Assembly: GCF_001183985.1 (NCBI RefSeq)
Contig: NZ_LFZW01000001.1
Coordinates: forward strand, 2,028,863 to 2,092,862
Reading direction: 5' to 3'
Length of the DNA stretch: 64,000 bases
Source: Peribacillus loiseleuriae
Lineage (GTDB): Bacteria; Bacillota; Bacilli; Bacillales; DSM-1321
Numbering within the stretch: position 1 is the stretch's first letter; every line of letters begins with the position of its first letter. A program made the position numbers and the translations under genes. The notes beneath the pieces were generated by a model, which saw only the letters and a program-made list of their open reading frames with translations, did no database searches and was not told the origin of the DNA. This document shows, piece by piece, positions 1-64,000 of the stretch.

Positions 1-371
1 CCCTACCGGTCTTTTCTTCTTATAGAAGAGTATGGTGTACAAGCGATAATAAGCAAGGAAGCCAAATGCCGTTGTAGGGAGTCGGATAGCAGCGTAGTAC
101 CAATGAAGTTGGGTAATGCCGATGGAGGAAAGGCTGCTACCAAGTTATCACCCTTACTAGGGACACATTTACTACACGCAGAGGTAGGGATAATAAATGG
201 ACACAAAACTATTAAGGATAGCAGAATTAGCAAAATCTGAGCGAAAGAGATTAGCTATATTTTGTGAATGGTGACTAGGAGGAGCCGTGTGCGTAAATAG
301 CGCAAGCACGGTTCTGTGAGGGGGGAGGAACACAATCTACCGCAAGGTAGAGAGGTTCCCTTCTACTCGAC
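1..371 (+). mobile_element. Group II intron, 3' part (cut by window edge)
   Basis: This is the 3' portion of an ORF-less group II intron that matches the complete copy at 13710-14393 almost base for base. Domain V is visible as GAGCCGTGTGCG, a short loop, then GCAAGCACGGTTC. It is followed by a domain VI hairpin built on ACCGCAAGGT and an end at CTCGAC. The reading frame on the opposite strand is a by-product of ribozyme structure and recurs in the other copies, so it is not called a gene. Confidence 0.85.
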
Positions 372-478
372 TAATTCAACAACGTGACCACCAAATTGGT
401 GGTCTTTTCAAAGTACGAAAATATTTAAAATCATACATTCGGAGAAACTCCCTATTCAACTAAAGAAGCAGTACTGAT
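372..478. repeat. Dispersed intergenic repeat (hairpin GACCACC/GGTGGTC module)
   Basis: The stretch begins TAATTCAACAACG, contains the terminator-like hairpin GACCACCAAATTGGTGGTC followed by TTTTC, continues with a GTACGAAAATAT..AAAATCATACATT segment, and ends in TTCAACTAAAGAAGCAG. The same order recurs at 24763-24862 and in part at 1287-1345. It directly follows the intron 3' end. Confidence 0.7.
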
Positions 479-646
479 ATGCTGCACCCTTTATCATTGT
501 TTACATGTATGCAAAGATAAGCGTATAAGGACTTGACTTGGATCCTCATTGGGTATGATTTGTCTTGAAAGGTTTTTAATTGATACCGTATATAAGCACT
601 CCTTTTAGTTGAATAAAAAATGGTATAGGAAGGAGGTGACATTAGG

Positions 647-1150
647 ATGAACAAAGAAGAAAGACAGAAGAGATTAAGTGAATTATTAACTGCACGAAAA
701 CAAAAAGAAATATTTCAGCAAAAAATGAAAAAAGAGAAAGAAGTAAAAGACTTGTTCGAAGAGGTATTCGATAATTTGTTGGAAATTGAAATTTTGGATA
801 CAAATAAAAGTGATTTAATTGTTGGAAATTTCTCTGGAACTTTTCCAATTGCCTTTTGGAACAGAATTGATTGGGAGAAAGGTAATGTTAATAAACTGGA
901 ATTAAATATACAAGATATTAAAAATATACCTTTGATGTTACATTCTAAAGGATTTGATACTACAACTCCTATATATGCCTTTTGGGGATATGATGATTAT
1001 CCATGTGTAAAAACTTCATTAACTACACAGATGTTAAGTAAAATTGATGATATCATTTGGTTAGGAATAGATTTATATATATACTGCCCAACCCAAAGAT
1101 TTGTAATTGAATTTTTTCATGATGATTCTGTTAATATTGGGTGGATATAA
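647..1150 (+). CDS. Hypothetical protein, 167 aa, possible immunity-type protein
   Basis: I do not recognise the family with certainty. The start ATG follows an excellent ribosome binding site (GGAAGGAGGTGAC). The N-terminal third (about residues 1-45) is highly charged and predicted helical; the rest is a compact alpha/beta-like sequence rich in aromatics, ending FVIEFFHDDSVNIGWI. There is no signal peptide or membrane segment, so it should be cytoplasmic. It stands alone between dispersed repeats, like the genes at 7800, 22715 and 24963. That setting and the acidic, aromatic-rich composition resemble orphan immunity proteins of Bacillus polymorphic toxins, but this is inference only and no toxin gene is adjacent. 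Confidence 0.75.
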   Translation: MNKEERQKRLSELLTARKQKEIFQQKMKKEKEVKDLFEEVFDNLLEIEILDTNKSDLIVGNFSGTFPIAFWNRIDWEKGNVNKLELNIQDIKNIPLMLHSKGFDTTTPIYAFWGYDDYPCVKTSLTTQMLSKIDDIIWLGIDLYIYCPTQRFVIEFFHDDSVNIGWI

Positions 1151-1204
1151 GTGAGGTCAAAAGGTTGATGAATTTTAACTAACTGAGTGTTTAAGTGGAA
1201 TAAG

Positions 1205-1345
1205 AAAGTATAAAAGAATCCTTCTATTGAAAGATCTTTTTTTATTGCCTATAAGGTCAATTCTCGTGGCTAAATCACAGTCAATGTACGAAAATATACA
1301 AAATCATACATTCAGAAAAACCCCCTATTCAACTAAAGAAGCAGT
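1205..1345. repeat. Mosaic of two dispersed repeat modules
   Basis: A degenerate copy of the GGATCTTCC..GAAGATCC terminator-like module (about 1213-1248, here AAAGAATCC and GATCTTTTTTT) is followed by the CAATGTACGAAAATATACAAAATCATACATT module and the end motif TTCAACTAAAGAAGCAG. It could serve as terminator for the upstream gene. Confidence 0.6.
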
Positions 1346-1415
1346 ATACTTTTATAAAAAGAAAGATTAATAAAATTAATTATTAATCTTTAGTGATTAC
1401 TGGTAGGTGTGAATA

Positions 1416-1625
1416 ATGGGAAGTGAAACATATATAAAAGATACTCCACTGTTACTTCTTTTTGGGCTCCTTTTTACTATCATTTTTGGATTTTGGTTAA
1501 GAAAAAGGATTGTATCATTCGATTTTAACAATAAAAGTAAATTCTTCTTCTTGTTGGACAATTAAGAGTTGATTGGTGGATTTCTTATAGGTATAGGGTT
1601 ACTATTTATTGTAATTTTTCTCTAA
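1416..1625 (+). pseudogene. Small two-TM membrane protein with in-frame stop
   Basis: An ATG at 1416 opens a 49-codon frame whose residues about 11-30 form a hydrophobic segment (LLLLFGLLFTIIFGFW). An in-frame TAA at 1563-1565 is followed without frame change by 19 further codons encoding a second hydrophobic segment (GFLIGIGLLFIVIFL) and a TAA. The arrangement reads as a single small two-helix membrane protein with one nonsense codon. A GGTAGGTGTGAATA stretch gives only a weak ribosome binding site. Function is unknown; a genuine 49-aa protein cannot be excluded. Confidence 0.45.
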
Positions 1626-1645
1626 GGTATTTCTTTCACTAACAG

Positions 1646-1830
1646 ATGCTTTAATTCAACAGTGCGTTGATCTAGTCGGAACCCCTTGAGTACCAAGGGG
1701 TTTTATGTTTCGGAAGTTCCGAAAATTGACCTTATGTTAACTAGATCTGTATAAAACATTCATGTGTTCCATATAGAACCTTTATTCAGCAAACGGCTAT
1801 TTAATTGAATAACACTTTAAAAAAATTGGA
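1646..1830. repeat. Dispersed repeat with GGAACCCCTTG/CAAGGGGTT hairpin
   Basis: After TTAATTCAACAGTGCG comes a hairpin (GGAACCCCTTG, five bases, CAAGGGGTTTT), a second palindrome TTCGGAAGTTCCGAA, then CTTATGTTAACTAGATCTGTATA. The same series occurs at 14518-14610, and parts of it at 3568-3640, 25711-25741 and 27906-27950. Confidence 0.7.
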
Positions 1831-1912
1831 TATGTATGTTAGAGTTTAGAAGAGATTGTGAAATTTTGCACTTAAAGTAACGGAGCAGGATAGTTGAGGG
1901 GAGTTGAATTGT

Positions 1913-2194
1913 GTGAACCTCTTTAAGTTTTTTGTTTATCAAGTCGTTTTATCTATTCTTGGAATGGTAAATAATTATTCTTTTAAGGAGTTTATTTATG
2001 AAAACTTCCACATTAATAATAAACTTATTATTTCATTAATTAAGGCACCTATTGATATGATATTAATTTATTTCACTTTTAAGTTATATTTCTTATTAAA
2101 AACTAAGCTGAGATACAAGATTTTAATTCACATTGTTGCTTTGATTATTGGGACTATAACTTTAGTGCTAATAACTAATTATATTATTAAGTGA
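1913..2194 (+). CDS. Hypothetical integral membrane protein, about 93 aa
   Basis: I do not recognise this gene. It has about three hydrophobic segments: an N-terminal one (FKFFVYQVVLSILGMV), a middle one (LIKAPIDMILIYFTFKLYFLL) and a C-terminal one (ILIHIVALIIGTITLVLITN). GTG 1913 is preferred over the in-frame TTG at 1904 because the GAGGGGAG ribosome binding site sits at a usual distance from it. The gene is isolated, very AT-rich and followed by an IS3 element inserted 50 bases downstream. No function can be assigned. Confidence 0.6.
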   Translation: MNLFKFFVYQVVLSILGMVNNYSFKEFIYENFHINNKLIISLIKAPIDMILIYFTFKLYFLLKTKLRYKILIHIVALIIGTITLVLITNYIIK

Positions 2195-2306
2195 AAAGAA
2201 AGTTCTTGAAATAAAGTCGTTAAAAGGATCTTCCAACTGCTATTATCCCCTTATAGTGGACAGTAAAAAGAAAGGATTATACTGTCTTCAATGAAGGGGA
2301 TTTTTC

Positions 2307-2636
2307 ATGGGGAAAATTAGAACAACCTATACAAAAGAGATTAAGCTAAAGGCGATTCATTTATACGAAAACGAAGATATGGGGATTAGATCAATTTCCA
2401 AAGAGTTAGGGATTGGATTTACAACTGTCCAAAGATGGATAGCTCACTATAAAAGAGAAGGAATTCAAGGGGTAGAGGAAAAGAGAGGAACATCTCGTAA
2501 CCCACTTAAAGGTAGAGCTAACAAAGACGATGAAAGTGATACAGAAAAAATGACTCGATTAGAAGCAGAGAATGCCTTTTTAAAAAAGCTCTTAGCTGCG
2601 AAAAGGGGGATGATACAGGAAAAGAAAAATCGTTAA
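2307..2636 (+). CDS. IS3-family transposase OrfA (helix-turn-helix)
   Basis: OrfA is 109 aa with an N-terminal DNA-binding domain of the IS3 OrfA type (KEIKLKAIHLYENEDMGIRS; then ISKELGIGFTTVQRWIAHYK as helix-turn-helix) and a C-terminal leucine-zipper-like segment (TRLEAENAFLKKLLAAK). A slippery heptamer A AAA AAG at 2582-2588 lies in the correct frame near its end, the classical site where a -1 ribosomal shift makes the OrfAB transposase. It contacts the inverted repeats and the insertion site in the cell. Confidence 0.9.
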   Translation: MGKIRTTYTKEIKLKAIHLYENEDMGIRSISKELGIGFTTVQRWIAHYKREGIQGVEEKRGTSRNPLKGRANKDDESDTEKMTRLEAENAFLKKLLAAKRGMIQEKKNR

Positions 2637-3499
2637 AATACAAAATAATTCATGAGCTTACGGATCATTTTACTATCATCACGTTATGTAAGATAGCCGG
2701 TGTTTCAAAAAGTGGTTATTACAAATGGCTAAAACGCCAAGATAACCCAACAGATAAGGAGCTGGATGATCAATCAATCGTAACTAAGATTATTAAATGC
2801 CAACAAGATCCTGATATTAATTGGAGCTACGGTTACCCAAGAGTTCAAACTTGGCTTAAAAAGACGTATGGTTTGAAAGTTAATCATAAGAGAATTTATC
2901 GTTTAATGAAAGCGAATGGAATTCAAGCGAAGATACGGGAAAAGAAGTGGAAGCACTTTGGGCGAAAAGAAAAATATGTCGTTTCAGAGAACGATTTAAA
3001 CAGAGAATTTTCAGCTACACGCCCGAACGAAAAATGGGTAACCGATATAACTTATCTACTGTTTAATGGAAAGAAACACTATTTATCGGCGATACTAGAC
3101 CTTTACAACAATGAGATTATTTCATATAAAATAAGTGAAAGAAATGATCTTAAACTAGTAGCTGATACAGTAAAAGAAGCCATAAAAAAAAGAGAGGTGA
3201 AAGGACTCCTATTACATAGTGATCAAGGATTCCAGTACACCTCAATAAGATATAACAAGCTATTAAAAAGATGCAACATGAAGCAAAGCATGTCTAGAAA
3301 AGGAAATTGTTTAGATAACGCTTGTATGGAGAGTTTTTTTAGCCACTTTAAAGCTGAATGTTTTTACCGATACCAATTCGATAGTTCGAATGAGGTTAAG
3401 GAAGCAGTAAAGAATTATATGAAGTTTTATAATCATAAACGTTTTCAAAAAAAATTAAATAACCTTAGCCCTACTGAATATAGAGCTAAGGCTGCCTAA
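2588..3499 (+). CDS. IS3-family transposase OrfB (rve integrase domain), by -1 frameshift
   Basis: Reading from the slip at 2588 in the -1 frame gives an uninterrupted frame to 3499, about 303 residues. The first part (ALSCEKGDDTGKEKSLKYKI) and the HTH_21-type segment (YGYPRVQTWLKKTYGLKVNH..RIYRLMK) precede the catalytic core: the first Asp in WVTDITYL, the second in LHSDQGFQYTS, and the Glu in DNACMESFFSHFKAE. All three DDE residues are present, so the enzyme may be active. It has no good start codon of its own before residue 96, which fits expression as an OrfAB fusion. Confidence 0.9.
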   Translation, partial: ALSCEKGDDTGKEKSLKYKIIHELTDHFTIITLCKIAGVSKSGYYKWLKRQDNPTDKELDDQSIVTKIIKCQQDPDINWSYGYPRVQTWLKKTYGLKVNHKRIYRLMKANGIQAKIREKKWKHFGRKEKYVVSENDLNREFSATRPNEKWVTDITYLLFNGKKHYLSAILDLYNNEIISYKISERNDLKLVADTVKEAIKKREVKGLLLHSDQGFQYTSIRYNKLLKRCNMKQSMSRKGNCLDNACMESFFSHFKAECFYRYQFDSSNEVKEAVKNYMKFYNHKRFQKKLNNLSPTEYRAKAA

Positions 3500-3539
3500 T
3501 AAGTGAACCTTTTATTAATTGTCTACTTGACGGGGATAA

Positions 3540-3720
3540 GACCAAATCGAAGATCCTTTTTTATTGCTGATAAGTGACTTTATGTAAACTAGATTTGTAT
3601 ATAATATGCATGTAATACTTTGGGAACTTGTTCAACTAAAGGGCCAGATTGTGGAATACATAATTATAGACTTAACATTAAGAAAGGTGAACCGTATCAT
3701 AAGTAAATGAGGTTTTTAAA
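3540..3720. repeat. Dispersed repeat mosaic after the IS3
   Basis: The right arm of the split hairpin (CGAAGATCCTTTTTTATTGC) runs into TGACTTTATGTAAACTAGATTTGTATA, then GTTCAACTAAAGGGCCAG. From 3684 a segment GGTGAACCGTATCATAAGTA with AATGAGGTTTT matches the right half of the inverted repeat at 5196-5250. Confidence 0.6.
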
Positions 3721-3825
3721 ATAAACCGTAGGTATAAAAGCTGAACGGCTTATTTTATACTTTGAGTTTTTGTTTATTAAACTTGGGATTTAATATTTCG
3801 TATATAAATTCTTCTAGCACGATAA

Positions 3826-3980
3826 CTTCAATTCTAGGATTAAAAATGTTTCGAACAGCCAAACAGATTATCTGCGGAGTGGAAGTGATGCAGATGCTGA
3901 AAAAAGGACAACCTCAACAAGGGGTGAAGTCTGTCCAGAGCGAGGTTGAATTCACCAATAAAAAACACCTTCATATTTAA
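3826..3980 (+). pseudogene. IS6-family transposase, C-terminal remnant
   Basis: The translated segment ILGLKMFRTAKQIICGVEVM and following QMLKKGQPQQGVKSVQSEVEF aligns by eye with the C-terminus of the IS6 transposase at 55090-55797 (SMLGLKSFRTATYILSGIEA, MHMIKKKQVHQRVKSAQNQKEF). Only about the last 45 codons remain and no terminal inverted repeat was seen, so it is a dead fragment. Confidence 0.75.
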
Positions 3981-4020
3981 TTTTAGGTACGATACCCGAA
4001 TTAAATATGAAGGTGTTTTT
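3963..4020. terminator. Long bidirectional hairpin terminator
   Basis: AAACACCTTCATATTTAATT is followed after a short loop by its exact reverse complement and TTTTT. Because A and T runs flank both sides it can terminate in both directions, most usefully for the nitroreductase gene on the minus strand. Confidence 0.8.
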
Positions 4021-4075
4021 ATATGTATCGTTTTATGGTCAGCCCTAAAGTGAGGACGTTTTGATTATATTAGAA

Positions 4076-4639
4076 TTATTTGAAAGAACCTTCAAATACG
4101 ATTTCTTCTAATGGGCGACGACCTGATGGTGTTTCACGATCTTGTAATTCTGGAGAAAGCATTTCTTTTTCACCTTTGTACCCGATTGCGATCGCTAATT
4201 GTACATCAAAGTTTTCAGGAATATTTAATGCTTCTTTTGCTACATCTTTGTATATACCGCTCATTGGGTGAGTGACTAACCCTTCTTTAGCTGCTTGTAA
4301 TGAAAGGAATCCCCAAGCTGTGCCAGCATCGAATTCATTTGAACCTTTTGTATTATCAGAAACGACTAATACTAATACTGGTGCATTTTTAGCCCATACT
4401 AAGTTTCCTTCCATTAAGATTGGGTGGAATTTTTCACGGTCAGCTTCAGTTTTAGCGACGATGAAGCGCCAAGGTTGGTTATTACCTGAAGAAGGAGCCC
4501 AACGAGCTGCTTCGAATAGTCGATTTAATACGTCGTCTGCTACTGGTTTGTCAGCATAAGCACGTGGAGACCAACGATTTAAAAATAAGTCTGCAATTTC
4601 GTGTTCAGCTGTACGGAAATCTTTTGCTTGGAATGTCAT
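4076..4639 (-). CDS. Nitroreductase-family FMN oxidoreductase
   Basis: A 187-aa protein of the nitroreductase family, small FMN-dependent NAD(P)H oxidoreductases of the cytoplasm that reduce nitro compounds, quinones or related electrophiles as dimers. Visible signatures are the N-terminal NRWSPRAYADKPV, the FMN-binding ARWAPSSGNNQPWRF at about residues 45-60, and the C-terminal AIAIGYKGE..SGRRPLEEIV. Length is normal for the family. The ATG follows TAGGAGGATTTTATT, a strong ribosome binding site. It is transcribed away from a GCTTAC/GTAAGC inverted repeat at 4713-4729, likely a redox-sensing regulator site. Physiological substrate is unknown. Confidence 0.9.
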   Translation of the reverse strand: MTFQAKDFRTAEHEIADLFLNRWSPRAYADKPVADDVLNRLFEAARWAPSSGNNQPWRFIVAKTEADREKFHPILMEGNLVWAKNAPVLVLVVSDNTKGSNEFDAGTAWGFLSLQAAKEGLVTHPMSGIYKDVAKEALNIPENFDVQLAIAIGYKGEKEMLSPELQDRETPSGRRPLEEIVFEGSFK

Positions 4640-4712
4640 AATAAAATCCTCCTAGTTGTATCAATTTACCTTTCTTATTTTAAATAATCTCAAAAAGTTT
4701 GCAAGTAAATTG

Positions 4713-4729
4713 GCTTACAAAAAGTAAGC
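4713..4729. promoter_or_regulatory. Inverted repeat GCTTAC-N5-GTAAGC, probable operator
   Basis: GCTTACAAAAAGTAAGC lies 74 bases upstream of the nitroreductase start. Its shape resembles the GTCAC-N6-GTGAC repeat between the HxlR and SDR genes at 59773, with an A-rich spacer in both. HxlR-type repressors often control nitroreductase genes, but no such regulator is adjacent here. Confidence 0.5.
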
Positions 4730-4808
4730 GTGTGATTTATTCGTACGATGGATTAGTGAATTTAATCGAATTTAAAGTGAAAATGATAAAAACGTAGGGA
4801 ATTATTGT

Positions 4809-5090
4809 TTGAAAATAATTCCTTTCAATATTCGTGTAAACTCTGTAGCACCAGGTGCCATCGATACACCAATGCTACGCGGTGCACTTGAACAATTTGT
4901 TCTAAATGAAGCAGAATACGCACCACAATTAAGTTTGTTAAATCGTTTTGGTCAAGCTAATGAAATTGCGCAAGCGAGTCTTTGGATAGTATCTGACTTA
5001 TCTTCTTATATTACAGGTACAACGATTCATGCATATGAGGTTATACTTCAAGGTAATTATAAAACGAATGCCGATTTATACAGTTTGTAG
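4809..5090 (+). pseudogene. Short-chain dehydrogenase, C-terminal remnant
   Basis: From about residue 5 the frame reads FNIRVNSVAPGAIDTPMLRG, then NRFGQANEIAQASLWIVSDL and SSYITGTTIHA. This is the C-terminal third of an SDR oxidoreductase, including the NSVAPG motif after the lost YxxxK catalytic site. The Rossmann GxxxGxG part is absent, and the last 18 residues (YEVILQGNYK...) diverge from the normal DGGY ending, indicating a frameshift near 5030. It is non-functional. Confidence 0.8.
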
Positions 5091-5104
5091 GAATCGGCTT
5101 TTTG
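5070..5104 (+). terminator. Hairpin with T run
   Basis: GCCGATT and AATCGGC pair across a 15-base loop and are followed by TTTTTG. It overlaps the end of the SDR remnant. Confidence 0.6.
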
Positions 5105-5195
5105 TATGCTTTTATAAAACGTTTTACATTTACAGAGGATAGCTGTTAATTATGCTATTTCTATCGATAAGCGTGGGTGAGACTGGTTAAGATTA

Positions 5196-5250
5196 ACAAC
5201 CTCATTTAGATTCATTGCGGTGAACCGTATCATAAGTAAATGAGGTTTTA
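5196..5250. repeat. Inverted repeat with AACCTCATTTA ends
   Basis: AACCTCATTTA and TAAATGAGGTT bracket TTCATTGCGGTGAACCGTAT. The right half recurs at 3684-3717 and the left half at 7484-7512, so this is a small dispersed palindromic repeat. Confidence 0.6.
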
Positions 5251-5360
5251 CCAAGGTTTTGTTACAAAGGTAATTATTGAGTGATTACATAAAGCAATTT
5301 AGTTCTGTTTAAGAAGGACTTTCAGCGTTAGCAATTAGGTGAGTACAATCTTGCCAGATA

Positions 5361-5409
5361 AAAAGTCCAATTTCCAAAGAGCAGATAAAGGAAATTGGAC
5401 TTCTTTTTA
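5361..5409. terminator. Hairpin terminator shared by both strands
   Basis: AAAAGTCCAATTTCC pairs with GGAAATTGGACTTC, followed by TTTTT. It is placed to terminate the GntR-LrgA-LrgB operon arriving on the minus strand. Confidence 0.75.
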
Positions 5410-5469
5410 GTTGGTTAATCGAATACTTACATGTATAAGTAAACTGTATTTTATTCGTGAGAGAGTTTC

Positions 5470-6162
5470 TTAAAAGTGGAATAGCCACACAATAATTGGT
5501 CCTAAAAAGGTACCGATGATTGCACATAATGTCATCGCAACGGAACTCATCGAAAATGTGAGTTCACTGTATTCGGCAGCTTTTGAAGTTCCCATGGCAT
5601 GTGCGTTACTTCCGAGGGCAATCCCTCTTCCAATCGGACTATGCACTTTCATAAATTTAAAGATAGTAGGAGCGATTATTGCACCAAATATCCCCGCAAT
5701 CATAACACCGAAAATTGCCATAGAGGCATTTCCCCCCAGCCCTTCAGCAACTTCTATCGCAACAGGAGTAGTAAGAGATTTAGGGATAATGGAAAGAATT
5801 AATGTATGATTTATTCCTAGTAGCTTAGCTAGAAGGCCAACACTGACCATTCCAGAAATAGCGGCGATTAAAACTCCACCTACTATTGTAAATAAATAAT
5901 TCATTAAAAAACGACGTTGTTTATACAAAGGATAAGCAAGTGCTACAACTGCTGGTCCTAAAAGGGAAGTCACCCATTGCCCACCTACCATATAATTTTT
6001 GTACGGAATATGGAGCATTACAAGGATGATGATGATTACCGTCGTCGTAGTTAAAATGGGAAGTAAAAAAGGATAGGCATATCGTTTATACAATTTAGAC
6101 ATTGCTAAATAAACAACGACGGTTAATAGAATCATGCAGAATGCGAAGAAAACTTGTTGCAT
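5470..6162 (-). CDS. lrgB: LrgB-family membrane protein
   Basis: A 230-aa polytopic membrane protein of the LrgB/CidB/YohK family. LrgB proteins act with a small LrgA partner; in Bacillus subtilis the YsbAB (PftAB) pair takes up pyruvate and the YwbHG pair is linked to overflow metabolism and lysis control. Features include about six or seven hydrophobic segments and the conserved central region (IPKSLTTPVAIEVAEGLGG, then IGRGIALGSNAHAMGTSKA near residues 185-205). It overlaps the preceding lrgA gene by 31 bases, implying translational coupling. Length is typical. Confidence 0.92.
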   Translation of the reverse strand: MQQVFFAFCMILLTVVVYLAMSKLYKRYAYPFLLPILTTTTVIIIILVMLHIPYKNYMVGGQWVTSLLGPAVVALAYPLYKQRRFLMNYLFTIVGGVLIAAISGMVSVGLLAKLLGINHTLILSIIPKSLTTPVAIEVAEGLGGNASMAIFGVMIAGIFGAIIAPTIFKFMKVHSPIGRGIALGSNAHAMGTSKAAEYSELTFSMSSVAMTLCAIIGTFLGPIIVWLFHF

Positions 6163-6536
6163 TCTTTATCATCTTTTCTTTTTTGTGCTTTTTTCTCAAA
6201 AAATTGACTTGCAGTTCCTGAAATTGCAATGGAAATGATGGTACTTAATAAAACCGTTATAACGAGCAACGCACCATGAATAGAAAGTAACGAAGGATAG
6301 TTCATGATTCCAACGGTTGTTGGAATAAACAATAACATTAATATACTTATCAAATAAGCTGCTCCACTTTCAATGAACTTTACTGGAACAATTTTTAAAC
6401 ATAGACAAATAAAAAGTAATAACAGTGCTATGATACTTCCCGGAATAGCGAGATGGAAAAAGTTGTGAATCGCAGTTCCGATAAAGGAAAAGATATATAA
6501 AATAACAATTTGTAAAGAAATGGTGATGATTTTCAT
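6132..6536 (-). CDS. lrgA: LrgA/CidA-family holin-like membrane protein
   Basis: A 134-aa protein with four hydrophobic segments and the LrgA landmarks (FFHLAIPGSIIALLLLF, SGAAYLISILMLLFIPTTVG, IMNYPSLL). Family members are small holin-like partners of LrgB in the cytoplasmic membrane. The C-terminus is basic and soluble (FEKKAQKRKDD). It sits between the GntR regulator, 104 bases upstream, and lrgB, which it overlaps. Transport of pyruvate or a related organic acid is the most economical guess given the FCD-type regulator, but this is inferred from homologues. Confidence 0.9.
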   Translation of the reverse strand: MKIITISLQIVILYIFSFIGTAIHNFFHLAIPGSIIALLLLFICLCLKIVPVKFIESGAAYLISILMLLFIPTTVGIMNYPSLLSIHGALLVITVLLSTIISIAISGTASQFFEKKAQKRKDDKECNKFSSHSA

Positions 6537-6640
6537 GTTGTGTTGTTCCTCTTTTAGGAAACAACGTCCCTTCTTTCTTTTAAAAATGAATATTTAGTAC
6601 ATCAGCTAGAGGATGAAATTGTAGATGTTTCTCTTCACTC

Positions 6641-7297
6641 TCACTCCTTAAGATTTGTTATGATTGTGCGATGTGAGATATCAAGATGGTTTAAAACAGC
6701 ATCCGTTGTTTGACGTAAATTCCTTGCTTTTAGACCCTCAATAATTAATCGATGTTCGTATGAAACCTCATCTAAGTTTTTTCCAGCCTTTAATGCAACG
6801 AACCCATACCAATTAACATGGTCGGTAAGGTTTTGGATTAATTGATACAGCCGATGATTTTGACTTAGCTCAGCAAGGAACAAGTGAAAAGCTGAATCAG
6901 CATACATAAATTTTATAGGGTCTTTCTTAATGTCGGATAGTTGATTATCCATCTTCTCAATTTTCTCAATTGTTTCGTCATTAAGAAGAGGAATAAGTAG
7001 CTCGATGGCCAAAACTTCATTAGCCTTTCGCAGTTGAAAAATTTCATCCACATCTTGTCTATTAATGGTTTGGACCACAATACCTTTTCTAGGTATAGAC
7101 TGAATCCACCCTTCTAGTTCTAGCTGTTGCAAAGCTAATTTTAATGGGGTACGGCTAATTCCAAGGCTTTCACTAAGTGAACGTTCATATAACATGGATC
7201 CAGGTTCGACTTTATGTTGAATAATGCCTTTCTTAATTTCATTATAAGCATGATCTTTAAATGACTGGGGTTGTTCTACCTTTAAGAAACTCATCAA
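6641..7297 (-). CDS. GntR-family regulator, FadR/FCD subfamily
   Basis: A 218-aa transcription factor. Residues about 10-75 are a GntR winged helix (AYNEIKKGIIQHKVEPGSML, LSESLGISRTPLKLALQQLE, GWIQSIPRKGIVV). The rest is an all-helical FCD ligand domain with the metal-binding-type residues spread over DSAFHLFL and EHRLIIEGLKA. FCD regulators usually bind small carboxylates. The gene leads the operon with lrgAB, so it probably controls their expression, and its own, through the 26-bp palindrome at 7382-7407. The ATG used gives the family's normal length; a second ATG follows one codon later. Confidence 0.9.
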   Translation of the reverse strand: MMSFLKVEQPQSFKDHAYNEIKKGIIQHKVEPGSMLYERSLSESLGISRTPLKLALQQLELEGWIQSIPRKGIVVQTINRQDVDEIFQLRKANEVLAIELLIPLLNDETIEKIEKMDNQLSDIKKDPIKFMYADSAFHLFLAELSQNHRLYQLIQNLTDHVNWYGFVALKAGKNLDEVSYEHRLIIEGLKARNLRQTTDAVLNHLDISHRTIITNLKE

Positions 7298-7381
7298 TTT
7301 TCATCCTTTATAAGCATAGTGGTTAAATTTTAAGGGATTATCAGTATTGTTAATAATCTACGAAAAAGGGAAAAGAAACAG

Positions 7382-7407
7382 TTGGTATCTGGTATACCAG
7401 ATACCAA
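7382..7407. promoter_or_regulatory. Perfect 26-bp palindrome, probable GntR operator
   Basis: A fully self-complementary sequence centred on TGGTATACCA, with outer arms TTGGTATC and GATACCAA. The GTATAC core fits operators of FadR-type GntR regulators. It lies 85 bases upstream of the GntR start codon. Confidence 0.7.
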
Positions 7408-7483
7408 TAAAAAAGTATATCAATGATTTCGTCTCTTTACAACCTTTGATAGAGGGCATAAGTTCTAAAAAACTAATTAATAA

Positions 7484-7712
7484 ACCTCATTTAGACACAT
7501 CACGGCGAACCATTCATATATGGATAAAGTTATTCAACAATCGGGCGCTTTAATTGAACAAGCAGCAAAAAGGATCTTCCAGTCGAAGATCCTTTTGTCA
7601 TTGCCAATAAGGGTGATTATGTAAACGCCTCTTAATAAAATAAGAGGCGTTTTTTAATCTAGCGTATTAAGCTAACGAAGCAGTTTAGTTGAACAAGGAA
7701 AAATGATAAATT
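7484..7712. repeat. Dispersed repeat mosaic, near full-length copy
   Basis: In order: AAACCTCATTTAGACACATC; TTCAACAATCGGGCGC; TTAATTGAACAAGCAGC; the hairpin AAAGGATCTTCC/GAAGATCCTTTT (7566-7597); GGGTGATTATGTAAACGCCT; a second hairpin CGCCTCTT/AAGAGGCG with TTTTTT; then GCTAACGAAGCAG and TTTAGTTGAACAAGG. The last junction (7668-7697) looks like an intact version of the site occupied by the group II introns. Confidence 0.75.
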
Positions 7713-7799
7713 AAGGAAAATGGATAGCATTCTTTTTCTTATGCAACTAAAGGGACTTGTTAGTATGGCTATAAAATTTAATAAAGATATAGGAGTTTA

Positions 7800-8348
7800 A
7801 TGATGTTTAAAATAAGTACATTTCTAGTAAAAACTAGTGAAGGTGAAGAGAGTTATATATCCTTAGATGATTCTTTAAAATTAAGAGAACTTTTTGAACA
7901 TCGAAAATTTACTCCGGAGCATATTCAAATGCATGTAATGATTCAGTATAATGATCAAATTGTTGTAGGAAACGATATTCCTAGTGGGTTAGATTTATGG
8001 ACTGATTATATAGTTGGTATAGAGCAATATTTAGAAGGAGAGAACGTTGAAATACCATATGGTATCGATCCATATCTTATGAAGTTAATCTCAATAAACA
8101 GCAATTTATTGGAACTTTCTATTGAGGGGGAATGGGAACCTGTTGAGGTATTTGCACAAGCTGCATTACCTAAAAGAGAATTCTTAGAAGCCCTTTTAGA
8201 TGGAGCAACACACTTTTGGAATACATTGAATGATTACAAGGTGTTTAAGGAAAAAAATACAAAGCACGCAACGCCTAAAGAATATCCAAAATTAATGATT
8301 GAAGAAATTGAAGAATTAAGGGAAAAGGTAAAAATCTTGTTGAACTAA
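7800..8348 (+). CDS. Hypothetical protein, 182 aa
   Basis: I do not recognise the family. It starts at one of two consecutive ATGs after TAGGAG. It is strongly acidic, has no signal peptide or membrane segment, and has a beta-rich N-terminal half (FKISTFLVKTSEGEESYISL, IQMHVMIQYNDQIVVGND) followed by a central WTDYIVGIEQYLEG and a helical, lysine-rich C-terminus. A single orphan gene bounded by dispersed repeats on both sides, it has the size and composition of an immunity-type cytoplasmic protein, but nothing in the neighbourhood proves it. A hairpin at 8363-8390 terminates it. Confidence 0.75.
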   Translation: MMFKISTFLVKTSEGEESYISLDDSLKLRELFEHRKFTPEHIQMHVMIQYNDQIVVGNDIPSGLDLWTDYIVGIEQYLEGENVEIPYGIDPYLMKLISINSNLLELSIEGEWEPVEVFAQAALPKREFLEALLDGATHFWNTLNDYKVFKEKNTKHATPKEYPKLMIEEIEELREKVKILLN

Positions 8349-8362
8349 CGGGGGCGATAGTG

Positions 8363-8390
8363 AAAGGCAGCGGAGTATCCGTTGCCTTTT
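8363..8390. terminator. Hairpin AAAGGCAGCGGA/TCCGTTGCCTTTT
   Basis: A short near-perfect stem with a T run, lying between two convergent genes; it can act in both directions. Confidence 0.7.
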
Positions 8391-8401
8391 GCCATCCATT
8401 A

Positions 8402-9241
8402 TTAAAAATATTTTCTGTAAAATTCTCTTCTAACGCTTCCACTTAGCTGAGCATAAATCCTAGTGGTCTCGCTTTTTTCGTGTCCCAGTAAACTTTGAAT
8501 AACATCAATAGGAGCTCCGTTGTTCAATAGGTGTGTCGCATAGCTGTGGCGTAGTTGATGCGGATGAATTTCTTTGTTGATCCCTGCTCGACTTGATATT
8601 CGTTTTATGATATATCTCATTTGTCCAATATTCATTCTATGTGGGTGCCGTTCAGTAACAAAAATAGCTGGGTCTTTATCCTGACGAAGATCCAAGTATC
8701 GTTTGAGCCAGATTTCACACCGTATATTAAAGTAGACCTCCCTTTCCTTATTACCTTTCCCAAGCACAATGGCGGAACGATTTGACCAATTAATACAATT
8801 TTTATCAAGAGAAACAATTTCCCCTATTCTACAACCTGTTGAAAACATAAATTCAAATAACGCCTTTTCCATTGGTGTAATACATGCTTCCCTCAAGTGT
8901 TCTATTTCTCTCTCTGTTAAAAATTTTGGAATCCGTTTTCCCTGTTTAGGTTCTTTGATTTTTGCAGCAGGATTCTTCTGTATATGCCCTTCTTCGTGTG
9001 ACCAACGAAATATCGATTTAATAAATCGAATTCGATGAGCCAAACTTGATGGCTTGAGGTGTTCACTGGATTTTGCCAAGTATTCTTTCAGCCGATCAGT
9101 AGTCAATGATTCAATATTCACATCGTCAAAGTATTGGATAAGTAGCTTAGATTGGAGCTTATATGCTTTTAATGTCTGAGGGGAGAATCCTTCGATCTTT
9201 TTATCCGATTCATATAATTCCCAAGTTCTTGATAATAACAA
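8402..9241 (-). CDS. Tyrosine recombinase/integrase, XerC/D-like
   Basis: A 279-aa tyrosine site-specific recombinase. Residues about 1-95 form a core-binding SAM-like domain (FSPQTLKAYKLQSKLLIQYF); the catalytic domain shows Arg in FSTGCRIGEIVSL, Lys in VLGKGNKEREVYF, HPHQLRHSYATHLL with the second His and Arg, LLGHEK, and nucleophile Tyr in TRIYAQLS. All catalytic residues are present. It starts at TTG after GGAGGAGAT. It is shorter than the usual phage integrases, lacks an Arm-binding domain and resembles plasmid or transposon resolvase-type Xer proteins. No attachment sites or transposase partner were found beside it. Confidence 0.9.
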   Translation of the reverse strand: MLLSRTWELYESDKKIEGFSPQTLKAYKLQSKLLIQYFDDVNIESLTTDRLKEYLAKSSEHLKPSSLAHRIRFIKSIFRWSHEEGHIQKNPAAKIKEPKQGKRIPKFLTEREIEHLREACITPMEKALFEFMFSTGCRIGEIVSLDKNCINWSNRSAIVLGKGNKEREVYFNIRCEIWLKRYLDLRQDKDPAIFVTERHPHRMNIGQMRYIIKRISSRAGINKEIHPHQLRHSYATHLLNNGAPIDVIQSLLGHEKSETTRIYAQLSGSVRREFYRKYF

Positions 9242-9345
9242 AAAAATCTCCTCCTTTTCGTATTGGAGGAATTATTGCCTTGATTGTAGAAATGGAAACG
9301 TAAGGTATTGAACTATCGCAGCAGGTTAGTGAAATTAGGGACACT

Positions 9346-9394
9346 AAACAAGTAGATCAAGATTTGAATAATTAAAGTCTTGGTCTACTTGTTT
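9346..9394. other. Intergenic inverted repeat
   Basis: AAACAAGTAGATCAAGA pairs with TCTTGGTCTACTTGTTT across a 15-base loop. It lacks a T tract, so it may be a weak terminator or a recombinase-related site near the integrase; nothing else is seen in the 300 bases between the two genes. Confidence 0.4.
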
Positions 9395-9548
9395 GATGCT
9401 GTCGCAAATACGATGTGGTTGGTTCCGAATAGGCTTAGAGGATAAGATAAAAGAGCAAGGAAAATAGCCTTAATCTTATTTGGAAAAGGTTAATTGAAAT
9501 AAAGGGGCAGTACCTGTTCTTTCAATGATGTCCCTTATTCTTTGAGGA

Positions 9549-10166
9549 TTATTTTTTTAAACCAGCTGCAAAGTAGGGACCATTAACCGTAATGGTCGTT
9601 AGGATACGAGCCATTTCTTGAGGAGACTCTTTCCTGCCACTTTCTAACCATTGTTGAATTACCCCTATTATTGCAGTTCCCATATAAGAAGCTAAATATT
9701 GTCCAGGAACAAGGAAATTTTCTTCTTTTATAAATGCGTTTGGATTATTTCCATAGAGTGTTTCCCACATAAATTCTTTCAATCTTGTTTGAAATGATAA
9801 ATCCCCTTTGGGACCTAACACAGCTTTCATAAATTCACTATTTATGTTCAAATACTCAAATAATGTAACCGTTAAGGACAATGGTGTCAAAGTCTTAGAG
9901 TCAGTTTCAAGTGCGGCAATAACACTTGGAAAGTTTTGTTTTGTAATTCTGGACATATCAAGCATAATTTCCTCTTCACATTTAGCCATTAAATCAAATT
10001 TGTCTTGATAGTGTGCATAAAATGTACCTCTATTAATTTTCGCCATAGTTGTTATGTCTTTAACAGTAATTGCTTCAAAACCTTTTTCATTTATTAATTC
10101 TACTAATGCGTGTCGAATTGATTCTTTTGTCCGAATGACACGTAAATCAGCATTATTATTACGCAA
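9549..10166 (-). CDS. TetR/AcrR-family transcriptional regulator
   Basis: A 205-aa TetR-type repressor. The N-terminal HTH is clear (IRHALVELINEKGFEAITVK, DITTMAKINRGTFYAHYQDK, FDLM). The C-terminal ligand domain resembles the TetR_C family of DhaS-like regulators (YLASYMGTAIIGVIQQWLES). It is divergent from the CocE-type hydrolase gene, with two inverted repeats between them (GTGTT/AACAC at about 10206-10226 and the near-perfect palindrome at 10279-10304), so it most likely represses itself and that gene. ATG follows AAGGAGGAATTTGCTT. Confidence 0.9.
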   Translation of the reverse strand: MRNNNADLRVIRTKESIRHALVELINEKGFEAITVKDITTMAKINRGTFYAHYQDKFDLMAKCEEEIMLDMSRITKQNFPSVIAALETDSKTLTPLSLTVTLFEYLNINSEFMKAVLGPKGDLSFQTRLKEFMWETLYGNNPNAFIKEENFLVPGQYLASYMGTAIIGVIQQWLESGRKESPQEMARILTTITVNGPYFAAGLKK

Positions 10167-10278
10167 GCAAATTCCTCCTTAATTTTACCCAACACAATTA
10201 TTAGATGTGTTCCATAACCAACACATTTGCCATTTTTAATTATTGAACAAAATCTAATTCAATTTTATAATTTGAAAT

Positions 10279-10321
10279 GTAATAAACAACAGGTTGTTCA
10301 TTACTTATTATAACTTAATAT
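10279..10321 (+). promoter_or_regulatory. Promoter with overlapping palindromic operator
   Basis: GTAATAAACAAC and GTTGTTCATTAC form a palindrome with one mismatch (10279-10304). Its right arm overlaps a possible -35 TTGTTC at 10294, followed after 16 bases by TAATAT. Binding of the adjacent TetR repressor would block this promoter, which faces the hydrolase gene. Confidence 0.5.
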
Positions 10322-10480
10322 CTAGGAGATGATACAGAAAACATATTAACAAAATTATACGTTAAGAGAATTCGACATAAATATGCTCTTTTTTTCACCC
10401 AAAGTTAGGGATACTGTTTTTAAGCAATAGGAACTTATGGGTTCCAGCAATCAATTTCTAATGAAAGGAAGTAATATTAA

Positions 10481-12175
10481 ATGAACAAATTTCTGGGCCG
10501 CCCTGATCTGAAACCGACACATCCCAGTGAGACTAAACCAGGTTTGAACAAAATAGTCATGACTACTGCGCATTATGGAAATCAAGAGGTAATAATGGAA
10601 AAAGATGTTCCCATCAAAATGCGGGATGGGGTCACAATATACGTCAATGTTTTCCGTCCGAATAAGCCTGGGAAGTTTCCGGTGGTAATGAGCATGGATC
10701 CATATAATAAAGATGGCTTACCCCCCTATGATACTTTTCGTCAAGTCTGGCCGACGGTAGGTACTATCGTTACATCTCTTTTTGCGCCATTTGAGTCACC
10801 TGATCCAGGTTTTTGGGTCCCAAACGATTATATATTGATTAAAATCGCAACGCGGGGTAGTTCAAATTCGGAAGGTGACCTCTATCCTTGGACGAAAACG
10901 GAAACTCAAGATTATTATGAAGTCATCGAATGGGCAGGCGTTCAGGAGTGGAGCGATGGCAATGTGGGACTAAACGGTGTGTCATATCTGGCCATGACCC
11001 AATGGCGAGTGGCCGCTATGAATCCACCTCATCTGAAGGCGATCATCCCGTGGGAAGGGACTTCTGATCTGTACCGGGAATGGTACTTTCACGGCGGAAT
11101 ACCGGAAACGGTTTTCTCAGCTGATTTCGAGAAGTTGCAACATACCCGTTGGCCAAATAACAACATAGAAGAAATGGTAGCGGCGCAAAAAGAACATCCG
11201 TTACTCGATGAGCACTGGGTGGAAAGAGAAGTCAAATTGTCCGATATCAAGGTACCCATGTTTGTTTGCGCCAGCTGGTCGACCCAAGGCTTGCATTGCC
11301 GCGGCACCTTTGAAGGTTTTAAACAGGCTTCATCCAAAGACAAGTGGCTGCTGGTTCATGGTCGTAAGGAATGGGAAACCTACTATTTGCGTGAATCGCT
11401 GGAACAGCAGAAGGAGTTCTTCGATTATTTCCTGAAAGGCATTGAGAATGATTGGATGGATACGCCTCGGGTACGCTACGAGGTCAGAGAGAAATTCTAT
11501 AAGGGACACATTCGCATCGAGAATGAATGGCCAATAGACCGTACAAAATATTCCGAATATTATCTGAATGGCGAAGGAATGTCTCTGGAGCACGCTCCCG
11601 TTCGGAACGAAACCAGACTCGCCTATAATGCTGAGCCCGGTCAGAAAGAAAACGGTGATTTAAGGTTTAGATTTACCGCTGACGAGGACATCGAGCTCAC
11701 CGGAAATATGAAGCTTAAGCTCTGGGTCTCCGCTGACGACACGGATGATATGGATATTTTTGTCGGCATTAAGAAGTACGATAGACGCGGCAATGAAGTG
11801 TTCCTGCCCGACTTTAATCATATTGAAAACGGTCAGGTGGCCAATGGATGGCTGAGGGTTTCCCATAGAGAGCTGGATACTGAGAGATCTACTCCTTATC
11901 AGCCGGTACTTAAGCATAAGAGATTATTGAAGCTTAATAAAGACGAAATTGTTCCGGTAGAAATTGAAATATTGCCTTCAAGCATTCTCCTGAAATCTGG
12001 AGAAAGTCTGGTGCTGGTCATAAAAGGCAGCGAGATCATTATTGAAGATAACCCATCAGGTAATACAAGACGTTATGGGCATACGGAAACAGTGAACAAA
12101 GGAACTCATTCGGTTTATGCCGGCGGAAAGTATGATTCTTTCCTTTTAGTACCGGTGATTCCTAAGAAAGATTAG
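10481..12175 (+). CDS. CocE/NonD-family hydrolase (X-Pro dipeptidyl-peptidase-like)
   Basis: A 564-aa serine hydrolase of the CocE/X-Pro dipeptidyl-peptidase S15 type. The alpha/beta hydrolase core holds the nucleophile motif GVSYLA near residue 168 and the preceding ATRGSSNSEGDLY (usually DxRGxGxSxG, here Asp replaced by Ala). From about residue 370 comes the C-terminal jelly-roll domain (YSEYYLNGEGMSLE, then LWVSADDTDDMDIFVGIKKYD). There is no signal peptide, so it is cytoplasmic; homologues cleave acyl esters, amides or X-Pro peptides. Base composition is visibly richer in G and C than its neighbours, suggesting separate acquisition. It pairs with the divergent TetR gene. Confidence 0.88.
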   Translation: MNKFLGRPDLKPTHPSETKPGLNKIVMTTAHYGNQEVIMEKDVPIKMRDGVTIYVNVFRPNKPGKFPVVMSMDPYNKDGLPPYDTFRQVWPTVGTIVTSLFAPFESPDPGFWVPNDYILIKIATRGSSNSEGDLYPWTKTETQDYYEVIEWAGVQEWSDGNVGLNGVSYLAMTQWRVAAMNPPHLKAIIPWEGTSDLYREWYFHGGIPETVFSADFEKLQHTRWPNNNIEEMVAAQKEHPLLDEHWVEREVKLSDIKVPMFVCASWSTQGLHCRGTFEGFKQASSKDKWLLVHGRKEWETYYLRESLEQQKEFFDYFLKGIENDWMDTPRVRYEVREKFYKGHIRIENEWPIDRTKYSEYYLNGEGMSLEHAPVRNETRLAYNAEPGQKENGDLRFRFTADEDIELTGNMKLKLWVSADDTDDMDIFVGIKKYDRRGNEVFLPDFNHIENGQVANGWLRVSHRELDTERSTPYQPVLKHKRLLKLNKDEIVPVEIEILPSSILLKSGESLVLVIKGSEIIIEDNPSGNTRRYGHTETVNKGTHSVYAGGKYDSFLLVPVIPKKD

Positions 12176-12185
12176 TGAAAGTCCG

Positions 12186-12221
12186 AGTCCCGACTAGTGT
12201 GCAATTTCCGCTGCCGGGACT
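12186..12221 (+). terminator. Hairpin after the CocE gene
   Basis: GTCCCG and CGGGAC pair across a long loop just after the stop codon; no long T tract follows, so efficiency is uncertain. Confidence 0.4.
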
Positions 12222-12397
12222 TCATATAAATGGGGATACTTAAATTAGAGGATAACAATGAACTTGTCGTTTCCTTTATAGGAAACGGCTTGTTTTGTTA
12301 TATATGGTTAATAACAAAGAATTTGTAAATACTCCTTATTATTACGAAAAAGAGGCATTAAATAATTGACTTTATTGGTTAATTTTTTCTATATTTT

Positions 12398-12602
12398 AAT
12401 CCTATAACACAAGCATTTATAGCCACTTTTTTTACGTGGGGAATGACTGCTTTAGGAGATGCTTTGCGGTTGAAGCGAGATATTTGTTGTAGCTGAAGAA
12501 GTTATTCTAAGCTCACAAGAAAAAGGAAATAAGAATCTTGCTTCTATGAGTTTAATGGTAGGTTTTGTATTGATGATGATTTTCGATGTGGCATTAGGTT
12601 AA
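12398..12602 (+). pseudogene. ZIP-family metal transporter remnant
   Basis: Two pieces of a ZIP transporter remain. The first (NPITQAFIATFFTWGMTALG) is the typical N-terminal membrane helix and then hits a stop near 12490. In another frame, 12495-12602 encodes the family's C-terminus (SQEKGNKNLASMSLMVGFVL, MMIFDVALG, stop). The central part, with the metal-binding histidines, is deleted. It is non-functional. The neighbour CorA also concerns divalent cations. Confidence 0.75.
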
Positions 12603-12657
12603 CTTAAATTTCTACTTGCGCAAGACTTTAGATTAAAAATAGAAAGGGTGATATATA

Positions 12658-13596
12658 ATGTTTGTTACCTATAAATCCTCCCATGATGGAATTTTAGAAA
12701 TGATAGAAAAATTTGAAAAGAATAGCTGGATAAATATTACCGCCCCTTCAAAGGAAGAACTTAAAGAAGTTTCTCAACTTTGTAATATCCCAATTGAATT
12801 TTTAGAAGATCCGTTGGATTTAGAAGAAAGTGCTCGGATTCAATATGATGAAGAGACGAATTGTACATTAATTATCAATGATTTTCCAACTATTGATGTT
12901 AATGGCCATCAACTTGATTCTTACATTACCATTCCTATTGGAATAATCTTAGGTAAGGATTACATTGTTACGGTTAGTAACCAAACAACTAACTTTTTAG
13001 AAGGTTTAATCAAAAGAAATATTAACACCTCCATGAAGAATCGTTTTGCGTTAGAGATAATATTGTCAATTTCAACTCAGTATATTGAAAAATTAAAACA
13101 ACTCAACAAACAGCGTGTTAAAATAGAGAGTAATTTGCGCAATTCATTAACAAATAAGCAACTCTATGACCTAATGGAAATTGAAAAAAGCTTAGTTTAT
13201 TTTCTCACATCATTAAAGGCTAATTCGGTTGTTATAACCAAACTATTTCGCACCAATTCAGTAAAGTTATATGAAGATGACAAAGAACTTCTAGAAGATG
13301 TTAGAATTGAAAATAATCAAGGAATTGAGACCACAGAATTATACACAAGAATTTTGAACAGTATAACGGGGTCGTATTCTTCGTTAATATCTAATGAATT
13401 GAATAATACAATGAAAACTCTTACGTTATTTACAGTTTTTTTAACTCTTCCAACACTTGTATTTAGTTTCTTTGGTATGAATGTTATTTTACCTATTGCT
13501 GATAAAGATCCATTCTCTTGGATTATTATACTGATAATAGCATTCATCTTTGTCAATTTGATCGGATTGGCACTATGGAGAAGGAGGATATTCTAA
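12658..13596 (+). CDS. corA: CorA-family magnesium/divalent cation transporter
   Basis: A 312-aa CorA-type channel. The large N-terminal cytoplasmic domain (about 1-245) precedes two C-terminal membrane helices; the signature GMN lies at the end of the first (TLVFSFFGMNVILP) and the second helix ends with basic residues (LALWRRRIF). CorA proteins form pentamers in the cytoplasmic membrane and pass Mg2+, Co2+ or related ions. Start ATG follows GAAAGGGTGATATATA. It appears complete and monocistronic, terminated by a hairpin at 13615-13655. Confidence 0.93.
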   Translation: MFVTYKSSHDGILEMIEKFEKNSWINITAPSKEELKEVSQLCNIPIEFLEDPLDLEESARIQYDEETNCTLIINDFPTIDVNGHQLDSYITIPIGIILGKDYIVTVSNQTTNFLEGLIKRNINTSMKNRFALEIILSISTQYIEKLKQLNKQRVKIESNLRNSLTNKQLYDLMEIEKSLVYFLTSLKANSVVITKLFRTNSVKLYEDDKELLEDVRIENNQGIETTELYTRILNSITGSYSSLISNELNNTMKTLTLFTVFLTLPTLVFSFFGMNVILPIADKDPFSWIIILIIAFIFVNLIGLALWRRRIF

Positions 13597-13614
13597 TTTG
13601 TTACGTATAAATTA

Positions 13615-13655
13615 AAAAAGCAGTCGATTTAAAAATAAATCGAGCTGCTTTTTTG
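13615..13655 (+). terminator. Strong Rho-independent terminator
   Basis: AAAAAAGCAGTCGATTT pairs with AAATCGAGCTGCTTTTTT over a six-base loop directly after corA. Confidence 0.85.
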
Positions 13656-13709
13656 TCAGGCTTCTCCAATGAAGCTTGTGAATAAATGTACTTAAACTAA
13701 CGGGTGCTT

Positions 13710-14393
13710 GTGCGGCCGAGCCTAGGTCGTATCATATAGCGGGTGGGATTCCCGTCGAGAAAGAACTAGCCATTCACTCGTAGCGAGTCTTGGAGGGCTA
13801 ATGGTAACATTAGCCTTTAAGCGTAGACAGTTAGGTGGCGGGCCGAAAGCCAAATGGTTGAAGGAATTGAGCTCCATAATGTTAGTAAATCGAGAGGGCT
13901 GATGCCTTAAGCACAGCAGAAAGCTACATTTTATCCATCGTTAAAGGCAAGAAGGATAGAACCTCTCTGGAGTCAGAGACCTTGGCACGTCACACATTGA
14001 TATGATACGGCAACTCGGGAGGCCCTACCGGTCTTTTCTTCTTATAGAAGAGTATGGTGTACAAGCGATAATAAGCAAGGAAGCCAAATGCCGTTGTAGG
14101 GAGTCGGATAGCAGCGTAGTACCAATGAAGTTGGGTAATGCCGATGGAGGAAAGGCTGCTACCAAGTTATCACCCTTACTAGGGACACATTTACTACACG
14201 CAGAGGTAGGGATAATAAATGGACACAAAACTATTAAGGATAGCAGAATTAGCAAAATCTGAGCGAAAGAGATTAGCTATATTTTGTGAATGGTGACTAG
14301 GAGGAGCCGTGTGCGTAAATAGCGCAAGCACGGTTCTGTGAGGGGGGAGGAACACAATCTACCGCAAGGTAGAGAGGTTCCCTTCTACTCGAC
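13710..14393 (+). mobile_element. Complete ORF-less group II intron
   Basis: The 684-base element begins GTGCGGCCGAG, matching the group II 5' consensus GUGYG, and ends CTCGAC after recognisable domains V (GAGCCGTGTGCG...GCACGGTTC) and VI. The boundaries follow from comparison with the 60775-61527 copy and with unoccupied repeat sites. The 5' exon is CTAACGGGTGCTT and the 3' exon starts TAGTTAAAGAAG. There is no reverse transcriptase gene in it, so mobility would need a protein supplied in trans. It lies in an intergenic repeat, so splicing is not required for any gene. Confidence 0.88.
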
Positions 14394-14642
14394 TAGTTAA
14401 AGAAGAATATGCATAAAACACCCCTTTTTTATGTAGCTACCAGGCTTCTTCAGAAGCCGAAAATGTTGATTCATCAACCATGTATAAAATCATGTATAAA
14501 CGATAAAAATGGACCATTCGGAACCCCTTGTTTCCCAAGGGGTTTCATATTTCGGAAGTTCCGAAAATTCACTTTATGTTAACTAGTTTTGTATAACATA
14601 TTCATGTGATGCTTTGGGATCTTGTTGAACTAAAGGAGTAAG
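14394..14642. repeat. Dispersed repeat mosaic downstream of the intron
   Basis: GCATAAAACACCCCTTTTTTATG, GCTTCTTCAGAAGC and the GGAACCCC/GGGGTT hairpin follow in the same order as at 25590-25747. Then come TTCGGAAGTTCCGAA, TATGTTAACTAG and finally GTTGAACTAAAGGAG. This is the repeat into which the intron inserted. Confidence 0.75.
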
Positions 14643-14706
14643 GAAAAAAATTTATATTTAAGTCAAGAATGTTTTCTGATAAAATATTGTAATCGGGGGT
14701 ATTTAC

Positions 14707-15750
14707 TTGGAATTGCAAATTGAATCAAAATACATAGATTTTCATCAATTAATTGAGTATTCACTCAATTCAATTTGGATTGTTGGATCAGAAGAAAAAA
14801 TCCTTTACAGTAATAGGGCTTGTTTGAAATTGCTAAAGTTAGATTCTCCAGAGGACATTTTATATAAAAATTTTTGCGTTTTTCTCCCTCTTGACATCCA
14901 TGATAGTTGTAAAGAACAAGTAAAAAGAGTGCTGAAAAAACAAAAAAAAATAGAACTTATTGAATCAAAAATGATTAGGAGCGATGGGGGGACTATTGAT
15001 GTTGAAGTAAGGATTGCGCCTTTTTATTTGGAAAATAAGATCTTAGCTCAAATCATTATTCAAGACATTACAGATCGTAAAATAACAGAGAGGCTTTTGA
15101 ATGATAGAGAAAAATTAGCGTCAATCGGTCAAATAGCAGCTGGTATTGCTCATGAAATCAAAAATCCTCTCACATCAGTAAAAGGATTTTTACAGTTATT
15201 AAAAGAATCCCAATCACATCCTTATTTAGATATGATGGAGTCTGAATTAGAGAAAGCTTTAGATACTTTACAAAATTTATTACAAGTATCCAAACCTGAT
15301 TTAGCTGATGAATCTTTTGTTCAAATTGATTTATGTAAAGAATTAGCTTCTATATTGTCTTTGTTCCAAGAAAAGCTTTATAACGTGGAAGTAGAAATGG
15401 ATTTAAGAGATTCAGAGAGAAAAGCAAATGGGAAGAGAAACTTATTTCTAAAAGCATTTTTTAACCTGATAAAGAATGCTTTTGAGTCTATTCAGGGTAA
15501 AGGAAAAATTAGGATCGAACATTATTATAAAAATGGATGGATTCATATAAAAGTGAGTGATACAGGAGTAGGAATATCTGGAGATAAGTTAAAGATGCTG
15601 GGAACACCGTTCTTTTCTACCAAAAGCGAAGGAACGGGCCTGGGCTTAACTCAAGTGTTTACAACGATACACGAACACGGAGGGAATATCAGAGTTCAAA
15701 GTATAGTTGGAGAAGGAACTACCTTTCATGTTCAACTTCCTGTTAAATAA
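14707..15750 (+). CDS. PAS-domain sensor histidine kinase (Kin-like, cytosolic)
   Basis: A 347-aa histidine kinase without membrane segments. Residues about 10-125 are a PAS domain (IEYSLNSIWIVGSEEKILYS ... AQIIIQDITDRK). The dimerisation/phosphoacceptor domain follows with the H box AAGIAHEIKNPLTS. The ATPase domain has the N box NLIKNAFESI, DTGVGI, and GTGLGL. No response regulator is adjacent, the pattern of orphan sporulation or stress kinases of Bacillus that feed Spo0F or a distant regulator; the actual target is unknown. Start is TTG after CGGGGGTATTTAC. Confidence 0.9.
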   Translation: MELQIESKYIDFHQLIEYSLNSIWIVGSEEKILYSNRACLKLLKLDSPEDILYKNFCVFLPLDIHDSCKEQVKRVLKKQKKIELIESKMIRSDGGTIDVEVRIAPFYLENKILAQIIIQDITDRKITERLLNDREKLASIGQIAAGIAHEIKNPLTSVKGFLQLLKESQSHPYLDMMESELEKALDTLQNLLQVSKPDLADESFVQIDLCKELASILSLFQEKLYNVEVEMDLRDSERKANGKRNLFLKAFFNLIKNAFESIQGKGKIRIEHYYKNGWIHIKVSDTGVGISGDKLKMLGTPFFSTKSEGTGLGLTQVFTTIHEHGGNIRVQSIVGEGTTFHVQLPVK

Positions 15751-15842
15751 AAAAATGGTTTCCAACCTCTTAGCAGGATTCTAAAAAATCTTTAACAGAG
15801 CTTTAATAAAATAAAAAATAAAAAAGGATCTACAAACTGTTA

Positions 15843-16152
15843 TTATCCCCTTATAGTGGACAGTAAAAAGAAAGGATCATACTGTCTTCTATGGAGGGGA
15901 TTTTTTCATGGGGAAAATTAGAACAACCTATAAAAAAGAGATTAAGCTAAAAGCGATTCATTTATACGAAAACGAAGATATGGAGATGAGATCCATTTCC
16001 AAAGAGCTAGGGATTGGATTTACAACTATTCAAAGATGGATAGCTCACTATAAAAGAGAAGGAATTCAAGGGGTAGAGGAAAAGAGAGGAACATCTCGTA
16101 ACCCACTTAAAGGTAGAGCTAAAAAAGACGATGAAAGTGATACAGAAAAAAA
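15843..16152 (+). mobile_element. IS3-family element, 5' fragment (orfA truncated)
   Basis: This repeats the left end of the IS3 at 2243 (TTATCCCCTTATAGTGGACA) and the first 80 or so codons of orfA (MGKIRTTYKKEIKLKAIHLY from 15908), then breaks off after ESDTEKNRR. The frame continues into foreign sequence to 16204. The upstream flank GGATCTACAAACTG again is an arm of the GGATCTTCC hairpin repeat, the same insertion context as copy 1. Confidence 0.85.
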
Positions 16153-16353
16153 TAGACGTTTAAATTCATCTGTATATGTGATAGCTTTGTCACTAACAGC
16201 TTGAACATGAGGATTACATTTTAGTTGTACTTGTTCTTTTTTCGTAAATAATCGTTTGGTCATCTTAGTTCTCTCCGACATGTTTTTTCTCATTATAAAC
16301 AAAAGTACCCTACAGGATAGACTTTTTTCAAAGTGTCTATTCTATAGGGTACA
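16153..16353 (-). mobile_element. Second IS3-type element, 5' end with orfA start
   Basis: On the minus strand an ATG at 16263 begins MTKRLFTKKEQVQLKCNPHV, then QAVSDKAITYTDEFKRLF, the N-terminus of a different Bacillus IS3-family OrfA. Its terminal repeat ends at 16353 (reading inward TGTACCCTATAGAATAGACA). It is cut at about 16153, where it joins head to head with the truncated IS3 copy. The same terminal repeat type reappears at 21869. Confidence 0.75.
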
Positions 16354-16685
16354 TTTTATACGGGATAAGCCTTTCTTCTTTTTGTGAACTCGGAAAACTT
16401 TTTTGAATTTGAGAAGAAGTGTGAAAAAAGAGCGGGAAAAGGTGTGATCTTGAAAGAAAAAAGGGGAAAAAGCAGGATTAGGAAAACTTTATTATCACTG
16501 CGAAAAACGTAGGATTGAGGGTTTGAGTAAGGTAAATTCGGTAGGGTTTAAAATCGATGTTCACTACCACCTATTATCAAGAGATGTAAAGTGTGAAGTG
16601 TAGTAAATCGGGCTGAATAATAATTAGGTTTTATCCTTGATTTGATATAATGGAAAAAGCTAAAATCACAAGGCGGTGAACGGTC
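16354..16685. other. Gene-free stretch
   Basis: No coding sequence was recognised. It is purine-rich (many AAAAAG and GGGAAAA runs) and includes TTGATTTGATATAAT, a possible promoter -10 before the broken antitoxin gene. Confidence 0.4.
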
Positions 16686-16946
16686 CTGAGTGTAAATCGT
16701 GAGGAATTGAAACGGATGATTGATCAAATCTCTGAAAAAGATACTCTTGATGTGTACGATTTCATTTGATATTTAAACAAGAAACGGGAAAAGGATGTCC
16801 TAGATAGGACAGATGTTGAAAAGCTATCTATTGACCAGGATCTTATTCGTCAAATTCAAAGAAGTCGTGAAGATCGCGTGAATGGTCATATTTACAGCAA
16901 AGAACAAGGGCTTGAGTATCTTCATAAAAAATTCGAGGAGTCTTAA
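16686..16946 (+). pseudogene. Antitoxin-like gene with in-frame stop
   Basis: From a CTG that stands where ATG would be expected, the frame reads SVNREELKRMIDQISEKDTL then DVYDFI, a TGA at 16767-16769, and continues in frame YLNKKREKDVLDRTDVEKLS to RVNGHIYSKEQGLEYLHKKF, ending TAA at 16946. Size, charge and position just before a ParE/RelE-like gene match type II antitoxins of Bacillus. The start change and the nonsense codon indicate decay. Confidence 0.6.
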
Positions 16947-16957
16947 GAATTGACAAA

Positions 16958-17143
16958 GTGTACAGTGTTTATTGGCCCCGATATCTGCTAGATGAATTGA
17001 ACAATATACGCGCTTATCCTTCAAATGTTAAGGAAAGAATTTATTTGGATTCGTTTAATCGTTTATCTTATTGCCTGTTCTCACAGCAAGAAAATCCTCA
17101 ATCGCAAATTGGAGGGCTATTGGGTAGACTTGGACTTTATTAA
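16958..17143 (+). pseudogene. ParE/RelE-like toxin, probably truncated
   Basis: GTG 16958, 11 bases after the antitoxin stop, opens a 61-codon frame: VYSVYWPRYLLDELNNIRAY, then PSNVKERIYLDSFNRLSYCL. The beginning resembles short RelE/ParE-family mRNA interferase or gyrase toxins. After about residue 42 the sequence (FSQQENPQSQIGGLLGRLGL) no longer looks like a family C-terminus, so a frameshift has probably removed the catalytic end. The pair is most likely dead. Confidence 0.5.
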
Positions 17144-17274
17144 GTTTTTCAAAATAGGGGTTAAAAAAACGAAAAACCCACTTGACAACTAGAAAGAGTC
17201 AGAATAAAATGATAATAATTTAAAAGGTTCCGAACAAGACATAACGAATTCAATAATAAGCTGATTGGAAAACC

Positions 17275-17314
17275 AAAGGCTTATACTCTTTAAAAGGAGT
17301 ATAAGCCTTTTTTA
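17275..17314 (+). terminator. Rho-independent terminator
   Basis: AAAGGCTTATACTC pairs with GAGTATAAGCCTTT over an eight-base loop, followed by TTTT. Confidence 0.8.
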
Positions 17315-17459
17315 TTTAGAAAGGAGTAGTGATGACCAATGATTTATCCAATAAGTAAGTGTAAGCAACATTGTTGTCTGTCGGTTGATGGATCCCTATT
17401 TTTCGACTTTAAAACCGAGTAATATTATATGATATTAGGAGTATAGGGGAGGTGTTTAT

Positions 17460-17625
17460 ATGCCTTGTAGATCAGGTGAAAGCAAATTTTATTTTATCCA
17501 CTTTAAAGAATATTGAGTATGGTTCTGCCATCATAACCATTCATGACGGCAATATCACGCAAATTGATAAAACGGAAAAGACTCGCTTTGAATCAAAGAG
17601 GTTTACATCAAAAAATCAAAAATGA
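17460..17625 (+). pseudogene. YezD-like (DUF2292) small protein with 5' frameshift
   Basis: Codons 17467-17625 read VDQVKANFILSTLKNIEYGS, then AIITIHDGNITQIDKTEKTR and FESKRF, matching the short YezD/DUF2292 proteins that, as I recall, are often encoded beside sulfate-assimilation genes. The ATG at 17460 has a fine ribosome binding site (AGGGGAGG) but is one base out of frame. A frameshift has therefore occurred in the first codons, or initiation uses a poor GTG. It lies upstream of the sulfate transporter operon. Confidence 0.6.
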
Positions 17626-17630
17626 TAGGT

Positions 17631-17690
17631 AAGAAAAGCGCAAGCACCCTGGTCAGAGACGTAGGGAGCTTGCACTGGACATTTCTCAAA
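17631..17690. repeat. REP-like AAAAGCGCAAGC repeat
   Basis: GAAAAGCGCAAGCACC, GGTCAGAGACGTAGGGAGC and TTGCACTGG form an imperfect hairpin (GCAAGC/GCTTGC). Similar GCG-rich dispersed sequences are familiar from Bacillus intergenic regions; only one copy was seen in this window. Confidence 0.45.
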
Positions 17691-17756
17691 GTTGATATAA
17701 ATTCTAGTGTAAAAAAAGGTCCATTTATTGAAAAAGAATTAGCCGATTAGTCCACT

Positions 17757-17854
17757 GAAGGCTGCTTAATTTTCAGGCGTGCAAAAAACTTGTTGCCCCG
17801 AAACACAGGTAACAACTCTTTTGTTCATTCTGAAAAAATTAAGCAGTCTTTTTT
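17757..17854 (+). promoter_or_regulatory. Structured leader ending in a terminator, before sulfate operon
   Basis: GCTGCTTAATTTTCAG (17761-17776) pairs with CTGAAAAAATTAAGCAG (17830-17846), followed by TCTTTTTT. Inside the long loop a second hairpin is possible (ACTTGTTGCC with GGTAACAACT, one mismatch). The element lies 29 bases before the sulfate-binding protein gene, so it could be an attenuator or riboswitch-like leader, or simply a terminator of the upstream unit. It does not match the SAM (S-box) consensus. Confidence 0.5.
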
Positions 17855-17882
17855 GTTAAAACAAAGGGGGAAATGAAATTAT

Positions 17883-18947
17883 ATGAAAATTATTCACAAA
17901 TATACATTAGTACTCATTCTTTTGGCCGTTATTCTATCCGGCTGCGGCACGACGAGTGGACAAAATTCAAAGAAAGAAACTAGCAGCCGGGAAACGGCAA
18001 AAAAGAAGGATTCTGTTCAATTATTAAATGTATCGTATGACCCAACCCGTGAACTTTATGAAGAGTTTAATAAAGAATTCTCTCAATATTGGAAGGAGAA
18101 AACGGGGCAGGAGGTTACCATTCAGCAATCACATGGTGGTTCGGGGAAACAGGGGAGAGCGGTTATTGATGGACTTGAAGCAGATGTTGTGACCCTGGCA
18201 TTGGCTTATGATATCGATGAAATTGCGGATAAAGGCGGCTTACTTTCAAAAGACTGGCAAAAGAAACTAAAGGATAATTCTACACCATATACGTCAACCA
18301 TTGTTTTTCTTGTCAAAAAGGGGAATCCAAAAGGGATTAAGGATTGGGGCGATTTAACGAAAAAAGGGATATCTGTGATCACGCCAAACCCCAAGACATC
18401 AGGCGGTGCGAGGTGGAATTATTTAGCGGCTTGGGCGTATGCGCAAGAAAAAGACAATGGTGAAGAAGTGAAAACGAAGGACTTTATGAGAAGATTATAT
18501 AAAAATGTCGAAGTGTTAGATTCAGGGGCACGCGGGGCGACAACTACATTTGTGGAACGGGGCATTGGCGATGTGCTGATAGCCTGGGAGAACGAAGCGT
18601 TCTTAACACTTAACGAACTGGGGAAAGACAAGTTTGAAATTGTCGTACCTTCGCTAAGTATCCTAGCGGAACCGCCTGTTGCTGTCGTTGATAAAGTGGT
18701 GGATAAAAAGGGAACAAAAGAAGTTGCCGAAGCCTATTTAAATTATTTATATACAGAGAAGGGGCAGGAGATTGTGGCGAAAAATTACTATCGGCCTCGG
18801 AACCAAGCAATCCTTGAGAAGTATGCAGACGTCTTTCCAAAAATTAATTTAGTAACGATTGATGATTATTTTGGAGGGTGGAAAAAAGCACAGGATGAAC
18901 ACTTTAGTGATGGCGGTACGTTCGATCAAATTTATCAGCCAAAGTAA
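17883..18947 (+). CDS. sbp: Sulfate ABC transporter, sulfate-binding lipoprotein
   Basis: A 354-aa extracytoplasmic substrate-binding protein. The signal peptide ends in the lipobox LSGC with Cys21, so it is membrane-anchored. The mature part shows the sulfate/thiosulfate-binding protein landmarks ([73 protein letters not shown]). It captures sulfate or thiosulfate and delivers it to the two permeases encoded next. The gene follows a structured leader and opens the operon; ATG follows a GGGGGAAATGAAATT site. Confidence 0.92.
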
Positions 18948-19017
18948 GTTTCTTTAACCAAAATCGGGGCCTCCCCATAAAGGGCCCCAAGTATTTTTTA
19001 CGGAAGGGGTCAACCTC

Positions 19018-19851
19018 ATGGCTCGTTTACAAAGCATGAAAATGAAAAGAGTGGGTGTACTACCTGGATTCGGGCTTTCGCTTGGGTTCACCATGTTTTA
19101 TATAAGTCTCCTCGTGATTTTGCCATTATCAATGGTTTTTATTAATACCGTTTCGGTGGAATGGGCAAAAATCTGGCAGACTATTTCTGACCCGCGTGTG
19201 ATGGCCTCTTACAAGCTAAGCATTGGTGCATCATTAACAGCAGCATGCATCAATGTGGTTTTCGGGGTGTTAATTGCCTGGATGTTGGTTCGTTATCGGT
19301 TTCCAGGGGCAAGAATCGTGGATGGTCTCGTGGATTTACCCTTTGCTTTGCCCACGGCGATTGCTGGAATCGCCTTAACAACCTTGTATACGAAGAATGG
19401 TTGGCTCGGTCAATTTTTGAGTTTTAAAGTGGCGTTCACGCCGCTTGGGATTATCATGGCTTTAACCTTTATCGGATTACCGTTTGTTGTTCGAACAGTG
19501 CAGCCTGTTTTACAGAACTTGGATCAAGAAATGGAAGAAGCTTCAGCGAGCTTGGGGGCAAACCGACTCCAGACCTTTGTAAAAGTCATTTTCCCAGAAT
19601 TATTGCCTGCGGCGCTAACTGGGTTCGCACTAGCATTTGCGAGAGCCCTAGGTGAGTATGGGTCCGTGGTGTTTATTGCCGGGAATATGCCGATGCGGAC
19701 GGAAATTACCCCACTGTTGATTATGACGAAACTTGAACAATATGATTATGCCGGGGCGACAGCCATTGCCGCCGTTATGCTTATTTTTTCGTTTATTCTC
19801 TTATTGATTATCAATCTATTACAATGGCGGACAAATCGCAAATTTATATAA
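19018..19851 (+). CDS. cysT: Sulfate ABC transporter permease CysT
   Basis: A 277-aa inner-membrane permease of the CysTW type with about six membrane helices. The EAA loop that docks with the ATPase is seen in [20 protein letters not shown], and the C-terminal family motif in [18 protein letters not shown]. It pairs with CysW to form the sulfate channel. It lies 70 bases after the binding-protein gene and 13 bases before cysW, within one operon. ATG follows GGAAGGGGTCAACCTC. Confidence 0.92.
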
Positions 19852-19864
19852 AAGGAGGGAAGAA

Positions 19865-20755
19865 ATGATGGCGGGACATGTTTCCATACAATATCCTCAT
19901 TCCCCGGTAAACAGAACGATGAAAGAATCGGAACCTCGTTTGGTGAAGTGGCTCCTTATCACAGCGGCTCTTGGATTTTTATGTTTGTTTTTGGTTTTGC
20001 CGCTCGTTGCCATTTTTATCAAAGCATTTGAAAAAGGAAGTGCAGTGTTTTCCGCTGCAATCAGCAGTCCTGATGCCTTATCCGCGATTAGGTTAACGGT
20101 GTTAGTTGCTTTGATAACGGTACCACTAAATGCCATCTTTGGAGTGGCTGCTGCCTGGGCGGTAACGAAGTTCAATTTTAAAGGAAAAAGCTTACTCATT
20201 ACGATTATTGATTTGCCCTTTGCCGTTTCGCCTGTGATCGCGGGATTAGTGTTTGTGTTATTATTTAGCAGCCATGGTATATTTGGCCCTTGGCTGCAGG
20301 CGCATAATATAAAAATTATCTTTGAGGTGCCGGGAATTGTTCTGGCAACCTTGTTAATCACGCTTCCTTTTGTGGCTAGGGAATTAATTCCGTTGATGCA
20401 GACACAAGGGACGGCCGATGAAGAAGCCTCTATGACGTTAGGGGCAAGCGGTTGGAAGACGTTTTTATTGGTGACTCTTCCAAATATTAAGTGGGGCTTA
20501 TTATATGGCATTATTTTGTGTACTGCCCGCGCAATCGGGGAATTTGGTGCTGTATCCGTTGTGTCCGGGCATATTCGCGGCGTAACCAATACAATGCCGC
20601 TTCATATTGAAATTTTATACAATGAATATCAATTTTCAGCAGCCTTTGCGGTTGCTTCCTTAATGTCGCTATTCGCCATTTTCACCTTGGTTGTGAAGAA
20701 TCTGATTGAATGGAAAGCGAAAAAATCCATGGTATCTGAAGAAGGAGGTTTCTAG
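19865..20755 (+). CDS. cysW: Sulfate ABC transporter permease CysW
   Basis: A 296-aa permease, partner of CysT. Six or so membrane helices are followed by the EAA motif ([20 protein letters not shown]) and the family motif [22 protein letters not shown] follows AAAGGAGGGAAGAA; a second ATG comes next, so the start is uncertain by one codon. The stop codon overlaps the ribosome binding region of cysA. Confidence 0.92.
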
Positions 20756-20756
20756 G

Positions 20757-21827
20757 ATGAGTATTCAAATCAGAAATATTTCAAAATCGTTCGGGACTTT
20801 TAGAGCCCTTGATCAAATTAATATCGATATTCAAACGGGTGAGCTAATTGCGCTTCTTGGTCCTTCTGGTTCAGGGAAGACTTCCCTCCTAAGGATTATC
20901 GCGGGATTAGAAGCGGCAAATCAGGGAGCTATCCTGTTTGGTGATGAAGATATAACCCATGTCAGTACAAAAGAACGGAAAGTGGGATTTGTGTTCCAAC
21001 ATTATGCATTATTCCGCCACATGACTGTGTTTGATAATATCGCTTATGGGTTAAGAGTACGTCCGCGAAAAAGCAGACCAAGCAAACCGGAGATAGAAAA
21101 GAAGGTAAAGGAATTGATAAAATTGGTAAAATTAGAGGCGTTTTCCAATCGTTATCCTTCCCATTTGTCTGGTGGACAGCGCCAGCGTGTGGCCTTAGCG
21201 AGAGCTTTGGCCGTGGAGCCCAAAGTTCTTTTGTTAGATGAACCTTTCGGTGCATTAGATGCAAAGGTACGGAAGGATCTGCGCCGCTGGTTAAGAAAGC
21301 TCCATAATGATTATCAGATTACGAGTATATTTGTAACGCATGATCAGGAGGAAGCGCTCGATGTTGCGGACCGAATCGTGGTTATGAATGAAGGAAAGGT
21401 TGAGCAGATTGGCACCCCGGAAGAAGTGTATGATTATCCCAATAGTCCATTTGTTTATCACTTCTTAGGCAATGTCAATTTGTTTAAAGGACGTCTTCAT
21501 AACGGGAAATTACGGCAAGGTCATTTTGAAGTTGATGCACCTGAATTTTTAGGAGCCGAGAATACAGAAGCCGTAGGATATGTCCGGCCGCATGATATCA
21601 ACATCGAAAGAGAAAAGAGTCCGGATGCCGTTGCTGCAACAGTTATATATATTCATATGATTGGGGCGGTCGTCCAACTTGAACTCATTCGAACAGACAC
21701 AGGAGATGTTTTAGAAGCAGAATTAACAAAAGAACATTTTCGAAGCCTCAATTTAATAACAGGTGTGGAAGTCTATGTCAAACCAAAACAATTAAAAGTG
21801 TTTATTCCAGAGGATTATTCCATTTAG
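20757..21827 (+). CDS. cysA: Sulfate ABC transporter ATP-binding protein CysA
   Basis: A 356-aa ATPase. Walker [11 protein letters not shown]-loop [11 protein letters not shown], signature [15 protein letters not shown], Walker [13 protein letters not shown] and H-loop [10 protein letters not shown] are all present, and a C-terminal TOBE-like regulatory domain starts near residue 240 ([10 protein letters not shown] ... [12 protein letters not shown]). The ATG at 20757 is chosen because GAAGGAGGTTTCTAGG gives it an ideal ribosome binding site, whereas an upstream in-frame ATG lies inside cysW. It drives sulfate import through CysTW. Confidence 0.93.
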
Positions 21828-21868
21828 ACATCATGAACATGCAAATGAAGCCTTACTTCAAAATAAAG

Positions 21869-22158
21869 TGTACCCTTTGTAAAGGACATTAAAAAAAAAG
21901 CTAGGCAACTTGAAGGAGGTGCTGTCTGTATTTTGCAGGCGGCATCTTTTTTAGGTTCCATTGTCCTCGATAATGATTGTAATAGGTCATATAACTTTTC
22001 ACTTCGCGTTTCACATCTTTTAATGTCTCACATTTTTTCAAATCTGTTTCATCTTTAAATTGGCCAAAGAATGATTCTTGTGGGGCATTATCCCAACAGT
22101 TTCCACGACGTGACATGGATTGTCCTAATTTCATTTTCTTCACCAACTTTTGAAACTG
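21869..22158 (-). pseudogene. IS3-family transposase OrfB, 3' remnant with terminal repeat
   Basis: On the minus strand the frame reads KKMKLGQSMSRRGNCWDNAP, then QESFFGQFKDETDLKKCETL, ending KYRQHLLQVA at 21901. This is the C-terminal part of an IS3 OrfB with the catalytic Glu (PQESFFG). The terminal repeat begins at 21869 (TGTACCCTTTGTAAAGGACA) and matches the one ending at 16353. The 5' side is cut at about 22158, fused to the TIMP-like remnant. Confidence 0.8.
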
Positions 22159-22159
22159 A

Positions 22160-22463
22160 TTTTACTTGGGGTTATAACTTTGAAAAGGGAAAAAAATATC
22201 TTATTTATCTTAACGAAGAGAATGGGATATATACTAACAGTCCATGTAGTCCTGTTAGTATGGTAAATTCAAGTAGTGAGTATGAGAAACTGCTTGGAGA
22301 GGGTTTAAAGCCGAAAGAAAAGGTTAATTTAGGTTATAAGATGTGGTTTATGTTTGATAAGGATTTAGACCTTGTATTTACCTTATTACTAATGGTAATT
22401 TCCATAATCTTAATTTGGAAATGGTACATAAAAAGATTAAAGTCAAAGAACAAAAAAGATTAA
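22160..22463 (+). pseudogene. TIMP-like (NTR-fold) membrane protein, 5' truncated
   Basis: The frame from about 22160 gives DFTWGYNFEKGKKYLIYLNE, ENGIYTNSPCSPVSMVNSSS, and EYEKLLGEGLKP, which resembles the second half of Bacillus TIMP/netrin-like domain proteins (a cysteine in a TxxC context after a YLIY strand). A C-terminal membrane helix (LVFTLLLMVISIILIWKWYI) and a lysine-rich tail follow. The signal peptide and first half are replaced by the IS3 remnant, so the product is missing. Codons before 22160 in this frame are antisense IS sequence. Confidence 0.6.
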
Positions 22464-22510
22464 TTTTCCAAACCAGCTAATAGAAGCTGATATGTTATTC
22501 CGTACGTAAA

Positions 22511-22650
22511 AGAGCGCTTTAATTGAACAAGCAGCTAAAAGGATCTTCCAACCGAAGATTCTTTTTCAGTACCTATAAGGGTGATTATGTAAACCCTTCT
22601 TGATATAAAATAAGAGGAGCTTTTTTATCTAGCTTATTAAGCTAATGGTT
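22511..22650. repeat. Dispersed repeat mosaic (GGATCTTCC hairpin copy)
   Basis: GAGCGCTTTAATTGAACAAGC, the hairpin AAAGGATCTTCC/GAAGATTCTTTTT, GGGTGATTATGTAAACCCTT, then a second hairpin ending GAGGAGCTTTTTT and AGCTTATTAAGCTAATGG. It parallels 7547-7680 module by module. Confidence 0.7.
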
Positions 22651-22714
22651 GAAATCAGTTCAAGAAGATGCAAAGGGAATATATTCAATTAGAATTTAAT
22701 GAGGGTGGTAGTTT

Positions 22715-23155
22715 ATGAAATTACCTAACGGTATAACTGGCTTTTATGAACAACAATGCGAACCTCCAAAAATTGATGGAAAACAATTTAAACAGTTATG
22801 TTTCAGTATCATAAAAAATAACGGAGGAACGGTTTTAGAATTTAAAGCACCAACAGAAGAAACAAATTTCTTTGATGTGGAAGTTAATGTTTTTAATAAA
22901 CATTTTCATATACTGCTGAATGCACATTATCCTTTACTAACTTTTGCTTCTGTTGTTAATTTCGGAGAAATTAATTTTATTGATGAACCTCATTTATATA
23001 AAGAATTTAGCCCTTTTTATAGTGTTTTGGGTACTAAGGAGCTGAACGAACCATTTTTTCAAAAAGACAATGAATTTAATAATGCTGAATTGAAACAAAT
23101 AGCCTATTGGAAACCCGAAAGAATTGGAGATGTAATCTTTAATTATTGGGATTAA
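22715..23155 (+). CDS. Hypothetical Bacillus protein, 146 aa
   Basis: A conserved-looking cytoplasmic protein of unknown function; I recall similar uncharacterised proteins in Bacillus beginning MKLPNGITGFY. It has no signal peptide or membrane helix. The central segment alternates hydrophobic strands (FFDVEVNVFNKHFHILLNAH, YPLLTFASVVNFGEINFIDE) and it ends with a conserved-looking ELKQIAYWKPERIGDVIFNYW. ATG follows GAGGGTGGTAG. It is an isolated gene between repeats, so it could be an orphan immunity-type gene, without proof. Confidence 0.75.
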   Translation: MKLPNGITGFYEQQCEPPKIDGKQFKQLCFSIIKNNGGTVLEFKAPTEETNFFDVEVNVFNKHFHILLNAHYPLLTFASVVNFGEINFIDEPHLYKEFSPFYSVLGTKELNEPFFQKDNEFNNAELKQIAYWKPERIGDVIFNYWD

Positions 23156-23216
23156 GTCTATTTAAAGCAAACGTCCTTGTTGAACTAACGGGTGATTTCG
23201 TATTATAAGGTCGACC

Positions 23217-23244
23217 AGTAAAGATTACTGGTTGACCTTTTTTT
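23217..23244 (+). terminator. Hairpin AAGGTCGACCAGTAA/TTACTGGTTGACC with T run
   Basis: A near-perfect stem with three-base loop followed by seven T residues. It follows GTTGAACTAACGGGTG, an end motif of the dispersed repeats. Confidence 0.8.
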
Positions 23245-23253
23245 AATAGAATC

Positions 23254-23442
23254 TATTATATCAGTAGCCAGGGTAGGACGTACGGGTGCGTGGGACATGA
23301 TCCCGTGAACTAAACTGTCCGCCCCCTACTTGTAGAAACATGTTTGAGGCTAGTTGGGACGTAGATCTCGTATAACAAGCGAAGCTATGACACTACATGG
23401 AGGACTGGGGGTACTGGTTAGTACGTAGAGGAGGAAAAAACG
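23254..23442 (+). ncRNA. IS110 left non-coding end, candidate bridge RNA
   Basis: The roughly 190 bases before the IS110 transposase start are gene-free, unusually G-rich for this window and contain short hairpins (for example GGGACATGATCCC). In IS110-group elements the non-coding left end is transcribed into a bridge RNA that pairs with target and donor DNA. The position fits; the folded structure and loop guides were not verified, and the exact left end of the element is not fixed. Confidence 0.45.
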
Positions 23443-24629
23443 ATGAATCCAGTAGTTGGTCTGGATGTGGCAAAGGGAGAGAGCCAAGTTCAGGCATTTT
23501 TAAATAAATCAAAACCGTATGGGAAGAGCTTTTCAATAAAGCATACTAGAGAGGAATTAGATCATTTTATCGGATTTTTAAAAGAGATCGAAGAATGCCT
23601 ATGATCAATTTAGAATCTACAGGGCATTACCATACGCCCGTTATTCAATACTTGGAGGAACAAGGGGTTCTATATATCTTACTAAATCCCATTATTTCTT
23701 ATCAGGCAAAGAAGTCTAGTTTACGAAAGGTAAAAACAGACTCAATCGATGCGTACCAGTTGTGTGTGCTGTATTACAAAGAGGATTTTGAACCTCATAA
23801 AATTAGAGGAATTAAGCTTTTAGACCTTCGGAATTTGTCAAGGCAACAGGAAATCGTAACGAATATGTATGTGGAAGCTAAACTTCAGTTTCATACTATT
23901 TTAGATCAAGTGTTTCCTGAATACCGAAAAGTTTTTGGCGATTTATTTTCAAAGGTTTCATTATTGATGTTAAAAGAATACCCTACTTCAGAGACGGTAT
24001 TAACAGTCGGGGAAAATAAACTAGCAGAGAGTGTAATGGAGTTCTGTCCTAGCCGATCTGGTCAATGGGCATGGGAAAAGGCCAAAAAAATAATGGATTC
24101 CGCATCTCGAAATCCATTTCGAACAAGCGTGTATCAAAGTCACTTAATTAATCTGCGTATGTATATGGAGTCGCTTTTTCATTACCAGGGACACCTTTCT
24201 GATTTGGAAGATCGTATAGTTGCCCTGGCAAATGAAATGGAAGAATATAAGATGATCCAATCGATTCCTGGTATAGGAGAAAAAATCGCAGCCACGATGA
24301 TCTCTGAGATTGGTGAAATCGATCGGTTTAATCATCCGAAAAACTCGGCCTACGCTGGATTCGGCCCTAGTGTTCACTCATCAGGTAAGTTTACGGCAAC
24401 CATTAATCGTATTACAAAAAGGGGTTCGAGTAGACTACGTCAATCCCTGTATCTTGCCGTTTTATGCGGGATAAGGAGTTCAAGAAACAAAAAGCTTAAA
24501 GCGTTCTATGATAAGAAAAAGTCAGAAGGAAAGCCAGCCAAAGTGGCAATCGTTGCCTGTATGAATAAACTTCTTCATTGGATTTACGCTTTATTAAAGA
24601 GAAAAGAAATGTTCCTAGATTTAACCTAA
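23443..24629 (+). pseudogene. IS110-family transposase with one frameshift
   Basis: The frame opens at ATG 23443 after GAGGAGGAAAAAACG with MNPVVGLDVAKGESQVQAFL, including the first catalytic Asp of the DEDD RuvC-like domain. It is broken near 23590, then resumes in another frame as PMINLESTGHYHTPVIQYLE (catalytic Glu), KTDSIDAYQL (catalytic Asp pair region) and the C-terminal transposase_20 domain SIPGIGEKIAATMISEIGEI with the serine-containing FGPSVHSSGKF. About 395 codons in all, the usual length. One base change would restore it, so it is a recent loss or a sequencing error. Confidence 0.85.
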
Positions 24630-24762
24630 TTAACGGTTTTGTGAAACGGAGAAGAATCCTTCCAAAAGGGCTTTGGAGGGCTATTTGTCATGACCAAAAA
24701 TAGTATATCATAAGGGAAATGAAAATTTTAGAGAAAGATATTGACATCCTATTAGCTGGTTT

Positions 24763-24862
24763 AATTCAACAACGCGATCACCAAATTGGTGGTCTTTTCA
24801 ATGTACGAAAATATACAAAATCATACATTTGAAAAAAACTTCTTCAACTAATAAAGCAGGAT
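24763..24862. repeat. Dispersed repeat with GATCACCAAATTGGTGGTC hairpin
   Basis: TTTAATTCAACAACGCG, the hairpin, TCAATGTACGAAAATATAC, AAAATCATACATTTG and CTTCAACTAATAAAGCAGG follow the same order as 372-478. Confidence 0.75.
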
Positions 24863-24962
24863 TGTTGAATAGGTGCCTGCCGATTTTTTAAAAAATACCA
24901 TTATATGCTGAAATACAATGAAACGACGCGAGGTTTGTTACAAAGTTTAGGAGGTAACACTA

Positions 24963-25566
24963 ATGAAACGAATGCCATTTGAACGTCCAACTGACTATTA
25001 TGATGAACGTATATTTTCAATTGATGAACAAATTTGTTCTTTGTTGAAACAACGTAAAGAACTGTCTAACAACAATCCAGGTTTTCCACCTCTGGAAAAT
25101 ATCTCTCATTGGGCTGAAAAGTTCGGTCTGCATGAGGATTTATTAAGGTTATTATTTGGAGAACTGAGAAATGATGAAGAATTTCGGCCTCGTGTTGAAC
25201 CTACTGGATTTCAAAGAAATTTACCAATCTTAAAGTTAGTTGAAAAAGGAAAATATTTATATTCGGTACCATGTATTCGTCAATATGAAAATGCCAGCGT
25301 TGTAAATTTAGATATCCATTGGGATGCCACAAACGATTCTCATGGTGACACTTCTTGGTATAGATTTCTTGAATTATTTGTAGGAGATTATTATGATTGT
25401 CGAGTTACTGGAGGTGGTGGTTCAGAAGGGCATATCACCTACAATTTCATTGTGTCTCCCACCTTTACCAGACGATATATCAGGGTTTGACTTAGTTTTT
25501 AAAGAATTTAGTACCCCTTTTAAAAACAAACCGACTGGTCTTGAAATCGCAATGCATTTGGAATAA
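24963..25566 (+). pseudogene. Hypothetical protein with C-terminal frameshift
   Basis: The frame from ATG 24963 (after TTAGGAGGTAACACTA) encodes an N-terminal helix reminiscent of chorismate-mutase-like segments (IFSIDEQICSLLKQRKELSN), then WAEKFGLHEDLLRLLFGELR and a beta-rich domain up to GHITYNFIVS near 25455. In the next frame a sensible C-terminus follows at once (LPPLPDDISGFDLVFKEFST, PFKNKPTGLEIAMHLE, stop at 25566). The natural product is therefore about 200 aa and the copy here carries a one-base shift. Function is unknown. Another orphan gene between repeats. Confidence 0.65.
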
Positions 25567-25747
25567 ATTTCATTAACGGGTGCTATAGCGAAAGAAAAAT
25601 TTGCATAAAACACCCCTTTTTTATGCAGCTACCAAGCTTCTTCAGAAGCCGATAATGTTGATTCATCAACCATGTGTAAAATCATGTATAAACGATAAAA
25701 ATGAACAATTCGGAACCCCTTGAGCATCAGGGGGTTCCGAATTGTTC
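25565..25747. repeat. Dispersed repeat; unoccupied version of an intron target
   Basis: TAACGGGTGCTATAGCGAAAG runs straight into TTTGCATAAAACACCCC, whereas at 13701-14420 the same flanks are separated by the group II intron. The copy ends with a long hairpin at 25704-25747 (AACAATTCGGAACCCC with GGGGTTCCGAATTGTT), which can terminate the efflux gene on the minus strand. Confidence 0.75.
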
Positions 25748-25771
25748 CACAGACGCCTCGTGTCTTTCTAA

Positions 25772-26974
25772 TTATTGCGCTAAGCTTTCTGTCAATTGGT
25801 TTTCTTTCCACATGACTGTAATACCGAGGCCAATGACCATAATTACGGCAGCGAAAAGATATGGATAGTGGATGTTTACGTCAAATAGGATTCCGCCCAT
25901 GGCTGGCCCGACGATAGTACCTAAACTCGTATAAGTAGAGTTCATTCCAGCAACAAATCCTTGTTCTTTCCCGGCAGCTTTTGATAAATATGTTGTTAAT
26001 GCCGGACGAAGCAAGTCAAATGCAAGGAAGATAAAGCAAGCTACCGCCAACACTGCCAAAAAGCTAGAGATCATGGTGGACGCCATCGCCAATATTGCAC
26101 CTATAATTAAACATAATTGGATTAGTTTCTTTTCACCGAGCAGATCTACCATTTTTCCAAACATAAATACTTGTACAACAACGCCGAAGATTGAGCTTAT
26201 TGTAATAATAGCTGCAATGTCCTTCGGCGTGAAGCCGAATTTATGATCAGAAAATAGGCTAAAAACAGTTTCATATGCTGATAAACCGAAAGCGAGTACA
26301 AATACAATGATAAATGCAATAAAGTAAAGCGGATTAAGTGATCTTTTTAAATCGCCAATAAAGTTTGTTTGCTTTGTATTAGCAGAAATTTCTGCAAGCT
26401 GTTCCTTTGTAAGCGGCTCTTTTAAAATAAAGATTGATGAAATGCATGCTAAAAAAGCAATGGCTGCTGCAAAGAAGAAGGGCAAGCGCATACCATATTC
26501 TGCAATAAAGCCACCGATACCAGGTCCTATAATAAAGCCAGTACTAATGGCGGCAGAAAGATAGCCCATCGCTTTTGGACGTTCCTGAACTGATGTAATA
26601 TCTGCAACATATGCAGAAACACCTGGCATAATAAAGGCGGCACTAATTCCTCCTAGGATCCTTGATAGATAAAACACCGATACGTTCGTGCCTAAACCAA
26701 AGATAAGTTCTGAAATACCAAAAAGGAATAAACCGATGATGATGATTTTCTTTCTGCCATAACGGTCAACAAAGCGACCTGAGAATGGTGACATAAGCAG
26801 TTGTGCTACCGCAAATACGGCAACAAGATAGCCCATCGTACTTCCTGATAAATGCATGCTATTCATAAAAGACGGCATAACGGGGATGATGAGTCCAATT
26901 CCTAGAAATACAATGAATATATTGCTTAGAAGAATAATTAATACCGTCTTTTGTTCTTTAATTGGTTTCATCAT
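25772..26974 (-). CDS. MFS multidrug efflux transporter (Bmr/NorA/TetA type)
   Basis: A 400-aa, 12-helix major facilitator protein of the DHA1 drug:H+ antiporter group. Motif A is present after helix 2 (GRFVDRYGRKKIIIIG), and motif C of exporters in helix 5 (GFIIGPGIGGFIAE). It should export cationic or amphipathic compounds across the membrane. The gene lies 25 bases downstream of a TetR gene on the same strand, so the two form an operon controlled through the palindrome at 27601-27612. ATG follows AAGAGGAGATAATAC. The specific drug cannot be predicted. Confidence 0.92.
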   Translation of the reverse strand: MMKPIKEQKTVLIILLSNIFIVFLGIGLIIPVMPSFMNSMHLSGSTMGYLVAVFAVAQLLMSPFSGRFVDRYGRKKIIIIGLFLFGISELIFGLGTNVSVFYLSRILGGISAAFIMPGVSAYVADITSVQERPKAMGYLSAAISTGFIIGPGIGGFIAEYGMRLPFFFAAAIAFLACISSIFILKEPLTKEQLAEISANTKQTNFIGDLKRSLNPLYFIAFIIVFVLAFGLSAYETVFSLFSDHKFGFTPKDIAAIITISSIFGVVVQVFMFGKMVDLLGEKKLIQLCLIIGAILAMASTMISSFLAVLAVACFIFLAFDLLRPALTTYLSKAAGKEQGFVAGMNSTYTSLGTIVGPAMGGILFDVNIHYPYLFAAVIMVIGLGITVMWKENQLTESLAQ

Positions 26975-26999
26975 GTATTATCTCCTCTTTCTATATGTA

Positions 27000-27581
27000 T
27001 CATTGATGTGAAATACCTCTCCAAAATACTGTCCAAGAGGCTGCTAATTTAGCCTGCAGCCGTTTCTCATCATTGCCGTATACAAGCTCCAGCAAAATGG
27101 AATCGACTACTCCTAAGAATGCAAAGGTCGGCGTTATTGCTGCATCTCCGACGATTAATTTAGCATTGATCCAATCCTGAAATTTACTTTCCAGTATCGC
27201 CTGCATCTTTTCCTCAATATCTCTGACTTCCTGTTCGATTACTTTTTCAAGATGGACTGGCGGAAAAAAAGACATACGCAGCCAAAACTTTAACTGCTCA
27301 TTTCTTTGGAAAAGATCGATGACCAATTGTAGATATCCGTATAAATCTTTTTCAGGATTTTTTGAACCAAATTTACTGAAATATTGGCGTTTTGAAGATA
27401 GCTCCGTCTCTTTCGCATCACGTAAAACTTGCAGAAAAAGATCATCCTTTCCTTTAAAATGGGCGTAAATGGATTGCTTTTTCATGCCGACTTCTTCAGC
27501 TATTTGAGCAAGGGATGCTCCTTCATAACCATGAATGGTAAAATATTTTAGAGCAGCCTCTTTAATTTCATTACTTTTCAC
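27000..27581 (-). CDS. TetR-family repressor of the efflux gene
   Basis: A TetR regulator of about 193 aa: HTH in EAALKYFTIHGYEGASLAQI, then AEEVGMKKQSIYAHFKGKDD, and a helical ligand domain with an aromatic-rich C-terminus (AASWTVFWRGISHQ). GTG at 27581 is preferred over the GTG three codons upstream because GAGGTGA then lies eight bases before it. It begins only 20 bases from the palindrome at 27601-27612, so autorepression of the regulator-efflux operon is likely. Confidence 0.9.
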   Translation of the reverse strand: MKSNEIKEAALKYFTIHGYEGASLAQIAEEVGMKKQSIYAHFKGKDDLFLQVLRDAKETELSSKRQYFSKFGSKNPEKDLYGYLQLVIDLFQRNEQLKFWLRMSFFPPVHLEKVIEQEVRDIEEKMQAILESKFQDWINAKLIVGDAAITPTFAFLGVVDSILLELVYGNDEKRLQAKLAASWTVFWRGISHQ

Positions 27582-27600
27582 TAATATCACCTCGATTTTT

Positions 27601-27612
27601 ACGAACGTTCGT
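27601..27612. promoter_or_regulatory. ACGAACGTTCGT palindrome, probable TetR operator
   Basis: A perfect 12-bp palindrome directly upstream of the TetR gene, partly extended by TT on one side and CA on the other. Sites of this shape are typical for TetR repressors. Confidence 0.75.
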
Positions 27613-27837
27613 CAGTTATATTAGCAAATTAAATAAATATAATCAAGAGGATAATATATTTAGATATAAAAAAATTTTAATCTTTTAATGTTAAATAAAT
27701 ATTGTAATACAGATTATTATGTCAGTTTTCGACTTATATAATTACAAATTATAAGAGGTAGCATAAGCAAAAAAGTACAGACCTTAAATCATTTTTAGTT
27801 TATAGAAAAGTATTTGCAGCAAGGTAAGTATAAAAAT

Positions 27838-27960
27838 CTTCAACAATCGGGTGCATTAATTAAACAAGCACCTAAAAGGATCTTTGACCGGAAGATCCTT
27901 TTTCATTGACGATAAATTACTTTATGTTAACTGAAAATGTATAGCATATTCATAAAAAAA
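27838..27960. repeat. Dispersed repeat mosaic (GGATCTTTGACC hairpin copy)
   Basis: TTCAACAATCGGGTGCATTA, AATTAAACAAGCACC, the hairpin AAAGGATC/GATCCTTTTT with variant loop, then ATTACTTTATGTTAACTG and GTATAGCATATTCAT. Confidence 0.7.
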
Positions 27961-28066
27961 GAAAATTAAACCATGTCTTGCTCTATGAGAAGGTATAACT
28001 TCGAGGTCGTATTGAACATCAAAGAAAGATATGAAATAATCTTATTAACTATTAGGAGGGATTTAA

Positions 28067-28630
28067 ATGACATTACTTTCAGAGATTTTTGAATACAATA
28101 AACAATTTGTTGAAAATAAGGAATATGAAAAATACGAAACGACTAAATTTCCTAATAAAAAAATGGTTATTCTTACATGTATGGATACTCGCCTTGTTGA
28201 ATTATTGCCTCAAGCGATGAACCTTAAAAATGGTGACGTAAAGCTTATCAAAAATGCAGGAGCAATCGTTTCACACCCATTTGGAAGCGTGATGCGAAGT
28301 ATATTAGTTGCAATTTATGAGCTTGGAGCAAAAGAAGTCGCCATCGTTGGGCATCACGGTTGTGGGATGAAAGGGTTAGAACCTAATTCTTTCTTAGAAA
28401 AATGTGGACAGGCCGGATTAGATGAAACAATCATAACAACTTTAATTAATGCAGGTATTGACATCAAAAGTTGGTTAACAGGATTTCAATCGGTTGAAGA
28501 AAGTGTCGAACAAAGCGTTAAGATGGTCAAAAATCATCCAATGTTCCCTAAAAATATTAGTGTCCATGGACTTGTCATCTGCCCAGAAACAGGAAAATTG
28601 GATATAGTAGTAGACGGATATGAGAGTTAA
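28067..28630 (+). CDS. Beta-class carbonic anhydrase, YtiB-like
   Basis: A 187-aa zinc enzyme converting CO2 to bicarbonate in the cytoplasm. The zinc ligands are visible as Cys in ILTCMDTRL, followed by the Asp-Arg pair, and His and Cys in VGHHGCGM; LIKNAGAIV is the family strand between them. Length and sequence layout fit the B. subtilis YtiB type. ATG follows ATTAGGAGGGATTTAA. It is monocistronic, ended by the hairpin at 28759-28795. Confidence 0.9.
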   Translation: MTLLSEIFEYNKQFVENKEYEKYETTKFPNKKMVILTCMDTRLVELLPQAMNLKNGDVKLIKNAGAIVSHPFGSVMRSILVAIYELGAKEVAIVGHHGCGMKGLEPNSFLEKCGQAGLDETIITTLINAGIDIKSWLTGFQSVEESVEQSVKMVKNHPMFPKNISVHGLVICPETGKLDIVVDGYES

Positions 28631-28758
28631 TTGGTTGAAAGAAAAATCTTTCTTATATCCTGTTATTTAGCTCATACTACGGATAAGAGCAAAACAGTTA
28701 CGAAGTTTAAAGATAATATGTTAAATTAACTTCCTACATCGAAGATTATGTGAACACG

Positions 28759-28795
28759 AATACCCTCCAGATCACTTAGCTGGAGGGTATTTTTG
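28759..28795 (+). terminator. Strong Rho-independent terminator
   Basis: AATACCCTCCAG pairs with CTGGAGGGTATT over a nine-base loop, followed by a T run. Confidence 0.85.
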
Positions 28796-28814
28796 TAGGC
28801 TCATAGATACATTG

Positions 28815-29064
28815 AATTCCGATAAAGATGATTATGTAAACTCTTCTTAATAAAATAAGAGGAGTTTTTTACTTATTCAATTAAAGGGCGCAACTGTGGA
28901 GGATCACAGGTAGAAAATGATCAAACTTTTTTATAAAAGAATGATTCAATTGAAAATAGAAAGATCGTGTTTTGATCAATCTTTTTTCAAAACACGATCT
29001 TTCTATATGTTCGTTTATCAAGGTAATTGATATCAATTTGATCAAACTTCATTCTAAAGCAATA
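28815..29064. repeat. Dispersed repeat mosaic with long variable-stem hairpin
   Basis: A module GATGATTATGTAAACTCTT with an AAGAGGAG..TTTTTT hairpin is joined at TTCAATTAAAGGGCGCAACT to a second unit. That unit contains ATGATCAAACTTTTTTA, a hairpin of 18-bp arms (28958-29004, AGAAAGATCGTGTTTTGA) and a closing GATCAAACTTCATTCTAAAGC. The second unit recurs at 58681, 61550, 63225 and partly 32441. Confidence 0.75.
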
Positions 29065-29067
29065 GCT

Positions 29068-29206
29068 TAGGCTATAAAAGCATGCTTATAACGAGGTTTA
29101 TCTCTTAATGGTCTAGAGTTTTGTGTCACTCGACAATAATCAATCATTTCATCCCCGAAACCTGTAAAGAATCCCTCCAAAATTTCACCAATATAGATAC
29201 ATAAAC
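29068..29206 (-). pseudogene. Unrecognised gene remnant, C-terminal end
   Basis: Reading the minus strand toward the stop at 29068 gives LCIYIGEILEGFFTGFGDEM, then IDYCRVTQNSRPLRDKPRYK and HAFIA. The composition looks like real protein rather than noise, but I do not recognise the family and no start or upstream part remains. Confidence 0.3.
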
Positions 29207-29277
29207 AGGATCATATTAAAAATAAATTTACTATATCTGTTTCAATATGAATTAATAATAAAATTCCCACCCCTCAT

Positions 29278-29604
29278 ATCCCTATTTGTGGAAAAAAAGA
29301 ATGTTTATTGTAAATTATCGGGTATAAATATGCTTTTCTCCGTTGTTTTTTCTTTATTATCCCATTTATGTAGTGAAATCGTCCCGTCTATGTAGCTATA
29401 AGATCCCTCTTATGTACTTATTAAATCCCGGATTTGTATTGATTTATCCCGTTTATGTAAGTTCTTATCCCTAAAAAGTAGTTTAATAGAGCTTATACTA
29501 CTTGCTATCACTATCTTCTTCTATGTCCTAAACAATAAAACAAAATAAAACAAAAAAAACATATAAATAATATAAACATGCTCTACCAAATCCCGTATAA
29601 GTAG
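29278..29604 (+). other. Iteron array: plasmid-type replication origin
   Basis: Six direct repeats of consensus ATCCCnTTTATGTAG begin at 29359, 29381, 29403, 29425, 29446 and 29467, a spacing of 21-22 bases, or two helical turns. Single related copies lie at 29278 and 29590, the latter close to the rep start. An A-rich stretch (AACAATAAAACAAAATAAAA region near 29530) follows. This is the classical arrangement of an iteron origin bound by a Rep_3-type initiator. Confidence 0.85.
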
Positions 29605-29695
29605 TTATATTACAGTTTCATAACTTCTCTTGTTTATTCTAGTTATTTTTAAGTGTATTCGTTACACATATTACTATGTGAGAGGAGGATTAGAT

Positions 29696-31021
29696 ATGAC
29701 CAGCCATATACCAGAACAGTTAACTTTGGATGAAGAACTTTTTCAAGCGGATATAAAACCTTATTATTGGGTGAATCAATCAAATAATCTTATTAACCTC
29801 ACTCAAGACCTAACATTAACAGAGCGGCGGCTTGTCTATTCCTTAATCGCTTTAGTTCAACCAGATGATCATGATTTTAAAACCTACATAATTTCCATAA
29901 AAGACTTAGCAGATTTAATAGGTTTAAAGGGAAATAGTTTTCATGAGCGAGTTGAGTCCGCAATAGATGGACTGATGAAAAAACAAATTATTTTACAAAC
30001 TGGAGAAGGTAAACATAGTATTGTTGATAAAATTCAGTGGGTACAAAGGGCAACCTATATAAATGGATCAGGATAAGTAAGAATCAAGTTATCTGACGAC
30101 TTAGCAGCATATTTACTTAGACTAAACAGCTATACAAAATACAGGCTTATGAATGTATTAAGACTTACTAGTGATTATTCTTGGAGAATATACGAACTTC
30201 TAAAAGAAGATGAGTGGAAATCTAGAAAAGTCACTTTCGGTAATACTCATTGGAAATCTTATCGAATTTTAAAAGTCGAAGAATTAAGACGTATCTTGAA
30301 TATTCCTGATAATAAACTAACAACTATGAGTAATTTTCCAGCTCGGGTAATGGATATAGCAAAAAAAGAATTAAACGACAAAACAGACCTATATATTGAT
30401 TATGATGTTCATAAGAAGGCTGGAAGACGTATTGACAGTTTTATATTTTACATAAATCAAAACGATAAAAATAAAAATTATAATATTGACTCTGTAGCCA
30501 ACGATATACAAAGCATTTTTTATCAGTTGATCCGAAATGGAATACGCCGAGAAAAAGCAATGAGTATTATTAATGAGTATCATATTGAATATTTAGAAGC
30601 GAATCTTCGTTATGTTTTAAATTTAGGTACTGTTGACAATTTGGCCGGTTATTTAGTAAAAGCAATTTCAGAAGGCTTTGCTGATTATAATGGTCCTATT
30701 AAAAAGGAAGAATCAGAGCCACTTCATGATTTATTTTTGAAAAATGTAGATCAACGTTTGAAACAGGTGACGGATAAAGATAATCATTATTTAAATGAAA
30801 CGGTCAATTCCTTTATACAAAAGCTTCAATTTAATCCCGAATATGATATTAAACAGCTTAAATTAGAACGTGAACAAGCTTTATATAATGTCTTTGAAAT
30901 GATTGATAAAGAGCGGAGGAAAAAGGATCATCCACCATTACTTGAAGATGGTATAACTCATCCTACTGCTAAAGAATTATTTAAATCATGGCAACTAGAT
31001 AAAGAAATTACTATTTATTAG
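29696..31021 (+). pseudogene. Plasmid replication initiator (Rep_3/RepB type) with one in-frame stop
   Basis: ATG 29696 follows AGAGGAGG. The frame encodes a first winged-helix domain (NLTQDLTLTERRLVYSLIAL, YIISIKDLADLIGLKG) up to a TAA at 30074-30076, then continues in the same frame VRIKLSDDLAAYLLRLNSYT into the second winged helix (ILKVEELRRILNIPD, DIAKKELNDKTDLYIDYDVH), ending at 31021. In total about 441 codons. One nonsense codon separates the two DNA-binding domains, so replication from the iterons is probably abolished, although low-level readthrough cannot be excluded. An inactive initiator would be expected if a plasmid had integrated into a chromosome. Confidence 0.85.
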
Positions 31022-31125
31022 CATCTGAGGATTCTAAATCTCTAAAAGTTATTTCGTATAAGATTCAGGTAATAAAATCTTAAACTGAAACGGCAACGTT
31101 AGAGCAATAAGAAATATTCGAAACT

Positions 31126-31305
31126 TTAGCGGCGGCGATGCTCGACTAAATCGATTGCTCCCTAATACCACATGGGTCAAACCAAATCCAAAAATCGAAC
31201 CTGTGATCAACGGTTTCATGTATCTATTGTTCTGCAATTGAATCCTGTAGTTGTTACAGCTGTTCCAAGAACTGCCGGGATTAATCCTTCTCGTACGTTA
31301 TCCAT
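31126..31305 (-). pseudogene. Small conserved hydrophobic protein, two frameshifts
   Basis: On the minus strand ATG 31305 gives MDNVREGLIPAVLGTAVTTT. After a one-base slip the next frame reads LQNNRYMKPLITGSIFGFGL and THVVLG, and a further slip gives AIDLVEHRRR and a stop at 31126. Together they make a roughly 60-aa glycine-rich protein of a kind I recall as common and uncharacterised in Bacillus. Both shifts look like single-base losses. Confidence 0.5.
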
Positions 31306-31347
31306 AAAACACGCCTCTCGTTAGTTGCTAAGATTTGATCTTATTTT

Positions 31348-31412
31348 TTGTTGAAGCTGAATTTTTTAATGAATTCAAGCTTACTATTGGTCAATTGACT
31401 GGGCATAAATAA
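31348..31412 (+). pseudogene. Short remnant related to the gene at 56002-56521
   Basis: GAAGCTGAATTTTTTAATG and the following bases to TTACT match 56366-56393. After a deletion, ATTGGTCAATTGACTGGGC matches 56495-56513, leading to a stop. It is an internally deleted copy of the 3' end of that gene, embedded in otherwise uninformative sequence between the rep and fic genes. Confidence 0.7.
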
Positions 31413-31519
31413 AAGTGAATGGTGTTGATAGACAGCGTTTTTCTTATTGGGTTACACCAATGGTGGGGATTGGGACTAAAACTTAACTGCGAAAGTCGAG
31501 TATTATATTAAAGTTTGAT

Positions 31520-31562
31520 AAAACAGCTTGCTAATCATGAAATAATGCAAGCTGTTTTTATT
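31520..31562 (+). terminator. Hairpin AAAACAGCTTGC/GCAAGCTGTTTT
   Basis: A 12-bp perfect stem with T-rich tail, 60 bases before the fic gene. Confidence 0.75.
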
Positions 31563-31621
31563 TAACAGTTAGTGTAAAATTGAGATAAGAAATATAGGTC
31601 GAAGCATAGAGGTGAAATTAG

Positions 31622-32350
31622 ATGTTTGAACAAATAAATAGGAAAAAAGAGAGCTTAGATACCTTACGACCATTGCCAAAGTATACGTTAAAGAGTTTAC
31701 GTGAAAAGCTATTGCTTGAATGGACATATAATACCAACGCTATTGAAGGTAATACATTAACAATGAACGAAACAAAGGTTGTGTTAGAAGGGATTACTGT
31801 CGGCGGTAAAACGATGCGAGAGCATTTAGAAGTCATTAATCATCGAGATGCGATTGCGTATGTTGAAGACATTGTGCAAAAAGGGGAGCAACTAACAGAA
31901 TGGCAAATAAAAAATCTCCATCGACTAGTTTTAAAAGGTATTGATGATGATTACACAGGTGTGTATCGTGACCAACAAGTGTTTATTGCTGGAGCAAAGC
32001 ATACACCTCCAGCACCTTATTTAATCAAGGAACAAATGGAACAGTTGATGAAGTGGTATGACATCGAGGCACAAAAGTTACATCCAGTGGAACGAGGAGC
32101 TATGTTACATGCAATATTCGTTGGTATCCATCCGTTCATTGATGGGAATGGGCGTACATCTCGACTTCTTTTAAATTTAGAATTGATGAAAGCAGGTTTT
32201 CCTGCAGTTGTTATTAAAGTTGAAAACCGATTAGCTTATTATGAAGCATTAGATAAATCTCATACAACAAAGGATTATCGTGATTTCATACAGTTGATCG
32301 CAAAAGAAGTAGAAGATTCACTAAATCTTTATTTAAGTGCTATTTCTTAA
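31622..32350 (+). CDS. Fic-domain protein, class II (putative AMP-transferase)
   Basis: A 242-aa Fic protein. The active-site motif is complete: HPFIDGNGRTSR at about residues 180-191, with the catalytic His, the phosphate-binding Gly-Asn-Gly and the ATP-contacting Arg. An N-terminal inhibitory motif of the (S/T)xxxE(G/N) type, TNAIEGN, occurs near residues 38-44, placing it among self-inhibited class II enzymes that AMPylate proteins. The substrate loop PPAPYLI lies between them. It is cytoplasmic and monocistronic, flanked by hairpins, and next to a plasmid replicon. No antitoxin is adjacent, consistent with built-in inhibition. Confidence 0.9.
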   Translation: MFEQINRKKESLDTLRPLPKYTLKSLREKLLLEWTYNTNAIEGNTLTMNETKVVLEGITVGGKTMREHLEVINHRDAIAYVEDIVQKGEQLTEWQIKNLHRLVLKGIDDDYTGVYRDQQVFIAGAKHTPPAPYLIKEQMEQLMKWYDIEAQKLHPVERGAMLHAIFVGIHPFIDGNGRTSRLLLNLELMKAGFPAVVIKVENRLAYYEALDKSHTTKDYRDFIQLIAKEVEDSLNLYLSAIS

Positions 32351-32376
32351 GATAATTGAGGTGTTTATTGGAAGTG

Positions 32377-32418
32377 AAAGCCTTGATTTTTCTACGTTAA
32401 GAGAAAAATCAAGGCTTT
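32377..32418 (+). terminator. Strong terminator after fic
   Basis: AAAGCCTTGATTTTTCT and AGAAAAATCAAGGCTTT form a 17-bp stem followed by ATTTAT. Confidence 0.85.
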
Positions 32419-32440
32419 ATTTATATCCAAATTGGGAGTA

Positions 32441-32492
32441 GTTTAATCAAGGTTATTAGCATCATTTTAATCAAACTTTATTACAAAGCTAC
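32441..32492. repeat. Partial copy of the GATCAAAC repeat
   Basis: TTTAATCAAGG...TTTTAATCAAACTTTATTACAAAGCTAC matches the closing part of the units at 28875-29064 and 58681-58864. A short hairpin ATAGGGGATG/CATCCCCTAT (32547-32576) lies just downstream. Confidence 0.5.
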
Positions 32493-32629
32493 AATTTTGA
32501 CAGTTTACTTTGCCACTGGTTGCACGAACGCTGGTACTACCCCTAATAGGGGATGAACCGAAATCCATCCCCTATCAAATAGCATTTTTAAATCCGAATC
32601 AAAAATATTCGAAAAAATTTAAAAAATAA

Positions 32630-32658
32630 TTGACAACCACTTTAAAAAGTTTTATAGT
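32630..32658 (+). promoter_or_regulatory. Consensus sigma-A promoter for the PTS cluster
   Basis: TTGACA, 17 bases, TATAGT. The -10 box runs into TATAGTTATATC, a degenerate version of the 12-bp palindrome that recurs six times downstream, so a repressor bound there would occlude it. Transcription from here would pass through the entire tandem array before the GntR gene. Confidence 0.75.
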
Positions 32659-32660
32659 TA

Positions 32661-33313
32661 TATCAACTTCTCTAAAAGAGAAGACGCTTACATGATATTA
32701 TGATTTATTTTTGGCAATAAACACCAAGTGGAAGTCGTTTTAGACTTTATTATTTTACTCTAACTTGTTATAACGTTATATCCTTTTGGTATGAGGTATT
32801 TTTAAGAGAGATCAAACAAATATTAGGTTTAAAGCTTAGTTAAGCCAAAAATTATACCTCAACTTGTTATAACGTTATATCAACTTCTCTAAAAGAGAAG
32901 ACGCTTACATGATATTATGATTTATTTTTGGCAATAAACACCAAGTGGAAGTCGTTTTAGACTTTATTATTTTACTCTAACTTGTTATAACGTTATATCA
33001 ACTTCTCTAAAAGAGAAGACGCTTACATGATATTATGATTTATTTTTGGCAATAAACACCAAGTGGAAGTCGTTTTAGACTTTATTATTTTACTCTAACT
33101 TGTTATAACGTTATATCCTTTTGGTATGAGGTATTTTTAAGAGAGATCAAACAAATATTAGGTTTAAAGCCTAGTTAAGCCAAAAATTATACCTCAACTT
33201 GTTATAACGTTATATCCTTTTGGTATGAGGTATTTTTAAGAGAGATCAAACAAATATTAGGTTTAAAGCCTAGTTAAGCCAAAAATTATACCTCAACTTG
33301 TTATAACGTTATA
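32661..33313 (+). repeat. Tandem regulatory array: 118-bp and 99-bp units, order X-Y-X-X-Y-Y
   Basis: Two unit types alternate. X (118 bp) contains CTTCTCTAAAAGAGAAG followed by AGAAGACGCTTACA, which matches a catabolite-responsive element at 12 of 14 positions. Y (99 bp) starts CTTTTGGTATGAGG and ends in its partial inverse TATACCTCAAC. Every unit closes with ACTTGTTATAACGTTATATC. The palindrome TATAACGTTATA thus occurs at 32769, 32868, 32986, 33104, 33203 and 33302, and the cre-like site at 32679, 32896 and 33014. Units are nearly identical, implying recent duplication. Confidence 0.9.
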
Positions 33314-33344
33314 TCAACTACTTTTAATCGGATAGGTGAATGCT

Positions 33345-34094
33345 GTGAAACGTAACATAGACAAGGATTCGAAGGTGCCTTTGCACTTTCAGATCTATGA
33401 GGAAATTAGGGGAAAAATAGAAAATGAACAATTGCTTGCCGGTGACATGCTGTTGTCTGAGATAGAACTACAGAATCTATACGGAGTCAGCAGAATTACC
33501 GTCAGACGAGCCATGCAAGATTTAGAGAACGAAGGATTTGTAAAAAAATCGCAGGGAAAAGGAACGATCGTATGCACCCCGAAACATAGGTATGATCTTA
33601 AGCGGCTCACTAGTTTTAGTGAAGATATAACAAAACTTGGCGAAATTTCAAGCTCCATTATCCGGGAGTTCAACATTATAAAGGCCGATTTCAAGGTTGC
33701 TCAATCATTAAATATCTTAGAAGGAGATGAAGTGTATTATTTGGAACGAATCCGGTTATGTGGTGATTCCATCGTAGGTTTGCATAAGGCGTATATCAGA
33801 ATGTCCAATGAGTTTACTCTAGATCCATCAGAGTTCAATGAAAAGACCTCATTATATGACACATTGAATAAGAAAGGAATCCTATTTAAATACGCCGATG
33901 AAGTTTTAGAAGCGAAAACACCGGACAATAAGCTGAAGAAGATTCTGGAGATGAAAGATAGCATCCCTATATTCTATAAAGAACGCGTAATGTATGATAC
34001 ATCTGGAATACCTATCGAATATGTAAAAATGTATTACCGTTCAGATGTTTATCAATATAAAGTAACCCTTGATGTATTCGATGACAATGAATAA
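33345..34094 (+). CDS. GntR-family regulator, HutC/UTRA type
   Basis: About 250 aa: an N-terminal GntR winged helix (VPLHFQIYEEIRGKIENEQL, LQNLYGVSRITVRRAMQDLE, GFVKKSQGKGTIV) and a UTRA effector domain (LTSFSEDITKLGEISSSIIR ... YKERVMYDTSGIPIEYVKMY). UTRA regulators commonly sense phosphorylated sugars or nucleoside-like ligands. GTG at 33345 is preferred because AGGTGA lies five bases upstream; an in-frame GTG at 33336 overlaps that site. It leads the catabolic cluster, directly after six palindromes that are its probable operators, the last ending 31 bases before the start. Confidence 0.92.
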   Translation: MKRNIDKDSKVPLHFQIYEEIRGKIENEQLLAGDMLLSEIELQNLYGVSRITVRRAMQDLENEGFVKKSQGKGTIVCTPKHRYDLKRLTSFSEDITKLGEISSSIIREFNIIKADFKVAQSLNILEGDEVYYLERIRLCGDSIVGLHKAYIRMSNEFTLDPSEFNEKTSLYDTLNKKGILFKYADEVLEAKTPDNKLKKILEMKDSIPIFYKERVMYDTSGIPIEYVKMYYRSDVYQYKVTLDVFDDNE

Positions 34095-34209
34095 GGAGAT
34101 TTGTTCTTCAAACCTGTAGGACAAATATCCACAGCGGATGGCTATTTGTACATTATTCGTAACAAGGTTTGTGTAAATAGCCTAATAGTCGAGAAGGAGA
34201 CGGTTTTAT

Positions 34210-35196
34210 ATGATTCAGGCAGCAGAAAGTGTTAGAAAGCTTTTGCCTACAGACGTTCAATCATTATTTGATGATATTGTTGAACAAAAAGTATTGGGCG
34301 CAAGTAATCACATTTCCATGATCGGTGACATGATTGAATCGATTGCATTGGACGGAAAACAAAATAAATGTAACGTCAGAGAAATTATAGAAAAAATTCA
34401 ATCTGTCAGCCAATTTTTTATCAAAACAAGAGGTGAAGCAAGTCAGGCGGTTAGCAATGCCATCTTGCTGATGATAAACAACCTGGAAGGTCATTCAGGC
34501 AAATCAATCAATGAAGCTGTTGAAAAAATCATTAACCAAAAGAATGGTTACCTTGAATATAACAAAGAAGCCACATTAAAAGTTATTGACTACTCTAATT
34601 CTGCCGTCAAAGACATGAAAAATATTTTGGTTTATGATTACTCAAGTACTGTCGATAAACTTTTGAAAAGAATAGGCGAAAATGAGCAAACCTATACCAT
34701 TTATATTCCCGAAAGTCGCATTATTGATGGTGGACTTCCTTATGTGAAAGTCTGCCAGGAAGCAGGTCATCAAATTAAGTTTTTCCCGGATGCTGCTTTG
34801 ATGTATTACCTCAAAGAATGCGATGTCGCGCTAATGGGAGCGGAAACGTTCTTCCCGGATGGGACAGGCTTTAATACAACTGGCTCTGATATCGTTGGTT
34901 TAGTTTGTGACTATTATAAAATTCCATTGTATTTTATAACCCCTTTAATTAAATTGGATATTCGCCCGATTTATGGATATAAGAAAGTGTTAGTTGTCCA
35001 AGAATTAGAGAAGAAATTAACCGAAGATTGGCCGGATCAAAATCTTGTGGATAATATAGATTTTAAGGCTCCTGAATTACTTGGGGTAACACCTAAGCAT
35101 ATCACAGGGTTTATTACAGAAGAGGGAATTATCCCAGCAGATCAAATGTTCAATGTCAGCATGAATTACTATAAAAAGTTAGGAGGAGTGATTTAA
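34210..35196 (+). CDS. IF-2B-fold isomerase-like protein (ribose-1,5-bisphosphate isomerase/MtnA superfamily)
   Basis: A 328-aa protein of the eIF-2B alpha/beta/delta superfamily, which includes methylthioribose-1-phosphate isomerase and archaeal ribose-1,5-bisphosphate isomerase. Typical segments are TRGEASQAVSNAI, ILVYDYSSTVDKLLKRIGE, YIPESRIIDGGLPYVKVCQE and the core VALMGAETFFPDGTGFNTTG, SDIVGLVCDYYKIPLYFITP. In the sugar-phosphate isomerases the core begins GAD with a catalytic Asp; here it is GAE, so activity or substrate may differ. The gene follows GntR and overlaps the next gene by one base. A sugar phosphate aldose-ketose isomerisation is my inference from the fold. Confidence 0.85.
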   Translation: MIQAAESVRKLLPTDVQSLFDDIVEQKVLGASNHISMIGDMIESIALDGKQNKCNVREIIEKIQSVSQFFIKTRGEASQAVSNAILLMINNLEGHSGKSINEAVEKIINQKNGYLEYNKEATLKVIDYSNSAVKDMKNILVYDYSSTVDKLLKRIGENEQTYTIYIPESRIIDGGLPYVKVCQEAGHQIKFFPDAALMYYLKECDVALMGAETFFPDGTGFNTTGSDIVGLVCDYYKIPLYFITPLIKLDIRPIYGYKKVLVVQELEKKLTEDWPDQNLVDNIDFKAPELLGVTPKHITGFITEEGIIPADQMFNVSMNYYKKLGGVI

Positions 35197-36002
35197 TGGC
35201 AACGTTCAAACCAAATTGTACCGTTTTATCGATGATTCAGCCGCCACCGCTTCCGGGAAGTTATCGACACACTGATCAAACAATTGATGAGATTGTGTAT
35301 AATTCTTTAAAAGAAACCGAGATGGTGCAGGAAAATGGCTTTGATGGAATCATTATTCAAAATATGAATGATATGCCGATTAAGCAGCATGCTGAGCCAG
35401 AAGCAATTGCCTATATGACTAGAATTGCTTATGAAATTAGAAAAGAATTTCCTAACTTAACAATGGGTATTTTGATGAACTGGGATGGCGTTGCCGGATT
35501 ATCTGTCGCCGATGCGGTGGGTGCAGACTTTGTAAGGGTGGAACATCTTTTTACCGGAGCGAATGTAACGAGCGCCGGTATTCTTGAAGCGCAATGCGTT
35601 GATATTGCCAAACTTAGAAAAAGAACCAGAACCAAAGTGCCGGTTTATGCCGATGTATACGAAGTCCATGGCGTGCCGCTAGGCCGTAAACCAATTGAAA
35701 ATGCCGCATGGGAGGCTGTTCACGAGGCATTTGCAGATGGACTATTTATCGCAGGAAATAGCCCGGCTGAAAGCATTGAAATGATTGAAAAGATAAGAAC
35801 CAAATTGCCTGATACTCCTATCTTCTTAGGCGGCGGAGCAACTGGAGATAACATTTATGAGCTGCTAAAATACTATGATGGCGTTTCGGTGGCCACATGG
35901 GTCAAAAAAGGCGATATGAAAAATCCAATTGATCCTGAACGATCTCGCATTTTTATGGAAGAAGCGAACAAGGCGAAGGAATTTCGAAATAACAAACAAT
36001 AA
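35196..36002 (+). CDS. BtpA/SgcQ-family TIM-barrel protein
   Basis: A 268-aa protein of the BtpA/SgcQ family, a cytoplasmic beta/alpha barrel whose biochemical role is poorly known. Landmarks are VLSMIQPPPLPGSYRH, ENGFDGIIIQNMNDMP, ILMNWDGVAGLSVADAVGAD, FVRVEHLFTGANVT, VYADVYEVHGVPLGRKP and the C-terminal phosphate-type loop FLGGGATGDNIYELLKYYDG. ATG overlaps the stop of the isomerase-like gene and follows AGGAGGAGTGATT, so the two are translated together. The E. coli relative SgcQ also lies in a PTS gene cluster, supporting a role in sugar or nucleoside breakdown. Confidence 0.88.
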   Translation: MATFKPNCTVLSMIQPPPLPGSYRHTDQTIDEIVYNSLKETEMVQENGFDGIIIQNMNDMPIKQHAEPEAIAYMTRIAYEIRKEFPNLTMGILMNWDGVAGLSVADAVGADFVRVEHLFTGANVTSAGILEAQCVDIAKLRKRTRTKVPVYADVYEVHGVPLGRKPIENAAWEAVHEAFADGLFIAGNSPAESIEMIEKIRTKLPDTPIFLGGGATGDNIYELLKYYDGVSVATWVKKGDMKNPIDPERSRIFMEEANKAKEFRNNKQ

Positions 36003-36165
36003 ATTTTGAGGCCTGACCCTCACTGCACTATAGCGTTACTGCATTGGTGGTCAGGCTATATAAGGGTATATATAATTTGAGTACCAGAGATGTTGGCGGA
36101 ATATATTCGACGTTAAGCAGCCTTTATTCGTATGAAGTAAAAGTAAAAAGAAAAGGAGAAAAATT

Positions 36166-36432
36166 ATGGTTGAAAAACAATATAAGGTTATTGAAGAAAC
36201 AGGAATTCATGCTCGCCCCGCAACTGTTTTAGTACAGGCTGCTGGAAAATTTGATTCAAGTATTCAGCTTGAATATAACGAAAAGAGAGTAAATTTAAAA
36301 TCGATCATGGGCGTTATGGCTCTAGGAATCGGCCAAGGTGCAGAAATCAAAATTATTGTTGAAGGTACCGATGAAAAAGAAGCATTACAAAGCATAGAAG
36401 AAACTTTAACGATGGAAGGTCTAGCGGTATAA
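36166..36432 (+). CDS. HPr-like phosphocarrier protein
   Basis: An 88-aa HPr protein of the phosphotransferase system. The active-site His lies in [12 protein letters not shown] at residue 15 or nearby, and the regulatory Ser46 region is intact ([12 protein letters not shown]), so HPr kinase could phosphorylate it. It relays phosphate from Enzyme I to EIIA. Being encoded inside an accessory cluster with its own Enzyme I at 43942, it is a paralogue of the housekeeping HPr. ATG follows AAAAGGAGAAAAATT. Confidence 0.92.
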
Positions 36433-36499
36433 TGCGTTCTTTTACTGATAGAACACGGTTATTATTTTCATGCATTTTTATATTCTTTTCCTGATTCTG

Positions 36500-36885
36500 G
36501 TGGATATGTCGAGAGGGTTCGAGGTAAGGGAAGCTTTGTAAAAGGACCAAAGAGACATGAACTAAATAAACTAACTAGTTTTAGTGAAGATGTATAAAGG
36601 TATGGTGAAATTTCCCGTTCTGTTATTCGTGACTTCAAAGTCATGCCAGCTAGCCATAGGTTAGCTCAATTCTTTCAAATTCCAGAAGGGGGGATGTTTA
36701 TTATCTTGAAAGACTCCGTATGAGTGGTCGTTTCATTGCTGGATTGCATAAAGCCTATATAAAGAAAAGTGATGCGTTGGTACTTGATGGTTCAGAGTTT
36801 GATGAAACAACATCACTTTATGAAACCTTAAGAAATAAGGGAGTAGATATAAATTTTGCTATGGAAAAACAAAGAATAGACCTGT
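36500..36885 (+). pseudogene. Second GntR/UTRA regulator, decayed
   Basis: The frame reads GGYVERVRGKGSFVKGPKRH, ELNKLTSFSEDV, a TAA, then RYGEISRSVIRDFKVMPASH, and after a frameshift near 36690 DVYYLERLRMSGRFIAGLHK, AYIKKSDALVLDGSEFDETT. The HTH half and the end of the UTRA domain are missing. It resembles the intact regulator at 33345 at many positions but is clearly divergent, so it is an old paralogue rather than a recent duplicate. Confidence 0.8.
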
Positions 36886-37682
36886 AAAAGATATTATTAC
36901 TGATATTAAATCAGTAACAAAGTATTTTATGGAAACTAGAGGACAGGCTAGTCAAGCTATTAGTAATGCAATTTTAATTATGATAAAGAATATCGAATCA
37001 CATGAAGAAGAGCCTAGTGACGTCGCTGTTGAAAAGATCATTAACAGTAAAAATAATTACTTAACTTATAACAATAACGCAACAAAGAAAGCGCTTAAAT
37101 ATTCAATTGAATTAATAAAAAACAAGAAAAATATTCTAGTATACGATTATTCAAGCACCGTTGAAAAGGTCTTGGTAGAACTTGGGGAAAACGAGCAACA
37201 GTATATATTCCTGAAAGCAGAATTATTATTGGTGGGCTACCATTTGTTGAGACATGTAAAGAGGCTGGACATAAAATTAAGTTTTTCCCAGATGCCGCTT
37301 TAATGTACTACTTAAAAGAATGTGATGTTGCCTTAATGGGAGCTGAAACCTTCTATGCGGATGGAACGGGATTCAATACTACTGGATCAGATATCGTTGG
37401 CTTAGTATGTAGTTATTATAAAATTCCTTTATATTTCCTTACCCCACTAATTAAATTAGATATTCGATCTATATATGGACATTATAAAAACCTTAAAATT
37501 AGTGACTTAACTCACAAAATGACAGAGTATTGGTCGAACAAGGAATTGACAAAGGGTATTGATTTCACCGCACCAGAATTATTAGGCGTTAAAGCTAAAC
37601 ATATAAGGGGGGTGTTACAGAACAGGGTATTATTCCATCTGCCGTGAGTCAAGAATTTTATAAAGGACTGGGGTACTATTTA
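36886..37682 (+). pseudogene. Second IF-2B-fold protein, decayed
   Basis: Fragments matching the product of 34210-35196: VTKYFMETRGQASQAISNAI, ILVYDYSSTVEKVLVELGEN (frameshift after ENEQ near 37200), PDAALMYYLKECDVALMGAE, TFYADGTGFNTTGSDIVGLV, and a final EQGIIPSAVSQEFYKGLGYY after another shift near 37610. The first 60 or so codons are lost at the fusion with the GntR remnant. The GAE core is conserved here too. Confidence 0.85.
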
Positions 37683-38485
37683 ATGGGAAATTTATTTAAA
37701 CCTGATTGCACAGTATTATCAATGATTCAACCCGATCCGCTACCGGGTAGTTACAGACATAGGGATCAAACAATTGATCAAATTGTTTATAATTCCTTAA
37801 AAGAAACTGAAATGGCATTAGAAAATGGGTTTGACGGGATTATCGTTCAGAACATGAATGACATGCCAATCAAACAAGAATCAGACCCTGAGGCAATAGC
37901 GTATATGACATGAATTGGCTATGAAATTCGTAAAGAGTTTCCGACATTAACAATGGGTATTCTAATGAATTGGGATGGTGTCTCTGGTTTATCAGTTGCA
38001 GATGCTGTTGGGGCAGATTTTGTAAGGGTCGAGCATCTCTTTACTGATGCAAACGTAACTAGCGCTGGAATCTTACAGGCCCAATGTGTGGATATTGCTA
38101 GACTAAGAAAAAGAATTAATACAAAAGTTCCTGTATATGCAGATGTGTATGAGGTCCATGGCGTTCCATTAGGAAGAAAACCGATTGAAGATGCAGCATG
38201 GGAAGCTGTTCATGAGGCCTAGATGGTTTATTCCTAGCAGGTAAGACACCTGAGGAAAGCATTGAAATGATTAAAAAGATCAGAAAAAAATTACCTGACA
38301 CTCCTGTTCTATTGGGTGGCGGTGCTAATGGAGATAATATTTATGAGCTTCTTAAATATTATGACGGCGTGTCTGTTGCCACATGGATTAAGAATGGCGA
38401 TATGAAGAATCCAATTGACCCCGATAAAGCTAAGTTATTTATGGCCGAAGCTAACAAGGCGAAAGAATATAAGAACAGAAATTAA
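37683..38485 (+). pseudogene. Second BtpA/SgcQ protein, decayed
   Basis: Starts MGNLFKPDCTVLSMIQPDPL in line with the intact gene. A TGA at 37911-37913 replaces what is Arg in the paralogue (AYMT-stop-IGYEIRKEF, a CGA to TGA type change), and a short deletion near 38220 shifts the frame before DGLFLAGKTPEESIEMIKKI. The end (DPDKAKLFMAEANKAKEYKN) is intact. It forms a decayed GntR-IF2B-BtpA block with the two preceding remnants. Confidence 0.88.
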
Positions 38486-38607
38486 TCCTGTAAGGGAATA
38501 CAAGATAAAGTTTGCTTTCCTTGAAAAATATAGGAAAAAATAATGTTGTCAAATACCTTCTGAGTGAAAAAAAGAAAAAAATTAAATATTATGGGAGCAG
38601 AAAAATT

Positions 38608-39111
38608 ATGTTTACAAAACTTTTCAAGAAAAAGGAAGAAACACCCAAAATGATTGAGCTAAAAGCACATATGTCGGGTAATATAGTTCCGTTAGAAGAT
38701 GTTCCCGATCCCGTTTTTGCAGAAAAAATGATGGGAGATGGATTGGCTATTGAACCGACAGAAGGAAAAGTTGTTGCTCCAGTTAAAGGTGAAATAGTAC
38801 AAGTTTTCCCCACAAAACATGCTGTAGGGATCAAAACTTCAAATGGTGTCGAGGTCTTAATTCATATCGGGCTTGAAACTGTCGCAATGAATGGAGAAGG
38901 TTTTAAAGCACACGTTTCGGCAGGGGAAAAGGTTAACGTTGGTGACGTACTTTTGACATTTGACTTGGATTTGGTTAAACAAAAAGCAAAAAGTATAGTT
39001 ACACCATTAATTATTACTAATACAGAAGTGATGACAAATATTGAAAAACCTTTCTGTTCAGGAAAAGTAGATGCATCCGAGGAGACAATACTAGTCGTTA
39101 CGGTAAATTGA
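38608..39111 (+). CDS. PTS EIIA component, glucose family
   Basis: A 167-aa soluble EIIA of the glucose/Crr type. The phosphorylated His is in VEVLIHIGLETVAMNGEGF, and the family features DPVFAEKMMGDGLAIEP, GEIVQVFPTKHAVGI and GDVLLTFDLDLVKQKAKSIV are in order. It accepts phosphate from HPr and passes it to the EIIB domain encoded at 39567. ATG 38608 gives the normal family N-terminus; GGGAG precedes it by ten bases. Confidence 0.92.
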   Translation: MFTKLFKKKEETPKMIELKAHMSGNIVPLEDVPDPVFAEKMMGDGLAIEPTEGKVVAPVKGEIVQVFPTKHAVGIKTSNGVEVLIHIGLETVAMNGEGFKAHVSAGEKVNVGDVLLTFDLDLVKQKAKSIVTPLIITNTEVMTNIEKPFCSGKVDASEETILVVTVN

Positions 39112-39442
39112 TTCATTTATTTTCTAAGTAGTTTTTGATGTATTAACTAAATGAAATAATGCAACGCATAAAGATGTCTAGAGTTTTTCAAGTTTTACGA
39201 GATTCTTTTTTCTGACCTTATTAATATTGGTTCATTATAAAATCAAATGCTACTGTTGGAAAATCAGAAAGTCATCGTGAAACCCCGTTATAATATAGGT
39301 CGACCAAAACCACAATACGAAGGAAATTGACGATGACTCAAACTGATTCTAAATCAAAAGATTGCATACTTAAACATATTAACACTTATGACACCTAATT
39401 TAAAGGTAAGAATAGTTGAGTAAATAAGGAATAGAGACAAAT

Positions 39443-39465
39443 TGTAAAGTTTGTAACCCTTTACA
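39443..39465. promoter_or_regulatory. Inverted repeat TGTAAAG-N9-CTTTACA
   Basis: An exact 7-bp inverted repeat about 100 bases upstream of the EIIBC start; possible operator of unknown regulator. Confidence 0.35.
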
Positions 39466-39500
39466 GTTATTGTGAATCTGTATATGTTTAACGAAAAAGA

Positions 39501-39512
39501 TATAACATTATA
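39501..39512. promoter_or_regulatory. TATAACATTATA, likely GntR operator before EIIBC
   Basis: It differs at one position from TATAACGTTATA, the palindrome repeated six times before the cluster's GntR gene. It lies 54 bases upstream of the EIIBC start and is followed by a second partial match (TATAACATTATC), so the same regulator probably controls both transcripts. Confidence 0.55.
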
Positions 39513-39566
39513 ACATTATCTAGGTGATGAAAATATCCCTAGATCTAATAAAAGGAGGGTTTTTTT

Positions 39567-40964
39567 ATGGAGAAAACGGAGTCTTTAGAAAAAGAATTAT
39601 TATCGTTAATGGGAGGTGCAGATAATATAGTGTCGGTGACGTATTGTGCAACACGACTACGTCCCACAGTAAAAGACCGTTCACTTGTTAACGTGAAGAA
39701 AATTGAAGCATTGAATGGTGTGTCAGGGGTTGTTGATAGAGATGCGGGATTGCAAATAGTGATTGGTCTCCATGTTAATGAGGTTTACGATGCATTTATG
39801 AAGGTCTGGAAGTCAAATGCATCAACTGATATTAACGATATGGCAGATACCTTGCAGACAGGTAATGAAAAACGTAATTTGTTTAATGATTTTATTGGGC
39901 TAGTTGTCAGTATTTTTTCACCGTTATTACCATTGTTAGCGGGTTCAGGGTTGCTTCGAGGATTTACGATTTTAGCTAATGAGTTAGGTTGGTTATCAAC
40001 CGAGAGTACAACGAATTTAATTTTAACTCTAGCAGCAACTTCAGTGTTTTATTTCTTACCATTATTAGTCGCTGTTACAGCATCAAAACGATTTGACACA
40101 AGTCCGTATATTGCGATTGCTGTGATGGGTGCGCTGATTATGCCAGGTTTTATTGAATTAGTGCAAGGTGATGGTGGAAATACAATTAAATTTCTAGGTA
40201 TTTCGATTCCTGTATTTAATTATACTAGTCAAATTATTCCGGCTATTTTAACTATTTGGGTACAGTCAAAAATGGAACATTTTATGAAAAAGAAACTACC
40301 AAACAGTCTACACATGATTGTGATTCCTACGGTATTATTAGTAATATTAGTTCCAGTTGTTGCGGGAATATTTGGACCAATTGGAAACTATGTAAGTATC
40401 GGTATTGCCAGCATGGTGGATTCGTTAGTAAATATTAATCAAATTGTTACTGGAGCGGTCATTGGTGGAACTTGGAATATCTTGATTATGTTTGGTGTAC
40501 ACTGGGCACCGAATACAATGGTTGTTATCCCTGAAGTTGCTTCAACAGGTAAATCAGCTTTGATTGCTTATGCTGCTACCGCAAATTTTGGTATGGCAGG
40601 TGCTGCATTTGCTATTTTCTTACGCAGCCGAAATCGGGAATTGAAGAACTTTTCATTAACTGCCATTACTTCTGTCATGTTATCAGGAATTGTGGAACCA
40701 GCAATTTACGGCTTAGGTGTGCGATTTAAGAGTCCATTAGTAGCAGGTTGTTTAGGTGCTGCACTTGGTGGTGCGTTTATGGGTGCATTTAACGTAGTAG
40801 GGAATGCATTTGTATTTGGTGGATTGACAACAATTCCTGCATTTGCGGGACCAACATTATGGCTATATATCGTTGGTTTAACCATTTCATTTATTGGTGG
40901 TATGGTACTAACATTGATTTTCGGTATAAAAGATCCAAAAGCAGAAATGTCTGCTTCTAAATAA
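39567..40964 (+). CDS. PTS EIIBC permease, glucose/sucrose superfamily
   Basis: A 465-aa membrane transporter. The N-terminal EIIB domain carries the phosphorylated Cys in VTYCATRLRP at about residue 27, followed by VSGVVDRDAGLQIVIG. From about residue 105 the EIIC domain has about ten hydrophobic segments with family motifs (FSPLLPLLAGSGLLRGF, WAPNTMVVIPEVASTG, SGIVEPAIYGLGVRFKSPLV). It imports and phosphorylates its substrate using the EIIA at 38608. The substrate is not evident; the neighbouring isomerase-like and glycohydrolase-family genes suggest something other than plain glucose. ATG follows AAAGGAGGGTTTTTTT. Confidence 0.92.
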   Translation: MEKTESLEKELLSLMGGADNIVSVTYCATRLRPTVKDRSLVNVKKIEALNGVSGVVDRDAGLQIVIGLHVNEVYDAFMKVWKSNASTDINDMADTLQTGNEKRNLFNDFIGLVVSIFSPLLPLLAGSGLLRGFTILANELGWLSTESTTNLILTLAATSVFYFLPLLVAVTASKRFDTSPYIAIAVMGALIMPGFIELVQGDGGNTIKFLGISIPVFNYTSQIIPAILTIWVQSKMEHFMKKKLPNSLHMIVIPTVLLVILVPVVAGIFGPIGNYVSIGIASMVDSLVNINQIVTGAVIGGTWNILIMFGVHWAPNTMVVIPEVASTGKSALIAYAATANFGMAGAAFAIFLRSRNRELKNFSLTAITSVMLSGIVEPAIYGLGVRFKSPLVAGCLGAALGGAFMGAFNVVGNAFVFGGLTTIPAFAGPTLWLYIVGLTISFIGGMVLTLIFGIKDPKAEMSASK

Positions 40965-40987
40965 ATAGCAGTTTAAATACAGAAAGG

Positions 40988-42040
40988 ATGTTGGAATTGA
41001 GTTTGAACTCAAAAATACAAGGAATTTTAGGACTAGCAGCAATTGGTGATGCTATGGGGGCAGCAACTGAAAATTTATCGTTTGATCAAATTCGTAAAAA
41101 GTTCGGTCAACCTGTAACAGAATTTAAAAAACCTGGAGAAACGGCATTTGCGCTAGGAAATGAAGCAGGACAAGTGACAGATGATTTTTCCCAAATATAC
41201 TTTCTTTGTCAAGCTATTTTAAAAAATAACGGTGTTATTGAAAAAGATATTATCATTCAAGCTATTTTAGATTGGTCAGATGTTCCTTGGTATTTTGATC
41301 GATTTGCAGGACCTACAACTCGAAGTGCGGTGGCCATGTATAAAGATCCTTCATTAAAAATGAAGCCGTTACCAGGGTCGGCAGCTGTAGATTATGCATC
41401 AAAGGCCACAAATGGGTCGGCAATGAAAATTGCGCCAGCTGGAATTTTACATCCTAATGATTTGGAAGGAGCAATTGATGCTGCAATTACGATTACACAA
41501 GTAACACATGATAATAGCTTGGCGATTTCTGGTGCTTGTGCAGTAGCCGCTGCTATAAGTGCTTCTTTAGCACCCAATGCGACAGTCGAAGATGCTCTAA
41601 GTGCCGGATTTTATGGGGCCGTACGTGGTGAAACAAAGGCAAAAGTCATTTCTCGTGAAGTTGCAGGGCCAAATGTTGTAGAGCGTATCCGATTAGCGCT
41701 CGATATAGTAGATGGTGTCGGTACAAAAGAAGAAAAATTACGTCGGTTATCACAAGTAGTAGGAACCGGATTGCATATTTCAGAAGCTGTTCCTTCTGCA
41801 TTTGGAATTATTGCTTTAAACAAAGACGATGCCCTACAAGCAGTGTTTGATGCTGTAAATATTGGATACGATACAGATACTGTTGCAACAATCGTTGGAT
41901 CTATGGTTGGTTCGTTTGTTGATTTAACTGATGAAAGATTTATGCCTTTGTATGAGACTGTACAACGTGCTAATAATTATAACTTAGTAGAGTTAGCAAA
42001 TTCATTAGCAAGTATGGTGAATAGTGATGAAAAAAAATAA
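40988..42040 (+). CDS. ADP-ribosylglycohydrolase-family protein (DraG/ARH fold)
   Basis: A 350-aa all-helical hydrolase-like protein. Metal-binding motifs of the family are visible: GDAMGAATE near the N-terminus, VTDDFSQ, THDNSLAISGA and GYDTDTVATIVGS near the C-terminus. Characterised relatives remove ADP-ribose from proteins or hydrolyse other ribosyl bonds. Here the gene follows the PTS permease by 23 bases, so a role in cleaving the N- or O-glycosidic bond of an imported phosphorylated riboside is attractive but unproven. GAAAGGATG places the start ambiguously; TTG at 40991 or 40997 may be used instead of ATG. Confidence 0.88.
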   Translation: MLELSLNSKIQGILGLAAIGDAMGAATENLSFDQIRKKFGQPVTEFKKPGETAFALGNEAGQVTDDFSQIYFLCQAILKNNGVIEKDIIIQAILDWSDVPWYFDRFAGPTTRSAVAMYKDPSLKMKPLPGSAAVDYASKATNGSAMKIAPAGILHPNDLEGAIDAAITITQVTHDNSLAISGACAVAAAISASLAPNATVEDALSAGFYGAVRGETKAKVISREVAGPNVVERIRLALDIVDGVGTKEEKLRRLSQVVGTGLHISEAVPSAFGIIALNKDDALQAVFDAVNIGYDTDTVATIVGSMVGSFVDLTDERFMPLYETVQRANNYNLVELANSLASMVNSDEKK

Positions 42041-42046
42041 TATTAA

Positions 42047-42967
<921 letters not shown>

Positions 42968-42977
42968 CTGTTAAAGA

Positions 42978-43022
42978 GCGTGTTGCACAACTAACTATAT
43001 GAGTTAGGGTGCAACGCGTACT
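42978..43022 (+). terminator. Nested hairpin terminator after the GH1 remnant
   Basis: GCGTGTTGCAC and GTGCAACGCG enclose an inner CTAACT/AGTTAG hairpin; CTTTCTTTTT follows. Confidence 0.75.
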
Positions 43023-43227
43023 TTCTTTTTAAGGAAAAATTAATAGGACATGATATGTCACTTAGTGCCCTTTTGATTATAGGGGTATCGCCACATGCCC
43101 ATCAAGCTAAAGACGTAAATGACTAGATACGAAATAATTCTTGTTTCAAAACGAGCGAGTGATGGGAAAGTAGGCATACCAAAGAAGCCTATTAAAATAC
43201 GATTTTTTTACTAGGCAGCTTGTCTAT
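43023..43227. other. Insertion-sequence debris
   Basis: About 200 bases without a gene. CACATGCCCATCAAGCTAAA and a frame reading KRASDGKVGIPKKPIKIRFF look like scraps of insertion sequences, but no family could be assigned. Confidence 0.3.
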
Positions 43228-43650
43228 GTGTCTGTACCCCTATATGAAGGCGTTAAGAAAGGTGCTTATGTGGTTTCAACTGCTAAAGGTGAAGCAACGG
43301 GTCTTTTACTTGCAACTGGTTCTGAAATTTCATTAGCCATTGAAGCACAAAAAGAACTTGAAAAAGAAGGTATTCACGTCTCTGTTGTTAGTATGCCTAG
43401 CTGGGATCGTTTTGAACAACAATCAAAAGAATACAAAGAAAGTATCATTCCAAAAAATCTACCTGCTCGTATAGCAATTGAATTAGAATCTTTATTTGGT
43501 TGGAGGGAATACATCGGTGAATTTGGAGAGTATATACCGATTGATCATTTTGGATCATCTGCCCCAGCAGATAAATTATTACAAGAGTACGTATTTACCG
43601 TAGAAAACGTGGTTTGTAAATTCAAACAGATGGAAGAACTCATTAAGTAA
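43228..43650 (+). pseudogene. Transketolase, C-terminal remnant
   Basis: The frame from a GTG at 43228 encodes VPLYEGVKKGAYVVSTAKGE, ATGLLLATGSEISLAIEAQK, VSVVSMPSWDRFEQQSKEYK and DHFGSSAPADKLLQEYVFTV, the C-terminal regulatory domain of transketolase (about 140 of 660 residues). The thiamine-diphosphate-binding domains are missing, so no enzyme is made. Its presence indicates the ancestral cluster fed the pentose phosphate pathway. Confidence 0.88.
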
Positions 43651-43678
43651 TTAAAAACTGAAAAAGGGGTCATAATAA

Positions 43679-43945
43679 ATGGCAGAAAAATTATACACAA
43701 TTATTGATGATGCAGGAATTCATGCACGCCCGGCAACACTTTTGGTTAAATCAGTATCTAATTTTAACAGTGAGATCAACTTAGAATATAACGGAAAAAG
43801 CGTAAACTTAAAATCAATTATGGGTGTTATGTCATTAGGAATTGTAAAAGGTGCTGAAACAAAAATTGTTGCATCTGGTTCAGATGAAAACGAAGTAATT
43901 GCTGCGGTTACTGAAACAATCACGAAACAGGGGTTAGGCCAATGA
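43679..43945 (+). CDS. HPr-like phosphocarrier protein (second copy)
   Basis: An 88-aa HPr with active-site [12 protein letters not shown] and regulatory [12 protein letters not shown]. It overlaps the Enzyme I gene by four bases (ATGA), as in canonical ptsHI operons, so the two are translationally coupled. It differs from the HPr at 36166 at many positions, so the cluster has two distinct carriers. ATG follows AAAAAGGGGTCATAATAA. Confidence 0.93.
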
Positions 43946-45660
43946 TTGTTCAAAGTCTAAAAGGGATTGGAGCATCAGCAGGAATTGCCATTGCAAAAGC
44001 TTATCGATTAGAAGAACCAGAACTAGTCGTGGAAAAACGTGTGATTGACAGCATCGAAGCAGAAATTCAACGTTTTACTGCTGCGATTAGCCAATCGACA
44101 TCGGAGCTTGAACAAATAAAAGAACATGCTTTCAAAGAGTTAGGAGAAGATAAAGCAGCAATTTTTGCTGCTCACCTTCTTGTCCTAAGTGATCCAGAGC
44201 TTATTAACCCAATCAAAGACAAAATCACAACTGAAAAAGTGAATGCTGAATTTGCCTTACAGGAAGTTGCAAATATGTTTATCGGCATGTTCGAGTCAAT
44301 GGACAATGAATACATGAAGGAACGTGCTTCAGATATCCGGGATGTGACAAAACGTGTGATGTCTCATCTTTTAGGTGTAACGATTCCGAATCCAAGTATG
44401 ATCTCTGAGGAAGTTATTATTATTGCTGAGGATTTAACTCCATCTGATACAGCTCAATTAAATCGACAATATGTGAAAGGGTTTACGACCGATATCGGTG
44501 GACGCACATCCCATTCAGCAATAATGGCTCGCTCATTGGAAATTCCCGCAGTTGTTGGAACAAAAACAGGCACAACTGATATCGAAAATGGCGTATTAGT
44601 CATCCTAGACGGCTTAGCTGGAACAGTGATTGTCGATCCGTCAGCTGATACTGTGAAAGAATATGAAGAGAAAAAAGCTACTTATGAAGCAAAAAAGGCA
44701 GAGTGGGCAAAGCTTGTGAATGAGCCGACTGTTTCAAAAGATGGACAACATGTAGAACTCGCTGCCAATATTGGTACGCCTGAGGATGTAAAGGGTGTAC
44801 TTGAAAACGGTGGTGAAGGTGTCGGCTTGTATCGTACCGAATTTTTATATATGGGACGTACTCAGCTTCCGACTGAAGAGGAGCAATTTGATGCTTATAA
44901 ATCCGTATTAGAGCGCATGGAAGGTAAGCCTGTTGTTGTGCGTACACTTGATATCGGTGGAGATAAAGAACTTCCATACTTAGACTTACCAAAGGAAATG
45001 AATCCATTTCTAGGATTCCGTGCGATTCGTTTATGCTTAGAAATGCAGGATATGTTCCGCATCCAACTTCGAGCCTTGCTTAGAGCAGGCGTTTATGGAA
45101 ATTTAAAAATCATGTTTCCTATGATTGCCACACTAGATGAGTTCCGTTCGGCAAAAGGAATTCTTGAAGAAGAAAAACAAAAGCTTTTGTTTGAAGGCCA
45201 GCAGGTAGTAGAAAAAATCGAGCTGGGGATCATGGTGGAAATTCCTTCTACTGCTGTTTTAGCTGATCAGTTTGCTAAAGAAGTGGATTTTTTCAGCATT
45301 GGTACAAATGATTTAGTCCAATATTCAATGGCTGCAGATCGTATGAACCAACGTGTTTCCTATCTATATCAGCCATACAGTCCGGCAATTTTAAGATTGG
45401 TTAAAATGGTAATTGATGCTGCGCATGCTGAAGGCAAATGGGCAGGTATGTGCGGTGAAATGGCGGGAGACGAAACAGCAATTCCAATTCTCTTAGGCCT
45501 GGGACTTGATGAGTTCTCAATGAGTGCAACATCCATCCTAAAAGTACGTTCCCAAATTCTTCGTCTTTCTAAAACAGAAATGAAGAACTTAGCAGAAAAA
45601 GCCTTGCAAATGAAAACAACAAGTGAAGTAATCGAAGCCGTAAAGGAAATTATGAAATAG
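43942..45660 (+). CDS. ptsI: PTS Enzyme I
   Basis: A 572-aa Enzyme I. The phosphorylated His is in [12 protein letters not shown] at about residue 190; the PEP-binding barrel shows [64 protein letters not shown] and the Cys-containing [10 protein letters not shown]. All are intact and the length is normal, so it should transfer phosphate from PEP to HPr. A cluster-borne Enzyme I is unusual because most Firmicutes rely on one housekeeping copy. It may be a second ptsI or a relocated copy; the rest of the genome would decide. Confidence 0.94.
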
Positions 45661-45803
45661 GAACGGTTATAAAAAATGATTTTTAACGGGGACGGTTTTA
45701 TTTTTTTGAAAAATACTTGTAAAAGCCGTTCTCATTAACCATTATGAACCATTTCTCGTAAGAACCGAGACAATGAACGATGATACACATTGATGGCACA
45801 TGA

Positions 45804-46778
<975 letters not shown>

Positions 46779-46904
46779 GATGTGCATTTCCACCAGCTTT
46801 TTAATAGTGAAACAAGGTAGAAAGCCATGGTTAATGCAGGTCTTGTGTTTGACTTGCTATTAATCTAATAGGTTCATATAAATATTTTTAGCACAGAGGT
46901 AATA

Positions 46905-46973
46905 TGTTGAGTGACAATAAAGTTTTTCAATTTACAATAAAGTCATTTAAAACATAATAAAGTTGTTCAATAT
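46905..46973 (+). repeat. Tn7-like end with three 20-bp TnsB-type sites
   Basis: ACAATAAAGT at 46914, ACAATAAAGT at 46934 and ATAATAAAGT at 46954, each followed by a T-rich half ending in AA or AC. This dense array resembles the right end of Tn7. Confidence 0.75.
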
Positions 46974-47090
46974 TACATGTGCAAGCGAAAAGACTAAATA
47001 AATATAAGTTTTCACTGATTTGTCGACCTAAGAAAGGATTTTTATTAATAACCAGTTTAAGATAATGGGTGAGTGATTAGGGGAATTTGT

Positions 47091-47273
47091 ATGATATTTA
47101 TAGAGTTAGATGAGTTAGAATACAGAATCAATCAACTGAGAAAAGAATTGATTCAGATTGCTGAAATAACTGGCTTAAATAGCCGTGAGACCATTTATTG
47201 CAGTCGGAAATTAGACAAACTCATCACGATCTATCAAAAATCTTCTTATAAAAAAATAGAAATATGTTGTTGA
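47091..47273 (+). CDS. Spo0E-like aspartyl-phosphate phosphatase, 60 aa
   Basis: A small two-helix protein of the Spo0E family. The helix hairpin (ELEYRINQLRKELIQIAEIT, then GLNSRETIYCSRKLDKLITI) ends in the family signature S-x-x-LD-x-LI. Such proteins dephosphorylate Spo0A and so delay sporulation. ATG at 47091 is preferred over the GTG at 47073 because AGGGGAA precedes it suitably. The C-terminus is lysine-rich with two cysteines. It is the only gene inside the Tn7-like element, so its dose would travel with it. Confidence 0.75.
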   Translation: MIFIELDELEYRINQLRKELIQIAEITGLNSRETIYCSRKLDKLITIYQKSSYKKIEICC

Positions 47274-47311
47274 ATGGCAATGAAGTTGTTTGAATATTAA
47301 CATTTTAAACA

Positions 47312-47452
47312 ACTTTATTATCATTAGTTTTGAAATTTAATCTTCATGTTACGATCGAAATTAAACAACTTATTTTTTGTTTGATCTGAATTTAGAACGG
47401 TTTTATGCGAGTTTGACGCTTCAAAATTAAATGACTTTATTGTTACGGTACA
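47312..47452 (-). repeat. Tn7-like opposite end with spaced sites
   Basis: Reverse-orientation sites ACTTTATTAT at 47312, a weaker ACTTATTTTT near 47368, and ACTTTATTGT at 47434, then TACGGTACA to the end. Wider spacing resembles the left end of Tn7. Confidence 0.65.
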
Positions 47453-47510
47453 TAGAGGTAAGAATGGGGTTGTCTAAAAGGTACATTTTATCGTGAATTT
47501 TAACCAAGAA

Positions 47511-47550
47511 AAAACCCAAGAATGTTGATAAAACAACATTCTTGGGTTTT
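47511..47550. terminator. Hairpin AAACCCAAGAATGTTG/CAACATTCTTGGGTTTT
   Basis: A 16-bp perfect stem over a six-base loop with T run; it lies in sequence downstream of the Tn7-like element. Confidence 0.75.
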
Positions 47551-47660
47551 GCTGTATATAAATTTTTGCTTAAAAAACTACTTTTCGGACAGTGCCATTT
47601 TATTAGAATTATAGTGAATCTCAAAAATAATAGAACCAGAAACAGAAACAGGTAAAAATT

Positions 47661-48470
47661 TTAGGATCCGTACTCTAATTTTAATCTTTCCATATCTTTT
47701 AAGGGGGCACAACCGAATAATCTGGAGTATTCCCTACTGAATTGAGAAGGGCTCTCGTAACCTATTTTAAAGGCAACATCTGCTGCACTTATTTTTCCAA
47801 GTTTTAATAAACTTCTTGCTTGTTGTAATCGCACTTGTTTTTGAAACTGTATAGGACTCATTGAGGTCATCTCTTTAAAATGACGATGCAGTGACGCGAC
47901 ACTCATATTTGCACTTTCTGCAAGATCCTGTATGCTTAATTTTCGTTCATAATTCCTTGTAATCTCAGAAATGATTTCGCTCATTTTACTGGTTTTCCCA
48001 TTAAAAAATTGATGCAGTATATGACCATCAGAGCTTTGTAGAATTCTGTATAGGATTTCCTCTTTAATTAAAAGTGCTAAGAAAGGAATACTCTCAGGTT
48101 CTTGTAAAAGTTCAACCATGCGACAAACTGCGTTGAAAATTCCCTCATTTAATGAGCTAACGAGCATACTTCGTTTTTGTTTGATTTCCATATTAGGTTT
48201 TACTTGTACGCCTTTATTAATTAGATCCAGTATATCCTTTGTGGTAAATTGTAACTTGATTTACAAATAAGGGAAATCCTTTGAAGCTTTTAGGACATGA
48301 GCCGTAATAGGAACATCTGCCACTGTTACAAAATAATCTCTTGTTCCATAACCATACCTCTCTTTTCCTAAGTAAACTTCTTTATAACCTTGGGCGACTA
48401 TACATAAAGAAAATGTATGTATCCCATAAACTGGTCCGATTTCCTTGGAACGACGACTAAGGTATAACCC
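47661..48470 (-). pseudogene. AraC-family regulator, N-terminal half broken
   Basis: An open 176-codon part ends at 47661 and encodes the C-terminal AraC HTH (LSIQDLAESANMSVASLHRH, FKEMTSMSPIQFQKQVRLQQ, DVAFKIGYESPSQFSREYSR). Upstream, 48192-48470 still shows pieces of the effector domain in shifted frames (FSLCIVAQGYKEVYLGKERY, DYFVTVADVPITAHVLKASK). It is a paralogue of the intact AraC at 48946 and is cut at its 5' end where the membrane-protein remnant begins. Non-functional. Confidence 0.8.
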
Positions 48471-48475
48471 TGGTT

Positions 48476-48829
48476 ATGACTTCATATTGGGGATTTATCT
48501 TCATGGCTGTGCATATAGGAATGTCCTGGAGAACAATTATCAATGAAGTACGAAAGATGACGGGAATTACCAGCTATAGCCGTATCCGCACAATTGCGTT
48601 GCGTGTCATAGCTGTGTTGATAGTTGTATATGGCGTGCAGGCTTCTTTTGAGAGAGGTATACTTTACAAGTTAACCGTATATAATCCATTTGGTTGGAAC
48701 TATGATGAGTCTTCCATAGGATTTTTAATCGATCATCTATCCATCATGGGAATATATATCAGTGAGACTCATTATGTACTGAAATTTGTTCGGAAGCAGG
48801 ATAAAGCTATGGTTTACAAAGGAAGGTAA
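48476..48829 (+). pseudogene. DUF4405-like membrane protein, 5' truncated
   Basis: The frame reads MTSYWGFIFMAVHIGMSWRT, then several hydrophobic segments (IALRVIAVLIVVYGVQASF, SIGFLIDHLSIMGIYIS). It resembles the C-terminal part of DUF4405 cytochrome-b-like membrane proteins, whose first helices and His residues would lie upstream but are missing at the junction with the AraC remnant. Ended by the hairpin at 48833-48888. Confidence 0.55.
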
Positions 48830-48832
48830 ATT

Positions 48833-48888
48833 ATAGCATGAAAAGGTGCATTAATCTGGGATTGGATTAATGCACCTTTTCATGCTAT
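48833..48888. terminator. Very long hairpin terminator
   Basis: ATAGCATGAAAAGGTGCATT and its exact reverse complement, with further ATC/GGAT pairing around a short loop, make a stem of over 20 bp between convergent genes. Confidence 0.85.
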
Positions 48889-48945
48889 TAAAGTGTAGTT
48901 GCAACTATAATTTATACGCAGTATGAACCCCCGTAAGCAGGGGAA

Positions 48946-49863
48946 TCAAGCTTTTATCCTTTGGTCATTTTGCTCCTTTAGGTGCTTTATATCTTCTTTT
49001 GGTGGTAAACCAAACATGCGCGAATATTCACGGCTGAATTGTGATGGACTTTCATAGCCTACTCGGAATGCAACATCTGCTGCATCCGCTGATTCGGATA
49101 ATAACAGACTCCGGGCTTCTTGTAGTCTCAGTTGTTTTTGGAATTGAATGGGGCTCATTGCTGTTACCTCTTTAAAGTGCCGATGCAGTGAAGAAACACT
49201 CATATTTGCTATTTCAGCAAGTTCTTCAATCTTAAAAGACTTTTCATAATTAGTCATGATATGTTCAATCACGTCATTGATTTGACTGGTGGAACTTCCT
49301 TCTATTGCTATTTGTTTTAGCAATTCTCCATGTTCTCCTTGCAGAACTCTATAGATGATTTCTTTCCTAATTAGAGGGGCAAGAACCTTGATATCTTTCG
49401 GATTATTTAGAAGTCGAGCTAATCTGGTTACCGCGTCTAACAGAGATTGCTCTATTTTGCTGACATACATTCCTCGGTTGGCATTTTCCTTTTTGTCAAC
49501 TCCCATTTGGAATTCACGTAACACCTCCAATATTTCACTCGGTGTGAATTCAAGTTTGAGAGCCAGATATGGAACTTCAGAAGAGGCTTCTGTTACTTGT
49601 CCTGAAATCGGCAGATTAACGGATGCAACAAGGTAATCGGCAGGACCATATTGAAAACGCTCCTGTGAAAGTAATACCTCCTTCATCCCTTGAACGACAA
49701 TGCATAAGGAAGGCTTGTGAACTCCGTAATTTGGTCCAGTATCATTAGAGTAACGGGAGAAAAATAAAGACGGAATAGCGGTCATTTGAGTACCGCCCTG
49801 TCCTGTGTTACCCTCTATAATTTTGGCGAGCTCAACTCTTTGTCTATATAATTGTTCAAACAT
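48946..49863 (-). CDS. AraC-family regulator (AraC_N type, YqhC-like)
   Basis: A 305-aa regulator: an N-terminal AraC_N cupin-like domain (PSLCIVVQGMKEVLLSQERF, ASVNLPISGQVTEASSEVPY) and a C-terminal double HTH (FKIEELAEIANMSVSSLHRH, FKEVTAMSPIQFQKQLRLQE, DVAFRVGYESPSQFSREYSR). In enterobacteria the related YqhC senses aldehydes and activates an aldehyde/aldo-keto reductase operon. Here the divergent operon begins with an MFS gene and includes two aldo/keto reductases, so the same logic, sensing an electrophile and activating its removal, is a reasonable inference. ATG follows AAAAAAGGGGGATTT. Confidence 0.9.
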   Translation of the reverse strand: MFEQLYRQRVELAKIIEGNTGQGGTQMTAIPSLFFSRYSNDTGPNYGVHKPSLCIVVQGMKEVLLSQERFQYGPADYLVASVNLPISGQVTEASSEVPYLALKLEFTPSEILEVLREFQMGVDKKENANRGMYVSKIEQSLLDAVTRLARLLNNPKDIKVLAPLIRKEIIYRVLQGEHGELLKQIAIEGSSTSQINDVIEHIMTNYEKSFKIEELAEIANMSVSSLHRHFKEVTAMSPIQFQKQLRLQEARSLLLSESADAADVAFRVGYESPSQFSREYSRMFGLPPKEDIKHLKEQNDQRIKA

Positions 49864-50066
49864 AAATCCCCCTTTTTTTCTTCATTCGTGATGATCCCAT
49901 TATAAGACTAATTCACTTTCTGCGTAAATGGTTGTGAGAGGATTATGCAATCATTTGACAGAATTGTGATACCAGTCGTGATTTCATATGTAGCATAATT
50001 AGGATCAAGTAATTGCACATCTTTTTTTACGTAAAAATATCAAATTATAGATAAGGGAGTAGAAAG

Positions 50067-51275
50067 ATGACCATGAACAATACTTGGAAAATATACATGT
50101 TAACTCTCATCAGTTTCTTGGTTGGCACGTCACAAAATGTTATCTCTGGCATTCTAGACCAGGTAGCTGTTTCTATCGATGTATCGTTATCGGCAGCTGG
50201 ACAGCTTACCACCGCATTTGCACTTGCCACTGCAATTGGAACGCCCATTTTTATCGTAGCGACTGCAAAAATAGACCGGCGTAAGCAACTGCTAATAGCT
50301 CTTGCCATCGTATTACTAGGAGTCATTTCGACACTTGCCCTGCCCGGTTTTGGTTTCTTGATGGTTTCCCGTGCTATTCTTGGGGTTGGAACAGGCGTCT
50401 TCGTCGTCACTGCTTATGCGGTCGCTGCGAAATTGGCACCCCCTGGGCGGCAGGGTGGAGCCATGTCCAATATTTCATTGGGCTTCAGTTCTTCCCTTGT
50501 CCTTGGTGTTCCCATAGGACGTGTAATCGCTTCGGCATACGATTGGAAGGTGATTTTTTGGGGCATTGGGTTCTTCACACTTCTCGGAATTTTCGCTGTC
50601 GCAAGGGCGATTCCGTCCATGGAAGGTGAAAAACCGATCCCTCTTGGCAAACAACTCGCACTGTTAAAGAATCCAAAAGTCACTTTCGCCCTTGGTATGA
50701 CGTTGTTCGTATTTATTGGCTATTCAGTGGTTAATACGTATATTACCCCCTTCTTAACCTCTGCCATACCAATTAGTGGAGGGAAAGTGAGCACCGTTCT
50801 TTTTGCTTTAGGGATAGCAAGCTTGATTTGGTCCAAAACTGGCGGTTTTCTGGCGGATCGGCTTGGTACCACTCGGACCCTTCTTTGTAGCATGGCAGTT
50901 CAATTCCTCAGTCTTGCATTGGTGTCGGTCGTGTCTGGTTCGGCAGTTGGCGTCATTATGTTACTTATGCTTTGGTCAATTTCTGCTTGGACGTTTGGGC
51001 CAACACAGAATTTCAATCTGCTTTCAATCGCTCCGGAAGCCTCTGGTATTATGCTTAGTCTAAATAGCACCTTTGTGCAGCTTGGATTTGCAGCAGGCGC
51101 TGGTATCGGGGGAATCGTCGTGGGAGGCTCATCGATACTAGCAATTTGTTGGATAGGTGCCGCCGCGGTAGCAGTCGCATTCTTTGTAAATATTACCTCA
51201 TTTGGGCTTACCCGACGTTACCAAGAGAAAGGGGATAATGTAGAAAATAGGAACAAAATTTATTTAAGGGAGTAG
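50067..51275 (+). CDS. MFS transporter (DHA1/AraJ-YdhP type)
   Basis: A 402-aa, 12-helix major facilitator with the start MNNTWKIYMLTLISFLVGTS and motif-A-like KIDRRKQLLIALAI after helix 2; the antiporter-type glycine-rich helix 5 reads GFSSSLVLGVPIGRVIASAY. It resembles AraJ/YdhP/PbuE-like exporters. First gene of the operon divergent from the AraC regulator; stop and next start are six bases apart. ATG follows AGGGAGTAGAAAG. The exported compound is unknown; removal of a toxic aldehyde or quinone-like compound is suggested by the neighbours. Confidence 0.9.
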   Translation: MTMNNTWKIYMLTLISFLVGTSQNVISGILDQVAVSIDVSLSAAGQLTTAFALATAIGTPIFIVATAKIDRRKQLLIALAIVLLGVISTLALPGFGFLMVSRAILGVGTGVFVVTAYAVAAKLAPPGRQGGAMSNISLGFSSSLVLGVPIGRVIASAYDWKVIFWGIGFFTLLGIFAVARAIPSMEGEKPIPLGKQLALLKNPKVTFALGMTLFVFIGYSVVNTYITPFLTSAIPISGGKVSTVLFALGIASLIWSKTGGFLADRLGTTRTLLCSMAVQFLSLALVSVVSGSAVGVIMLLMLWSISAWTFGPTQNFNLLSIAPEASGIMLSLNSTFVQLGFAAGAGIGGIVVGGSSILAICWIGAAAVAVAFFVNITSFGLTRRYQEKGDNVENRNKIYLRE

Positions 51276-51280
51276 GTATA

Positions 51281-51925
51281 ATGAAAATTTTGATTTTGGG
51301 TGCTGTAGGTCAAATAGCCCATATGCTAAAAAGTGAATTGCTCAATAAAACTAGCCATTCAACCGTTCTTTATGCAAGAAACGGTCATAAGCGTTTAACG
51401 CTCATTGATAAGAGCCGTGAAGAGATTTTTGATGGTGATTTTAAAGACAAAGATAAACTGATCGATGCGATGAAAGATGTAGACCTTGTTTATATCAACG
51501 ACATGGGTGACGATAAATCAACAAAAACAATTATTAATGCCATGAATGATGCAGGAGTAAGAAGAGTAATCGCGGCATCGGTTCTTGGAATATATGATGA
51601 AGTGCCGGGAGCTTTCGGAGAATGGAATAAACGTATGATTGGAGGAATCCCTAGAATGCAGTCCCAGATTGAATCAGCACGGTTATTAGAAAAATCAAAG
51701 CTAGATTATACACTATTAAGATTGACATGGCTTTACAACGAAAATAGGAATACTAAATATATGATTACCCATAAAGGAGAGCCGTTTGTTGGTGCACAAG
51801 TTACACGTCAAGCTGTAACTCAGTTAATCATGGATATCATTGAAGAAAAAAGTGATAAATATTTTCAAACTAGTCTAGGAGTAAGTGAACCAAATACAGA
51901 TTGGGCGAAGCCATCATTTTATTAA
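51281..51925 (+). CDS. NAD(P)-binding atypical SDR (NmrA-like)
   Basis: A 214-aa Rossmann protein of the NAD(P)H-binding/NmrA-like group. The dinucleotide loop reads ILGAVGQIAHMLKSEL (normally GxxGxxG; here the first part GAVGQIA), followed by DGDFKDKDKLIDAMKDVDLV. The SDR Tyr/Lys pair is not obvious, as in NmrA-type sensors and azoreductase-like NADPH proteins. Second gene of the AraC-controlled operon, so a redox role is likely. Confidence 0.85.
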   Translation: MKILILGAVGQIAHMLKSELLNKTSHSTVLYARNGHKRLTLIDKSREEIFDGDFKDKDKLIDAMKDVDLVYINDMGDDKSTKTIINAMNDAGVRRVIAASVLGIYDEVPGAFGEWNKRMIGGIPRMQSQIESARLLEKSKLDYTLLRLTWLYNENRNTKYMITHKGEPFVGAQVTRQAVTQLIMDIIEEKSDKYFQTSLGVSEPNTDWAKPSFY

Positions 51926-51950
51926 AATATAAAAGTTGAGGGGGAATATT

Positions 51951-52425
51951 TTGGAGACGTATATTTCTAAACGGCAGTATGAATGTTGATGGTAATACTG
52001 CTAGATTAGCAAAAGAAGTTTTTCAAGGTCTTGATTATATTCCTATCAATTTCGCTGAGCATCATATTAATCAAATCGGACAAGACTCCGACGGAAAGCA
52101 AGATGATTTTCAAAATGTCATGGAACAATTAATAATGGCAGATGATATCGTCATTGGTATTCCAGTTTATTGGTCAAGTATGAGTGGTTATTTAAAGACT
52201 TTCATTGATCGTTTTGCAGACGCTTTGGATGCCCCATTAGCAGGTAAACGTGTTTATCTATTAATTCAAGGTACAGCACCTGATGATGCTATTCCTTATA
52301 TTACAAATGTAATAAAACATCTCTGTCGCCGTTTCCACATGAATTATATGGGATTAGCAACTAATTCTAAGGAAGCAACCAAATTGCACAATCTAATGGA
52401 TAATAAAGAGGAGAAAGGAAGATAA
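51951..52425 (+). CDS. Flavodoxin-like NADPH:FMN oxidoreductase, 5' end possibly frameshifted
   Basis: The conserved flavodoxin-fold sequence starts IFLNGSMNVDGNTARLAKEV (FMN phosphate loop GSMNVDGNT), followed by ADDIVIGIPVYWSSMSGYLK and TFIDRFADAL, the FMN ring contacts. The expected first strand is encoded from about 51958, but no start codon is available in that frame. The TTG at 51951, which follows GAGGGGGAATAT, is one base out of frame. Either a frameshift lies in the first codons, or translation starts at ATG 51979 and the first strand is lost. The downstream aldo/keto reductase begins four bases after the stop. Confidence 0.75.
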
Positions 52426-53412
<987 letters not shown>

Positions 53413-53437
53413 AATACACTCAAAATTTAATTAATAG

Positions 53438-54301
<864 letters not shown>

Positions 54302-54389
54302 TGTTCATTCTTATCAACAATCAAAATGATATTCTGGGTTTAGTCTACTCACCGAAATACTGTTGTTTATTAAGGTGTAAAATCCAAAA

Positions 54390-54422
54390 GAAAAAGCGTG
54401 TGAATTCTACATACGCTTTTTC
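54390..54422. terminator. Hairpin GAAAAAGCGT/ACGCTTTTTC
   Basis: A 10-bp stem with T-rich tail, closing the aldo/keto reductase operon. Confidence 0.75.
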
Positions 54423-54582
54423 CATTATAGTCTGTTGAGTAAGGACTAGAAGTTTCTACAAAGGGACTCAGTTGCATGGGTACGATTTGAACAAAGCGCT
54501 CTCGAAAACCAAGATTTCATATGTTCGATATCCGGCAGAATACGAAAATAAAATCAACAAATTGGAAAGGATGTTCTCTAGT

Positions 54583-55027
54583 ATGTCTAATATTCAAGAT
54601 AAAGTTGTCCTTATTATGGGTGCATCGAGTGGGATCGGATAAGAAACCGCAAAAGAACTTGTCTCCAAAGGCGCAAAACTTGTTCTTGCAGCGCGACGTG
54701 AAGATCGTTTGAAAAAATTGCAACAAGACATTCAAAATACTGGCGGAGAAGCTATTTATAAAGTGACGGATGTAACTCCGCATGAACAAATGGAAGAATT
54801 AGCTGAGGTTGCTCTTAATGAGTTTGAAAAAATCGATGTATTAGTAAATAATGCCGGAGTGATGCCACATTCATTTCTTTATAAGAAAAAGATTGATGAT
54901 TGGAACAAGATAATTGATGTCAATATTAAAGGAGTGCTTTATGGCATTGCTGCAGTTCTTCCAACAATGAGAGAACGTAAATCCGGTCATATTATTAATC
55001 TTTCTTCTGTAGCAGGACACTTTGTAG
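54583..55027 (+). pseudogene. Short-chain dehydrogenase with nonsense codon, cut by IS6
   Basis: SNIQDKVVLIMGASSGIG is followed by TAA at 54640-54642 where the family has Glu (GAA to TAA), then the same frame continues ETAKELVSKGAKLVLAARRE, VLVNNAGVMPHSFLYKKKID and INLSSVAGHFVG. The gene stops exactly at the IS6 terminal repeat (55028), before the catalytic YxxxK. It is dead twice over. The clear NNAG and GASSGIG motifs identify the family. Confidence 0.88.
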
Positions 55028-55889
55028 GGTTCTGGTGCAAAAATCACTCGTTAGAAGCATAGAGTATGAGTTTCCTTTAAATTGCTAACTTACGAAGCTA
55101 ATCCAAACAATTTATGGATGAATTCTTTTTGATTTTGGGCAGACTTTACCCTTTGATGAACCTGCTTCTTTTTAATCATATGCATGGCTTCTATACCACT
55201 CAGTATGTAAGTGGCTGTACGAAATGATTTCAATCCTAACATCGAACGAACTCGCTTCTTTATAAAACGATGATCCTGTTCTACCATATTATTGAGATAT
55301 TTAACTTGCCTTATTTGTATGCCTTCAGGCATACGTTTCTCTTCTTTTAACTCTTGAATCACTACAGGATAGGCTGGATTCTTATCCACTGTTATGACAC
55401 GAGGTTTATAAACATGAGAAGTGGCCAAGGCTTTCTTGAAAAAGCGCTTGGCTGTTTGTTTATCTCTTGATTCACTTAAATAAAAATCAATGGTATTCCC
55501 ATCTGAATCGACTGCACGATATAAATACATTCATTGACCTTTTACTTTGATATACGTTTCATCGACTCTCCAAGAGTCATTTGTTGGCTTAAGATGACGA
55601 CGTACTCTTTTATCTAATTGAGGTCCATATTGATGAACCCAACGCATAATCGTTGTATGAGCCATGGATAAGCCACGCACCTCCATCATTTCCACCAAAT
55701 CACGAAAACTTAAATTGTACCGTAGGTACCACCTTACTGTTAACAAAATAATGTCAGGATGATAGTGCTTCCATTTGAACAAATCTTCCTTTTCCATACT
55801 GATCACACACCTTTTTTAGAGTAATAGTATCAGTATGTCCAAGATTTAGAGATTCATTGCAATTTTCTTGGAATTCTTGCACCAGAACC
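55028..55889 (-). mobile_element. IS6-family element (IS240-like)
   Basis: Terminal inverted repeats GGTTCTGGTGCAA at both ends and a single transposase gene on the minus strand; total 862 bp. The 8-bp flanks differ (CTTTGTAG versus AATTTATC), so the element has no target duplication, as expected if IS6-mediated recombination removed the rest of the SDR gene. A related copy enters the window end at 63571. Confidence 0.9.
55090..55797 (-). pseudogene. IS6-family transposase with one nonsense codon
   Basis: MEKEDLFKWKHYHPDIILLT, then YGPQLDKRVRRHLKPTNDSW and RVDETYIKVKGQ (first catalytic Asp) precede a TGA at 55531-55533; the frame continues MYLYRAVDSDGNTIDFYLSE, KPRVITVDKNPAYPVVIQEL (second Asp) and the Glu region RQVKYLNNMVEQDHRFIKKR. 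In the copy at 63663 the corresponding codon is TGG (KGQWMYLY), so a Trp to stop change inactivated this copy. Confidence 0.9.
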
Positions 55890-56001
55890 AATTTATCAAT
55901 GCAAATAGCAGTGGTGGTACTTCTTATTCATCCGTTGAAGAATGGAAAAACTTATATCCCTTTTTAGGTTTTAGACGGATATAGAAACGGAGGTGCAGGG
56001 G

Positions 56002-56521
56002 ATGGAGCCAACCCAAAAGAAAAATTTCTTATTTTTAATGATCGTATTTGTCGTTGCTGCTTTGGTTATTATGTACGTTTTCAGCTTGCAATCACAGTTG
56101 CAGGAAGTCAGAGCGAACCAGGGCAACTATGAAGATCAGATTAAATCTCTATCCTCTATCCAGAACACGGATCCATTAGAGATAAATCGTGAGTTTCTTG
56201 AAAGTTTTTTCACCTATCAAACCACTGCTGAACGATACAAAAAAATTGAACCGTTCATGACCAATCAGGGATACAAGGCGACCTATCCTTCCGGATTCGG
56301 AAGAATCGGTCCAGTCATCCATGATAGGCCTGAAGCCTTTTGAATACCAGTCCTCGAAGACGGAAGCTGAATTTTTTAATGAATTCAAGCTCACTACGGA
56401 ATTTAATAATGTTGCTGCCACTGAAACGGTTATCGTCAAAACATCGCTCATATATGTGAAAGAGCAAGGTTGGAAGGTTGATGATATGGAGTTTATTGGT
56501 CAATTGACTGGGCGTAAATAA
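56002..56521 (+). pseudogene. Membrane-anchored protein with extracellular domain, frameshifted
   Basis: ATG 56002 follows CGGAGGTGCAGGGG. Residues about 9-29 are a membrane helix (FLFLMIVFVVAALVIMYVFS), then a short coiled segment, then REFLESFFTYQTTAERYKKI. Near 56299 the frame slips; the remainder in the next frame (SSMIGLKPFEYQSSKTEAEF, NNVAATETVIVKTSLIYVKE, QGWKVDDMEFIGQLTGRK) completes a small NTF2/VirB8-like domain. I do not recognise a named family; similar one-helix proteins occur on Gram-positive conjugative elements. A deleted copy of its 3' end lies at 31348-31412. Confidence 0.65.
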
Positions 56522-56640
56522 GGGTAGAGTCAGGAATATGCGGTTATCTGTACTATGAAAATTAGGAGTATTTAAAGTATTCTAAGAAGAAAAATTGAGT
56601 GAAAAGTTACTATGAATACGTGATATCTTTACTCAGTAAA

Positions 56641-57191
56641 CGATGTATGAACTTGTCCTTGATTTAGATCCTCCTTCTGAAGAAAAGTCTTCCCTTGCAG
56701 TAAAGGCCGCATTGGAGATTTATCAAGTACTGAAGCCGCTTGGAATAATTGCATTTATTAAGACTTCGGGAAATAAAGGACTTCAAGTGCATATACCCCT
56801 GCCAAAAGAGACCTTTACATATGATGATACAAGGATTTTCACTACATTTCTCGGGGATTATTTAAAAAGTACATTTCCAGATGACTTTACAACAGAACGA
56901 CTAAAAAAAAATCGGCATCAGCGTTTGTATCTTGATTTCGGTTCAACATCATGAAGGAAAAACAATCATTGCCCCTTATTCCACTCGCGGTAACGATTTT
57001 GCAGGAGTGGCTACGCCACTGTATTGGGAAGAGTTGAGAGAAAGCGAAGAGGCGTTCAAATTAGAAATTACACCGTCTCTAGTGTGCCAAAGCGGATTAT
57101 AAAGCATTGCTGTCCTTTTAGAGAGTATCATCTTGTTCGGCATCAGCAACCGTTTTCAGAAATTCTAGAGTTTCTTAAACGAAAAAAATAG
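56641..57191 (+). pseudogene. LigD polymerase-domain remnant
   Basis: LVLDLDPPSEEKSSLAVKAA, IAFIKTSGNKGLQVHIPLPK and TYDDTRIFTTFLGDYLKSTF, then ERLKKNRHQRLYLDF, are the polymerase/primase domain of the non-homologous end joining ligase LigD. After a frameshift near 56940 it continues HHEGKTIIAPYSTRGNDFAG and VATPLYWEEL, and after another shift ends HQQPFSEILEFLKRKK at 57191. The ligase domain and N-terminal half are missing, so this is a dead fragment. Confidence 0.88.
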
Positions 57192-57435
57192 AAAGCATAA
57201 TGGTAAAACTCATAAAGTATATATATATTAGGTTTTTGTATTTTTAGATTAGGTTAAAATAATTAAAAGTTTGGTGCCTAGTTATAATCAAAAGGGGGCA
57301 AATGCTTATCTAGAACATATCTAAACAATCATTTAGATAACATACTCACTAGTGATGGCAAATGGACTTTAAAATAAGTCAATTTCAAATGGATAGTGGA
57401 ACGTTCATGAAAAAGTATTCGAGAGGAGATTTCAA

Positions 57436-58629
57436 TTGAATTCAAATGAGTCAACTAATAACACTTTATTTACGAAGGAATTTACAAAGAATCCATACCC
57501 TACATATGCAAAATTGAGAGAAACGGAACCTGTTTACAGAATCCTCCTTCCGGATGGTCAGTACGGCTGGATGATTACACGGTATGAAGATGCCATTGAA
57601 GCTCTGAAGGACTTAAGATTTATTAAGAATTTTTCAAAGTTAACTGGCGAAAATGAGGGATACGATAGCATTTTTACCCACAATATGCTTTTTTCTGATC
57701 CGCCAGATCATAAAAGATTACGGGGGCTTGTTCAAAAGGCATTTACGCCACGAATGATAGCAGAAATGAGGGATCGAATTCAGGAGATAACAGATGATCT
57801 TTTAGACGAAATTGCCAAAAAGGATAGTATGAATTTAATCGATGATCTTGCTTTTCCTTTACCGATTATCGTAATATGTGAGATTTTAGGCGTTCCATCA
57901 GAAGACCGTGACAAGTTTCGCATATGGTCAAATTCATTAATTGAAGGAACCAACGGTGAACATGCGAAAGATATGGCAGTTCATATGCAGGAATTCACCG
58001 AATATCTGGGAGACCGGTTTTCAAAGGTACGGGAAAGTCCAGGGGAAGATTTAATTAGCCAACTGATCACGGCCGAAGAGGAGGGTGACAAATTAACAGA
58101 GAAAGAGTTATATGGGGTGGTCTCACTTTTGATTATCGCAGGACATGAAACGACGGTAAATCTGATTGGCAATAGTATTCTCTCTTTCTTGGAACACCCT
58201 GATCAGTTACAGCTCTTGCAGGATCATCCTGAAATGATTCATACAGCACTTGAAGAATCGCTCCGGTATAATGGCCCAGTCGAATTTAGCACATCCCGAT
58301 GGGCACGTGAAGATTTTGAATTCAAAGGGAAAGAAATAAGTAAGGGAGATTTAGTGATTATCGCTCTGAATTCCGCTAACCATGATCCTAATCAATTTAC
58401 AGACCCGGAGGTTTTTGATATTACCCGTGAGAAAAGTCCTCATCTTGCTTTCGGGAAAGGAATTCATCTTTGCCTGGGTGCTCCACTTGCCCGTCTAGAA
58501 GGCGAAATTGCTATCAGCAGTCTCTTGCAGCGCTTTCCACAAATCAAATTAAGAGTTGATATGAATGAACTTGAATGGAGACCCGGTATGGTTGTAAGAG
58601 GGGTAAAAGAAATACCTCTTTCCTTTTAA
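57436..58629 (+). CDS. Cytochrome P450 (bacterial CYP107-like)
   Basis: A 397-aa soluble P450. The I-helix oxygen-activation motif is AGHETT, the ExxR pair is in EESLRYNG, and the haem-thiolate loop FGKGIHLCLGAPLAR carries the cysteine ligand; SDPPDHKRLRGLVQKAFTPR is the typical C-helix region. All are intact at normal length. It needs an external ferredoxin or flavodoxin system, none of which is adjacent. Start is TTG 57436, seven bases after GAGAGGAG. Substrate unknown; the family hydroxylates fatty acids, macrolides or terpenoids. Confidence 0.92.
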   Translation: MNSNESTNNTLFTKEFTKNPYPTYAKLRETEPVYRILLPDGQYGWMITRYEDAIEALKDLRFIKNFSKLTGENEGYDSIFTHNMLFSDPPDHKRLRGLVQKAFTPRMIAEMRDRIQEITDDLLDEIAKKDSMNLIDDLAFPLPIIVICEILGVPSEDRDKFRIWSNSLIEGTNGEHAKDMAVHMQEFTEYLGDRFSKVRESPGEDLISQLITAEEEGDKLTEKELYGVVSLLIIAGHETTVNLIGNSILSFLEHPDQLQLLQDHPEMIHTALEESLRYNGPVEFSTSRWAREDFEFKGKEISKGDLVIIALNSANHDPNQFTDPEVFDITREKSPHLAFGKGIHLCLGAPLARLEGEIAISSLLQRFPQIKLRVDMNELEWRPGMVVRGVKEIPLSF

Positions 58630-58680
58630 ATTTTTCATCCTATTAAAGCTGTAAAATTATAATTTAAATGACGCCATGTT

Positions 58681-58864
58681 ATTCCATTAAAGGGCGCGAT
58701 TGTAGGCAACACAGGAGAAAATGACCAAACTTTTTAAAAACCACATTTGAAATGATAAAGAAAGAATCCATTTTGAACAAACTTTTTTCAAAATGGATTC
58801 TTTTGATTTGCCGTAAAATGCAGGCACATAAGATATTTTTGATCAAACTTTATTATAAAGCTAC
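58681..58864. repeat. Dispersed GATCAAAC repeat, full copy
   Basis: TTCCATTAAAGGGCGCGATT, ATGACCAAACTTTTTAAA, the hairpin AGAATCCATTTTGA with CAAAATGGATTCTTTT, and closing GATCAAACTTTATTATAAAGC; same order as 28875-29064 with a different stem sequence. Confidence 0.8.
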
Positions 58865-58917
58865 AAAATGCTTCTATAGTTGAGGAATCGTAAATAACCA
58901 GTTTTAACAAATTGCCT

Positions 58918-59103
58918 TCATTTTTTAGGATTCTTTAATTTAATAATATCGTTCATCTCTTTTGCTTTTCTCATTGCAGAAATTGTATCTTGCTCATTCA
59001 AAAATTTTTCTAACCTTGACAGGATTACTCTTTGCTTCATTTTCTCTTCTTTTTCTTCTTCTATACTTTCATGTAGATTGGAGAAATCTCTTTTAAAAAC
59101 CAA
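58918..59103 (-). CDS. Small hypothetical, possibly truncated
   Basis: A 61-codon charged, helical frame (LHESIEEEKEEKMKQRVILS, RLEKFLNEQDTISAMRKAKE) from a TTG at 59103 with no good ribosome binding site. It abuts the intron remnant at 59113, so it may be the 3' end of a longer gene. Function unknown. Confidence 0.3.
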   Translation of the reverse strand: MVFKRDFSNLHESIEEEKEEKMKQRVILSRLEKFLNEQDTISAMRKAKEMNDIIKLKNPKK

Positions 59104-59112
59104 AAAGAGAGC

Positions 59113-59228
59113 TAGACATTTTGTGAATGGTGACTAGGAGGAGCCGAGTGCGTGAATAGCGCAAGCACGGTTCTGTGAGGGGAGGAACACAATCTACCGC
59201 AAGGTAGAGAGGTTCCCTTCTACTCGAC
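59113..59228 (+). mobile_element. Group II intron remnant (domains V and VI only)
   Basis: TTTTGTGAATGGTGACTAGG, GAGCCGAGTGCGTGAATAGC, GCAAGCACGGTTC and the domain VI hairpin to CTCGAC match the other copies, with small changes in domain V (GAGCCGAGTGCG weakens pairing) and a two-base loss in GTGAGGGGAGG. All 5' domains are missing. The 3' exon TAGTTGAAGAAC matches the repeat context of the other copies. Confidence 0.85.
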
Positions 59229-59345
59229 TAGTTGAAGAACGAGTTTGTTGTGCCGTTTAACAATACAGATAAAGGGTTGAAGAAATAAGAAGTGCCACAA
59301 GTTGAATATTAGTTTTTATCCGTATCTTGAATAAGGCATCTATTC

Positions 59346-59380
59346 AAAAGGAGTTAAGTGACCTACACTTAACTCCTTTA
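59346..59380. terminator. Hairpin AAAGGAGTTAAGTG/CACTTAACTCCTTT
   Basis: A 14-bp perfect stem with five-base loop, overlapping the end of the HxlR gene on the minus strand. Confidence 0.75.
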
Positions 59381-59740
59381 TTTCTGTCGAGAATCTATAT
59401 ATTTTTTACCCCAATCTTGCATAACAGCTATTACAGGAAGAAGTTGTTCACCTAAATCGGTTAATGTGTACTCTACTTTGAAAGGTAATTCATCAAATAT
59501 TTCTTTTTGGATTAAACCATCATCTTCTAACTCTTTTAATTGTTTGGCGAGAATCCCTTTTGAGATTCCAGGAAGAAGCCGTGTTAATTCACCAAATCTT
59601 TGTGGTTGAAGTGAAATATACCAGATTAAAAGCGGCTTCCATCTACCTTGAAGAACATTTTGGGTAATCGTCAAAGAACAAATTTCTTCTCGGATTTCTG
59701 ATGGGGGAAGAGTGTCTAGGTTGAAATTGAATTTAGCCAT
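59378..59740 (-). CDS. HxlR-family winged-helix regulator
   Basis: A 120-aa HxlR/MarR-like DNA-binding protein: TQNVLQGRWKPLLIWYISLQ, PQRFGELTRLLPGISKGILA, KQLKELEDDGLIQKEIFDEL, VEYTLTDLGEQLLPVIAVMQ. A single Cys precedes the first helix, as in redox-sensing members. ATG 59740 fits a GAGGTGGACAAA site; an upstream GTG overlaps it. It is divergent from the SDR gene, with the GTCAC-N6-GTGAC operator between them, so it likely represses or activates that gene in response to electrophiles. Confidence 0.9.
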   Translation of the reverse strand: MAKFNFNLDTLPPSEIREEICSLTITQNVLQGRWKPLLIWYISLQPQRFGELTRLLPGISKGILAKQLKELEDDGLIQKEIFDELPFKVEYTLTDLGEQLLPVIAVMQDWGKKYIDSRQK

Positions 59741-59772
59741 TTTGTCCACCTCGCAATAAAAAGTATAAGCTG

Positions 59773-59788
59773 GTCACAAAAAAGTGAC
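59773..59788. promoter_or_regulatory. Inverted repeat GTCAC-N6-GTGAC, likely HxlR operator
   Basis: GTCACAAAAAAGTGAC lies in the 137-base divergent region between the HxlR and SDR genes, 33 bases upstream of the hxlR-type start. Confidence 0.65.
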
Positions 59789-59877
59789 TACTGTTTTTCT
59801 ATTTGTAATCCCTCTATTATAGACATCATAAATAAAAAAATACATGAAAAGTATTTGTTGGTTAGAGGGGATATAAT

Positions 59878-60714
59878 ATGAAAACAATATTAATTACTGG
59901 TGGTACAGATGGAATGGGGAAAGCTTTGGCGATAACTCAATTAAAAAACGGGCATCGTGTGATTATTGTTGGTCGTTCGAAAGATAAAGGCTCCCAATTT
60001 ATAAATGAAGCGAAGCAATTAAATGCTTCGAATCGCGCTGTTTTTCTTGAAGCCGATTTAAGCTTAATTAGTGAAAACAAAAGAATCATCGAATTTATGA
60101 AACAAGAAATGAAATCATTAGACACCTTAATTTTAACAGCAGCGGATCAATCGTATCGTCCAAATAAACGAGAAACTAAAGAAGGTTTTGAGTTTACATT
60201 TGCTTTATATTATTTAAGTCGTCATGTATTAAGCTATGGTCTAAAATCATTAATGGAAAAATCAAATGGGCCAATTATTATTAACATAAGTGCTCCAGGG
60301 TTAAAAGGTGAAGTGAAATGGGATGATATCCAAATGAGCCAAAACTTTGATAGTACTAAAGCGCAACGTCACGGAAGTCGATTGAATGATTTGCTAGCTG
60401 TATCATTCGATAACAAAAATGAAGCCAAGCATATTAAATACATTTTATTTAATCCATGGGCTGTTCGAACAACAGGTGCAGATGCTTCAGCTAAAAATAA
60501 AATACAGCAACGAATCAATGCTTTCATTTATAAATTAATTGGGAAAACTCCTGAAGAAGCAATTCTTCCGGTAATCGATTTATTAGATGCCCCGCCAAAA
60601 GAAACACTAAGTGCATATGTTCAAAAAAAAGGAGTAGATCTGTCAATGCCAACATTTGATAAGAATAAAGCCGCGCGTTTATTGAATGAAACGAATAAAT
60701 TAATTCAGAAATAA
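59878..60714 (+). CDS. SDR-family oxidoreductase with atypical active site
   Basis: A 278-aa Rossmann protein: cofactor loop ITGGTDGMGKALA, adenine Asp in LEADLS, and a NNAG equivalent LILTAADQS. Where classical SDRs have YxxxK (for example YSRSKLAN in light-dependent or retinol-type relatives), this protein has HGSRLND: the Tyr is His and the Lys is Arg. Catalysis may therefore be altered or absent. Length and C-terminal part (FNPWAVRTTGADAS) resemble SDR proteins regulated by HxlR neighbours. ATG follows AGAGGGGATATAAT. Confidence 0.85.
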   Translation: MKTILITGGTDGMGKALAITQLKNGHRVIIVGRSKDKGSQFINEAKQLNASNRAVFLEADLSLISENKRIIEFMKQEMKSLDTLILTAADQSYRPNKRETKEGFEFTFALYYLSRHVLSYGLKSLMEKSNGPIIINISAPGLKGEVKWDDIQMSQNFDSTKAQRHGSRLNDLLAVSFDNKNEAKHIKYILFNPWAVRTTGADASAKNKIQQRINAFIYKLIGKTPEEAILPVIDLLDAPPKETLSAYVQKKGVDLSMPTFDKNKAARLLNETNKLIQK

Positions 60715-60774
60715 AAAAATGAAAATCGCATTAACTGAGTTTGTGAAGGAATGTACTTAAACTAACGGGTGCTT

Positions 60775-61527
60775 GTGCGGTCGAGCCTAGGTCGTATCAT
60801 ATAGCGGGTGGGATTCCCGTCGAGAAAGAACTAGCCATTCACTCGTAGCGAGTCTTGGAGGACTAATGGTAACATTATCCTTTAAGCGTAGACATTTAGG
60901 TGGCGGGCCGAAAGCCAAACGGTTGAAGGGATTGAGCTCCATAATGTTAGTAAATCGAGAGGGCTGATGCCTTAAGCACAGCAGAAAGCTACATTTTATC
61001 CATCGTTAAAGGCAAGAAGGATAAAATCTCTCTGGAGTCAGAGACCTTGGCACGTCACACATTGATATGATACGGCAACTCGGGAGACCCTACCGGTCTT
61101 TTCTTCTTATAGAAGAGTATGGTGTACAAGCGATAATAAGCAAGGAAACCAAATGCCGTTGTAGGGAGTCGGATAGCAGCGTAGTACCAATGAAGGAAAG
61201 GCTAGCTACCAGTTATCACCCTTACTAGGGATACAATTACTACACGCAGTGGTAGGTATAATAAATGGAAACAAAACTATTAAGGATAGCAAAATTAGCA
61301 AAAGGAAATCCCTTATTTGAGATAAAATCAGACTCTTTCTTCATAAATATCCGTTACCTTAACTAAGAGTTAAGGTGAATAATTATGACTGACTAAAGAA
61401 AAGTGATTAGCTACATTTTATGAATGGTGACTAGGAGGAGTCGTGTGCGTAAATAACGCAAGCACGGTTCTGTGAGGGGGGAGGAACACAATCTACCGTA
61501 AGGTAGAGAGGTTCCCTTCTACTCGAC
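60775..61527 (+). mobile_element. Group II intron, near complete, with internal rearrangement
   Basis: Begins GTGCGGTCGAG after the same 5' exon CTAACGGGTGCTT as the 13710 copy and ends CTCGAC. It is 753 bases long: there is a small deletion near 61195 and an insertion of about 110 bases around 61300-61400, just where domain IV would lie, containing CCTTAACTAAGAGTTAAGG. Domains V and VI are intact. It does not encode a reverse transcriptase. Confidence 0.85.
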
Positions 61528-61549
61528 TAGTGGAATAAGGAGATTTAAA

Positions 61550-61700
61550 ATAATCAATCTTTTTATAAAAAACAGTTCTTAAAAATAAAAGAAAGCAATT
61601 GTTTTGATCATTCTTTATTCAAAACGATTGCTTTTTATATGCAGTAAAATCAAGGATTTAGAGTGAATAATAATCAAATTTTATTCTAAACCAACAAGAA
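61550..61700. repeat. Dispersed GATCAAAC repeat, diverged copy
   Basis: AATCAATCTTTTTATAAAA, hairpin AAAGCAATTGTTTTGA / TTCAAAACGATTGCTTTT, and closing ATAATCAAATTTTATTCTAAA. Stem sequence differs from other copies but pairing is kept. The 270 bases to the acetyltransferase gene hold nothing recognisable except CATTTAAACTAACGTTGCGG near 61855, a repeat end motif. Confidence 0.7.
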
Positions 61701-61967
61701 TGGATATGTAGCACTACGTTGTTTCCATCTGTAAAGATTAGTCTTTCAATTAAATACGAAGGATTCAAACGGGCTGCTGAACCATTATTGTACATATAGA
61801 ACTAAATATTGGGTTATGATGTATGAACAAACATGTCAATACTCTAGGACCATTTAAACTAACGTTGCGGTTTATAAGAATGAATTAACTTTTTTATAAT
61901 GAACTAAAAGGTCTATGAAACAAAGAAATCCATCTCACAACAAATGTAGGGAATAGAGGTAAAGAAT

Positions 61968-62552
61968 ATGAGAAAATACGATCATTTTTTTGAAAAAACA
62001 GAACGTCTTATTTTAAGAAGATTTAATATCAATGACACTAAATACTTTCATTTTTACCGTTCTAATTCAGAAGTTGCTAAATTTCAGTCATGGGAGAATT
62101 ATCAATATCACGAAGCAAAAACGTTTGTTAATGAACAAATTAAAAATAATCCTAATCAACCAGGTACTTGGTTCCAATTTGCAATTGCTTTAGCTGAAAC
62201 CAACGAACTTATTGGAGATTGCGCTCTTCATACACTTTTAAATGAACCTCGCATCGTAGAAATTGGATTTACTCTTTCCCCAGAATATCAGGGAAATGGA
62301 TATGCAAATGAGGCTGTTTGTGCGTTATTGCATTATATATTTAATTCATTAGAAAAACATAAAGTGATTGCTTTCTCAGATGTTCGAAATACCAAGTCTA
62401 TTGCGGTGCTAGAACGTGTGGGTATGAGGCGAGAAGGTCATTTATTACAAAACTATATGTCAAAAGGACAGTGGATTGATGAATATCAATATTCAATTCT
62501 AAAGTCTGAATGGGAGGGTACCACATATCCATCAACTTCAGAAACAAAGTAA
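61968..62552 (+). CDS. GNAT acetyltransferase, RimJ/RimL type
   Basis: A 194-aa acetyl-CoA-dependent N-acetyltransferase of the Acetyltransf_3 group. Seen are TERLILRRFNINDTKYFHFY, the acceptor-side WFQFAIALAETNELIGDCAL, the acetyl-CoA loop LSPEYQGNGYANEA (Q/R-x-x-G-x-G/A) and the late ERVGMRREGHLLQNY. It should modify N-termini or small amines in the cytosol; target unknown. ATG follows AGAGGTAAAGAAT. Confidence 0.9.
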   Translation: MRKYDHFFEKTERLILRRFNINDTKYFHFYRSNSEVAKFQSWENYQYHEAKTFVNEQIKNNPNQPGTWFQFAIALAETNELIGDCALHTLLNEPRIVEIGFTLSPEYQGNGYANEAVCALLHYIFNSLEKHKVIAFSDVRNTKSIAVLERVGMRREGHLLQNYMSKGQWIDEYQYSILKSEWEGTTYPSTSETK

Positions 62553-62770
62553 AACGGAGGTCACTTCTTAAATTAACTAATTTCATGTGAAATGACCTAA
62601 CAGTGGAACAAACAATCTTTTATGCTTTTTCTGGTGGCTTTTTCTTCAGGAATTGGTCCTATTGTTGAAATCACCTCTTTAGTGTAAGAAGGAAAATCTT
62701 GATTTAAACCTACAATATATAGATTGAACATTATGTTGTTATTTATATAAAAGAAAGTGAGAGAGAAAAT

Positions 62771-63190
62771 ATGAATATTAGAGTAGCAAGTGAATTAGAT
62801 TACCCTGATTTAAGACTGATATACTTAAAATCTCGTCGTAAAAGTTTTCATTGGGCAGATATAGAAGAAATGACTTTAGACGACTTTGATAAGCATACTG
62901 TAGGAGAGTATATAATTTTAGCTGAGGAAGATACTCATATCCTCGGATTTGCTTCTTTGTACTTGCCAGATAATTTTATACATCATTTATTTGTTCACCC
63001 TGATTTCTCGGGTAAGGGCGTTGGTGGTCAATTGGTTAATGCATCCATAGAAAAAATGAATAAACCATTAAGATTGAAATGTGTATCTGAAAATCAAAAA
63101 GCAATGAAGTTTTATGAGAATAATGGTTGGAAGAAAGTTGTTGAAGAAGGTAAACCCGAAGAAAAATATTGGGTTATGGAATATGAATAA
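62771..63190 (+). CDS. GNAT acetyltransferase
   Basis: A 139-aa minimal GNAT fold: MNIRVASELDYPDLRLIYLK, strand IHHLFVHPDFSGKGVGGQLV with the acetyl-CoA loop GKGVGGQL, and LKCVSENQKAMKFYENNGWK, the typical final helix-strand. It resembles YobR/PhnO-like acetyltransferases of unknown substrate. ATG follows GAAAGTGAGAGAGAAAAT. It is a separate transcription unit from the upstream acetyltransferase. Confidence 0.88.
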   Translation: MNIRVASELDYPDLRLIYLKSRRKSFHWADIEEMTLDDFDKHTVGEYIILAEEDTHILGFASLYLPDNFIHHLFVHPDFSGKGVGGQLVNASIEKMNKPLRLKCVSENQKAMKFYENNGWKKVVEEGKPEEKYWVMEYE

Positions 63191-63224
63191 AATAAATAAT
63201 TGAGGCTTGTTTTATTTTTGGGAT

Positions 63225-63410
63225 GTAAGCTAACGGGGTCTTTACTTGAAGATCATAAGTAGAAAATGATCAAACTTTTTTACAAAAAATGTATATTAAT
63301 TTTTAAGAGAAGAATCCATTTTGATCAAACTTTTTTCAAAACGGATTCTTTTTTGCCCCTAAAATGAGTTTTTGCGGGATACTTTTGACCAAACTTTATT
63401 TCAAAGCAAC
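63225..63410. repeat. Dispersed GATCAAAC repeat, full copy
   Basis: GCTAACGGGGTCTTTACTTG, ATGATCAAACTTTTTTACA, hairpin AGAATCCATTTTGA / TTCAAAACGGATTCTTTTTT, and closing TTGACCAAACTTTATTTCAAA. Confidence 0.8.
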
Positions 63411-63429
63411 ACTTAAATCATGCTATATT

Positions 63430-63570
63430 GTCATTCAGGGAATTAGAAGTACTTCAGCTTGTTGCAAAGGGTCTGTCAAACAGAGAAATATCTGAAAATC
63501 TTTTCATTTCTGAACATACGGTTAAGAGTCATCTTAAAAATATTTTGAACAAACTTCACTTAGAAAATCG
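63430..63570 (+). pseudogene. NarL/LuxR-type HTH remnant cut by IS6
   Basis: The frame reads FRELEVLQLVAKGLSNREIS, then ENLFISEHTVKSHLKNILNK and LHLENR, the C-terminal DNA-binding domain of a NarL/LiaR-type response regulator. The receiver domain is missing upstream, where the repeat begins, and the last helix is cut by the IS6 end at 63571. Confidence 0.85.
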
Positions 63571-64000
63571 GGTTCTGGTGCAAAAACTTCAAGTCACTTG
63601 CAAGTAATCTCTAAAACTTGAACATACTGATACTACTACTCTAAAAAAGGAGCATGATCAGTATGGAAAACCAAAATTTGTTCAAATGGAAACATTATCA
63701 ACCTGAGATTATCCTTTTTACAGTGAGATGGTACCTACGGTACAAATTAAGTTTTCGTGATTTGGTGGAAATGATGGAAGAGCGAGGCCTGTCGATAGCT
63801 CACACAACGATTATGCGTTGGGTTCATCAATATGGTCCTGAGTTGGATAAGAGAATCCGGCGTCATCTTAAGCAGACCAATAACTCGTGGAGAGTAGATG
63901 AAACATACATAAAAGTAAAAGGACAATGGATGTATTTGTATCGTGCAGTCGATTCAGAAGGGAATACCATTGATTTTTATTTAAGTAAAAATAGAAATAC
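63571..64000 (+). mobile_element. IS6-family element, 5' part (continues beyond window)
   Basis: Begins with terminal repeat GGTTCTGGTGCAA, the same as the element at 55028-55889 in opposite orientation. It carries the transposase start and runs off the window end. Confidence 0.9.
63663..64000 (+). CDS. IS6-family transposase, N-terminal part
   Basis: MENQNLFKWKHYQPEIILFT, the HTH-like FRDLVEMMEERGLSIAHTTI and the first catalytic Asp in WRVDETYIKVKGQWMYLYRA are intact through the window end, without the nonsense codon seen in the copy at 55090-55797. If the rest is intact, this could be the active copy driving IS6 events in the region. ATG follows AAAAAAGGAGCATGATCAGT. Confidence 0.9.
   Translation, partial: MENQNLFKWKHYQPEIILFTVRWYLRYKLSFRDLVEMMEERGLSIAHTTIMRWVHQYGPELDKRIRRHLKQTNNSWRVDETYIKVKGQWMYLYRAVDSEGNTIDFYLSKNRN

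Follow-up and report, generated by a model that had tools for sequence, protein, structure and literature searches.

Can a segment of about half a kilobase, carrying one gene and no transposase, be a natural mobile element of the Tn7 type? The question is raised by positions 46905-47452 of the window, the 64,000-nt stretch of the Peribacillus loiseleuriae genome analysed here, where Tn7-like termini enclose a single Spo0E-family gene. The analysis compared the ends of this segment with those of complete Tn7-like transposons, traced further copies in the genome, the genus and the order, and searched for the genes that could move it.

Results

End architecture of the window element

The segment begins and ends with TGT-N6-ACAATAAAG, at 46905-46922 on the plus strand and at 47435-47452 on the minus strand, and is bounded by two unequal arrays of TnsB-like sites (Table 1). 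Counted from the terminal T, these sites lie at offsets of 12, 32 and 52 in the R end and of 12, 78 and 134 in the L end, so that all six sites are kept in the correct geometry. The segment thus has the TGT...ACA termini and the asymmetric repeat arrays of Tn7-like ends, with no tnsABC inside and no tns gene of any kind within its 548 bp. The sequence-only reading of this DNA had proposed just this layout, with TGT-N6 termini at both ends, three sites at exact 20-bp spacing at one end, widely spaced inverse sites at the other, and an interior free of tns genes with one Spo0E-like gene. Each of these features was recovered: the inverse sites number three, and the Spo0E-like frame is the only ORF of at least 45 aa in the element when ATG, GTG and TTG starts are allowed.

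Chance repeats as the source of the ends are ruled out by shuffle counts and matrix scores. The degenerate pattern TGTN6AYAATAAAG has three matches in the window against 0.02 expected (100 shuffles), the third of them (58848-58865) belonging to a second end subfamily, and the exact end pattern has 18 matches across the genome (5.43 Mb) against 0 for the reversed control. For a weight matrix that excluded the sites of the window itself, the end scores are 29.5 and 28.0, whereas the best score per dinucleotide shuffle of the window (n = 100) averages 11.0 and reaches at most 19.8. The R1 model gives 56.6 bits for the window R end, which is one of its nine training rows.

Inside the element, a further TnsB-site-like sequence, absent from the sequence-only reading, overlaps the 3' end of the Spo0E gene and is inverted relative to the inner L-end site; an inverted repeat, I3, has its arms at 47273-47294 and 47304-47325 (82%). 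The internal site is possibly part of a hairpin or the remnant of an old R end. Promoter-like hexamers occur in the R-end repeats (Table 1), and the region 46780-47620 contains eight promoter-like pairs against 5.2 expected, a weak excess obtained by consensus scan only.

The second end subfamily is represented in the window by five L-type ends with the repeat AATAAAGTTTGATCA (Table 1), four of which have sites at offsets of about 12, 76-78 and 130-133, as judged with a matrix built from the same five and similar sites. No R-end partner could be paired with them within the window. The TnsA locus of another genome (G159, L163) has an R end with 20-bp spacing and a repeat similar to AATAAAGTTTGATCA.

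Table 1. Features of the window, and elements elsewhere with the same type of ends. Flank scores give the matching positions of the 5-bp sequences on either side.
Feature	Position	Strand	Description
Non-autonomous Tn7-type element	46905..47452	.	548 bp, TGT...ACA; from end patterns and geometry
R-type end	46905..46974	+	Terminal TGT and three TnsB-like sites (46917-46930, 46937-46950, 46957-46970), 20-bp spacing
Promoter-like hexamers, second pair	46911-46938	+	In R end; consensus scan only
Promoter-like hexamers in R-end repeats	46931..46958	+	TTTACA-16-CATAAT, pointing into the element
Spo0E-family ORF	47073..47273	+	66 aa from GTG; PF09388
Internal TnsB-site-like sequence	47268-47293	+	Score 24.6
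L-type end	47303..47452	-	TGT terminus (read on minus strand); TnsB-like sites 47440-47427, 47374-47361, 47318-47305
Unrelated multi-copy repeat	47462..47595 (limits approximate)	.	Abuts the element, 0-10 bp outside the L end
Five L-type ends, second Tn7-like subfamily	29064, 32493, 58865, 61696, 63411	-	Repeat AATAAAGTTTGATCA
Tn552-like set	L020 (contig C3) 15595-18647		Resolvase, Mu_C/rve transposase (481 aa), AAA ATPase (278 aa)
Second Spo0E copy, 505 bp	C1:2358487-2358991		5/5 flanks; Spo0E cargo
Sister element, 244 bp			5/5 flanks; no ORF of at least 20 aa
Sister element, 844 bp			5/5 flanks; 156-aa protein, no Pfam match
Sister element, 1222 bp			5/5 flanks; 275-aa GNAT
Sister element, 1379 bp			5/5 flanks; GrpB and a 152-aa protein without Pfam match
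Sister element, 1623 bp			5/5 flanks; M48-like peptidase
Sister element, 7832 bp			5/5 flanks; ABC transporter, two acetyltransferase-like, TetR-like (last ones by reading)
Sister element, 838 bp			4/5 flanks; GNAT
Sister element, 904 bp			4/5 flanks; 173-aa protein, no Pfam match
Sister element, 1272 bp			4/5 flanks; GNAT as in the 1222-bp element
Sister element, 3881 bp	L122		4/5 flanks; in the 20-pair set, absent from the 17-pair set

Complete Tn7-like transposons with matching ends

A search of the order for TnsA (PF08722) gave matches in 91 of 397 genomes. Among the 87 loci scanned around the 114 TnsA hits listed (fused proteins longer than 800 aa being mostly left out), clear same-repeat ends were found beside tnsA in two, G089 and G354, whose elements belong to other families of the order; the TnsA locus of G177 showed a weaker likeness to the window end repeat. 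The G089 element spans 20,134 bp, adjoins glmS (by reading of the ORF), is flanked by the 5-bp duplication ATCTA, and encodes TnsA (N and C domains), a Mu_C-type TnsB, a TnsC-like ATPase, TnsD (E 2.2e-108) and TnsE (E 2.6e-14), together with genes that read as restriction-like. Its tnsA is a 182-aa ORF that starts later than an ATG next to the R end and, to judge from the sequence, may be interrupted. The end sites of this element lie at 12, 32 and 52 (R) and at 12, 79 and 134 (L); by these offsets, each end site of the window element is placed, to within 1 bp, as in a complete TnsABCDE transposon. The earlier reading had proposed to look for full Tn7-like elements with the same ends. The G354 element (17,559 bp, adjoining glmS, with the 5-bp duplication AGAAA) has R sites at 12, 32, 51 and 73, L sites 66 and 55 bp apart, and an L terminus of TGA, not TGT.

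The likeness to G089 extends to the bases themselves. The two R ends are identical at 49 of 66 positions without gaps, whereas 200 random 66-bp stretches from 59 kb of the G089 contig, aligned with gaps allowed, gave a mean of 37.8 and a maximum of 46; for the L ends, 109 aligned identities compare with a random mean of 88.5 and a maximum of 100. A 61-nt Tn7 right-end sequence matches plasmid R721 exactly, about 75 bases before a TnsA gene, and the Tn7 of this plasmid has TGT-N6-ACAATAAAG close before tnsA, with an outer site equal to that of the window. On contig C8 of G089 (118368-118373, L233), two Tn7-like ends adjoin, with 4 bp separating the L end of the first element from the end of a second one.

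A second Spo0E copy, an ortholog and sister elements

The window element has a second copy in the same genome, located between genes reading as PTS components and 92% identical over the aligned bases, with a perfect 5-bp target duplication, ACTAA, at its exact ends. This copy is damaged: two of its three R sites are deleted, and its L terminus is TAT, not TGT. The window copy has no target duplication, its flanks TAATA and TAGAG matching at two of five positions. Another genome of the genus, G022, has the window locus with a nearly identical flank and an element that is 96% alike over the first 481 bp and has lost its outer L end. At the left end of the G022 element, two copies of TGTTGAGTGA enclose 48 extra bases; one simple reading would be that the window lineage lost DNA by deletion between these 10-bp repeats. 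The G022 left flank, AATCC, restores no duplication for the window copy.

Stretches of the repeat abutting the L end (query 534-695, window about 47452-47613) match in eight of the other 35 genomes of the genus (G009, G010, G012, G014, G025, G026, G027 and G035), and because of this multi-copy sequence the target-duplication and empty-site tests on the window copy are hampered. The same repeat contains a terminator-like hairpin with a 17-bp stem (47511-47550).

Ends of the window type are widespread in the genus. An R-end sequence model, with the window end among its nine training rows, has matches in 23 of 36 genus genomes and 18 matches in the genome studied here, some of which are L or partial ends. 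When 72,556 plasmid records were queried with the R end, 14 matched, all from Bacillales-type genera (Peribacillus, Priestia and others), and no match was found in the phage records searched. The sequence-only reading was to be given up if the repeats proved not to lie at element boundaries in other genomes; instead, among 17 candidate end pairs drawn from 61 loci with 83 candidate ends, the 5-bp flanks agree at 5/5 positions in seven and at 4/5 in three, the remaining seven agreeing at no more than 2/5 (two at 2/5, two at 1/5 and three at 0/5). Reshuffling of the flanks (2000 trials) gave a mean of 0.46 perfect matches, chance true pairs included, and a maximum of four. An alternative pairing gave 20 pairs, some of them with an end or locus in common, of which five score 5/5, three 4/5, three 2/5, seven 1/5 and two 0/5; the matrix behind both counts included the window's own ends.

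Across 13 elements whose end sites were tabulated, and which were picked partly for matching flanks and are thus a more biased sample than the two pairings above, the R sites lie at 12, 32 and 52 and the L sites at 12, 76-81 and 131-135, with some sites missing or displaced (the 904-bp element, for example, has one R site at 59, and the 244-bp element has one at 47). The earlier emphasis on Spo0E as the cargo has to be widened accordingly: the Spo0E element exists, and the same ends also carry GNAT, GrpB or M48-like genes, or none. The two GNAT elements of 1222 and 1272 bp, from two genus genomes, are 94.5% alike over 1088 bp in an alignment that continues 14 bp past the R end and ends short of the outer L end, and have the flanks AGAGT/AGAGT and GCTGC/GCTGT. 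At L010 (14762-15599), a GNAT mini-element apparently lies inside an FHA-domain-like frame, both flanks reading as protein by eye.

Empty sites, which the earlier reading had suggested seeking in relatives, have a candidate for a sister and none for the window copy. In a trial with seven sister elements, one clear candidate emerged, for the 1379-bp element, where a G022 stretch (C12 16265-16458; 194 bp against 200 bp of joined flanks, 80%) spans the junction; a weaker candidate concerns the 1222-bp element, where a stretch of the genome that carries the window (G000 C1 3524272-3524369) crosses the junction with 19 bp on one side. Both are read from alignment coordinates only. In 36 genomes, no empty site was found for the window copy or for the second Spo0E copy.

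These copies bear directly on whether the unit might be a decayed relic, formed by internal deletion of a larger Tn7-like island and never mobile as a small unit, with Spo0E as a leftover. The missing target duplication of the window copy, the losses in G022 and in the second copy, and the lack of visible purifying selection on the Spo0E gene would fit such decay. However, the second copy has the same two boundaries at another place, flanked by a perfect 5-bp duplication, and insertion of a unit of about 0.5 kb has therefore probably taken place at least once; duplications also flank other small elements (244-1623 bp), and the six correctly placed sites survive in the window copy. A relic is accordingly conceivable but unlikely. 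The window feature is best explained, with a probability of roughly 0.85, as a natural mini-Tn7 in which both ends, R and L, are complete and enclose a single cargo gene. It has transposon-type ends, lacks a transposase and occurs at more than one genomic place, and may also be named a Tn7-type mobile insertion cassette.

The Spo0E-family gene as cargo

The ORF within the element matches PF09388 over its whole length (E 2.7e-13; 50.1 bits against a cut-off of 23), and its likelier start is the ATG at 47091 (60 aa), preceded by the ribosome-binding-like sequence AGGGGA. The protein of the second copy has weak matches to the solved chains 2c0s (E 0.022) and 2bzb (E 0.023). The canonical motif of the family is SQELD, for which a literature search found no paper; the window copy has SRKLD, both other copies have SQKLD, and chain 2bzb has SRDLD at the corresponding place.

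Members of the Spo0E family drain phosphate from Spo0A~P, and the gene could be adaptive cargo, a delay of sporulation keeping the host growing while the element or its helper spreads. This proposal is consistent with the family match, with a reading frame that is open in all three copies (their C-terminal ends differing), with R-end promoter-like hexamers that point at the gene, and with the presence of Spo0E-like genes on Bacillaceae plasmids. Against it, the three pairwise comparisons of the copies give synonymous to nonsynonymous differences of 4:8, 2:11 and 5:14, as expected without constraint, and this excess of nonsynonymous changes in every comparison offers no support for a selected sporulation effect; moreover, the cargos of the sisters (GNAT, GrpB, M48-like, none) are not developmental. 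Other Spo0E genes (70-78% identity) were rejected as Tn7-ended cargo, since none of the nine related loci scanned (L110-L117 and L121, with L114 at a contig end) has an end scoring above 20 within 3 kb; those at L111 and L115 score 16.3 and 16.4. Selection for a sporulation effect is thus a rather improbable account of the cargo. As far as the three sequences tell, there is no sign of purifying selection, and the gene may for that reason be passing baggage of the mini-Tn7.

The surroundings of the two Spo0E copies would also fit another origin for the second one. The genome has two paralogous ptsI-pfkA-like clusters (L108 1788-4640; window 43942-46778; these names, like that of the PTS components, were given by reading), and each has a Spo0E element downstream, as would be expected if the second copy came from duplication of this region and not from transposition. 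The sequences next to the two copies are unlike on either side, the distance between element and pfkA is about 0.13 kb in the window against 4.8 kb at the second copy, a difference of about 4.7 kb, and the second copy has its perfect 5-bp duplication at the exact ends, all of which makes regional duplication in place of transposition improbable. Duplication of the ptsI-pfkA area may have contributed to there being two Spo0E copies.

Search for the transposition genes

No TnsA (PF08722) or TniQ (PF06527) match was found by Pfam in the genome that carries the window; both profiles match proteins of G089, PF08722 has matches in relatives, and neither profile has any in 14 control genomes. TnsA is present in 3 of 36 genus genomes, and no TnsABC set with window-type ends was found in the genome itself or in the genus (36 genomes). 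Given this distribution of TnsA, movement of the window element would require TnsABC in trans.

The only Mu_C-type transposase found in the genome is that of the Tn552-like set on contig C3 (Table 1). The idea that the ends belong to this element (resolvase, TnpA, TnpB), which would then mobilise the unit, draws on that sole transposase and on an R-type end about 6 kb away on the same contig, but it is extremely improbable, because no opposed end of the same type scoring above 11 occurs anywhere on the 70.9-kb contig, ends bracketing TnpA/TnpB were not found there, the duplications are of 5 bp, and the geometry, the asymmetry and the TnsABCDE element of the same geometry point to Tn7.

Other candidate helpers were rejected one by one. 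Near the TnsA-type genes of G003 (L086), a single end was found, with a score of 22.9; host-like genes fill the 2.4 kb that separate it from tnsA, and a search of 62 kb gave no opposed end. The Tn7-like elements of G010 and of a Peribacillus asahii plasmid have R sites about 20 bp apart with another repeat sequence. In G027, tnsA has an end next to it that faces the other way, and of tnsB no more was found than a similar stretch of 59 aa containing a stop. The G003 locus is a divergent Tn7-like set for which no ends were found: at L086 5162-10373, a TnsA-like gene precedes genes for an ATPase and for two proteins of 648 and 522 aa, the 648-aa protein having no Pfam match and being similar to annotated transposases. 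A scan of contigs with the G003 TnsB yielded one locus, in Fictibacillus, and its ends do not match. A plasmid labelled Klebsiella grimontii, a label that may be wrong, has L ends like those of the window (L138; CP079755.1 220000-269900) and also a TnsABC-type set next to a SAVED/nucleotidyltransferase cluster.

Discussion

The following mechanism is proposed for the mini-Tn7. A Tn7-like element with the same end specificity would supply TnsA, TnsB and TnsC; these would occupy the three sites of each end, and the bound transposase would pair the ends, excise the element and insert it elsewhere, duplicating 5 bp of the target. Binding, pairing and cutting would fall to TnsAB of the G089/G354 specificity, while TnsC with TnsD or TnsE would pick the target site. 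Since neither Spo0E copy is at glmS, our guess is that both were inserted by a TnsE-like or unspecific route. An element without tns genes would move only while a matching Tn7-like element is in the cell; no such element was found in the genome, and the window copy is therefore probably dormant. The tns promoter of Tn7 is located at the R end. In the window element, the R end could drive the cargo, as the promoter-like hexamers in its 20-bp repeats point at the Spo0E gene, and expression of this gene would be predicted to delay sporulation through Spo0A~P.

For the genus as a whole, the evidence leans slightly towards a population of Tn7 satellites in this Bacillales genus: single genes, including a sporulation phosphatase, would travel as three-plus-three-site mini-Tn7 cassettes that far outnumber transposase genes, fall into two or more subfamilies of end specificity, and spread to places other than glmS when a matching element passes, with cargo and L ends maybe being exchanged.

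Elements of this kind would be easily overlooked. Benler et al. (2021; PMC8649781) used the binding sites on either side of tnsB to delimit Tn7-like elements, and its main text has none of the words nonautonomous, non-autonomous and MITE; the word Tn7 is likewise absent from the part covered of PMC6542083. Searches anchored on tnsB would pass over elements without tnsB, and transposase-anchored surveys of Tn7-like elements would in general miss transposase-less ones. Among the matches listed for open-access PMC text, no natural tns-less Tn7 element was found by title or abstract. The parts are already known, namely Tn7, natural non-autonomous elements and mobile insertion cassettes; what appears to be new, by the matches listed, is that they combine into numerous natural Tn7 units that lack tns genes and carry one or few genes. 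If the cassettes move, Tn7-type transposases shape genomes beyond their own islands, and small genes, among them a developmental regulator, are scattered beyond attTn7. With the end sites tabulated for the 13 elements, Tn7-ended cassettes become searchable.

Compared with known systems, the cargo resembles the Spo0E-family aspartyl-phosphate phosphatases in matching PF09388 over its whole length and differs from them in sitting within a transposable element. MITEs are likewise small and non-autonomous, with ends that outnumber transposases, and the ORF-less 244-bp sister fits this description; however, most sisters examined carry an open gene, and their ends are asymmetric arrays, not simple inverted repeats. 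A review (PMC10969869) gives MITE sizes of 50-500 bp, and its Tn7 passage concerns the target site. Mobile insertion cassettes such as MIC231 of Bacillus cereus and mic-qnrD share with the window element the inverted ends, the passenger gene and the lack of a transposase, and with its sister copies the target duplication. According to PMC3913671, the IS231A transposase mobilised MIC231 in trans; the ends of MIC231 are those of an insertion sequence, whereas the window element has asymmetric multi-site ends of the Tn7 type. Tn7 and Tn7-like transposons agree with the window element in the TGT...ACA termini, the TGT-N6-ACAATAAAG outer site, the R spacing of about 20 bp and the wide L sites, and also in the 5-bp target duplication, seen at its sister copies; unlike them, it lacks tns genes, measures about 0.5 kb as against 17.6-20.1 kb, carries one gene and does not lie at glmS. 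Laboratory mini-Tn7 vectors consist of Tn7 ends around a cargo and are moved by TnsABC(D) supplied in trans. The window element shares with them the Tn7-type ends around a cargo, but it is natural, and its ends are those of another Tn7-like subgroup.
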